Part shown: positions 1-35,478 of the stretch, piece by piece
Numbering within the stretch: the stretch's first letter is position 1
Layout of the letters: the number at the start of each line of letters is the position of its first letter
Origin: Betaproteobacteria bacterium
Lineage (GTDB): Bacteria; Pseudomonadota; Gammaproteobacteria; Burkholderiales; WYBJ01
Length of the DNA: 35,478 nt
Assembly (NCBI GenBank): GCA_009377585.1
Contig: WHTS01000062.1
Location: 1-35,478, forward strand
Direction: 5' to 3'
Translations under genes and position numbers: made by a program
Notes under the pieces: model-generated
Told to the model about the DNA's origin: nothing
The model's input: the letters and a program-made list of their open reading frames with translations, nothing else
The model's database searches: none

Positions 1-1
1 T

Positions 2-577
2 CCCGAGGAGAACCGCAATTACGAAATCGGCGTGCATTGGGACATCACGCCGGGGATGCAGCTGCGTACCGCCGTGTTCCGCACCGAGAAGACCAATCAG
101 CGGATCGAGAACTCGATCACCGAGGTGCTCGAGCTCGCCGGCAAGCGGCGAGTGCAGGGCATCGAGGTCGAGCTCGCGGGCCACATCACCTCGAACTGGG
201 AGATCCTGAGCGGGGTGGCCTTCAACCACGGCAAGATCGTGCGTGCCACCGTGAACGAGGGCAATACACCCTTGGGCGTACCCGACGCGCAGGGAAGCGT
301 CTGGACGACGTATCGTCTGGGCGGCGGCTGGGAGATCGGCGGCGGGGTGGTCGCCAACTCCGGCTTCAATCTCACCGATTCCAACATCGGCGAGGCGCCT
401 GGCTACGCCGTGTTCGATGCGACGGTGGCGTACGTGCAGCGCAAGTACGAGGTGCGCCTCAACCTCTACAACATCTTCGACAAGACCTACTACCTGGGCG
501 GCTACAACAATTCGCCCAACCGCGTGCTGCCCGGCATGCCGCGAGCCGCCACGGTGTCGTTGCGCTATAACTTCTGA
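2..577 (+). CDS. TonB-dependent siderophore receptor, C-terminal part (5' end outside window)
   Basis: This is the last 191 codons of an outer-membrane TonB-dependent receptor; the plug and most of the barrel lie upstream of the window. The frame is open from base 2 and begins with the barrel motif [10 protein letters not shown]. Alternating hydrophobic/polar strands follow ([30 protein letters not shown]), and it ends in the classic barrel terminus VSLRYNF, with a terminal Phe for BAM recognition. NIFDKTYY followed by a Pro-Gly-Pro-Arg-like turn is typical of the last strands of siderophore receptors. The stop is 2 bases before the PiuC-like gene, so the two are probably one operon. That pairing is known for Fiu/PiuA-type catecholate receptors, so a ferric-catechol substrate is a reasonable inference but is not proven here. 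Confidence 0.93.
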
Positions 578-579
578 GC

Positions 580-1260
580 ATGCTGCTGCACGTCCCCAAC
601 GTCCTCGGCGCCGAAGAGCTCGCGCATTTCCGCGCGCTGCTGGCGCAGGCGCGTTGGGTCGACGGCAACGTGACCTCCGGGCACCAGTCCTCGCAGGCCA
701 AGTACAACGAGCAGTTGCCCGAGGACGGCGCCGAGGCGCGCGAGCTCGGCGAGCGGATCCTGCAGGCGCTTGCGCGCAGTCCGCTGTTTTTTTCGGCCGC
801 GCTGCCGAAGCAGGTGTTCCCGCCGCTTTTCAACCGCTACGGGCCGGGCATGACGTTCGGCAACCACGTCGACGCGGCGATTCGCGCGCATCCGGTTCAG
901 CCGGTGCGTATCCGCACCGACCTTTCGGCAACGCTGTTCCTGGTCGAGCCCGACAGCTACGACGGCGGCGAGCTGCTGGTCGAGGACACCTACGGCGTGC
1001 AGAGCGTGAAGCTGCCGGCGGGCGACATGGTGCTCTATCCGGCCGCGAGCCTGCATCGGGTTGCGCCGATCACGCGCGGGGCGCGCGTGGCGTCGTTTTT
1101 CTGGATCCAGAGCATGATCCGCGACGACGCGCAGCGCACGCTGCTGTTCGATCTCGACATGGCGATCGTCAAGATGACGCAGGCGGCACCGAACGAAGCG
1201 GCGCTTGTCTCGCTCACCGGCGTCTATCACAACCTGCTGCGCATGTGGGCCGAGCCGTAG
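580..1260 (+). CDS. piuC: Fe(II)/2-oxoglutarate PKHD-type hydroxylase, PiuC/YbiX family
   Basis: A 226-residue protein of the PKHD-type dioxygenase family, which uses Fe(II), O2 and 2-oxoglutarate; the usual length is about 225. The metal-binding facial triad is visible: His96 and Asp98 in GNHVDAAIR and His159 in ASLHRV. Arg169 in [10 protein letters not shown] is the likely 2-oxoglutarate carboxylate ligand. The N-terminus MLLHVPNVL and the [16 protein letters not shown] segment are family hallmarks. The ATG lies 2 bases after the receptor stop, so translation is probably coupled. PiuC proteins are commonly linked to iron-siderophore receptors and are often Fur-controlled, although their physiological substrate is poorly defined. 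The promoter must lie upstream of the window. Confidence 0.93.
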
Positions 1261-1267
1261 CGCACCG

Positions 1268-1495
1268 AAAACCACACCACCCCGAGACCACACCACCCCG
1301 TCGACTGCGCCGACACCCCGCCTCGTGAGCAGTATTAGCCCCGCAGGCGGGCAGGCGCGGTTAAGAAACCTGGTTGGGTTTCTTGAGAGAGGCGGGGAAA
1401 TGCGCTCCCCTCCTTGTCAAGGAGGGGCGGGACGCGACGATGTCGCGGACGGGGTGGTCAACCGACGGGTGGTCAACCGACGGGGTGGTCCGAGC
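1268..1495. repeat. Intergenic block of nested direct and inverted repeats
   Basis: The 251-base gap between the convergent piuC and exbD genes carries no convincing gene. It holds two copies of ACCACACCACCCC (1271-1283 and 1287-1299, period 16). A 9-bp inverted pair CCCCGCCTC/GAGGCGGGG lies at 1316-1324 and 1389-1397, followed by a perfect hairpin (1407-1427). A 15-bp unit GGGTGGTCAACCGAC occurs in tandem at 1452-1466 and 1467-1481, with a partial third copy to 1490. The left CCACCCC motifs are the reverse complement of the right GGGTGG motifs, so the whole block can fold back on itself. It resembles a miniature palindromic element. Its identity and mobility are inference. Confidence 0.6.
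1407..1427. terminator. Perfect hairpin between convergent genes
   Basis: CCCCTCCTT and AAGGAGGGG form a perfect 9-bp stem with a 3-base loop. It lies between the convergent piuC and exbD genes and could end transcripts from either side. There is no T-run after it on either strand, so a classical Rho-independent terminator is not clearly supported. It may simply be the core of the surrounding repeat block. Confidence 0.35.
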
Positions 1496-1511
1496 ACACG
1501 GCAACCCGCTG

Positions 1512-1937
<426 letters not shown>

Positions 1938-1938
1938 G

Positions 1939-2688
1939 TCAGAGCGCTCCGCTCGCGGCCGGATGCGTCGCGCCGGCGCCGGGCCGCGCCGCTCCGGCGC
2001 TCGCCGGCGGCTCGCCGGTCGTGATGGTGCGGATGAGCCGGTTGGCGAGGCTCGTGATCCGCCCCATCGTGACGCGGTTGGCGCGCACCAGGCCGTTGTA
2101 GCCGAGCACGGCCGGAATCGCGACCGCAAGACCCAGCGCCGTCATGATGAGCGCTTCGCCCACGGGACCCGCGACCTTGTCGAGCGTGCCCTGGCCGGAA
2201 AGCCCGATGCTCACTAAGGCATGGTAGACACCCCACACCGTTCCGAGCAGCCCGATGTAGGGCGCGGAGCTGCCGACCGAGGCCAGCACGATGAGTCCGC
2301 CCTCGATCCGCGTTCCGGCGGCCGCGACCGCGTCGTCGAAGTCGCGCACCAGAAGCTCGGCCGGCGCCGGATCGTCGCTGCCGCGGCTTCGGCGCAGGGC
2401 TTCGTACTTGCGACCTGCGTCTACGCCAGCGGCTGCGAGCGCGGTGAGCGGGTCGGTGCTTGGATGCTGCTCGAGGTAATGCGCGAGCGCGGGCAGCGAG
2501 TCGATCCGTGCCAACGCGCGCGAGAACTTCTCGCCGCGCCACCAGTGGAGAAAGTGAATGAGCGCGCGGCTGATGATGAGATACCACGACAGCAGCGACA
2601 TCGTCAGCAGCACGACGAGGATGCCGCGGCCGAGCGGGTCCGCGTGCGCGAGGAAGTGGGCGATGCCGAGGTCTTGCACCGGTTGCAT
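1939..2688 (-). CDS. exbB: ExbB/TolQ/MotA-family proton channel protein
   Basis: A 249-residue ExbB, the pentameric inner-membrane partner of ExbD and TonB. A first transmembrane segment (about residues 22-42, ILVVLLTMSLLSWYLIISRAL) is followed by a cytoplasmic loop with LEQHPSTDPLTAL. The conserved pair of helices comes next, around VGSSAPYIGLLGTVWGVYHAL and ALIMTALGLAVAIPAVLGYN, which carry the Gly-Thr-Val-Trp-Gly and TALGLAVAIPA motifs of the MotA/TolQ/ExbB family. The tail is Ala/Gly/Pro-rich. It is the middle gene of tonB-exbB-exbD, with a 3-base gap after tonB. Choice of ExbB over TolQ rests on the tonB neighbour. Confidence 0.95.
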   Translation of the reverse strand: MQPVQDLGIAHFLAHADPLGRGILVVLLTMSLLSWYLIISRALIHFLHWWRGEKFSRALARIDSLPALAHYLEQHPSTDPLTALAAAGVDAGRKYEALRRSRGSDDPAPAELLVRDFDDAVAAAGTRIEGGLIVLASVGSSAPYIGLLGTVWGVYHALVSIGLSGQGTLDKVAGPVGEALIMTALGLAVAIPAVLGYNGLVRANRVTMGRITSLANRLIRTITTGEPPASAGAARPGAGATHPAASGAL

Positions 2689-2691
2689 GGT

Positions 2692-3384
2692 CTAGCCTTC
2701 CAGGGTAAAGAGGATGGGAATGAGGACCCACGCCGACACCGGCGTGTCGCCCTGCCGTGCGGGGATGAATTTCCAGCGCTGAACGGTTTTGAGCGCTGCG
2801 CCGTCGAGCCGCCGCGAGCCGCTGGAGGTGCGCAGCTCGACGCGTTCCGGCGTGCCCCCGGCGGTCACCAGCACGCGCAGGACCACGCGCCCCGTTTCGC
2901 CCAGCCGGCGCGATTGCGCGGGATAAGGCGGCGGCGGGTTTTTGAGGTAAGCGGCGTCGAATCTCGGTTCCACGATCGGCGGCGGTGCCGGCGCGGTAGC
3001 GGGCGCGGGCGCAGGTGGCGCCGGCGGTGTGGGCACTGCCACAGGTGCCGGCGGTGCGGGTGGAGGCGGTGCGACGACCGGGGCTTCCGGCACCGGTGGC
3101 GCTTCGGCGGCGGCAATCACGGGCGCAGGCTGCGGCCGCACCACTTTCGGTTTGGGTGGCTTGGGTACCGGTTTCCGTTTGGGCGGTGGGGGCGGCGCCA
3201 CCGGGATGGGTTTCGGCGGCTCGATCCGGGGCGGTTCGATCCACTGCACCGCGATCGGCGGCGGCAACACTATTTCTGGCGCGGCGGCGGGCCGCAAAGT
3301 AAGCGCACCGATCAGCGCGCAGGCGTGCAGGACGACGGCTGCGGTTATGGCGATGCGGCGGCAGGACGCAGCGGTCAACGGCAT
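2692..3384 (-). CDS. tonB: Energy transducer TonB
   Basis: TonB spans the periplasm and passes proton-motive energy to outer-membrane receptors. From the ATG at 3384 it is 230 residues: MPLTAASCRR, then one signal-anchor helix (IAITAAVVLHACALIGALTL). A long Pro/Ala/Lys-rich spacer follows (PPPPKRKPVPKPPKPK and many Ala-Pro repeats). The C-terminal domain contains PPPYPAQSRRLGETGRVVLR and VQRWKFIPAR. Start choice is open. An in-frame GTG at 3474 adds 30 residues, and neither start has a strong ribosome site. I prefer 3384 because it begins directly before the membrane anchor as in other TonBs, although the promoter position would also allow 3474. It is the first gene of tonB-exbB-exbD. Confidence 0.92.
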   Translation of the reverse strand: MPLTAASCRRIAITAAVVLHACALIGALTLRPAAAPEIVLPPPIAVQWIEPPRIEPPKPIPVAPPPPPKRKPVPKPPKPKVVRPQPAPVIAAAEAPPVPEAPVVAPPPPAPPAPVAVPTPPAPPAPAPATAPAPPPIVEPRFDAAYLKNPPPPYPAQSRRLGETGRVVLRVLVTAGGTPERVELRTSSGSRRLDGAALKTVQRWKFIPARQGDTPVSAWVLIPILFTLEG

Positions 3385-3499
3385 GAGGTATTCCGGACGA
3401 ATCGAAATCGGGCTCTCTGCCGCGGGCTGGCTAGCGATCGACTGGCTGGCTGGCGGACGCGAAGCGAACTGCACGAAGGCGCAGCGGCATCAGGTAAAT

Positions 3500-3530
3500 A
3501 AATGATAACTGTTCGCATTTAAGTGAGCAA
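3500..3530 (-). promoter_or_regulatory. tonB promoter overlapped by a Fur-box-like palindrome
   Basis: On the minus strand TTGCTC (3530-3525) and TATCAT (3507-3502, 5 of 6 to TATAAT) are separated by exactly 17 bases, giving a start near 3495 for tonB-exbB-exbD. Bases 3500-3520 form a palindrome: left arm AAATGATAAC, centre T, right arm GTTCGCATTT, with 8 of 10 arm positions complementary. It covers the -10 and part of the spacer. Compared with the 7-1-7 Fur consensus (TGATAAT-N-ATTATCA) 10 of 14 positions agree. Iron repression by Fur is the expected logic for this operon. Binding is inferred. Confidence 0.6.
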
Positions 3531-3544
3531 TAAAGCGAAACGGC

Positions 3545-3733
3545 GGGGTCAGGTCTTGCATCTTGCGCCGACATGCAGGATTAGAAAACGAAACGAAGGG
3601 GTCAGGTCTTGCATCGTGGGCCGACATGCAGGATCAGAGATCTGACCACACGATCGTTGACATGCAAGATGCAAGATCGACCTCCAGGCCATTGAGGTCG
3701 GACCGATGCATGTCATCCAAGATTGCAAGACCT
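3545..3733. repeat. REP-like repeats with GGGGTCAGGTCTTGCAT core
   Basis: A 41-base unit occurs twice in direct order (3545-3585 and 3598-3638). It begins GGGGTCAGGTCTTGCATC and continues through a CCGACATGCAGGAT segment; the copies differ at only a few positions. A third, inverted fragment AAGATTGCAAGACCT lies at 3719-3733. Related ATGCAAGATGCAAGAT sequence lies near 3662-3677. Sequences with AGGTCTTGCAT cores commonly flank IS200-like/REP-associated tyrosine transposase genes in proteobacteria; that is from memory. No transposase is present, so this looks like a non-autonomous remnant. It fills the space between two divergent Fur-type promoters. Confidence 0.6.
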
Positions 3734-3782
3734 AAGCGCTGACGTCCAGTGGCGACCCTCGGACCCGAATCGGACCGGCCTA

Positions 3783-3816
3783 TTGACACCCATCGTAAAC
3801 GAGAGTTATTCTCATT
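3783..3816 (+). promoter_or_regulatory. Sigma-70 promoter with overlapping Fur box
   Basis: A perfect -35 TTGACA (3783-3788) and TATTCT (3807-3812, 4 of 6) are spaced by 18 bases. Bases 3798-3816 match the Fur consensus AATGAGAATGATTCTCATT at 16 of 19 positions; the right half ATTCTCATT is perfect. The box covers the spacer and the -10, the usual place for iron repression. The first gene downstream starts at 4019, leaving an unusually long leader of about 200 bases in which I see no gene. Confidence 0.65.
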
Positions 3817-4018
3817 CGCGTTAGTTGCGAGTCGTAACCCAAGCAGGCTCGCGGCAACCGATGGCGTTGCAATGCCATCGCCCTGAATCGCCAGCCAGCC
3901 AACAAGCCTTCGGGTTTGCGTAGCGAGCCGCCGCCGAACGAACAGGCCTCGCCGCGCAGCCGGAGGCCTTTCGTTTGCGGCGCCGACGGGCAGTGCGGCA
4001 GCCGAAGCGGAGACGAGT

Positions 4019-4300
4019 ATGACGAGCGCGAACACCAATCTGCCCGAGCCCCACGTGCTCGTGGGCGCGGCGATGTTTCTCATGACCCAACACGCGCAGT
4101 CGCGCTGCCCCGGGATCTGCCATGCGATCGCGCAGCAGTTCGCATGGCTCGCACACCATCCGGCGCGCGACATCTCGGCCGAGCAGCGCAGGCTTTATCG
4201 CCGCCTCGCCGAACAGTGGGCCGAGATGGCGGCCAGCGCCGATCCGCGCAATCCGCGCCAGGAGACATGGGTGGCGGGCGCGGGAACGTACCTGCAATAG
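4019..4300 (+). CDS. Small conserved-looking protein of unknown function, Fur-box operon gene 1
   Basis: A 93-residue soluble protein that I do not recognise. The ATG has a good ribosome site (GGAGA at 4009-4013, five bases upstream). It is Ala/His/Arg-rich and probably mostly helical: PHVLVGAAMFLMTQHA, CHAIAQQFAWLAHHPA and LYRRLAEQWAEMAA read as three amphipathic helices. Two cysteines lie close together in RCPGICHA, and there are five histidines. It has no signal peptide or membrane segment. It is the first gene after the Fur-box promoter at 3783-3816 and is followed 18 bases later by another small Cys-containing gene. An iron-starvation role is inferred from regulation only. The antisense open frame here is less plausible because it has no ribosome site or recognisable sequence. 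Confidence 0.7.
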   Translation: MTSANTNLPEPHVLVGAAMFLMTQHAQSRCPGICHAIAQQFAWLAHHPARDISAEQRRLYRRLAEQWAEMAASADPRNPRQETWVAGAGTYLQ

Positions 4301-4318
4301 CGGACCGAGGTGCGGATC

Positions 4319-4579
4319 ATGGTTCCGAACGAAAGCGACAGCACCGAGCGCGGTCATTGCACGCACTTCGTTCTTGCGCAAGGTGTCGTGGCGCAGGTCG
4401 AGTACTGCGCTTGCTGCGGGATCTTCCATGTCAACATCGATTCGCTGTCGATCCGCTTCCGGGCGACGGCACTGCGCGACCTGCGCGACACGTTGACCGA
4501 AGCCCTCGCAGCCTACGAGCGGGCGCAGCAGCTGGTAGAAGAGCGCACGACGCCCACGCAGCAGGACGGATTGCACTGA
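4319..4579 (+). CDS. Small CxCC protein of unknown function, Fur-box operon gene 2
   Basis: An 86-residue protein of unknown function. I chose ATG 4319 (MVPNESDST) because GAGG at 4306-4309 is well spaced for it; an in-frame GTG at 4310 abuts that site. The centre carries a cysteine cluster, VEYCACCGIFHVNIDSLSI, then RFRATALRDLRDTLTEALA. This gives a short beta hairpin with possible metal-binding Cys and His, followed by a helix. A further Cys-His lies near the N-terminus (GHCTHF). It is soluble, with no signal peptide. It follows the 93-residue gene by 18 bases in the same transcription unit and so is predicted to be iron-repressed. Metal handling or regulation is a guess from cysteines and context. 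Confidence 0.7.
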   Translation: MVPNESDSTERGHCTHFVLAQGVVAQVEYCACCGIFHVNIDSLSIRFRATALRDLRDTLTEALAAYERAQQLVEERTTPTQQDGLH

Positions 4580-4777
4580 ACGCGGGCACGGAGAGACGCG
4601 AATGCGGGAGGCATATCAGTCGGATGGCGATCCGGCCGCGCTGCGCGCAGCATGGCAGGCGCTACGGCGCGTGTATATTGTGGACAGCCTCGCTTCGTTC
4701 ATTCGTTGCTGCCCGAGCCAGCCAGGAAGATCGCTTCCCAGGCAGCCACGATCCCTCGACTCGGCAGGAGAATCGTC

Positions 4778-5311
4778 ATGGCGAACCGGATCACATCGCT
4801 GGCCGCGGCGATCGCGGCCGCTAGCCTCGTGCTTCAGGGCGTTGCATTCGCCGCCGGCGCGGCAGGGGAACGCTCCAGCCGACCGGTCCAAGTCGAATTC
4901 CGGCACCCCGAGCAATTCACCGATGCGGCAGAGCGCAACCCCGGCGACGATCGGGTGCGCGCGTTCCACCTCGACCGGCTTGCGCGCTATCTCGCCGAGC
5001 GCGCGGCGCCGCTCCTGCGCGCAGGGCAGCGACTCAGCATCGTCATCACCGACGTGGATCGCGCGGGTGCCTACGAGCCGTGGCGCCGCAAGCTGGGCGA
5101 CGTGCGTATCGTCCGCAACGTCTACCCGGTGCGCATCGATCTCTCCTTCCGTCTCGAAGACGGCAACGGTGTCGTGCTGGAGCAAGGCGAGCGGAAGCTG
5201 CGCGATTCGTACTTCCTCGACCGCTGGCACAGCCCGAACGATCCGCTGCGCTACGAAAAGGCGCTCCTCGACGACTGGCTCGAGCGCGAGCTCGGCAACC
5301 GGCCGGCCTGA
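4778..5311 (+). CDS. DUF3016-like secreted protein
   Basis: A 177-residue exported protein. Residues 1-26 are a Sec signal (MANRITSLAAAIAAASLVLQ..AFA). The mature part has the DUF3016 pattern: VQVEFRHPEQFTDA near the start, then RLSIVITDVDRAGAYEP, VRIVRNVYPVRIDLSFRLED and a Tyr/Trp-containing end (DSYFLDRWHSPNDPLRYEKALLDDW). DUF3016 proteins have no defined function. ATG 4778 was chosen for the CAGGAG ribosome site seven bases upstream and the signal peptide. The 198 bases before it (4580-4777) hold no clear gene; a possible promoter includes TATATT near 4674. It runs convergently with the amidohydrolase, 25 bases away. Confidence 0.85.
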   Translation: MANRITSLAAAIAAASLVLQGVAFAAGAAGERSSRPVQVEFRHPEQFTDAAERNPGDDRVRAFHLDRLARYLAERAAPLLRAGQRLSIVITDVDRAGAYEPWRRKLGDVRIVRNVYPVRIDLSFRLEDGNGVVLEQGERKLRDSYFLDRWHSPNDPLRYEKALLDDWLERELGNRPA

Positions 5312-5336
5312 TTCCCCGCCGGGAAGCCGAAGCCGA

Positions 5337-6488
5337 TCACTCGGCCGGCCGCTCGTACCAAATCCGGCCGTCCTTCACCGTCACATGGGCAAGCAGGCGG
5401 CGCTTCGCCGTGATGGTATTGCCGTCGGTGTCGCGCAGCTCGAAACTGCCGTCGCGCAGCCCGAACACCGCGACGTCGGCGTTCGCACCGGGCTTGAGCG
5501 TGCCGACGGTGCCCTCGTAGCCCATGATCCGCGCTGGCGCCGCGGTGGCCCGGCGCACGATCTCTTCCAGTGGCATGCCGAAGTGCAGCAGCTTGGTCAT
5601 GGTCGTGGGCAGGTCCCAGACCGGGCCTTGGGTGGCCGAAGTCAGCGTCAAGTCGGTGGAGATGGTATCGGGCAGGAAGCCCTGCTCCAGCGCCTTCTCG
5701 ATCATGCGGAAATTGAAATGATTGCGGCCGTGGGCGCAATCGAACACGATGCCCGCGCGCTGCGCCTCGACCACCTCCTTCAGCACGAACTGCTTTTCCT
5801 GGCCCATGATGCCGTGGTTGCGGCCGTGATAGCAGTGGGTGACGATGTCGCCCGGCTGCATGTGCGCGATCAGCTCCGGCAACGGCACCGGCGAATCGGT
5901 GATGTGCATCATCATCGGCACGCCGCCCGCCATATCCGCCGTCCTGCGCGCGAGCTTCACCGGCTCGGCCGAGTATTCCCATACCAGGTCGGGCCCGAAG
6001 CGCAGCTTCACGCCGATCGCGAGATCCGGATTCTCGCTGATCGTACGCGCGCAGCCTTCCGGGTCGGCATAGGGGAAGTGCGACAACTCGCCGCCGCGCG
6101 AGGTGCCGGTGATGCCGATGGCCGACAGGTTGACGAAGGCCCGGATGCGCGTGCGCACGTGGTTGTCCAGAACGCTGCGCAGCGCGGCAAAATTGGCCGA
6201 GCCGGTGCTGCCCGCATCGCACAGGGTGGTCACGCCGCTAGCGCGACAGTATCGATCGGTGTGGATGCCCATATCATGGCCGTTGACGAGCACGTGGGCG
6301 TGCATGTCCACCAGCCCCGGCGTCACCAGCCGGCCCTTGACGCTCAGCGTGCGGCGCGCCTGGTCGGTGGGCAGGGACGCCGCGACCGCCGCAATCTTGC
6401 CGCCCGCGATGCCGACGTCCATCACCCCGCGCAGCCCGGCCCCGGGATCGAGCACTTCGCCCCCGGTCAGCAACAGGTCGTATTGCAT
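5337..6488 (-). CDS. Amidohydrolase/deacetylase family metallohydrolase
   Basis: A 383-residue cytoplasmic TIM-barrel metal hydrolase of the dihydroorotase-like amidohydrolase/deacetylase group, acting on amide or cyclic amide bonds. The binuclear metal site is complete: His63 and His65 (DMHAH), Lys161 as the likely carboxylated lysine (IGVKLRF), His195 (MMMHI), His218 or His221 (VTHCYHG) and Asp279 (STDLTLT). The N-terminal strand YDLLLTGGEVLDPGAG and the C-terminal GANADVAVF segment form the usual small beta-sandwich. It starts at ATG 6488. It lies 56 bases after the DUF1993 gene on the same strand, probably in one unit. The specific substrate is not predictable; N-acyl-D-amino-acid or cyclic imide hydrolysis are options. 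Confidence 0.9.
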   Translation of the reverse strand: MQYDLLLTGGEVLDPGAGLRGVMDVGIAGGKIAAVAASLPTDQARRTLSVKGRLVTPGLVDMHAHVLVNGHDMGIHTDRYCRASGVTTLCDAGSTGSANFAALRSVLDNHVRTRIRAFVNLSAIGITGTSRGGELSHFPYADPEGCARTISENPDLAIGVKLRFGPDLVWEYSAEPVKLARRTADMAGGVPMMMHITDSPVPLPELIAHMQPGDIVTHCYHGRNHGIMGQEKQFVLKEVVEAQRAGIVFDCAHGRNHFNFRMIEKALEQGFLPDTISTDLTLTSATQGPVWDLPTTMTKLLHFGMPLEEIVRRATAAPARIMGYEGTVGTLKPGANADVAVFGLRDGSFELRDTDGNTITAKRRLLAHVTVKDGRIWYERPAE

Positions 6489-6544
6489 CGTTCCAACCCT
6501 TCCTTGCCCGCGCTGCGGCCGAACGCGCTCTTGATCGCGCTTGA

Positions 6545-7048
6545 TCAGGTGCCCATGAAGTCGCGCTTGCCGAGCTCTACGCCGTTGTGCCGCAGAATGT
6601 CGTACGCAGTGGTGGCGTGGAAGTAGAAGTTCGGCATCGAGCGGTTGAGCAGCAGCTCCAACGCGCTCATGTTGACCTCGCGGTCGCGCATCTTGATCGT
6701 CACGCTCTTGCCTTCGGCACCGTCGAGCTGGCCGGCCGCGACGCCCTCGACGAATGCAATGCTCTTCTCCACGCGCGCGATCAGCTCTCCCAGGCTCTTC
6801 TCGTTGTCCTCGAATTTCGGCGCTTCGATGCCGGCCATCAATGCGGTGCAAGTGCGCGCATGGTCGGTGGCGGCCTGCACCTGCCGGGCCAAGCTGAACA
6901 TGTCGGGATAGAAGCGATAGGCGAGCAGCGTGGACTCGTCGTATTTCTTCTCCGTGTACAGCGCCTGCGCTTTCTTCAGGCAGTTGGCCACCCCCTTCAG
7001 GTGACGAACGAACACGGGCGCCGAGATCTGATGCAATCCGATTGCCAT
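6545..7048 (-). CDS. DUF1993 domain-containing protein
   Basis: A 167-residue soluble helical protein matching the DUF1993 family, which has a DinB/YfiT-like four-helix-bundle fold. Family-type segments are IGLHQISAPVFVRHLKGVANCLKKA, LAYRFYPDMFSLARQVQAATDHA and LLNRSMPNFYFHATTAYDILRHNGVELGKRDF. The His, Asp and Glu residues in the middle and at the end are in places where DinB-like proteins bind metal, but catalysis is unproven. It has a perfect ribosome site, AGGAGG, about eight bases before ATG 7048. It is the upstream member of a two-gene unit with the amidohydrolase and is divergent from the ceramidase-like gene. Confidence 0.88.
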   Translation of the reverse strand: MAIGLHQISAPVFVRHLKGVANCLKKAQALYTEKKYDESTLLAYRFYPDMFSLARQVQAATDHARTCTALMAGIEAPKFEDNEKSLGELIARVEKSIAFVEGVAAGQLDGAEGKSVTIKMRDREVNMSALELLLNRSMPNFYFHATTAYDILRHNGVELGKRDFMGT

Positions 7049-7168
7049 GGCTTTTCCTCCTGGAAGGTTGCTTCGATCGCGCGGCTATGTTACTCGCTCG
7101 TTTCGCATTGGGATACGGCAATGGCAATCGCCGTCGCCCGGCGATGCGATAGGGAGCGAACGCGCAGC

Positions 7169-7819
7169 ATGGATTACATCGACCTGTACTGCGAGCGCAT
7201 CGGGCCCGGCCTGTGGGCCGAACCGGTAAACGCGCTCACCAACGCCGCGTTTTTTCTCGCAGTCTGGTTGTTGTGGCGAAGCGCGCGGCGTGCCGAGCTG
7301 CTGTCGGCTCCGATCGCGCTGCTCCTTACGCTCGTTCTGGCGATCGGGATCGGCAGCGCGCTCTTCCACACCTTCGCCACCACCTGGGCGCGCGTGCTCG
7401 ACGAGCTGCCGATCCTGCTCTTTCAACTGCTGTTCGTGTGGGTCTATGCGCGGCGCGTCATGGGACTACGCCCGCTTGCGGCCGGCACCATCCTGATCGC
7501 CTTTTTCGCCGCCGCACTTTACGGGCGCCAGTTCCCGCATCTGCTGAACGGCTCGCTCGTCTATGCCGCGGCGGTACTCTTGGTGTGCGTGCTCGGCACC
7601 TACCACTATGCAACGCACAAGCCCGCTCGCGCGCACCTTGTCCTGGCAGCCGGCGTATTGGCAGCCGCGGTCGGCCTGCGCACGCTCGACGCCTCGGTAT
7701 GCGACCGGTTCGCCCTCGGCACGCACTTCCTGTGGCACGTGCTGGTCGCAACGGTGATTTATCTGTGCGTGAGCGCCTTGCTCGCCGTGCTGAACGAGCG
7801 TTCGGTTCCTGCGGCCTGA
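7169..7819 (+). CDS. Ceramidase-family (CREST superfamily) membrane protein
   Basis: A 216-residue integral membrane protein with about seven hydrophobic segments, of the alkaline ceramidase/CREST membrane hydrolase superfamily. Signature residues are present. The N-terminal MDYIDLYCERIGPGLWAEPVNALTNAAF matches the family Cys-Glu and Glu-Pro-x-Asn-x-x-Thr-Asn pattern. IGSALFHTFATTWARVLDELPI supplies the Ser, His and Asp. GTHFLWHVL supplies the two C-terminal His. In characterised relatives these coordinate zinc. Bacterial substrates are unknown. The start at 7169 was chosen because the family motif begins there; AGGGAG lies twelve bases upstream, a little far, and an in-frame ATG at 7121 is possible. 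Its stop directly abuts that of the convergent VanZ gene. Confidence 0.88.
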   Translation: MDYIDLYCERIGPGLWAEPVNALTNAAFFLAVWLLWRSARRAELLSAPIALLLTLVLAIGIGSALFHTFATTWARVLDELPILLFQLLFVWVYARRVMGLRPLAAGTILIAFFAAALYGRQFPHLLNGSLVYAAAVLLVCVLGTYHYATHKPARAHLVLAAGVLAAAVGLRTLDASVCDRFALGTHFLWHVLVATVIYLCVSALLAVLNERSVPAA

Positions 7820-8191
7820 TCAGCGGCGGCTGTCGGCGAAGACTCGCTCCACGCGGTAAAGCACATCCTGCAGCGTCGTATACGCCAGCGCCAGACCGAT
7901 GCCGATACCGATGAAATTGCGCACCATGTCGGCAGGATCGAACTGGCGGTAGCCGGTCATGCCCTGAATGTATTCGAGCGCGACGCCCATCGCGCCGAAG
8001 CCCGCGGCGAAAGCCCAGCGGCGGCGTGTGCCGCGATGGATCTGCGCAAACCAGATCATGAGCCAGAAGTACGCGACGATGTGCCCCACGTCGAACACGT
8101 CCGGCAAGTCGACGGGTCGCGGCGGCGCGGCGAGCGAAAGATAGATCACGAGCAGCACGAAGCCGATGCCGAGCGCGCTCCACAGCCGCAC
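7820..8191 (-). CDS. VanZ-like family protein
   Basis: A 123-residue membrane protein with four predicted transmembrane helices: WSALGIGFVLLVIYLSLA, VGHIVAYFWLMIWFAQI, WAFAAGFGAMGVALEYIQG and VRNFIGIGIGLALAYTTL. The VanZ pattern is visible as D..GHIVAYF, then ALEYIQG, then RQFDPADMVRNFIG. The family is named after a teicoplanin-resistance protein, but chromosomal members like this have no assigned role. The start codon is a GTG at 8191 with no strong ribosome site. It lies 96 bases downstream of egtB on the same strand and may be co-transcribed. Confidence 0.85.
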   Translation of the reverse strand: MRLWSALGIGFVLLVIYLSLAAPPRPVDLPDVFDVGHIVAYFWLMIWFAQIHRGTRRRWAFAAGFGAMGVALEYIQGMTGYRQFDPADMVRNFIGIGIGLALAYTTLQDVLYRVERVFADSRR

Positions 8192-8287
8192 GTAGCGCAG
8201 GGGCCGGACTTCGCCAGCCGTTGCAGAAGAACAGGTATCGATCGGCCGTCGCTCCCAGCCTTCGGGCCGCGTCGCGCCGCGCCCGCC

Positions 8288-9574
8288 TCAGCCGGGATCG
8301 CGCGCGAGCCGTACGCCGCTGAATTGCCAGCGCGCATCCGGGGGGAAGAAATTACGGTACGTCGATCGGATATGCCGTTCGGGTGTGACGCAGGAGCCGC
8401 CGCGCAGCACGTACTGGTTGCACATGAACTTGCCGTTGTATTCGCCGACCGCGCCCGGCGCGGACCGGTAGCCGGGATAGGGCGCGTAGCTGCTTTGCGT
8501 CCACTCCCACACGTCGCCGTAGAGCTGCGAGAAGCCTGCTTGCGGATCGGTGCGCGGCGCCAGCGGATGCAGCGCGCCGCTGTCGCAGAAATTGCCTTCG
8601 ACCGGCAGGTGGGCCGCCGCCACCTCCCATTCGAACTCGGTCGGCAGCCGCGCGCCCGCCCAGCGCGCATACGCATCGGCCTCGAAATAGCTCAGGTGGC
8701 ACACCGGCGTGCTCGGCTCGATCGGGACCAAACCGTGCAGCGTGTAGTCGAACCAGCGGCCGTCGCGACACTCCCAATAAAGCGGCGCGCGCCAGTCGTT
8801 GGCCTGCACCGCATCCCAGCCCATCGACAGCCACAGCTCCGGACGGCGGTAACCGTCGTCCTCGATGAAAGCGAGATATTCGCCGTAGGTCACCGGGTGC
8901 GACGCGAGCGAGAAATCCCGCAGCAGCACCGCATGCCGCGGTCCTTCGTTGTCGAATGCGAAGCCGTTGCCGTCGTGGCCGACCTCGCAGGTACCACCTG
9001 CAATCGACGTCCAGGCGCGCTTGCGCGCGTGGACCGGCGTGAGCGGCCAGCGTTCGCGATACGCCGGCGCGAGCGGATTGCGCGCCAGCAGGTGTTTCAC
9101 GTCGGTGAGGATCAGCTCCTGATGCTGCTCCTCGTGGTTGATGCCGAGCGTGACCAGGTCGATGAAAGCCTGTTGCATGCCGGTTCGCGTGGCGAGCAGC
9201 TCGCCCATGCGCTGATCCACGTGCGCGCGATAAGCAAGCACTTCGTCCAGCGCGGGCCGGGTCAGCATGCCGCGCTGCGGGCGCGGGTACTTGTCGCCGA
9301 CCGTGTTGTAGTAGGAGTTGAACAGCACGCGAAATGCGCCCTGGAACGGCTTGAAGCCGCGGTAGTAGCGTTCGAGCAGGAACGTTTCGAAAAACCACGT
9401 GGTGTGCGCGAGATGCCATTTCACCGGGCTCGCATCCGGCATCGACTGCACCACGCAGTCCTCCGCCGACAGCGGCTGCGCAAGCGCTTCGGATCCCTGG
9501 CGTGCGGCTGCGTATAGCTCGGCGAGCGATTGCGCGCGGATGCGGGGTTGGCGGGCTGTGCGGGTGCGTGCCAT
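8288..9574 (-). CDS. egtB: Ergothioneine biosynthesis protein EgtB (sulfoxide synthase)
   Basis: EgtB is a non-heme iron enzyme that joins a thiol donor (gamma-glutamylcysteine or cysteine) to hercynine with O2, giving the sulfoxide precursor of ergothioneine. From ATG 9574 it has 428 residues, the usual length. The N-terminal DinB-like domain supplies the three-His iron site: a His in KWHLAHTTWFFET (probably His57) plus His147 and His151 in the HX3HXE motif NHEEQHQE. The C-terminal formylglycine-enzyme-like (SUMF1) domain has TPVCHLSYFEADAYARWAGARLPTEFEWE and ends in RGGSCVTPERHIRSTYRNFFPPDARWQFSGVRLA. ATG 9574 has AAAGGA at the right distance; an in-frame ATG at 9595 is possible. No egtD (hercynine synthase) lies in the window. 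Confidence 0.96.
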   Translation of the reverse strand: MARTRTARQPRIRAQSLAELYAAARQGSEALAQPLSAEDCVVQSMPDASPVKWHLAHTTWFFETFLLERYYRGFKPFQGAFRVLFNSYYNTVGDKYPRPQRGMLTRPALDEVLAYRAHVDQRMGELLATRTGMQQAFIDLVTLGINHEEQHQELILTDVKHLLARNPLAPAYRERWPLTPVHARKRAWTSIAGGTCEVGHDGNGFAFDNEGPRHAVLLRDFSLASHPVTYGEYLAFIEDDGYRRPELWLSMGWDAVQANDWRAPLYWECRDGRWFDYTLHGLVPIEPSTPVCHLSYFEADAYARWAGARLPTEFEWEVAAAHLPVEGNFCDSGALHPLAPRTDPQAGFSQLYGDVWEWTQSSYAPYPGYRSAPGAVGEYNGKFMCNQYVLRGGSCVTPERHIRSTYRNFFPPDARWQFSGVRLARDPG

Positions 9575-9895
9575 CGGGAGTCCTTTCGCGTTCATAAGGC
9601 GCTATCGATTGCGCTTGCCGCCTGCTCGGGCAACGGCCTGGGGGTGCCGGTCCGCCCGATTATTACCCAAAACTTCGTGCCCGGTCACTGCGACGAAGTA
9701 CGCCGGTGCTCGGCTCGGTCGACGCATGCTTGCTTGCGCGCAATGTTTGCGCGTGCGATGCAGCGAACTCGCAAGCCAATCGCCCAAGGCTGCAAGGCAC
9801 GTGCCCGATCGGTGCAGGGGGTCGCATGACTTCGCGCTGCGCTCGCACGGCCGCGAATGCGGGCTTAGAATGCATACAAGCCAACCTGCGCCGAA
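9575..9895. other. Gene-free spacer between divergent egtB and nitrile hydratase genes
   Basis: About 320 bases without a convincing gene. Open frames here run on both strands but lack ribosome sites and recognisable sequence. It should hold the egtB promoter on the minus strand and the promoter of the nitrile-hydratase-like operon on the plus strand. TAGAAT at 9866-9871 (5 of 6 to TATAAT), about 25 bases before the first gene, is a candidate -10, but no good -35 is visible. Confidence 0.4.
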
Positions 9896-10219
9896 ATGCC
9901 AATGACAGCCGTACACGATCTCGGCGGGCAACCCGCCGGACCTATCGACCGTGCCGAGCACGAGCCGACCCTGTTCGACCAGCGCATCGATGCGATGATT
10001 CGCCTGCTTACCCACCCGAGCCGCGCCGTGTTCACGGTCGATGCCATGCGCCGTTCGATCGAAAGCCATTCGTCCCAGGAGTACTTCGGGCTCACCTACT
10101 ACGAGAAGTGGCTGCATGCGATCCGGCGGCTCACCCTCGAGCAGGGCGTGATCAGCGAAGCGGAGCTCGCGCGCAAGCTCGACCAATTGCGCCACCGTTC
10201 CCCGGCTGGCAAGCCGTGA
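9896..10219 (+). CDS. Nitrile hydratase beta subunit, N-terminal half as a separate protein
   Basis: A 107-residue protein equal to the helical N-terminal domain of nitrile hydratase beta subunit, or the matching small subunit of thiocyanate hydrolase and toyocamycin-type nitrile hydratases. Diagnostic text is VDAMRRSIESHSSQEYFGLTYYEKWLHAIRRL, followed by TLEQGVISEAELARKLDQL. The YYEKWL-x-A-x-x-x-L pattern belongs to true beta subunits rather than to the beta-like activator proteins. The normal beta subunit is about 220 residues; here the SH3-like half is encoded by the next gene. The last codons overlap that gene as GTGA, so translation is coupled. The start is ATG 9896, with another ATG at 9902. 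Confidence 0.85.
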   Translation: MPMTAVHDLGGQPAGPIDRAEHEPTLFDQRIDAMIRLLTHPSRAVFTVDAMRRSIESHSSQEYFGLTYYEKWLHAIRRLTLEQGVISEAELARKLDQLRHRSPAGKP

Positions 10220-10503
10220 ACGAACGCTTCGCCCCAGGCGCGCGTGTGCGGGTGCGCTCGGCCCAGCCGCCCGGCCATTGCCGCACGCCCGCCTATTTGC
10301 GCGGCAAGCGCGGCACCGTGGTGTGCCTGCACGGGAGCTTTCGCGATCCCGAGAAGCTCGCGTATCACAAGCCGGGTTTGCCGCGCCAAGCACTCTACAT
10401 GGTGCGCTTCGACTATCTCGAGCTGTGGCCCGAGCGCAGATCCGCGGGCTCGGCCGCGATGTGCGCGGACCTCTACCAGCACTGGCTCGAGCCCGACGCC
10501 TGA
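10216..10503 (+). CDS. Nitrile hydratase beta subunit, C-terminal SH3-like half as a separate protein
   Basis: A 95-residue protein equal to the C-terminal SH3-like barrel of nitrile hydratase beta. Family markers are FAPGARVRVRSAQPPGHCRTPAYLRGKRGTVV, where GH-x-R-x-P-x-Y-x-R-G-x-x-G is the hallmark, then HGSF-x-x-P and LYMVRFDYLELWPE near the end. The start is a GTG that overlaps the previous stop by four bases (GTGA), an arrangement for equimolar synthesis. Together with the previous gene it makes one complete beta chain in two pieces. The alpha gene follows 20 bases downstream. Alternative reading: a single ancestral beta gene split by mutation. The precise overlap and intact ends argue for a functional three-subunit enzyme. 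Confidence 0.87.
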   Translation: MNERFAPGARVRVRSAQPPGHCRTPAYLRGKRGTVVCLHGSFRDPEKLAYHKPGLPRQALYMVRFDYLELWPERRSAGSAAMCADLYQHWLEPDA

Positions 10504-10523
10504 TCGATTCACGGAGAGCATCC

Positions 10524-11171
10524 ATGGCGCATGCACACGCGCACGATCACGATCACGACCAAGCCGATCCGCACGCCCCGATCGAACAGCATGCGGACTA
10601 CCGGCCGGAATCGTTGCTGCTGGAGCAGGCGTTGCGCGAGCTCCTGATCGAGAACAACGTCTTCACCGCCGCCGACATCCAGCGCCAGATCGAGGATACC
10701 GAGTCGCACAATCCCGGCCTGGGCGCGAAGGTCGTGGCGCATGCCTGGGTGAATCCCGACTTCAAGGCGCGGCTGCTGGCCGATCCTAAGCCCGCGCTGA
10801 CAGCGTTCGGAGTCGACGTGTCGAACTCGCCCGAGCTCAAGGTGGTCGAGAACACAGAAGGCGTGCATCACATGATCGTCTGCACCCTGTGTTCCTGCTA
10901 CCCCAAGATGCTGCTGGGGATTCCGCCGGCCTGGTACAAGAGCCGCGAGTACCGCTCGCGTGCGGTGATCGAGCCGCGCGCGGTGCTCGAGGAGTTCGGC
11001 TGCGAAGTGCCGGACGATGTCGAAGTGCGCGTGGTCGACAGCACGGCCGACCTGCGTTATTTCGTGTTGCCGAAGCGTCCGGCCGCAACCGAGGGGTTCA
11101 GCGAAGCGCGCCTGGCGGAGCTCGTCAACCGCGATTCGATGATCGGCGTTTCGTTCGCGCGCGAGCTCTGA
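10524..11171 (+). CDS. Nitrile hydratase alpha subunit, Co-type (or thiocyanate-hydrolase-like gamma subunit)
   Basis: A 215-residue catalytic subunit. The metal claw VCTLCSC is at residues 119-125 (Cys120, Cys123, Ser124, Cys125). Thr within the motif is typical of cobalt enzymes, where the second and third Cys become sulfinic and sulfenic acids. Other family text is GAKVVAHAWVNPDFKARLL, GIPPAWYKSREYRSRAVIEPR and VRVVDSTADLRYFVLP. The N-terminus carries a His/Asp run, HAHAHDHDHD, resembling the thiocyanate hydrolase gamma subunit. The residue after CSCYP is Lys rather than the Trp I recall in nitrile hydratases. The enzyme hydrates nitriles to amides, or hydrolyses thiocyanate; the sequence does not settle which. 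ATG 10524 follows CGGAGAG. No amidase or activator gene adjoins it. Confidence 0.92.
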   Translation: MAHAHAHDHDHDQADPHAPIEQHADYRPESLLLEQALRELLIENNVFTAADIQRQIEDTESHNPGLGAKVVAHAWVNPDFKARLLADPKPALTAFGVDVSNSPELKVVENTEGVHHMIVCTLCSCYPKMLLGIPPAWYKSREYRSRAVIEPRAVLEEFGCEVPDDVEVRVVDSTADLRYFVLPKRPAATEGFSEARLAELVNRDSMIGVSFAREL

Positions 11172-11237
11172 TAGCGGCGCGGTCGGTCTGCGATCGCGCT
11201 GAGCGCGCCCAGCGGCATTGGCCGTTGCGCGCGCGGC

Positions 11238-11243
11238 TATAAT
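11238..11243 (+). promoter_or_regulatory. Candidate -10 element for the racemase-like gene
   Basis: A perfect TATAAT lies 27 bases before ATG 11271. No convincing -35 is present at 16-18 bases; TTGGCC at 11218-11223 is only 14 bases away. It suggests that the racemase-like gene can be transcribed apart from the nitrile-hydratase-like genes. Confidence 0.4.
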
Positions 11244-11270
11244 CGATCGCTATCGGCAAGGGACACCGGC

Positions 11271-12050
11271 ATGTACGGCTGGCGTGGCAGGATCGGATTG
11301 CTCGTGCCCTCCATCAATACGACGATGGAGACCGAGTTCTGGCGCATCGCACCCGAAGGCGTGTCGGTGCACTCGGCGCGCATATCGGGCGGACGCCACG
11401 GCACGCCGGAGGAGCTGCGCGGCATGGAGTCCGCCAGCAAGAATGCCGCACGCGACGTGGCGATGGTCGAACCCGACGTGGTCGTGTACGGCTGCACCAG
11501 CGGCAGCTTTTTCGAAGGCCCGGCGTGGAACGAGAAGATCTGCGCGCAGCTCACCGAGATCACGCATGCCCCGACCGTGACGACCGCGGGCGCGATGGCC
11601 GAGTGCCTGCGCGCCGGCGGGCACAGGAAAGTCGCGGTCGTCACACCTTATGTCGAGCTCACCAACGAGCGGCTGAAGGAGTTCCTGCGCGCATTCGATA
11701 TTCGCGTGACGCACCTCGGCACCTTCGATATGCTGGACATGTTCGATCACGCCAAGATCCTGCCGGAAGAAATCTATCGCAAGGTGAAGGCGTCGGACAG
11801 CGACGAGGCCGAAGCGCTATTCGTCGCCTGCACCCAGCTGCGAGCGCTGGAAGTGCTCGACAGGCTCGAGCGCGATCTCGGCAAGCCCGTGTACTCCGCG
11901 ATCCAGGCCACCGCGTGGCAAGCCTACGCCGTCATGGGCGTGGATCCGCAGATCGCCGACTGCGGCAGCCTGCTGCGCAAGCTGTCCGAGCCGGGCGCAT
12001 TGAAGCGCGCGGGGTCGGCGCAGGGGCAGCGCATGCGAGAGTCCGCCTGA
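11271..12050 (+). CDS. Asp/Glu racemase superfamily protein, maleate cis-trans isomerase/arylmalonate decarboxylase-like
   Basis: A 259-residue cytoplasmic protein of the two-cysteine Asp/Glu racemase superfamily. The N-terminus GRIGLLVPSINTTMETEFWRI is the form seen in maleate isomerases and arylmalonate decarboxylases. Both catalytic Cys positions are filled: Cys75 in VYGCTSGSF and Cys187 in FVACTQLRAL, which favours isomerase or racemase chemistry over the single-Cys decarboxylases. TTAGAMAECLRAGGHRKVAVVTPY is the hinge region. The likely substrate is a small dicarboxylate or related acid, not determined. AAGGGA precedes the ATG by seven bases. It follows the nitrile-hydratase-like operon by 99 bases, behind its own -10-like element, and is followed by an unknown gene. 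Confidence 0.88.
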   Translation: MYGWRGRIGLLVPSINTTMETEFWRIAPEGVSVHSARISGGRHGTPEELRGMESASKNAARDVAMVEPDVVVYGCTSGSFFEGPAWNEKICAQLTEITHAPTVTTAGAMAECLRAGGHRKVAVVTPYVELTNERLKEFLRAFDIRVTHLGTFDMLDMFDHAKILPEEIYRKVKASDSDEAEALFVACTQLRALEVLDRLERDLGKPVYSAIQATAWQAYAVMGVDPQIADCGSLLRKLSEPGALKRAGSAQGQRMRESA

Positions 12051-12087
12051 GCGGCTGCGACTCGCCTGCCGGGGAACGAGCAACGCC

Positions 12088-12600
12088 ATGATCTTCATGA
12101 GCCAGAGCGGGCTCACCGATCCCGCGCGCGAATCCGATTGGGATGCCTGGTACCTCGAGCACCTGCGCGTCATGGTCTCGGTTGAGGGGGTGGCGTCGGC
12201 ACAGCGTTTCAAGACCGCGTCACCCGGCCATCCGCCTTCGACCGCGATGTACAGCATGCAATCGGGCGCCGTGTTCCAGGACCCGTATTACCTGAGCGTT
12301 CGCGGGCTGGGTGAATTCCTGCCGCTCATCGATCGTCGTTACTACCGGCGCAATCTCTTCGCCGGCCTCGATCTGGCGCCGGCGGTCGCACCCGGCCAGG
12401 TCATGCTGATCTGGGACGCTGCCGAGCCACGTGCAGAGCCGGGCGTCGACTTCAGGTGGCTCGAAGCGGTCGCGGTGGACAAGTCGACGCCGTATCGCGG
12501 CATCGCGGTGATCCCGGCCGAGCGCGCCGCTGCATGGTCGGACCGTGGCGATATCGCATGCTACGTTCCGGTCACGCGCCTATTCCACAAGGATACGTAG
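12088..12600 (+). CDS. Hypothetical protein, possible dimeric alpha/beta-barrel (EthD-like) fold
   Basis: A 170-residue soluble protein that I cannot assign. MIFMSQSGLTDPARESDWDAWYLEHLRVMVSVEGVASAQRF has the strand-then-helix pattern of EthD/DUF4286-type proteins (D-WYLEHLR...GV-SAQRF). A second half with a similar beginning, VMLIWDAAEPRAEPG, suggests two ferredoxin-like repeats. It has no signal peptide or membrane segment. The start at 12088 has GGGGA about twelve bases upstream; ATG 12097 is an alternative. It lies 37 bases after the racemase-like gene and probably shares its transcript. The fold proposal is inference. Confidence 0.7.
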   Translation: MIFMSQSGLTDPARESDWDAWYLEHLRVMVSVEGVASAQRFKTASPGHPPSTAMYSMQSGAVFQDPYYLSVRGLGEFLPLIDRRYYRRNLFAGLDLAPAVAPGQVMLIWDAAEPRAEPGVDFRWLEAVAVDKSTPYRGIAVIPAERAAAWSDRGDIACYVPVTRLFHKDT

Positions 12601-12617
12601 CGCCAACTGCGGGAAGG

Positions 12618-12706
12618 TATCCCTCACTCCCATCCCCTCTCCGGAAGGCGCCCCAAGGGAGGGGGCACGCCGTGCTGAAAGCGGTTGTCCGCCACTTTCC
12701 GGATTG
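12618..12706. repeat. Dispersed GC-rich intergenic repeat, copy A
   Basis: The gap between the hypothetical gene and the Bug receptor contains CCCTCACTCCCATCCCCTCT, then an imperfect hairpin (pyrimidine arm near 12634, purine arm ending near 12665). A second small stem GCGG-TTGT-CCGC (12681-12692) follows, with TTTCCGGAT after it. The same order (CCCTCAC..., CCCCTCTCC hairpin, AGCGGC/GCCGC hairpin, CCGGA) occurs at 27195-27270, so this is a dispersed non-coding repeat. Both copies end just upstream of the ribosome site of the next gene. Confidence 0.6.
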
Positions 12707-12729
12707 TTGACAAAGGGAGGTCGATTCGA

Positions 12730-13708
12730 ATGGTTCGCTGTTGGAAATGCACGATCGTGGCGCTCGCGGCTGCGGCGCTGAACGGATTTTTTTCGGGGCA
12801 GGTGCTGGCGGCGTACCCCGCCAAGCCGATCCGCTTCGTCGTGCCGTGGCCGCCCGGAGGCGGCGCGGACATCATGTCGCGGCTCATCAACCAGCCGCTC
12901 GGCGAAGCGCTCGGCCAGCAGGTGATCATCGACAATCGCGGCGGGGCGGCCGGCAACATCGGCGCAGAGCTCGCGGCCAAGTCCCCGCCCGACGGCCACG
13001 CCATCGTGTTCGCCTACTCCGGCACGCATTCGATCAATCCGCACATCTATCGCAAGATGCCGTTCAAGCAGAGCGATCTCGCGCCGGTGATTCAGCTCGC
13101 CGCGGTGCCGCAGGTGGTCGTGGTGCATCCCTCGCTGCCGGTGAAGAGTCTCCGCGATCTGATCGCGGTGGTGAAGGCGCGGCCCGGACAGCTCACCTAT
13201 GCCTCCAGCGGCAACGGCGCGATCAATCACCTCGCCGGGGAGCTCTTCAAGATGCGAACCGGGACCGACATCGTGCACGTGCCCTACAAGGGCGCCGCGC
13301 CTTCGATCATCGGCCTGCTGTCCGGAGAGGTGCATCTGCTGTTTGCTTCCATTCCCTCGGCGCTGTCGCAGATTCGCAGCGGGCGTGTTCGAACGCTCGC
13401 TGTTTCCACGGCCCAGCGCAATCCCACCCTGCCCGACGTCCCGACGTTGAGCGAGGCCGGTGTTCCCGGCTACGACGCCGCCTCGTGGTACGGGCTGTTC
13501 GCTCCCGCGGAAGTCCCGAAACCGGGTGCTCGACCGGCTCGGACAGGAGCTCGTGCGCGTCATGGCCGAGAGTGACGTGCGCGCGAAGTTCGAGACCGAC
13601 GGCTTCCGGCCGGTCGGCAGCACGCCCGAAGAATTCGCGCGCTTCGTTCCCGCCGAGATCGGAAAGTGGGCAAAAACGATCAAGGCCGCCGGCATCCGGG
13701 CGCAGTAG
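12730..13708 (+). pseudogene. Tripartite tricarboxylate transporter receptor (Bug family), frameshifted
   Basis: Bug proteins are periplasmic solute receptors of about 320 residues. From ATG 12730 (after AAAGGGAGG) there is a signal peptide ending near QVLAA, then the hallmark YPAKPIRFVVPWPPGGGADIMSR, HVPYKGAAPSIIGLLSGEV and LPDVPTLSEAGVPGYD. In this frame the protein departs from the family after APAEVPKP and stops at 13575. The normal end (VLDRLGQELVRVMAESDVRAKFETDGFRPVGSTPEEF) continues in another frame to 13708. One extra base in the GGG at 13524-13526 explains it exactly, since CCGGTGCTCGAC would read Pro-Val-Leu-Asp. It is real decay or a homopolymer sequencing error. No TctA/TctB membrane genes adjoin. 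Confidence 0.85.
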
Positions 13709-13793
13709 CGGCTTCGCCGAGCGCTACCGGCGAACCAGGGCAGCCTGGGCATCGAGAAGGCGAATGCGCACGAGCCGAGAGTCGAGACTTAGC

Positions 13794-15773
13794 TCAACGC
13801 GAACGTCCGACGGGCGCGTGGCGCGTTTTCTCAGCGAGCTGCGCGACCAGTTCGGTGACCTGGCGAGGATGGAAAGGCTTGGCGAGGTGCGGGATGCCGC
13901 TGCGCTTGAGGAAGCCTGCGACGTTGGGCGAAAGCGTGTCGCCGGTGATGAATGCCAGACGCGTGACGAGCTCCGGGTGTTGCTCGCAGAGCATCTCGTA
14001 GAACATGGCGCCGTCCATGCCGGGCATGCGCATATCGCTCAATACGAAATGGTAGTCGACTTCCGCCACGCACCGCAGCGCGGACTCCCCGGAGGCGGCG
14101 ATATCCACCTCGTGACCTGCAAGCTCCAGGATTTCACACAGCAGACTGGCTATCTCGCTCTCGTCGTCGACCACCAACACCCGATAGCTCGGGACTGAGC
14201 TCGCGTCGCTTTCCGCACTCGCAGCGACGCGCTGGGCATGGCGACCCGCTGGAAGTTGAACCAAAAACAGCGCTCCGCCTTGCGCCGACGCGTGAGCGCT
14301 GATGCGCCCGCCGTGCGCGGCCACGATGTCGCGGCAGATGGCCAGCCCCAAGCCGGTGCCGCCATCCACCGCCTTGGTGGTGAAGAAGCGCTCGAATATG
14401 CGCTCGCGCAGCTCCGGTGCGATACCGGGTCCGGAGTCGGCCACCGAGATCTCCACCGTGTCCTGGGTGTCGTTCAAGCGGGTGCTGATCACGAGTTGCC
14501 TCGGCGCGGCACTGTCCTGCATCGCCGTGGCTGCATTGAGCACCAGGTTGAGGACGACCTGGCTCAACTGATGCGGATCGCCCTTCACCGTGACATCCGG
14601 ATGCGCGTGCTCGATGATCAGGGAAACATCGTGCTCGCGCAGAACGTGCGTGCTCAGGTCGAGCGCGGACTCGACGACCTGAGTGAGGGCGAAGTGCTCG
14701 GTCTTGCGCGGCCCGTATCGCGATTGATCGAGAAATGCGCTGACGATTGCCGCGCAACGCTCGGCCGCACGCAAGATCGCGTTCAGCCTCGCCTGCGGTC
14801 TTTCGGCACTAAGCTCGTCCTCGAGCAGCTTCGCTTGCGATACCACCACCGACAGTGGATTGCGCAGCTCATGCGAGATGCCGGCTGCCAAGGTGCCGAG
14901 CACGCTCAGCCGTTCGCTTCGATGGAGCGTCTGGCGCTGGCGCTCGAGCTCCGCTTGCGCGCGCTGCCGCTCGCTCAGCTCGCGCACGCACGCACGCGGT
15001 GAACAGGCGCCGCTCGCGCAAGGCAATCTCGACGAGCGAAATCTCGATCGGGATGATCGTGCCGTCGGCGCACGCTCCGAGCGTTTCGAAGCGCTGGCCC
15101 GATCGCTCGAACAGGGCGCGCGAGCGCAGCCCCGAGGCATCGGCTGCCACCGCATGATTCTTATCGCTCGTATGCAGCAGCTCGCCGACGGATCGTCCCA
15201 GCGCCTGCGCCCGGGTATAGCCGAATATCTGTTCCGCCGCCGGATTGAATTCGACAATGCGCCCGTCCTCCTCGGCAGTGATGAAGCACTCGAGGGAATG
15301 CTCGACGATTGCCGAGCGCAACTGCTCGCTCTCCTGAAGCTGATTCTGCATGCGCTTGAGCGGCGTGATGTCCAGACTGAAGGTGAGCACGTGCGTGACC
15401 GTGCCTTGCTGGTCGAGGATCGGAACCTTGGTCGACCACAACACCAGGCTGCCGCCGTGCTGGTCGGGATATGTGACCTCGTAGAACGGCAGCGCCTTTC
15501 CGCTCCCAAATACCTCGCGATTGCGCTCATCGGGCCCGGGGCCGAAAAACCCGCCGAACGCCTCCGCCGACGTTCGCCCGATCACTTGGTCGGCCGTGGC
15601 CCCCCACCGCTGCAGGTAGTTGCGATTCACGATGCAATAGCGCAACGCCCGGTCCTTGACGTGCAAGGTGCCTGGCAACAGATCGAGCAACGCCTGCAGG
15701 ATCGGATCGGACCGTCCAGACGCAACGGTGAGCTTTCTGGCGTGAATGCGGCCGTGGTCGAATTGGGCGTCAT
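13794..15773 (-). pseudogene. PAS-PAS hybrid histidine kinase with receiver domain, interrupted by frameshifts
   Basis: Read along the minus strand, the gene encodes MTPNSTTAAFTPESSPLRLDG from ATG 15773. A PAS domain follows (DLLPGTLHVKDRALRYC...), then a second PAS (IVEHSLECFITAEEDGRIVEFNPAAEQIFGY), HisKA (GISHELRNPLSVV near 14880) and HATPase (VADSGPGIAPELRERIFERFFTTK; GGTGLGLAI). The C-terminal receiver has RVLVVDDE, phospho-Asp in VLSDMRMPGMDG and Lys in HLAKPF. The parts are in different frames. Between the second PAS and HisKA a GTGC unit is present three times (14984-14995); two copies would restore RLFTACVRELSERQ. Near the start a CGATC unit is duplicated (15699-15710); one copy would join RLDG to PILQALLD. 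Without the second event, a TTG at 15690 could start the PAS frame. No partner regulator gene is adjacent. Confidence 0.85.
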
Positions 15774-16203
15774 GGGATCAGTCTAGTGGAGTTCGCCGCT
15801 ACGTGCGGATCTCGGGATACTCGCTGCGGTTTGCGCCTGCCCGGCGCTCGGCTTCGCGCGCGAGCGTAATCATAGCCGCGCCATCGGCGTCGGACGTCGC
15901 CAATCCCAGACACCAAAGTCCTTTGCCGCTTGATCCAGCGCACATGATAGTGACAAAACGATCGCGCCCGGGTAGACGCCGGCGGCGAGCCGCGTCAGAC
16001 TACGGCTTGCTTCACACTGGTCTTTGTTGCTGACGCCCAGTCCATGGTGCAACGCCGGTTTTCGGAACACTCCGACCCGGTTTTGGACAACGTGGTCATG
16101 CCCGCAAAGTGCGGCGCAATTCAGACGTTCTTCATGCTTTGGTGCCGGAGAACCGGTCGATAGGATGCAACGGTCGTCGCCCCGTCAGAGAGGTCCAATC
16201 CCC
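15774..16203. other. Gene-poor spacer upstream of the kinase
   Basis: About 430 bases with no open frame that I can support. It should contain the kinase promoter on the minus strand. There is no recognisable RNA, insertion sequence or attachment site. The neighbouring kinase, PEP-CTERM remnant and weak small genes suggest a stretch undergoing decay. Confidence 0.3.
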
Positions 16204-16380
16204 TTGTCAACGAACCCGCCTGCACTGAGCGCTTGCCAAAAAATCGAGTTCCTGCAGCAAATTCGGCAGCACCTGATGCTATCGCCCGAGGAGTACCGGC
16301 TCCTGGTCGTTCACATATTGCGGCAACACCGCAACGACCAGAGCGAACACGCGCACGAATCAGTGCGGCAGGCTGCCTGA
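16204..16380 (+). CDS. Possible small helical protein, unknown
   Basis: A 58-residue candidate starting at TTG 16204 (GAGAGG lies about nine bases upstream), reading STNPPALSACQKIEFLQQ, then IRQHLMLSPEEYRLLVVHILRQHRND. The second half has the regular amphipathic-helix spacing of a real protein. The first half and the non-ATG start are weak. The frame is open further upstream but becomes Cys/Trp/Arg-rich and unconvincing. There is no family match from memory. Confidence 0.35.
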   Translation: MSTNPPALSACQKIEFLQQIRQHLMLSPEEYRLLVVHILRQHRNDQSEHAHESVRQAA

Positions 16381-16619
16381 CGAGATCGCCGAGAGCGAAA
16401 CGCCAGGCGACGCGGCCCGCGCCGTGTCGTGCCAGTGCGAACCGCCGCTCGCGTGAGCCGCACGAAGCGGGTTACGAGGCCGCTCGAGCGCATGCGTACG
16501 GCGACGACGCAGGCAATCCGCTTTTCGACGAGTACGACGACCCGGTTCCCACAATCGCCGAAACCTCGTTGAATATTTGGTCGACGTGCTCGCCCGCTCA
16601 AGATTCGTGCGCCTTCTTT

Positions 16620-16733
16620 CGCACCGGGTCAGCGGTGCCGGAGGCTGACACGTACGCCATGATGCTTGCGGGCTTCGGCTTATTGGGCATCATCGCGGCA
16701 CGGCGCCGGTGCAGGCGAGCTTCGGCGGGGTAG
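16620..16733 (+). pseudogene. Stranded PEP-CTERM sorting tail
   Basis: The last about 35 codons of an open frame ending at 16733 read SAVPEADTYAMMLAGFGLLGIIAARRR followed by a short basic end. This is the full tripartite PEP-CTERM signal: a PEP-like motif (here PEA), a hydrophobic helix and a basic tail. It parallels the VPEPETYALMLAGVGLV tail of the large gene ending at 22053. Upstream in frame the sequence is Arg/Ala-rich and not protein-like, with no signal peptide, so I read this as the remaining 3' end of a decayed exported-protein gene. It overlaps the 3' end of the zinc-ribbon frame on the other strand. Confidence 0.5.
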
Positions 16734-16961
16734 GGAAGATCGATCCCGCATTGCCGCCGGCAAGCTGAGCACCACCGCTTCGCACGACTCGCCTGAGTCA
16801 CGCGGCGCCGGCTCCTGCGCGGGAGCGTGCCGCATGAGGTGATGCGCGCCGCAGTGCGTGCAGACCGCGCGGTCTGTAGTGGCGGGCGCTTGCACGAGGA
16901 AAGTCTGGCAGCAGACCGGGCATTCGAGCAACGCGGCGGTGGGGTTGAGCGAAGCGCACAT
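16680..16961 (-). CDS. Small zinc-ribbon-like protein, unknown
   Basis: A 93-residue candidate from ATG 16961. Residues 14-42 hold two Cys pairs spaced as a zinc ribbon: CPVC in LLECPVCCQTFLV and CTHC in RAVCTHCGAHHL. The C-terminal half is Pro/Ser/Arg-rich and may be unstructured. GGGAA lies about seven bases before the ATG. Its last 54 bases overlap the PEP-CTERM remnant on the other strand, so at most one is under full selection there. It is divergent from the SMP-30-like gene. Function unknown. Confidence 0.45.
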   Translation of the reverse strand: MCASLNPTAALLECPVCCQTFLVQAPATTDRAVCTHCGAHHLMRHAPAQEPAPRDSGESCEAVVLSLPAAMRDRSSLPRRSSPAPAPCRDDAQ

Positions 16962-17143
16962 GATGTGTTCCCGAGACCGATAGCCGATTTAACGCCCGCC
17001 CTGGGGCTGCGGCCTATCGGTCGATCCCGACAAATGCTGTCCGGGATTTCCCTAGCGCCGAACGTAAGGGCAGGAAGGGTCTGCAACATCCCTCGAATGG
17101 GCGTAGCATTCGCTCGCAGGCCAAGCTGCCGGAGGAGGAGCGC

Positions 17144-18067
17144 ATGCACGCATCGCTGGAACACTTGCACATCGAAGTGGACCTGTGCGGAGCCGGGTGG
17201 GACAAGATCGTGGGCAGCAGCCCGCCATTCGAAGTGGTGGCTCAGGACATCATCTTCGGCGAAGGACCGGTGTGGGATGCCGGCGCTGGTGTGCTGTACT
17301 TCACGGACATCATCGGCGACACCATCTGGAAGTGGACGCCCGGCGTGGGCCAGGAAGTCGTCCTGCGCCCGAGCGTAAAAGCGAACGGCCTGTGCCTGGA
17401 TCTCGAGCGCCGGCTGCTGGTCGCCGGCTGGGGCGGGCGCACGGTGTTCCGGCGCAACCACGACGGCGCCTGGACCACGCTCGCCGAGCGCTGGAAGGGC
17501 ATGAAGCTGAACAGCCCCAACGACATCGTCGTCAAATCGGACGGCTCGATCTGGTTCACCGATCCACCCGGCGGCCTGTTCAACGTGGGCATGGTCGGCG
17601 CCGACATCCAGCGCTATCTCGAAACCCAGCCGGTGTTTCGCATCTCGCCCGACGGCAATACCTTGCGCGCCGTATGCGAAGACAACGTCTATCCCAACGG
17701 GCTTTGCTTCTCGCCCGACGAGAAAATTCTCTACGTCAATTGCAGCCGCGAACGGGTGATCCGTGCCTATGACGTCAACGCCGACGGCACGCTGCGTGGC
17801 TCGCGCATCTTCCATCGCTATGGCGGTCCCGAGCGTGGCGTCCCCGACGGCATGAAGTGCGACGTCGCGGGTAACGTCTGGTGCACCGCCCCGGGCGGGA
17901 TCTGGGTGCACGACCCGGCCGGCAAGCCCATCGTACGCATCAAGACGCCGGGCCATCATCCGACCAACATCGCCTTCGGCGATGCCGACTGGAAGACGTT
18001 GTACGTCACGCTGATCGGCTCGGTGATCCGCATGCCGGTCGAGATCGCCGGCGTACCGTCGCGCTAA
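17144..18067 (+). CDS. SMP-30/gluconolactonase/LRE family protein
   Basis: A 307-residue six-bladed beta-propeller, probably a Ca/Zn-dependent lactonase for sugar lactones or related esters. The metal-binding residues of the family are present: Glu40 in IFGEGPVWD, Asn in LNSPNDIVV (123 or 126), Asn185 in YPNGLCFSPDEK and Asp235 in VPDGMKCD. Blade motifs such as DGSIWFTDPPGG and KTLYVTLIG complete the fold. No signal peptide is visible. A strong GGAGGAGGAG ribosome site precedes ATG 17144. A second propeller gene follows after 26 bases, so the two form an operon, possibly for one lactone-containing catabolic route. The substrate is unknown. Confidence 0.92.
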   Translation: MHASLEHLHIEVDLCGAGWDKIVGSSPPFEVVAQDIIFGEGPVWDAGAGVLYFTDIIGDTIWKWTPGVGQEVVLRPSVKANGLCLDLERRLLVAGWGGRTVFRRNHDGAWTTLAERWKGMKLNSPNDIVVKSDGSIWFTDPPGGLFNVGMVGADIQRYLETQPVFRISPDGNTLRAVCEDNVYPNGLCFSPDEKILYVNCSRERVIRAYDVNADGTLRGSRIFHRYGGPERGVPDGMKCDVAGNVWCTAPGGIWVHDPAGKPIVRIKTPGHHPTNIAFGDADWKTLYVTLIGSVIRMPVEIAGVPSR

Positions 18068-18093
18068 GCGAGGCCGTCAATAAGGAGATCACC

Positions 18094-18981
18094 ATGGCAT
18101 GGAGCTTCGAACGCATCGCCGGCCCGTTCAACGGGCGCACCGGCGGTGTTGCCTGGGACGGCACGAGCCTCCTGGTGAGCGCGGTCGCCGAGGAGCGTGT
18201 GGTGCGACTCGATCCCGAGACGCGCAAGGTCGAGGATTTTCGCCGCTGGACCGGGCGCGTGAACGGCATCGCGATCGCCCAGGATGGATCGGTGTACGGC
18301 GCGCAGGAAGGCGGCCGGCGTGTGGTTCGATTCATGGCGGATGGATCGACCGCGCCGGTGACCGAGTATCTGGACGGCCGCCGCCACAACCAGCCCACCG
18401 ACGTGGCGGTGGACAGCCGCGGGCGGGTCTGGATCGCCGATGCGTACAACAGCCAGGCGCCTTACGGCCCGCCGACGGCGCCCTTCCTCGAGCACGCCTC
18501 GGTATTGCGCAACGACCCGGTGGGGCCGGGGCTGTACCGGCTCACGCGCGTCACGCACGACACGTTCGGTCCGCGCGCGCTGCTGCTCTCGGCCGACGAG
18601 AGAACGTTGTACGTGGCCGACGGCGACATCGAGCGGGGCGACGTCTGCCAGTTGTTGGCCTACGAGCTATCGATCGAGGGCAGCGTCGGCCCGGGGAAGA
18701 GTCTCATCACCTTCACTGCGGTCGACCGCGGCATCGAGGGGATGTGCCTCGATGCCGAGGGCAACATCGTCGCGTGCGCGGGATGGAAGCGCGGCGGCGC
18801 CGGCGCGATGCTGTACGTCATCACGCCGCAGGGCACGATCGTCGAGTCGCACCCCGCACCCGCCGATCTGCCCATGCGCTGCGCTTTCGGCGACTCGGAC
18901 CTGGGCAGTCTCTACCTCACCGCCGGCGACGGCGGCGTCTATCGCGCACGCAATATCGGCCGGCACGGCCTGAAGCGCTGA
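18094..18981 (+). CDS. SMP-30/NHL-like beta-propeller protein, incomplete lactonase metal site
   Basis: A 295-residue beta-propeller related to the preceding gene. It has repeated blades of the type WDGTSLLVSAVAEERVVRLDPET, NGIAIAQDGSVYGAQEGGRRVVRF, TDVAVDSRGRVWIADAYNS and GMCLDAEGNIVACAG. The first-blade Glu of the lactonase metal site (GEGP-W in the upstream paralogue) is absent; here the matching text is RTGGVAWDG. NQPTDVAVD and a Cys in PMRCAFGDSD are conserved-looking. It may bind rather than hydrolyse a ligand, or use a different active site. TAAGGAG lies seven bases before ATG 18094. It is co-transcribed with the 17144 gene. Confidence 0.88.
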   Translation: MAWSFERIAGPFNGRTGGVAWDGTSLLVSAVAEERVVRLDPETRKVEDFRRWTGRVNGIAIAQDGSVYGAQEGGRRVVRFMADGSTAPVTEYLDGRRHNQPTDVAVDSRGRVWIADAYNSQAPYGPPTAPFLEHASVLRNDPVGPGLYRLTRVTHDTFGPRALLLSADERTLYVADGDIERGDVCQLLAYELSIEGSVGPGKSLITFTAVDRGIEGMCLDAEGNIVACAGWKRGGAGAMLYVITPQGTIVESHPAPADLPMRCAFGDSDLGSLYLTAGDGGVYRARNIGRHGLKR

Positions 18982-19139
18982 CGCTGACCGCGATCGAGTT
19001 TCCGTAGATGCCTGACGCGCGCGATTCCCTTGCTTGCCGCGCACGCAGTGGCATGCCCGCATGTCGAAGGGTTTTACACAATCCAGGGTATTTTTCACGG
19101 CCGTTTCGCAACCTATTGTTATGTCGAGTAGTATACGGC

Positions 19140-19155
19140 TGGCATAGCGGGTGCT
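19140..19155 (+). promoter_or_regulatory. Candidate sigma-54 promoter upstream of the PEP-CTERM gene
   Basis: TGGCAT-AGCGG-GTGCT matches the sigma-54 consensus TGGCAC-N5-TTGCW, with the invariant GG (19141-19142) and GC (19153-19154) exactly ten bases apart. It lies about 280 bases before ATG 19435, within the 453-base gap 18982-19434, which otherwise shows no supported gene. PEP-CTERM genes in Zoogloea-like bacteria are known to depend on RpoN and PrsK/PrsR. That supports the call, but use of this site is inferred. Confidence 0.5.
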
Positions 19156-19434
19156 AGCGGTTTGACCGAATGTGCGAAACGATTCGCCGGTCAGCTCGCT
19201 TTTGGCCGGCTCGCCCGCCGCATGCCGCTATGCCGGTTGTCGAGGAGAGAACAAGAAATGCCCCTCGCAGTGGAGACTCGTCCGCCTGTTCCTGCCGTCC
19301 TCTATGCTCGTCAATCCACCGCCGGCCATCGGCATTCGCTTCTTCGCAGCTTCATATCGCCAGCTGCGGCGAGTCGTTATTCGAACGATTCGGAGAAGGA
19401 GGAGCGCCACCGATCCTGCTTGCAGGTGGCCGCA

Positions 19435-22053
19435 ATGCGCTACCCATCGCGCAGCAAGCTCATCGCGCGCAGCAAGGCCATCGCGCTGGCGTTCGGCGCA
19501 CTGTCTGCACTCTCTTCGGACGGATTCGCCGCAAGCTTCCTGTGGACGACGGGCGACTTCCCCCCCAGCGTGACCACACCGAGCTCGCTTCCCGCGGGCG
19601 ATACCTTGGTGATCGATACCGGTGACAACAAGCGCTTCTTCGGCGGCTCGTTCGTCAATTCAGGGCACGTTCGGTGGCTGGGCGGCAGCATACACGGCGC
19701 GAACGGCGCGACCGTGTCGAACATGGGCCTGTGGGAAGCGCACGGCGACAACAGCCTCACCGGCGCTGGCCTGCCCATTTTTACCAACACGGGCATCCTG
19801 CGTAAAAGCGGCGGTAACGGCACGACGGGCACGACGACGATCGGCAACTGGGCGTTTGCCAATAACGCGGGAACCCTCGATTCGCAGGTCGGCACCCTCG
19901 TATTCAACGGCGGCACGACCACGTTCAACGCCGGCTCGAAGTTCCAGGGCGCCGGTAGCGTGAGCGTCACGGCCGATGCGGCGTTCAACGGCAATCTCTT
20001 CTCGGACAACCTGGTGTTGTCGGCGGGCGTTTTCACCGGCGCCAACGCCAAGCTGGCGGGCGGTGCCACCAAGGCCGCCGGTCAGCTCGCATGGGCCGCC
20101 GGCGATTTCGCAGGTAGCTGGGAGATCGGCGCGGGAAGCACACTAGAGGCTTACGGCGCGGGCGCGAAACGCCAGGCCGGCGGTTCCATCCTCAATCTGG
20201 GAACAGTGTTCTGGAACGCCGCGACGGGATTCCAGGGCGGCAACAACGCAGCCTTCGCCAATCGCGGCCTGTTCGAGGCGCAAGTCGATACGCGCATCGC
20301 CACCTTCAACACGGCGAGCCGCAATACGTTCGTCAACCACGCGTCCGGCATCGTGCGGGCCGCGGATGGCGTCACGCTGACGGTCGATGGCGCTGCCCTG
20401 GTGAGCGAAGGTGGCGAGTTCAATGCGGGGTCAGGGGCGAGCATCGTCTACGTGGGCGGCTTCGCGCGCTTCAACGACGGCACGCGATTCACCGGGCCGG
20501 GAACCCATGTGTTCAACAACGACGCCCGCTTCGTCGGCGCGGTCCAGACCGGGAACGTGGCGGGGAACGTGGCGTTCTCGGGCGGAACGCAGTCCGGCGG
20601 CGATGGCGTGAGCGCGGGATCGAAGGCGATACTGCAAGGCCGGCTCACCTGGACCGGAGGTATTCTCCGGGGCGCGTGGGAAATCCAGGCCGGAAGCGTG
20701 CTCGCCGTCGTCGGAGCGGGGACCAAGCAGCATTTGGACGGGTCGATCGTCAACGACGGCAGCGTGTTCTGGAATTCGGAGGCGGCATTGCAGGGCGGGA
20801 ACGGCGCCGCGTTCGTGAACAACGGGCTGTTCGAGGCCGATACGAGCTCGAGCCTCACCTTCCAGGGCAGCGGCAACCGCAATTCGTTCACCAACGCGGC
20901 GAGCGGCATCGTGCGCGCAGCCAACGGCGCGACGCTGACGTTCAGCGGCGTTGCGCTCACGTCCAACGGCGGCGAGTTCGAAGCCGGCGCGGCAAGCGCG
21001 ATCGTGTACGCGAGCGGCTTCGCACAATTCAACGATGGGACCCGGTTCACGGGCGCGGGCACGCATACGGTCAGCAACGACGCCCGCTTCGTCGGCGCCT
21101 TTCGCTCGGCCAACCTGGTCTTCGCTCCCGGTGGCGTTCGCTTCGGCGGCGACGCAACCACCGGATCGAAGGCGATCGCACAAGGCACGCTCGAATGGCG
21201 TGGCGGGGAATTGCAGGGCGATTGGGAGGTCGCTTCGGGCAGCACATTGGCGGCCACAGGCACAGGCGCCAAGACCCAGCGCGGCGGCAGCGTGCTCAAC
21301 AAGGGCACCGTAGCCTGGAAGTCGGATGCGTCGTTGCAGACGGCAAATGGCGCACGCTTCACCAACGACGGCGTCTTCGACGTTTCCACCGATGCCGACC
21401 TGGCGCATGCGACCGGCATGCCGGGCGCGTTCGTGAACAACGGCCGCTTCGTAAAATCGGGCGGCAGCGGCGAGACCTCGCTCGCTGGCGTGACCTTCAG
21501 CAACACCGGCGCGATCGACGTGCGCAGCGGCACCATCGTATTGCCGAACAATTTTCAGAACACCGGCGTGCTGACCGGCACGGGCACCTTCGCGCTCGCT
21601 GGCATGCTGAACAACGACGGCCATATCGCGCCGGGTGCGTCTCCCGGGACGCTGACGATCGACGGCCATTTTGCGCAAAACGACGACGGCGTTCTGGACA
21701 TCGAGGTGAATTCGGCGAGCCTGTACGACCGGCTGGTGGTGAAGGGCATCGTGATGTTGGACGGCACGCTGGCGCTGCATTGTTTTGCCGATTGCCGGAT
21801 GGCGGTCGGCGAGACGATCAACATCATCGAGGCCAGCGGACCGCTGAGCGGAACGTTCGATGCCCTGACCCTGACCGGCTTCGGTGCCGGCAAATTCGCG
21901 CCAATGTATGACAACGGTTTCGTGCTGCTGCGGGTTACCGAGGCGCTCGCGCCGGTGCCCGAACCCGAAACCTATGCCCTGATGCTCGCGGGCGTCGGCC
22001 TGGTCGCCTGGACGGTCAGACGCAAGCGCCGTCGCATGCTGCGCGCAGGCTGA
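19435..22053 (+). CDS. Large repetitive beta-structured PEP-CTERM-anchored exported protein
   Basis: An 872-residue exported protein. ATG 19435 was chosen because a Sec signal follows at once (AIALAFGALSALSS..FAAS) and AGGTGG lies about six bases upstream; the longer open frame before it is not protein-like. The body is three related segments of roughly 186 residues, each opening with a W-x-GG..G-WE motif and containing GSI-N-GTVFWN, ASGIVRAA, GGEF and FNDGTRFTG-GTH, rich in Gly, Asn and Thr as in beta-helix adhesins. A unique region follows (NDGHIAPGASPGTLTIDG, as in autotransporter passengers), then VPEPETYALMLAGVGLVAW and RRKRRR, a complete PEP-CTERM signal for exosortase processing. A role in matrix, floc or biofilm is inferred. 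No exosortase gene lies in the window. Confidence 0.93.
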   Translation: MRYPSRSKLIARSKAIALAFGALSALSSDGFAASFLWTTGDFPPSVTTPSSLPAGDTLVIDTGDNKRFFGGSFVNSGHVRWLGGSIHGANGATVSNMGLWEAHGDNSLTGAGLPIFTNTGILRKSGGNGTTGTTTIGNWAFANNAGTLDSQVGTLVFNGGTTTFNAGSKFQGAGSVSVTADAAFNGNLFSDNLVLSAGVFTGANAKLAGGATKAAGQLAWAAGDFAGSWEIGAGSTLEAYGAGAKRQAGGSILNLGTVFWNAATGFQGGNNAAFANRGLFEAQVDTRIATFNTASRNTFVNHASGIVRAADGVTLTVDGAALVSEGGEFNAGSGASIVYVGGFARFNDGTRFTGPGTHVFNNDARFVGAVQTGNVAGNVAFSGGTQSGGDGVSAGSKAILQGRLTWTGGILRGAWEIQAGSVLAVVGAGTKQHLDGSIVNDGSVFWNSEAALQGGNGAAFVNNGLFEADTSSSLTFQGSGNRNSFTNAASGIVRAANGATLTFSGVALTSNGGEFEAGAASAIVYASGFAQFNDGTRFTGAGTHTVSNDARFVGAFRSANLVFAPGGVRFGGDATTGSKAIAQGTLEWRGGELQGDWEVASGSTLAATGTGAKTQRGGSVLNKGTVAWKSDASLQTANGARFTNDGVFDVSTDADLAHATGMPGAFVNNGRFVKSGGSGETSLAGVTFSNTGAIDVRSGTIVLPNNFQNTGVLTGTGTFALAGMLNNDGHIAPGASPGTLTIDGHFAQNDDGVLDIEVNSASLYDRLVVKGIVMLDGTLALHCFADCRMAVGETINIIEASGPLSGTFDALTLTGFGAGKFAPMYDNGFVLLRVTEALAPVPEPETYALMLAGVGLVAWTVRRKRRRMLRAG

Positions 22054-22061
22054 GCAGAAAC

Positions 22062-22081
22062 GCGAGCGGACAAGAGCTCGC
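22062..22081. terminator. Short hairpin between convergent genes
   Basis: GCGAGC and GCTCGC form a perfect 6-bp stem with an 8-base loop in the 39-base gap between the convergent PEP-CTERM and GTPase genes. There is no T-run on either side, so termination is possible but unproven. Confidence 0.3.
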
Positions 22082-22092
22082 ATCGCGGTCTT

Positions 22093-23166
22093 TCAGCGAA
22101 AACGTCCCGAGGCAGCGACGAAGCGCGCGTAGGTTTCCGGATCCACGAACCGGCTGCGCTTGCTGCCCAGTGCGAAGCCGAGCGCGTCCAGCGTACGCTC
22201 CACCGTCCCGCGAGCAAGACCGCGGGTGATGAAGACCAGGCGCGAGCGCCGTTCCTGATCCGGCCAGCGCGGCAGGAACACCGGCTCGTGCACGATTCTT
22301 TGCACCGCGTGCACGGCGACCGGCTCGCCTTCGACATTGAGCACGCCTTTCATGCGCAGCAGCTGCGCGCCCTTGAGCCCGGCCAGCTTGTCGAGCCATA
22401 GCACCAGGCCGGCGCGGGTTACCGGTGCGTCGTGCCAGAGCGTGAATGTGCGCAGGGCATCCGATTGCGCCAGGTGCTCGCTGCGATCATTGCCGGCTGC
22501 GCGCGCCACCTGATCGGCCCGTGCGAGCCAGTCGAACGCCCCTTCGGCCTCGGGTTGCCAGGCCGGGCCCAGCGCGGTCGCCGCGTCGGTCTCGGTCGTG
22601 ACCACGCGCAGGATGGGCGCGCCGGGATTGAGCGCCCGCAGCCGGGCTTCGAGCCGGTCGAGTCCCTCGGGTGCTGCCAGGTCGGGCTTGCTCACGAGCA
22701 GCCGGTCGGCGATCGCGACCTGCTTGACGGGCTCGGCGAACTCTTCCAACTGCCCGGCTGCGTTGACGCCGTCGACCATCGTGATGACGCCGTGCGGGCG
22801 GTAGCGTTCGGCCATGTGGGCGTCCTCGCACAGCGTCTCCATCAGCGGCACCGGATCGGCCAACCCGGTCGTCTCGACCAGCACCCGGTCGAATGCCGAG
22901 CCCCCGGCATATCCGCGCGCCAGCGTACGCAACGCGCCGGCGAGATCGCCGCGCGCGCTGCAGCAGATGCAGCCGTTGTCCAACACCACCAGGTGTTCGA
23001 GGGGCGAGGCGACCAGCAGATGATCGATCGCCATCTCGCCGAATTCGTTGATCACCACCGCCGCGCGCGCGAACGCCGGCGTACCGATCAGGCGGTTGAG
23101 CAGCGTCGTCTTGCCGCTGCCCAGGAAGCCGGTGAAGAGGGTGACCGGTATGCGCGCCTCGCTCAT
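22093..23166 (-). CDS. CobW/P47K family GTPase (COG0523 metallochaperone type)
   Basis: A 357-residue G3E-family P-loop GTPase. Motifs in order are the Walker A GFLGSGKTTLLNR (residues 13-25), VINEFGE (39-44), the metal-binding GCICC (65-69), VLVETTGLADP as the switch/Walker B region, and LVSKPDL in place of NKxD. The C-terminal CobW_C domain has RMKGVLNVEGEPVAVHAVQ and RSRLVFITRG. Family members load metals (Zn, Co, Fe or Ni) onto target enzymes. The client cannot be told here. A cobalt-type nitrile-hydratase-like enzyme lies 11 kb away, which is suggestive only. There is no obvious Zur box upstream. It is convergent with the PEP-CTERM gene. Confidence 0.93.
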   Translation of the reverse strand: MSEARIPVTLFTGFLGSGKTTLLNRLIGTPAFARAAVVINEFGEMAIDHLLVASPLEHLVVLDNGCICCSARGDLAGALRTLARGYAGGSAFDRVLVETTGLADPVPLMETLCEDAHMAERYRPHGVITMVDGVNAAGQLEEFAEPVKQVAIADRLLVSKPDLAAPEGLDRLEARLRALNPGAPILRVVTTETDAATALGPAWQPEAEGAFDWLARADQVARAAGNDRSEHLAQSDALRTFTLWHDAPVTRAGLVLWLDKLAGLKGAQLLRMKGVLNVEGEPVAVHAVQRIVHEPVFLPRWPDQERRSRLVFITRGLARGTVERTLDALGFALGSKRSRFVDPETYARFVAASGRFR

Positions 23167-23399
23167 GGTCCGGCCATGCTATCAATGGGCCAGCGCGCCG
23201 CCAAGCGACCCACGCCATCTTGGCGCTTCCACCACGCCACTTCGTTGGCCGCTCTGGCTTCTCTTCCTCGTAGGTAGAGGGCAGAGGCCCACGCGCCTCA
23301 GCGCTGCCGTCGCGCCATTCCTGGCGGGCATTCTGCGTTGCGGCCCGCTGTGGCACACTCCCAATCCTCGGATGCAAACATGCTCGTTGAGGAGGAAGC

Positions 23400-24773
23400 A
23401 TGGCGGAACGCAAAGGCTGGTGGAAGCCGGAAGCGCCCTGGCCCGTGCCGGCCGAGGGCGGCAAGCTGGTTGCCATTACGGGCAAGGCCTTGATCGACGG
23501 CAACGGCGGCGCGGTGGTGAAAAATCCCGTGATCGTGCTCGAAGGCAAGCGGATCAAGGCGGTGGGCGTGAAGGGCAAGGTGCAAATCCCGGCCGGCGCC
23601 GAGACCATCGACGCTTCCAAGTACACCTTGATGCCTGGCCTGATGGACTGCCACGTGCACACCGGCATGTTCAATTGCATGACCTTCCATAACCATCGCG
23701 TAGCGCAGTGGGAGGTGATGCCGCACCTGCAGCAGATGTATGCGCTGTTCCACGCGCAGAACTGCCTCGACATGGGCTTCACCACGCTGCGCGACCTGGG
23801 CATGAATTCGAGCCGCGGGCTCTTCACCCAGGAGCTGTGCGCGGTGCGCGATTCCATCAACGCCGGCATCGTCGAAGGTCCGCGCATGCTGATCGGCGGC
23901 TTCACCACCATCACCGGCTCGCATCTGGATCTCATCCAACCGCGCGCGATGCCCCGTTCGGGCTTCAACAACGGCGACGGACCCTGGGAGCTGCGTAAGC
24001 TCGCGCGGCTCAACATCCTGTGGGGCTGCGACATCGTCAAGACGTGCGCCTCGGGCGGGGGCGGGACCGACAAGGAAGAGCCCGACATCCGCAACATGTG
24101 CCAGGACGAGATCGATGCCATCGTGGACGAGGCGCATGCCTTCCACAAGCCGTGCGCGGTGCATTGCTTCACCGTGAGCGGTCAGCGCATGGCGCTCAAG
24201 GCCGGCGCCGACACCATCGAGCACATGGTGTTCTCCGACGACGAGACCATCGACATGATCCGGGAAGCCGGTGTGGCGGTCACGCCGACGCTGGCGCATC
24301 GCACCGACCATGCGATCGAGCTGCGCCGCCAGCTGGGCACTTCGCCGTTCGTGCTGAACAAGCTGAAGAAGCTGCAGCCGCACTGCTACAACACGTTCCA
24401 GAAGATGTACAAGGCGGGCGTGAACATCGCCATGGGCACCGACATGGGCTTCGAGCCGCATTTCGGCGATAACGGCTGGGAGCTCGAGGTCTACGTGGGG
24501 CTGGGCATGACGCCGATGCACGCGATTCAGACCGCGACCAAGAACGGGGCCGAAGCGCTGCGCCTGGAACATGACCTCGGCACCATCGAAGCGGGCAAGC
24601 TCGCCGACATCGTTGCGGTCGACGGCGATCCGCTGGCCGACATCCGGGTCATCCAGGAGAAGAAGAATATCGCTCTGGTGCTGAAGGAAGGCCGCGTATG
24701 CGTCGATCGGCGGCCGGGCAAGAGCAAAAACGTGGTGCAGGCAGCCGATTGGCAGAAGATCGATAACCTCTGA
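23400..24773 (+). CDS. Amidohydrolase family protein (imidazolonepropionase/prolidase-like group)
   Basis: A 457-residue cytoplasmic TIM-barrel metal hydrolase. The binuclear-metal ligands are in place: His85 and His87 (DCHVHTG), Lys214 (DIVKTCASGGGG), His255 (AVHCF), His275 (IEHMVF) and Asp348 (AMGTDMG). The C-terminal LGTIEAGKLADIVAVDGDPLADI is standard for this group, many members of which are Xaa-Pro or Xaa-Arg dipeptidases. GAGGAGGAAGC before ATG 23400 is a strong ribosome site. The glutamate/aspartate-type ABC transporter begins 74 bases downstream, so an N-acyl or dipeptide amino-acid substrate imported by that system is a reasonable but unproven guess. The 233 bases upstream hold no clear gene. 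Confidence 0.92.
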   Translation: MAERKGWWKPEAPWPVPAEGGKLVAITGKALIDGNGGAVVKNPVIVLEGKRIKAVGVKGKVQIPAGAETIDASKYTLMPGLMDCHVHTGMFNCMTFHNHRVAQWEVMPHLQQMYALFHAQNCLDMGFTTLRDLGMNSSRGLFTQELCAVRDSINAGIVEGPRMLIGGFTTITGSHLDLIQPRAMPRSGFNNGDGPWELRKLARLNILWGCDIVKTCASGGGGTDKEEPDIRNMCQDEIDAIVDEAHAFHKPCAVHCFTVSGQRMALKAGADTIEHMVFSDDETIDMIREAGVAVTPTLAHRTDHAIELRRQLGTSPFVLNKLKKLQPHCYNTFQKMYKAGVNIAMGTDMGFEPHFGDNGWELEVYVGLGMTPMHAIQTATKNGAEALRLEHDLGTIEAGKLADIVAVDGDPLADIRVIQEKKNIALVLKEGRVCVDRRPGKSKNVVQAADWQKIDNL

Positions 24774-24847
24774 GCGCGCACGGCTGGCACTGCCGGCGCA
24801 AACGCTGTAATGTCGGCGGGCTAAGTGATGATACTCGGGAGACGACG

Positions 24848-25750
24848 ATGAGAGTTCACGCGGCAGTCATCACTTTGGCAGCTGCTCTATTCGCCACCGC
24901 TGCCAGCGCGCAGGACAGCGGCACGCTGAAGAAGATCCGCGAGGCCGGCAAGGTCGTCATTGGCGTGCGCGATTCCTCTTCGCCGTTGTCTTATACCCTG
25001 GGCGCCGGCAAGTACACCGGGTTCCACGTCGAGGTCTGCCAGCGCGCGATCGACAACATCAAGACGGCGCTGAAGCTGTCCAAGCTCGAGATCGAGTACA
25101 TGCCGGTCACATCGCAGAATCGCATCCCGCTGATGGAAAACGGCACCATCGACATCGAGTGCGGGTCGACCACCAACAACCTCGCGCGCCAGAAGCAGGT
25201 GGCTTTCGCGCTCACCACCTATATCACCGAGGTACGCATGGTGGTGAAGGCGGACTCGAGCATCACCTCGATCAGCCGGTTGAAGGGTCGCAACGTCGCC
25301 ACCACCACCGGCACCACCTCGGTGCAGCATCTGCGCAAGCACCAGCGCGCCAAGGTCGTCGACTTCAACGAGATCTACGGCAAGGATCACGCCGACTCGT
25401 TCCTGCTGGTCGAGTCCGGCCGCGCCGACGCGTTCGTCATGGACGACAACATCCTCGCCGGCCTGGTCGCCACCTCGAAGAATCCGAAGGCGTTCAAGAT
25501 CGTCGGCGAAGTGCTCTCGGTCGAGCCGATCGCGATCATGATGCGGCGCGACGATGCGCCCTTCAAGAAAATGGTGGACGATACGATCCGCCACCTGGTG
25601 AAGAGCGGCGACTACGAGAAGCTGTACAACAAGTGGTTCCTGTCGCCGATCCCGCCGCGCAATACCAGCGTGAATCTGCCGATGGGCGCGACGCTGAAGG
25701 CGGCGATCAAGAACCTGAACGACAAGCCGATGGAAGCGTACAACAAGTAA
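24848..25750 (+). CDS. gltI: Amino-acid ABC transporter substrate-binding protein, GltI-like
   Basis: A 300-residue periplasmic binding protein of the polar amino-acid uptake family. The signal peptide is residues 1-21 (ending ASA, then QDS). The mature start GTLKKIREAGKVVIGVRDSSSPLSY is typical, followed by the GltI signature VTSQNRIPLMENGTIDIECG and STTNNLARQKQVAF. That signature is shared with glutamate/aspartate receptors. KDHADSFLLVESGRADAFVMDD completes the second lobe. ATG 24848 has GGGAGA six bases upstream. It is the first gene of a gltIJKL set and directly follows an amidohydrolase. Glutamate/aspartate specificity is by family; the real ligand may differ. Confidence 0.93.
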   Translation: MRVHAAVITLAAALFATAASAQDSGTLKKIREAGKVVIGVRDSSSPLSYTLGAGKYTGFHVEVCQRAIDNIKTALKLSKLEIEYMPVTSQNRIPLMENGTIDIECGSTTNNLARQKQVAFALTTYITEVRMVVKADSSITSISRLKGRNVATTTGTTSVQHLRKHQRAKVVDFNEIYGKDHADSFLLVESGRADAFVMDDNILAGLVATSKNPKAFKIVGEVLSVEPIAIMMRRDDAPFKKMVDDTIRHLVKSGDYEKLYNKWFLSPIPPRNTSVNLPMGATLKAAIKNLNDKPMEAYNK

Positions 25751-25786
25751 TCGCGGCAACCGCCCGGCGCCGCGGCCGCAACTCGC

Positions 25787-26497
25787 GTGGGCTACCGGTG
25801 GGACTGGGAGGTCTTCCTCCGCGATACCGGCGGCGGCGAAACCTATCTCGACTGGATGCTGTCGGCCTGGGGCTGGACGCTCTCGGTCGCGGCCTGTTCC
25901 TGGATCGTCGCGCTGGCCTTCGGGGTAGTGATCGGGACGCTGCGAACGCTGCCCTCGCGCTTCGCGGTGGGCGTCGGTAGCGTCTGGGTCGAGCTCTTTC
26001 GCAACATCCCGCTGCTCGTTCAGATCTTCCTCTGGTACCACGTGGTGCCGGCGCTGGTGCCGCCGCTGCGCTCGGCGCCATCGTTCCTCCTGGTCGTGTT
26101 CGCGCTCGGCTTCTTCACGTCGGCGCGGATCGCCGAGCAGGTGCGAGCCGGGATCCAATCGCTGCCGAGCGGCCAGCGCATGGCCGGGCTCGCGATCGGT
26201 CTGAGCCTCCCCCAGACCTATCGCCACGTCATCCTGCCGATGGCGTTTCGCATCATCGTGCCGCCGCTCACTTCGGAGGCGATGAACATCATCAAGAACT
26301 CGTCGGTGGCGTTCGCGGTGAGCATCTCGGAGCTCACCCTGTTCGCGTTGCAGGCGCAGGAGGAGACCGCGCGCGGGATCGAGATCTATCTCGCGGTCAC
26401 TACGCTCTACATGGTGTCGGCATTTGCGGTCAACCGCGTCATGGCACTCATCGAACGCCGCGTGCGCGTGCCCGGATTCGCGGGCGGGGGGCGCTGA
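25787..26497 (+). CDS. gltJ: Amino-acid ABC transporter permease, GltJ-like
   Basis: A 236-residue inner-membrane permease of the His/Glu/Gln/Arg-type three-transmembrane family. The opening YRWDWEVFLRDTGGGETYLDWMLSAWGWTLSVA is the GltJ form. The EAA loop that contacts the ATPase is AGLAIGLSLPQTYRHVILPMAFRIIVPPL. The start codon is GTG, 36 bases after the gltI stop and without a strong ribosome site. The stop overlaps the ATG of gltK by one base, so the two permeases are made together. Confidence 0.93.
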   Translation: MGYRWDWEVFLRDTGGGETYLDWMLSAWGWTLSVAACSWIVALAFGVVIGTLRTLPSRFAVGVGSVWVELFRNIPLLVQIFLWYHVVPALVPPLRSAPSFLLVVFALGFFTSARIAEQVRAGIQSLPSGQRMAGLAIGLSLPQTYRHVILPMAFRIIVPPLTSEAMNIIKNSSVAFAVSISELTLFALQAQEETARGIEIYLAVTTLYMVSAFAVNRVMALIERRVRVPGFAGGGR

Positions 26498-27165
26498 TGC
26501 TCGCGCTCGATCTGAGCCTCTTCAGCTGGGGCCTGTTCACCGACTTCATCCTCAAGGGCCTGATCTTCAGCATCGAGCTCACCATCGTCGCCATGCTGGG
26601 CGGCATCGTGTTCGGCACGGCGCTGGCGATGCTGCGCCTGTCGGGAACACGCTGGCTGGAGATTCTCGCGGCGGCGTACGTAAACGGCATGCGCTCGATC
26701 CCGCTGGTGATGGTGATCCTGTGGTTCTTCCTGGTGATCCCGTTCATTCTCGGGCGTCCGATCGGCGCGGAGCTTTCGGCGGTCATCACCTTCACCGCGT
26801 TCGAAGCCGCGTACTATTCCGAAATCATGCGCGCCGGCATCCAGTCGATCTCGCGCGGTCAGGCCTATGCCGGGCAGGCGATCGGACTCAGCTACGGCCA
26901 GAACATGCGCTTCATCGTGCTGCCGCAAGCGTTCCGCAACATGCTGCCGGTGCTGCTCACGCAGACCATTATCCTGTTTCAGGACACGTCGCTCGTCTAC
27001 GCGATCGGCGCCTACGATCTGCTGAAGGGTTTCGAAGTCTCGGGCCGCAACATGAACCGACCGATCGAAGCCTACCTGCTGGCCGCGGTGTGCTACTTCA
27101 TCATCTGCTTTTCGCTGTCCTACGTGGTGAAGCGCTTGCAGCGCCGCATCGCCATCGTCCGCTAG
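26497..27165 (+). CDS. gltK: Amino-acid ABC transporter permease, GltK-like
   Basis: A 222-residue inner-membrane permease partner of GltJ. FTDFILKGLIFSIELTIVAMLGGIVFG is the first membrane region, and the EAA loop is AGQAIGLSYGQNMRFIVLPQAFRNMLPVLL. The conserved DTSLVYAIGAYDLL helix of this family follows. Its ATG shares one base with the gltJ stop. A GC-rich hairpin repeat separates it from the ATPase gene by 121 bases, which may tune the relative expression of gltL. Confidence 0.93.
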   Translation: MLALDLSLFSWGLFTDFILKGLIFSIELTIVAMLGGIVFGTALAMLRLSGTRWLEILAAAYVNGMRSIPLVMVILWFFLVIPFILGRPIGAELSAVITFTAFEAAYYSEIMRAGIQSISRGQAYAGQAIGLSYGQNMRFIVLPQAFRNMLPVLLTQTIILFQDTSLVYAIGAYDLLKGFEVSGRNMNRPIEAYLLAAVCYFIICFSLSYVVKRLQRRIAIVR

Positions 27166-27192
27166 CGCGCTTCGTCAGATGCTGCGCGCTCG

Positions 27193-27275
27193 TTCCCTCA
27201 CCCCCAACCCCTCTCCCGAAGGGAGAGGGGAGCGCGAAGCGTTCAGCGGCTGTTCGCCGCTTACCGGAATATGAA
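27193..27275. repeat. Dispersed GC-rich intergenic repeat, copy B
   Basis: Between gltK and gltL lies CCCTCACCCCCAACCCCTCT, leading into a perfect hairpin: CCCCTCTCCC (27208-27217), loop GAA, GGGAGAGGGG (27221-27230). A second perfect stem follows, AGCGGC-TGTTC-GCCGCT (27245-27261), then TACCGGAATATG. The order and sequence match copy A at 12618-12706. It may act as an internal attenuator or mRNA stabiliser within the transporter operon. Confidence 0.65.
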
Positions 27276-27286
27276 CGAGGAAACGC

Positions 27287-28030
27287 ATGGCCGCGATGAT
27301 CGAGATCGAGAATGTGAGCAAGTGGTACGGCAGCTTCGAGGTGTTGCGCGAGTGCACGACCGCGGTTGCCAAGGGCGAAGTGGTGGTCGTATGCGGACCC
27401 TCGGGCTCGGGCAAGTCGACGCTCATCAAGTGCGTGAACGGCCTGGAGCCGTTCCAGCAGGGGCAGATATCGGTCGACGGCATCTCGGTCGGCGCGGCCG
27501 GTACGGACTTGCCGCGGCTGCGTGCCCGCGTCGGCATGGTGTTCCAGCATTTCGAGCTCTTTCCGCACCTGACGGTGACCCAGAACCTCACGCTGGGCCA
27601 GATCAAGGTGCTGCAGCGCAAGCCCGACGAGGCCCGCGAGCGGGGTTTGAGGTACCTGGATCGGGTCGGGCTCATCGCGCACAAGGACAAGTTCCCCGGC
27701 CAGCTCTCGGGCGGACAGCAGCAGCGGGTTGCGATCGCGCGGGCGCTGTCGATGGATCCGATCGCCATGCTGTTCGATGAGCCGACTTCCGCGCTCGATC
27801 CGGAAATGGTGGGCGAGGTGCTCGACGTCATGGTCGGGCTCGCCAAGGAAGGCATGACCATGATGGTGGTCACGCACGAGATGGGATTTGCGAGGAGCGT
27901 ATCGACGCGCGTCGTGTTCATGGACGAGGGGCGCATCGTCGAGGATTGCCCGACCACGGAGTTCTTCGGCAGCCCGGAAGCGCGTAACGAGCGCGCGCGC
28001 TATTTTCTGTCCAAGATCCTGCAGTACTGA
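27287..28030 (+). CDS. gltL: Amino-acid ABC transporter ATP-binding protein, GltL-like
   Basis: A 247-residue cytoplasmic ATPase that powers GltJK. Walker [10 protein letters not shown] is at residues 37-45, the Q-loop at [12 protein letters not shown] (86-97) and the signature [15 protein letters not shown] at 140-154. Walker [15 protein letters not shown] is at 159-172, and the switch His is at 197 (VVTHEMGFA). Length and the [17 protein letters not shown] start are standard for polar amino-acid importers. Its own ribosome site (GAGGAA) precedes ATG 27287. It is the last gene of the importer set. Confidence 0.95.
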
Positions 28031-28264
28031 CGGGGCGAAGATCCCGTCATGCCGTGTCACGATCCCCCGCGGCTTCCTGCGCAGGACCTCGGGCCATTTT
28101 GCCTGTGTGAATTTCCCGGTTGCCCGACATCGGGGATAGGACTAACGTAGCATCCCGTAAGCACGGTCTCATCGCAGTCGACGTCTTGCCGATTCCGCCG
28201 GGAATGCTCTGAACGGTCGAACGCAGCTCGGGGCATCCGGATGCCACCCGCAAAGGAGGATGTC

Positions 28265-29257
28265 ATGGCATGCGCGCGCTTCGTTGCACCGTCGTTCACG
28301 CTCCTGTTCCTTGTGCTTTCCACCGACGCCGGCGGTGCCGTAGCGGGCGCCAGGCCTTATCCCACCAAGCCGATACGCGTCGTCATCGCCCAGGGCCCGG
28401 GCTCGTCGATCGATACCATGAGCCGCGTCGTCTTCAACAAGATGAGCGAGCTGCTGGGCCAGCAGATGATCATGGACAATCGCGTGGGCGCCGGAGGTAC
28501 CATCGGCGGCGACATCGTGGCCCGGGCCGAGCCTGACGGCTATACCCTGTTCGCCTGCGCGACCGCATCGCAGGTGATCGGCCCGCAGATTTATACCTCC
28601 ACGCGCCGGTACGATCCGTTCAAGGACTTCCGGCCGGTCTCGCAGTTCGCCGTAACGCAGAACGTGCTGGTGGTGAATCCCAAGACCCCGTTCAAGAGCG
28701 TGCAGGAGTTGGTGACCTTCGCCAAGGAGCATCCTGCCAAGCTCAACTGGTCCAATGCCGGCTCCGGCTTCCAGAGCCACCTCGCCGGGGTGTATTTCAC
28801 CCACATGGCGGGCATCCAGGTGCTGCATGTGCCGTACAAGGGCGCCGGTCCGTCGCTCGCCGCCGCCGTGGCTGGCGAATCGCAAGTCACCTTCGTGCCG
28901 GCGCCTTCGGTGATGGGATTGGTGCGCAATGGTCAGTTGCGTGCGCTCGCGGTGGGCGGTGCGAAGCGTTCGTCGGTCGCGCCCGACCTTCCGACCGTTG
29001 CCGAAGCCGGCGTGGCGGGCTTCGACCTGGTGGGCTGGGCGGGACTGGCCGCGCCGAGCGGCATCGCGAAGCCGGTGTTCGATCGGCTGTACCGGACCTT
29101 GCATGCCGCCGTCGGCGATGCTCAGACGCGCAATGCCATGGTCAAGGCGGGCGCCGAGCCGCTGGTCGGCTCGCCGCAAGAGTTCGAAGCGCTGATTCGG
29201 CGCGATTGGAAAAACTATGGGGATGCGATCCGGGTGGCTGGATTGAAGCCGAACTAG
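28265..29257 (+). CDS. Tripartite tricarboxylate transporter receptor (Bug family)
   Basis: A 330-residue periplasmic binding protein, full length. It has a Sec signal (MACARFVAPSFTLLFLVLS) and mature YPTKPIRVVIAQGPGSSIDTMSR. Family motifs include LGQQMIMDNRVGAGGTIGG, NPKTPFKSVQELVTFAKEHP, VLHVPYKGAGPSLAAAVAGE and DLPTVAEAGVAGFD. AAAGGAGG is perfectly spaced before ATG 28265. No TctA/TctB permease genes are in the window; orphan Bug receptors are very common in betaproteobacteria. It is intact, unlike the frameshifted relative at 12730-13708. The 234-base gap after gltL contains only a small CCCGA/TCGGG stem (28123-28134). Confidence 0.93.
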   Translation: MACARFVAPSFTLLFLVLSTDAGGAVAGARPYPTKPIRVVIAQGPGSSIDTMSRVVFNKMSELLGQQMIMDNRVGAGGTIGGDIVARAEPDGYTLFACATASQVIGPQIYTSTRRYDPFKDFRPVSQFAVTQNVLVVNPKTPFKSVQELVTFAKEHPAKLNWSNAGSGFQSHLAGVYFTHMAGIQVLHVPYKGAGPSLAAAVAGESQVTFVPAPSVMGLVRNGQLRALAVGGAKRSSVAPDLPTVAEAGVAGFDLVGWAGLAAPSGIAKPVFDRLYRTLHAAVGDAQTRNAMVKAGAEPLVGSPQEFEALIRRDWKNYGDAIRVAGLKPN

Positions 29258-29284
29258 GACGCAGCGACCTGCAGCACGGTCTTT

Positions 29285-29348
29285 CCCGCAACCCCGATAC
29301 CTCTTTCCCAACGCCCCTCGCCCTTCAGGAGAGATTGGGGGGTGCGGG
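29285..29348. repeat. GC-rich intergenic hairpin, possible diverged copy C
   Basis: CCCGCAACCCC (29285-29295) pairs with the GGGG-TGCGGG end (29337-29348, small bulge) around an inner CGCCCCTCGCCCTTCAGGAG segment. Its pyrimidine/purine arms and its position just upstream of a gene resemble copies A and B. Similarity is partial. Confidence 0.4.
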
Positions 29349-29403
29349 CATTGTGCGCCAGCTGTTTGCCGCGATAATCAACCGCTCCAACAGGAGCACC
29401 GCA

Positions 29404-30252
29404 ATGGACGTCCATCGCTGGCCCAACGACAAGCGCATTGCCATCATCGTCAGCGTTTTGTTCGAGAGCTGGTCGGCCGGCAAGCACCCGGCGTATTTTC
29501 CGCGCACCACGCCACTCAAGCCCGGCGCCACCGATCTCTCCGCGAGCCGCTGGTCCGAGTACGGTGGCAACGAAGGAATCTGGCGCCTGGCAAGCCTGTT
29601 GAGCGAGCGCGGCATTCCGGCAACCGTGTTCTGCAACGCGCTGAGCGCCGAGCGCTATCCGGATGCCGTGGGTCATATCGTGAATTGCGGGATCGATGTC
29701 GCAGGTCACGGCTATGCGCAGGATCAGTACCTGCTCGATTTTCCCCCGGACGAGCAGCGCGCGTTGATTCGCAGCAGCCTCGATATCCTGGAGCGCACTT
29801 CAGGAACGAGGCCGGAGGGCTGGGTCACCCCGGTCTACGGCAACGACCGGCATACGACGCCGCTGCTGGTCGAGGAAGGCGTGAAGTGGCATTGCGATGC
29901 GCTCGACTACAGCCTGCCTCGGTTGGAGCAGACGCAGGCAGGTCCCATTGTCGCGATTCCCTGGTCGGAGTTCGTCGACAACCGTGTGCAGCGCCTCAAC
30001 CCCCGCGCTTACTACGAAGTCTACGCCGACACGTTCGACCATCTTTACGCGCGCGAGCACGGCGCATTGCTGCATCTCGCGATACACGCCCACTACGGCG
30101 GCCGGCCGCTGGTGAGCGCAATGTTGCACAAGATTCTGGATCATTTCGGCCGTTTCGCGGGCGTGTGGTTCGCCCGCCATGGCGAGATCGCGCGCTACAC
30201 CGCCGAGCAGGAGCTCGATCAGCCGCTGCTCACTGCGCACTTCCGCCGCTAG
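29404..30252 (+). CDS. Polysaccharide deacetylase-family (PuuE/allantoinase-like) protein
   Basis: A 282-residue cytoplasmic protein with the NodB-like barrel of the PuuE/polysaccharide-deacetylase group. Markers are RWSEYGGNEGIWRLASLLSERGIPATVF, then the His-containing motif IDVAGHGYAQDQYLLDFPPDEQ, and RPEGWVTPVYGNDRHTTPLLVEEG. The usual N-terminal Asp/Glu strand reads IAIIVSVLFESWSAG, so the classical Asp-Asp pair of NodB enzymes is not visible. Members of this subgroup act on small cyclic or acyl-amide nitrogen compounds as well as sugars. AGGAG lies seven bases before ATG 29404. It follows the Bug receptor by 146 bases and may share its transcript. Confidence 0.82.
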   Translation: MDVHRWPNDKRIAIIVSVLFESWSAGKHPAYFPRTTPLKPGATDLSASRWSEYGGNEGIWRLASLLSERGIPATVFCNALSAERYPDAVGHIVNCGIDVAGHGYAQDQYLLDFPPDEQRALIRSSLDILERTSGTRPEGWVTPVYGNDRHTTPLLVEEGVKWHCDALDYSLPRLEQTQAGPIVAIPWSEFVDNRVQRLNPRAYYEVYADTFDHLYAREHGALLHLAIHAHYGGRPLVSAMLHKILDHFGRFAGVWFARHGEIARYTAEQELDQPLLTAHFRR

Positions 30253-30258
30253 CAGATT

Positions 30259-30798
30259 TCAGTTCGCGTTCGCTCGGCGCGTGCGCGCTACCGCGCGCCC
30301 AATGCGTGCAAACAGGGCAGATGCACGCGCCGCCGCGCTGGCCGCGATGGTGACCGCTGCCCGTCTCGCATGCTGAATGACGAGCCAGACCACCTGGCCG
30401 CGCATTCGCCGCGCTTCCAGTTCGACGGTTTCATGCCGGATGCCGGCGGACATCGCGCGTAGCGCCTTCGGCTCGACGCGCGCCTTGATGTGGTCGATCT
30501 CCGTTGCGAGCGACAGAGCATTCTTGCTCCGGTATGGCAAGGGCCGTGTAATCGAGCAGCGCGACGGCTCCGAGCATTCCAGTACCGCATCGTGCGCAAG
30601 CGCATTGATCAGCACGATTCCAGGGCGGTCGATCGTGAACGTCTCACCGGCGCAAAGAATGCGGTCGAGCGGATCGCGTTCCTGCGTGAGCCACACCATG
30701 CCGCGCAGGCAGGCCACGCGATTGCCGGCGATCGCTTCGATGCGCATCAGACTTCCACGCCCCAATAGCGCGGATTGACGGTCCTTGCCAGAGTTCAT
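30259..30798 (-). CDS. DUF2917 domain-containing protein
   Basis: A 179-residue protein of unknown function. The DUF2917 core is clear near the N-terminus: LGRGSLMRIEAIAGNRVACLRGMVWLTQERDPLDRILCAGETFTIDRPGIVLINAL, a cupin-like beta sheet. The C-terminal part is Ala/Arg-rich with RMRGQVVWLVIQHARRAAV. AAGGGG six bases before ATG 30798 supports that start over the longer frame. It stands divergent from a GcvA-like LysR gene, a frequent pairing for DUF2917 in betaproteobacteria (from memory), so control by that regulator is likely. Its stop is 6 bases from that of the convergent deacetylase gene. Confidence 0.85.
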   Translation of the reverse strand: MNSGKDRQSALLGRGSLMRIEAIAGNRVACLRGMVWLTQERDPLDRILCAGETFTIDRPGIVLINALAHDAVLECSEPSRCSITRPLPYRSKNALSLATEIDHIKARVEPKALRAMSAGIRHETVELEARRMRGQVVWLVIQHARRAAVTIAASAAARASALFARIGRAVARTRRANAN

Positions 30799-30929
30799 GG
30801 TGCACCCCTTATGCATGCCGATCGGGAATGAATGCCACCGTCTGCCCTTCCATTCTTCTTCCATGGCGTACATGATGCGGTCGAAGCGATGCCCGAACAA
30901 ACGTTATCTCGGAATCCGATGGATGCGCC

Positions 30930-31890
30930 ATGGGAATGCATAAAGGCCGTTACGACTTGCCCCCGCTGGAACTGTTGCGAGGCCGCAGCGCGTCACCTGT
31001 CCTTCACCAAGGCGGGCGAAGAGCTGTTCCTGACCCAGTCGGCCGTGAGCCGGCAGGTGCAGGCACTCGAAGGCGCGCTCGGGGTGCGGCTGTTCGAGCG
31101 TAAGACGCGAGCGCTTCTCTTGACGGCGGCGGGACGAAGCGTCTATCGGACGGCGCAGGACGTCCTGGGGCGGATCGATGCGTCGACGCGCGCTCTACGC
31201 GGCACGGCCGACATTCGCACCATTACGCTTACGACCACGCCGGGCTTTGCGTCCCTATGGCTCATTCCGCGGCTTGCGCGATTCGTCAACGCGCACCCGG
31301 GCATCGACGTGCGCACTTCGGCCACCAACCAGCGGGTGGATCTCGAACGATCGGAAGTCGATATCGCCATTCGCTTCTGCACGCAGGAGTTGAACTCGGG
31401 CGGGCGGCGGCTTTTCGGCGGCCACGTCACCCCGGTGTGCAGCCCGCGCCTGATCGAGCAGTCGCAGCCGCTGGTGGCGCCGAACGATCTCAGACGTTTT
31501 CCGATTCTGTATCTCGACGATCCGCACGCCGGGTGGTTCGACTGGAGCCTGTGGTTTCACGCGGTGGGCCTGGTCGATTTCAACCCGGCGCGGAAACTTC
31601 ACTTCAATCATTACGACCAGATGATCCAGGCAGCCGTGAACGCTCAGGGTGTCGCGCTCGGTCTCGACCCGCTGGTGCGGGAGCTCGTGCGGGACGGCAA
31701 ACTGGTGACGCCGTTCAAGGACGCCGCGGTCCCTGCGCGTGCCTGGTATCTGCTGCGTTCGTCGGCCAGCGCCGACAAGGTCGATGTCGATGCGTTCGTG
31801 GCCTGGCTGATGGACGAGATTCGCGCCGACAGCACGAAGCCTCGGCACGGCTCCCGTGACAAACGCGCGAAATCGTCCCGTCGATCCTGA
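30930..31890 (+). pseudogene. LysR family regulator (GcvA-like), 5' end frameshifted
   Basis: The body is a normal LysR-type transcription factor. The HTH is AAARHLSFTKAGEELFLTQSAVSRQVQALE, followed by the effector domain to 31890. The natural beginning, MGMHKGRYDLPPLELLRG, is encoded from ATG 30930, but in a different frame from the body. Relatives read LLRGFEAAARH at the junction. Here CGAGGCCGCAGCG stands where GAGGC-TTCGAGGC-type sequence is expected, so an 8-base loss between two GAGGC copies (at 30979-30983) explains the shift exactly. The body frame is open upstream to ATG 30832, giving a possible 352-residue product with an unrelated N-terminus. Whether the regulator still works is uncertain. 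It is divergent from the DUF2917 gene. Confidence 0.82.
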
Positions 31891-32036
31891 GCGGCTGATG
31901 CAGGTAGAATTCGAGGCAGCACGATGCAGACGACGCGCGCGGACTTGCCGATGCACGAGGCGATAGCGGCGCACGAGTGCAAGGGTTCCGTCATAGCGAG
32001 TTCATTTCGAAACCACGACACACGGGAGTGAGACCG

Positions 32037-32840
32037 ATGCGATTCAATCGAGTCAAGAAATTGTGGCGCGAAGGCAAGCCCGCCGTTGGCGGCTGGCTCT
32101 CGATTCCGCATTGCTTCGCCACGGAGGTGATGGCGCACACCGGCCTGGATTGGCTCTGCGTCGACATGCAGCACGGCTGCGTGGATTACTCCGATGCCGT
32201 GACTATGCTGACCGCGATATCCACGACCGACGTAACGCCGTTGGTGCGCGTGCCGTGGAACGAGCCGGCCATGATCATGAAGGTGCTCGACGCCGGCGCC
32301 TACGGCGTTATCGTGCCGATGGTGAGCAACCGGGCAGAGGCCGAACGCGCAGTCGCGGCTTGCCGCTATCCACCCAAAGGCATGCGCAGCAACGGCCCCA
32401 ATCGGGTACTGCTCTACGCGGGGGCCGACTACCAGAAGCACGCGAACGACGAAGTGATCTGCGCCGCGATGGTCGAGACCGCGGAAGGCATCGAGAAACT
32501 CGACGAGATCGCCTCCACGCCAGGGCTGGACGCGGTCTACATCGGTCCTACCGATCTCGCGCTCGCACTCGGCCTGCCGCCGATCATGGACAACGACGAT
32601 CCCAAGCACATCGCGACGGTGAACCGGATCCTGGAAGCATGCAAGCGGCACAAGATCGTCGCCGGCATCCATACCAACAGCGCCAAGTTCACGCAGCGCT
32701 ATATCGATCAGGGCTTCCAGATGGTCATGCTGGTGCCCGACCGCAATGCGATGATGAACTACGTCAAGGCCGAGGTCGGCAAGCTCAACGGCTGGTCACC
32801 GATGACGCCGGTTGCGCCGCAAAGCGCGGGCGGCTACTGA
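32037..32840 (+). CDS. HpcH/HpaI aldolase/citrate lyase family protein
   Basis: A 267-residue class II aldolase of the 2,4-dihydroxyhept-2-ene-1,7-dioate aldolase type, which cleaves 2-keto-4-hydroxy acids to pyruvate plus an aldehyde using a divalent metal. Catalytic residues are visible: His46 (DMQHG), Arg71 (VRVPW), metal ligands Glu147 (MVETAEG) and Asp173 (IGPTDLALALG), and the barrel motif GAYGVIVPMVSN. Length is standard. GGGAG lies about nine bases before ATG 32037. It stands alone between the LysR gene and the convergent beta-helix gene, so the exact substrate is not suggested by context. Confidence 0.93.
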   Translation: MRFNRVKKLWREGKPAVGGWLSIPHCFATEVMAHTGLDWLCVDMQHGCVDYSDAVTMLTAISTTDVTPLVRVPWNEPAMIMKVLDAGAYGVIVPMVSNRAEAERAVAACRYPPKGMRSNGPNRVLLYAGADYQKHANDEVICAAMVETAEGIEKLDEIASTPGLDAVYIGPTDLALALGLPPIMDNDDPKHIATVNRILEACKRHKIVAGIHTNSAKFTQRYIDQGFQMVMLVPDRNAMMNYVKAEVGKLNGWSPMTPVAPQSAGGY

Positions 32841-32880
32841 GGCACCACGCGCACCGATCACAACCGACAACCCGAGCGCA

Positions 32881-34215
32881 TCACTGCCGCGCGCAGATCG
32901 TTCTTGGCTTGATGCGAAGTGCAGGGAGCCAACCGGGATTGCGGCCGCTGCCCGCGTAGGCGCCGCAATAAGCGATCGTGCGCCGGCGGCCATTGAAGTC
33001 GCACGCTGCTTCGGGCAGCGCTGCGATCAATTGCGCATCGATCCGCGGGCAGCGCAGACGTTCGTCTCTTGGATACGGATCGAACGGACGGTTCTGCTCG
33101 CCCGCGCTTAGCAACGCAACGGCCTCTTCATAACGAAAGATCGCGTTGTGCTCCTGCCTTTTACCCGAGATCGCATGCGCGGAGAACACCGCGTTCGAGG
33201 CAACGACTTGCGTATGTGTTGATGGTCCTTCCGACATGCGCACGACGATCGGATTCCCGCTCGCGATGATCGTGTTGAGAAGGATGCTCACCTCGCGCGG
33301 TACGTCGTTATGCGGCTGGATGTGAATGCCGGGACCGTAAGGGTTTCTCAGCACATTGTTATAGATGGCCACGTTGCCTTCGGCCTGGATGAGCGCTTCG
33401 TGCGGATTGTCCGCGATGAAGTTTCCGTACACGAGGTAGCGGTCCTGCGAGCCTTCGCCCTCGAGCGGCCAGTGGCCGAGAAGAAGATTCGGCCGCGCAG
33501 CCGGCCCGGGCGAACCGCCGGCTGCCTTGCTGAGCACGTTGTGCCGGATTACCGTGACGTGCCGGCCGCGCGGCGCGATGTCGAGCGCCGGCCGCGCACG
33601 CTGGTGCTTGATCTGGATCGCATAGCCGCGCGGGTCGGTGACGAGGTTGTATTCGATCACGCCGGCGTAGAAGGGAGCCGAGCCATCGGAATTGCCGAGG
33701 TACATGCCGGTGCCGGCGGCGTGGATGCGATTGCCTCGAATGATCCAGCCCCAGGCCGGACACTTGGTGGAGATGGCCACGTTCTGCTGACTCGCACCAT
33801 GACCGACGATGGTAAGGTTCTCGAGCGTGATGTGATGCGCGTAGCTGGCGTGGCCTTCGGCCTTCACTGCGTCGACCGCGATGCCGCGGCCGTCGAGCGT
33901 CAGGTCGCGGATATGGATGTGACTGGAGTCGACAATGCTCACCGTGTTCGCGCCCGAGCGGGCAACGAATAGCGCCGGCTGCGAACCGGTCGGACCGCGG
34001 ATCACGATGGGCGCTTGCGCGGTGCCGGCAAGGTGATGAATCCGCAGGCCATCGCGATACTGGCCCGGCGCGAGCTCGAGCGTATCGCCGGCCCGCAACG
34101 TACGAACCCGGTCGAGATAGGTTTCCGGGGTGGCTTGGATGACGCTTCCGGCCGCCGGTGCGAGCGTCGAGGCAGACAGGAAAAGTGCAAAAAGCAGAAC
34201 GCGGGAGCGACGCAT
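32881..34215 (-). CDS. Secreted right-handed parallel beta-helix protein
   Basis: A 444-residue exported protein from ATG 34215. The signal peptide RVLLFALFLSASTLAPAAG is followed by a PL6/chondroitinase-B-like cap, TYLDRVRTLRAGDTLELAPGQYRDGL, and APIVIRGPTGSQPAL. A ladder of beta-helix rungs follows (VSIVDSSHIHIRDLTLDGRGIAVD, HHITLENLTIVGHG, WIIRGNRIHAAGTGMYLGNSDG, VAIYNNVLRNPYG, VSILLNTIIASGNP). Several Asn-ladder positions are filled. The family includes polysaccharide lyases and structural proteins; the lyase residues cannot be confirmed by eye. An in-frame GTG at 34230 has GGGAGG too close, so 34215 is preferred. It lies in the same direction as the integrase, 140 bases from its stop. 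Confidence 0.87.
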   Translation of the reverse strand: MRRSRVLLFALFLSASTLAPAAGSVIQATPETYLDRVRTLRAGDTLELAPGQYRDGLRIHHLAGTAQAPIVIRGPTGSQPALFVARSGANTVSIVDSSHIHIRDLTLDGRGIAVDAVKAEGHASYAHHITLENLTIVGHGASQQNVAISTKCPAWGWIIRGNRIHAAGTGMYLGNSDGSAPFYAGVIEYNLVTDPRGYAIQIKHQRARPALDIAPRGRHVTVIRHNVLSKAAGGSPGPAARPNLLLGHWPLEGEGSQDRYLVYGNFIADNPHEALIQAEGNVAIYNNVLRNPYGPGIHIQPHNDVPREVSILLNTIIASGNPIVVRMSEGPSTHTQVVASNAVFSAHAISGKRQEHNAIFRYEEAVALLSAGEQNRPFDPYPRDERLRCPRIDAQLIAALPEAACDFNGRRRTIAYCGAYAGSGRNPGWLPALRIKPRTICARQ

Positions 34216-34355
34216 GCGCAAACTTAGCACTTCCTCCCGAACGTGGCATCAATGCAACCCACAGGTTGTGACTCGATACAACTGAGCCGCCGAATACCGA
34301 CAGAAGAACGGAATATCGCTCGCGCGCTACGCAGAACCGCCTGGCGCCGCCCCGC

Positions 34356-35402
34356 TTAGCGATCGGACGGGTGCCGAAGCCGGTCGAGCGGGCTGATTGC
34401 ACCCCGACCGCCCTTGTTCAGCACGTGCGTATAGATCATCGTCGTACTGACATCCTTGTGTCCGAGCAGCTCCTGTACCGTGCGGATGTCATAGCCGCTT
34501 TCCAGCAAGTGAGTCGCGAAGGAGTGCCGAAGCGCGTGCGGACTGACGGACTTTTCTATCTCGGCATCCAGGGCAGCCTGCCGGACCGCACGTTGGATGG
34601 CCTGCTCGCTGAGGTGATGGCGGCGACGCGCTCCGGATCTCGGATCCTCCGAGAACTGATCGGCCGGAAAGACATATTGCCAGCGCCACTCGCGTCCCGC
34701 CGACGGGTACTTTCGCCCCAGCGCGAAGGGCAGGTAGACCTCGCCCAGCCCGCGCGCCATGTCCATTCTGTGCAACTCTTGCACCCAACCCAGATGGGCG
34801 CGGAGCGGCCCAATCAGCGTCTCGGGCAGCATGGTAACCCGATCCTTGGCGCCCTTACCTTCGCGCACGAGAATCTCTCGTCGAGAGAATTCCACGTCCT
34901 TGACCCGGAGGCGCAAAGCCTCCATCAGGCGCATGCCAGTGCCATACAATAGGCGGGTTACGAGCCCGTGCACGCCATGAATGCGATCCAGAACCGCGGC
35001 CGCTTCCTGGCCGGTAAGCACGACAGGAAGGCGCTGCGGCCGCTTGGCCCCCTCGATATCGTCCATCCACGGCAGTTCGGTGGCCAAAACTTCCCGGTAG
35101 AGAAAGAGTAGTGCGCTCTTTGCCTGGTTCTGGGTCGAGGCCGCAACATTTTCATGGACCGCCAAGTGCGTAAGAAACCGGATCACTTCGGGCGCACCCA
35201 TGTCGTTCGGGTGTCGTCGTGCATGAAATATGACGAAGCGCCGAATCCAATGCACGTAGGCCTGTTCGGTGCGTATACTGTAGTGCTTGAAACGAATACG
35301 ATCGCGCACCTGATCGAGCAGGCGGGGCGGCTGAGCTGCCTCGGGCTCGCGCAGCGAATAGGCGAGGACTGCGGTTGATCGGCCGTGATACTGGTTGTAC
35401 AT
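34356..35402 (-). CDS. Integron-type tyrosine recombinase (IntI family)
   Basis: A 348-residue tyrosine recombinase from ATG 35402 (an in-frame GTG at 35420 is possible). The N-terminal core-binding domain reads [33 protein letters not shown], very like IntI1. Catalytic residues are Arg158 (YGTGMRLME), the Lys in EGKGAKDR, His289 and Arg292 (PHALRHSFA), His315 (LLGHKDVS) and Tyr324 (MIYTHVL). The IntI-specific extra patch is present at about 221-250 ([21 protein letters not shown], then QYVFP), which separates integron integrases from phage and Xer recombinases. It appears intact. The attI site and cassettes normally lie upstream of intI, here beyond 35478, so a cassette array cannot be judged. 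Confidence 0.93.
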
Positions 35403-35406
35403 ACAG
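35391..35406 (-). promoter_or_regulatory. Weak LexA-box-like sequence at the integrase start
   Basis: On the minus strand CTGT-ATGTACAA-CCAG fits the LexA pattern CTGT-N8-ACAG at 7 of 8 fixed positions. LexA control of integron integrases is established for other integrons. However, this site overlaps the chosen ATG (35402-35400), so it would work only if it blocks elongation or if the true start is elsewhere. Chance occurrence is possible. Confidence 0.25.
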
Positions 35407-35431
35407 CTGAATGCTGACACTCCCGGACGCC

Positions 35432-35467
35432 TGCGTCAAGGCCGGTTTTATCCGTCCTAATGACGCA
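35432..35467. repeat. Inverted repeat upstream of the integrase
   Basis: TGCGTCA (35432-35438) and TGACGCA (35461-35467) are perfect inverted repeats spaced by 22 bases, on the side of intI where attI would be expected. No clear GTTRRRY core site is visible in the bases available, so this is recorded only as a repeat. Confidence 0.35.
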
Positions 35468-35478
35468 ATTGAAGGCGT

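Follow-up and report, generated by a model that had tools for sequence, protein, structure and literature searches.

Among described nitrile hydratases, ScNHase of Streptomyces canus CGMCC 13662 resembles the locus presented here in being of the cobalt type, in having its genes in the order βN-βC-α and in lacking an activator gene. Its report gives the order as anhD (βN)-anhE (βC)-anhA (α), with subunit masses of 10.41, 11.35 and 21.33 kDa, states that an activator gene was not recognised in the genome, assigns the native form as D2E2A2 by gel filtration, describes AnhD as a metal and subunit-swapping chaperone, and has the enzyme, which transforms acetamiprid, used on acetamiprid and thiacloprid; it also mentions toyocamycin nitrile hydratase as a three-subunit enzyme whose α subunit ToyJ was reported active alone (PMC7329996). 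A further three-subunit nitrile hydratase, plasmid-borne in flonicamid-degrading Microvirga flocculans, carries its β genes on both sides of α according to a review (PMC11573777), which ties to this enzyme the hydration of flonicamid reported for strain CGMCC 1.16731 (PMC8278588). With both enzymes published, a split-β architecture is not in itself new. The earlier note on this DNA had named thiocyanate hydrolase and toyocamycin nitrile hydratase as three-subunit relatives but had missed these two. ToyK and ToyL are the other subunits of the toyocamycin enzyme, ToyJKL, and thiocyanate hydrolase ScnABC (2dd4), from Thiobacillus thioparus, is likewise a three-subunit member of the same superfamily. 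Classical Co-type nitrile hydratases, in contrast, have a fused β subunit, a Trp after the CSCYP of the α metal loop and an activator gene. In a study of how diverse nitrile hydratases and thiocyanate hydrolases (SCNases) are, the gene trees described are two, each separate from the other (PMC10098168).

An operon with a divided β subunit

The stretch of DNA analysed here, 35,478 nucleotides long and referred to as the window, encodes three open reading frames that we find exactly where the earlier note had placed them, with the following features:

9896..10219, + strand: βN gene of 107 aa, corresponding to the helical N-terminal half of a nitrile hydratase β chain
10216..10503, + strand: βC gene of 95 aa with a GTG start, corresponding to the SH3-like C-terminal half of a β chain
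10216..10219, + strand: βN/βC start/stop overlap GTGA, read from the sequence
10524..11171, + strand: α gene, 215 aa, Co-type, N-terminus rich in His and Asp
10881..10898, + strand: metal-binding motif C120-T-L-C123-S-C125 of α, read from the sequence
10905..10907, + strand: Lys128 of α, at the site of thiocyanate hydrolase γArg136 and of the classical nitrile hydratase Trp

All three products match their Pfam families above the gathering scores (βN, PF21006 NHase_beta_N, 2.4e-19; βC, PF02211 NHase_beta_C, 1.7e-22; α, PF02979 NHase_alpha, 5.1e-76), and the Co-type motif VCTLCSC and the loop GIPPAWYKSREYRSR are both present as the earlier note read them. The three genes thus encode a genuine and intact nitrile hydratase family member, whose architecture is known but uncommon. 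The proposed division of β between its helical N-domain and its SH3-like C-domain is borne out by the single-β profile TIGR03888, of whose 226 positions βN spans 1-99 and βC 137-225, so that β is cut at the inter-domain linker and the linker itself is lost; the two small proteins score 58.7 and 74.7 bits, short of the cut-off of 152.2. Against the Pseudomonas putida β chain 3qxe_B, βN aligns with residues 1-93 and βC with residues 129-218; βN could alternatively start six nucleotides further on, at its second ATG (9902), which aligns with the start of classical β chains. The best solved-structure matches of α and of the β halves are to classical Co-type enzymes (1v29, 3qxe, 4ob1), with 4ob1 at 1.7e-65 (a value favoured by a duplicated segment of the 4ob1 chain) and 1v29 at 8.9e-60 for α, compared with 7.8e-47 for ScnC (2dd4_C), and with 3qxe_B at 2.9e-10 and 3qyg_B at 6.2e-16 for the β halves; βN also matches ScnB (2dd4_B) at 3.2e-07. 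The α subunit scores 239.4 bits against TIGR01323, below the cut-off of 249.85, which other split-type α subunits can exceed (L001, 251.2; L031, 257.4). Against TIGR03793, a model for NHLP leader peptides, it scores 79.9 bits and so passes the cut-off of 50.9; this leader family is related to nitrile hydratase α. RefSeq names the small subunits of such loci 'SH3-like domain-containing protein' (one βN 'nitrile hydratase') and the α subunit 'nitrile hydratase subunit alpha'.

The genome itself (G000; 6.76 Mb in 242 contigs, 99.42% complete) yields two α subunits in a PF02979 search, that of the window and that of a second βN-βC-α operon on the reverse strand of another contig (C112, L001:1480-2761), whose α has Arg after CSCYP and a His-rich start and is nearest to a congener locus (L037, 75% α identity). 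This second three-gene copy, the GTGA junction found again at the window's sister locus L044, and the separate β halves in 35 of the 36 loci of the window's clade together argue that the split is no assembly error, a concern the earlier note had raised over the GTGA junction. Across 30 non-SCNase βN-βC-α loci, the window and its paralogue included, the junction is a 4-nt ATGA, GTGA or TTGA overlap in 21 and a TAATG overlap in three, with neither type in the remaining six. That the window copy is instead a decaying or non-catalytic paralogue, its split a product of degeneration, is a reading to which we give hardly any credence: its end branch in the α tree is long (0.46 vs a median of 0.28), Lys128 is rare and a second copy exists in the genome, but the metal ligands and the equivalent of β Arg52 (in M51-R52-R53) are retained, the frames are intact, the codon-position GC of βN (0.68/0.45/0.81) is like that of coding DNA, and the sister locus shares the junction.

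Gene orders and the place of the locus in the α and β trees

Loci were gathered from a genome contig scan (19 loci), from PF02979 searches that covered 60 relatives, the class (369 genomes), the phylum (398) and the genus of a Streptomyces genome (246), with regions retrieved for most matches that lacked a locus, and from five plasmids. This gave 185 loci with an α subunit above 150 bits, among them the window itself (L002) and at least six that repeat a place already represented (L075-L078, L139, L157), all fused-β or α-only. Where 'activator' in an order label denotes an additional βN-like ORF, the orders were α-β-activator (73 loci), βN-βC-α (61), β-α-activator (21), βN-βC-α-activator (9), α-βN-βC-activator (8), βC-α-βN (5) and others (8), the labels of L061 and L062, both SCN-type loci, being contig-end artefacts; these counts are not prevalences, as sampling was centred on the window's relatives and one Streptomyces genus. 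It is important to note that separate β ORFs in βN-βC-α loci are true by the definition of the label, and that the 45 loci grouped with the window were drawn by gene order with Leu/Ile/Val loci excluded, which makes the purity of that group circular; we therefore rely on the rows of the α tree and on a tally of every locus, 75 in all, ordered βN-βC-α, βN-βC-α-activator or βC-α-βN. Single genomes can hold several such operons, with four split-β and one classical in a genome of the same order (G014) and three split-β and one classical in a genome of the same genus (G002), an expansion of the family.

A quick α tree of 133 rows (129 loci remaining of the 185 after removal of near-copies, plus four references) already fell into two sides (98, SH-aLRT only). 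In a more careful tree of 72 rows, which drops 14 of the 22 Streptomyces split rows, 43 of the 58 classical ones and the long rows L186, L021, L135 and L137, a branch supported at 100/99 separates 35 rows from 37. The former comprise classical, α-βN-βC-activator, α-only and Streptomyces split loci; the latter comprise the window, its own paralogue, other βN-βC-α loci with Arg, Lys or Val, the βC-α-βN operons of Microvirga terrae, Rhizobium, Polymorphobacter and Sphingomonas, thiocyanate hydrolase, and the fused-β locus L020. The same bipartition is recovered at 100/99 in a tree of βN plus βC (66 rows), the bootstrap of which had not fully settled. Of the 36 locus rows that fall with the window in the α tree, L020 alone lacks separate β halves: in this Mycolicibacterium sphagni locus an SCNase α stands beside a fused β, making it a fused-β SCNase and the reverse of the window's situation. 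The window's sister is L044 (65% α identity; support 100/96 and 100/98).

The earlier note's suggestion of a separate lineage stands in so far as the α subunit, compared with ScnC and classical nitrile hydratases, clusters tightly inside no characterised clade, and falls short in that both trees side the window with thiocyanate hydrolase. The SCNases and L020 form a long branch of their own (100/100 in the α tree), and thiocyanate hydrolase arose within the window's group unless the root of these unrooted trees lies on that very branch. A single clade of the window copy and the Streptomyces split group was rejected (AU p 0.0065); one side holding all split rows of both groups was not (AU p 0.398), a result that neither establishes nor rejects a single origin of every split β. 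The α-βN-βC-activator loci (L014, L025, L047, L048, L049, L050, L053, L101), which retain the Trp and an activator-like gene, look like further fissions, as the order takes three to six label changes on two trees.

The trees also bear on which published enzymes may lend their biochemistry to the window. The ScNHase masses fit a Streptomyces group with Leu, Ile or Val after CSCYP, 12 of whose 13 sampled α subunits come to 20.8-21.7 kDa and one, with an early start, to 24.4 kDa, and do not fit the Streptomyces members of the window's own group (24.6, 24.8 and 29.9 kDa, the last with an early start) or the window α (24.0 kDa), although starts for these estimates were picked by a crude rule. By subunit mass, ScNHase thus appears to belong to that Streptomyces group, across the 100/99 branch from the window. 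For M. flocculans, whose enzyme shares the split β and differs from the window in its permuted gene order, the congener M. terrae stands in: its βC-α-βN operon lies on the window's side, has Arg after CSCYP and has a cobalt/nickel transporter gene nearby. Judged from sequence, what is new is the tree position, with the split and permuted enzymes and thiocyanate hydrolase and apart from both the classical nitrile hydratases and the Streptomyces group that matches ScNHase in mass. A literature search found no description of the window's group as such, which is weak evidence of novelty as most subscription papers lay outside its coverage.

The residue beside the metal loop

The Lys that follows CSCYP, singled out by the earlier note as out of keeping with an otherwise nitrile hydratase-like loop, proved informative. 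At this third residue after CSC, Trp is found in 89 of 98 fused-β loci (two reading CSCTNW and two CSCFPW; the rest have Phe in three, His in two, Leu in two, Arg in one and Thr in one) and in all eight α-βN-βC-activator loci. Over the 75 loci of the orders βN-βC-α, βN-βC-α-activator and βC-α-βN it is found in none, the residue being Arg in 42, Leu in 20, Val in six, Ile in five and Lys in two. Among the locus rows that share the window's part of the careful α tree, 36 in all, the residue is Arg in 33, Lys in two (the window and L043, from a congeneric genome) and Val in one (L004); the sister L044 has Arg. The group thus carries mostly Arg or Lys in place of the Trp beside the metal loop, and it includes thiocyanate hydrolase.

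In alignments, Lys128, basic though not Arg, falls on γArg136 of ScnC (2dd4_C), on the Trp of its R136W chain 3vyg_C and on the Trp of the classical chains 1v29, 3qxe and 4ob1. A deposited thiocyanate hydrolase chain, 3vyg_C, differs from 2dd4_C by an Arg-to-Trp change at precisely γArg136, a position that others have evidently judged important. This R136W chain goes with a publication, and a paper reportedly deals with two pocket arginines of thiocyanate hydrolase. In the β subunit, the triplet at the Arg52 equivalent reads RRR in all nine βN-βC-α-activator loci, MRR in the window, where Met takes the place of ScnB Arg90, KRR or KRK in four permuted operons, and FRD or LRD in 30 Streptomyces loci. 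The role of the nitrile hydratase residues R52 and R157 is treated in PMC7193024.

These residues, together with the trees, raise the question of whether the window encodes a thiocyanate hydrolase, converting thiocyanate to carbonyl sulfide and ammonia. The βN-βC-α order with three subunits, the placement on the ScnC side of both trees and the basic residue at the γArg136 site all speak for such an activity, which we nonetheless consider very unlikely: the α subunit reaches 188.2 bits against the curated model TIGR03887, 103 bits short of its cut-off of 291.45, whereas two SCN loci tested (395 and 393.6 bits) and even the fused Mycolicibacterium locus L020 (382.7) pass it; the small subunits, at 107 and 95 aa, are much shorter than the 157 (2dd4_B) and 126 (2dd4_A) residues of the known enzyme, as the earlier note had remarked; βN has MRR in place of RRR; the activator-like gene that follows α in those nine RRR loci is absent after the window α; and the SCNases keep to their own long branch.

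A basic residue at the γArg136 site also makes another, perhaps anionic, substrate possible. In its explicit form, namely hydration of an anionic cyano compound other than thiocyanate (for example a cyano-carboxylate) with Lys128 binding the charge, this proposal draws on the contrast between Arg or Lys in 35 of 36 window-side rows and Trp in most fused-β loci, on the exact target of the 3vyg mutation, and on Asp/Glu-racemase-type genes downstream of both the window operon (11271-12050) and its sister (L204:14417-15073). We regard it as unlikely, since neutral flonicamid is hydrated by a strain whose permuted enzyme, grouped by gene order only, counts among the window's relatives, and since, as set out below, neither the 11271-12050 protein nor the nearby TctC receptors lend it weight. 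An organic nitrile remains our preferred substrate for the window enzyme.

Activator, genomic context and a proposed mechanism

The P14K-type activator family TIGR03889 had no match in the window's own, nearly complete genome. In the same search 9 of 14 other genomes were positive, namely all nine that hold a classical or Trp-type operon, while the five negative ones comprise three with split-type operons only and two with SCN loci. Extending this comparison, the activator was found in none of 15 genomes whose full-length α subunits all belong to the window's kind (G000, G018, G025, G054, G426, G428, G429, G431, G517, G521, G640, G693, G795, G797, G937; G054 is 84% complete and five have no completeness figure), and in all seven typed as holding the window's kind together with another α (G002, G005, G014, G272, G427, G448, G558), where it adjoins the other α, in a fused-β operon in five, in an α-βN-βC-activator operon in G272, and with G427 counted without a typed order. 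It was not found in G430, which has the window's kind and a second, untyped α. An additional βN-like gene is present in nine βN-βC-α loci, all nine with an SCN-type βC, and behind α in none of the group's other 34 loci, at least 900 nt being seen in each; in four permuted operons it is βN itself, with the βN start NDIGG, that stands behind α. NixA-type or CbtA/CbtB genes lie near all four plasmid loci of the group, which fits with cobalt, but such genes also occur beside a classical operon. A His-rich α N-terminus, an idea modelled on a eukaryotic fusion (PMC3323583, PMC2603476), was considered as a mark of activator-free split enzymes and set aside, as many classical α subunits have it and most Streptomyces split ones lack it.

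Upstream of the operon lies an EgtB gene on the reverse strand (8288-9595; TIGR03440, ergothioneine biosynthesis, 593.5 bits); downstream follow a gene of the Asp/Glu-racemase/arylmalonate-decarboxylase superfamily (11271-12050), an unassigned 170-aa ORF and a TctC receptor. The first of these is a weak pathway marker, its product scoring far below the decarboxylase and EutA NCBIfam cut-offs and BLAST at 1e-12 giving no match to it around the 30 other loci compared. Near those loci, TctC receptors recur at eight and a far-downstream ABC ATPase at nine, the remaining window ORFs at two or fewer. The TctC/Bug receptors were rejected as a clue to the substrate because five of seven genomes carry at least 121 each. 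An amidase-signature gene (PF01425) was absent from the 20 window ORFs tested, which include two of the amidohydrolase family. In the sister cluster, an amidase gene (L204:4762-6420) lies 2.1 kb upstream of βN, and the downstream racemase-family gene there belongs to the same broad superfamily as that of the window. A CobW-family GTPase (PF02492) is encoded on the reverse strand at 22093-23166, about 11 kb from the operon.

In light of these comparisons, we propose that the three genes encode one activator-independent cobalt α-βN-βC enzyme that would hydrate C-N triple bonds, most likely those of an organic nitrile, and that is not an SCNase by the curated cut-off, a reading we hold to be likely. 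It is supported by the three family matches, by CTLCSC in 45 of the 45 loci grouped with the window, by the Arg52 equivalent, by the second three-gene copy, by the same arrangement in 30 non-SCNase loci, by the agreement of the α and β trees, by the distribution of TIGR03889, by what is reported for ScNHase and M. flocculans and by the amidase of the sister cluster. Counting against it are that ScNHase, from which the biochemistry is borrowed, seems to sit across the tree, that the basic Lys128 leaves room for another substrate, that the window ORFs tested lack an amidase-signature gene, and that α and both β halves score below the curated nitrile hydratase cut-offs. The subunits would probably assemble as (α, βN, βC)2, with α binding Co(III) in C120-T-L-C123-S-C125, C123 presumably oxidised to the sulfinate and C125 to the sulfenate; helical βN, with its Arg52 equivalent, and SH3-like βC would replace the single classical β and close the active site, in which water would be added to the C-N triple bond. 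Cobalt loading would most likely proceed via βN as a chaperone, as reported for AnhD in the Streptomyces enzyme. More speculatively, and in our estimate improbable as a whole, the split-β Arg/Lys enzymes may form one old activator-independent branch with a charged pocket for anionic or strongly polar cyano substrates, of which thiocyanate hydrolase would be a specialised offshoot and the window enzyme a member acting on another natural cyano compound.

Three-gene nitrile hydratases are thus no curiosity of one or two strains: they make up a broad group, of which a sampled genome can hold as many as four copies and in which β is divided, a match to the activator family is lacking and a mostly basic residue takes the place of the Trp, and inside which thiocyanate hydrolase falls. 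This group provides a framework for studying cobalt loading without P14K and the origin of thiocyanate specificity, as well as a pool of candidate enzymes for nitrile hydration.
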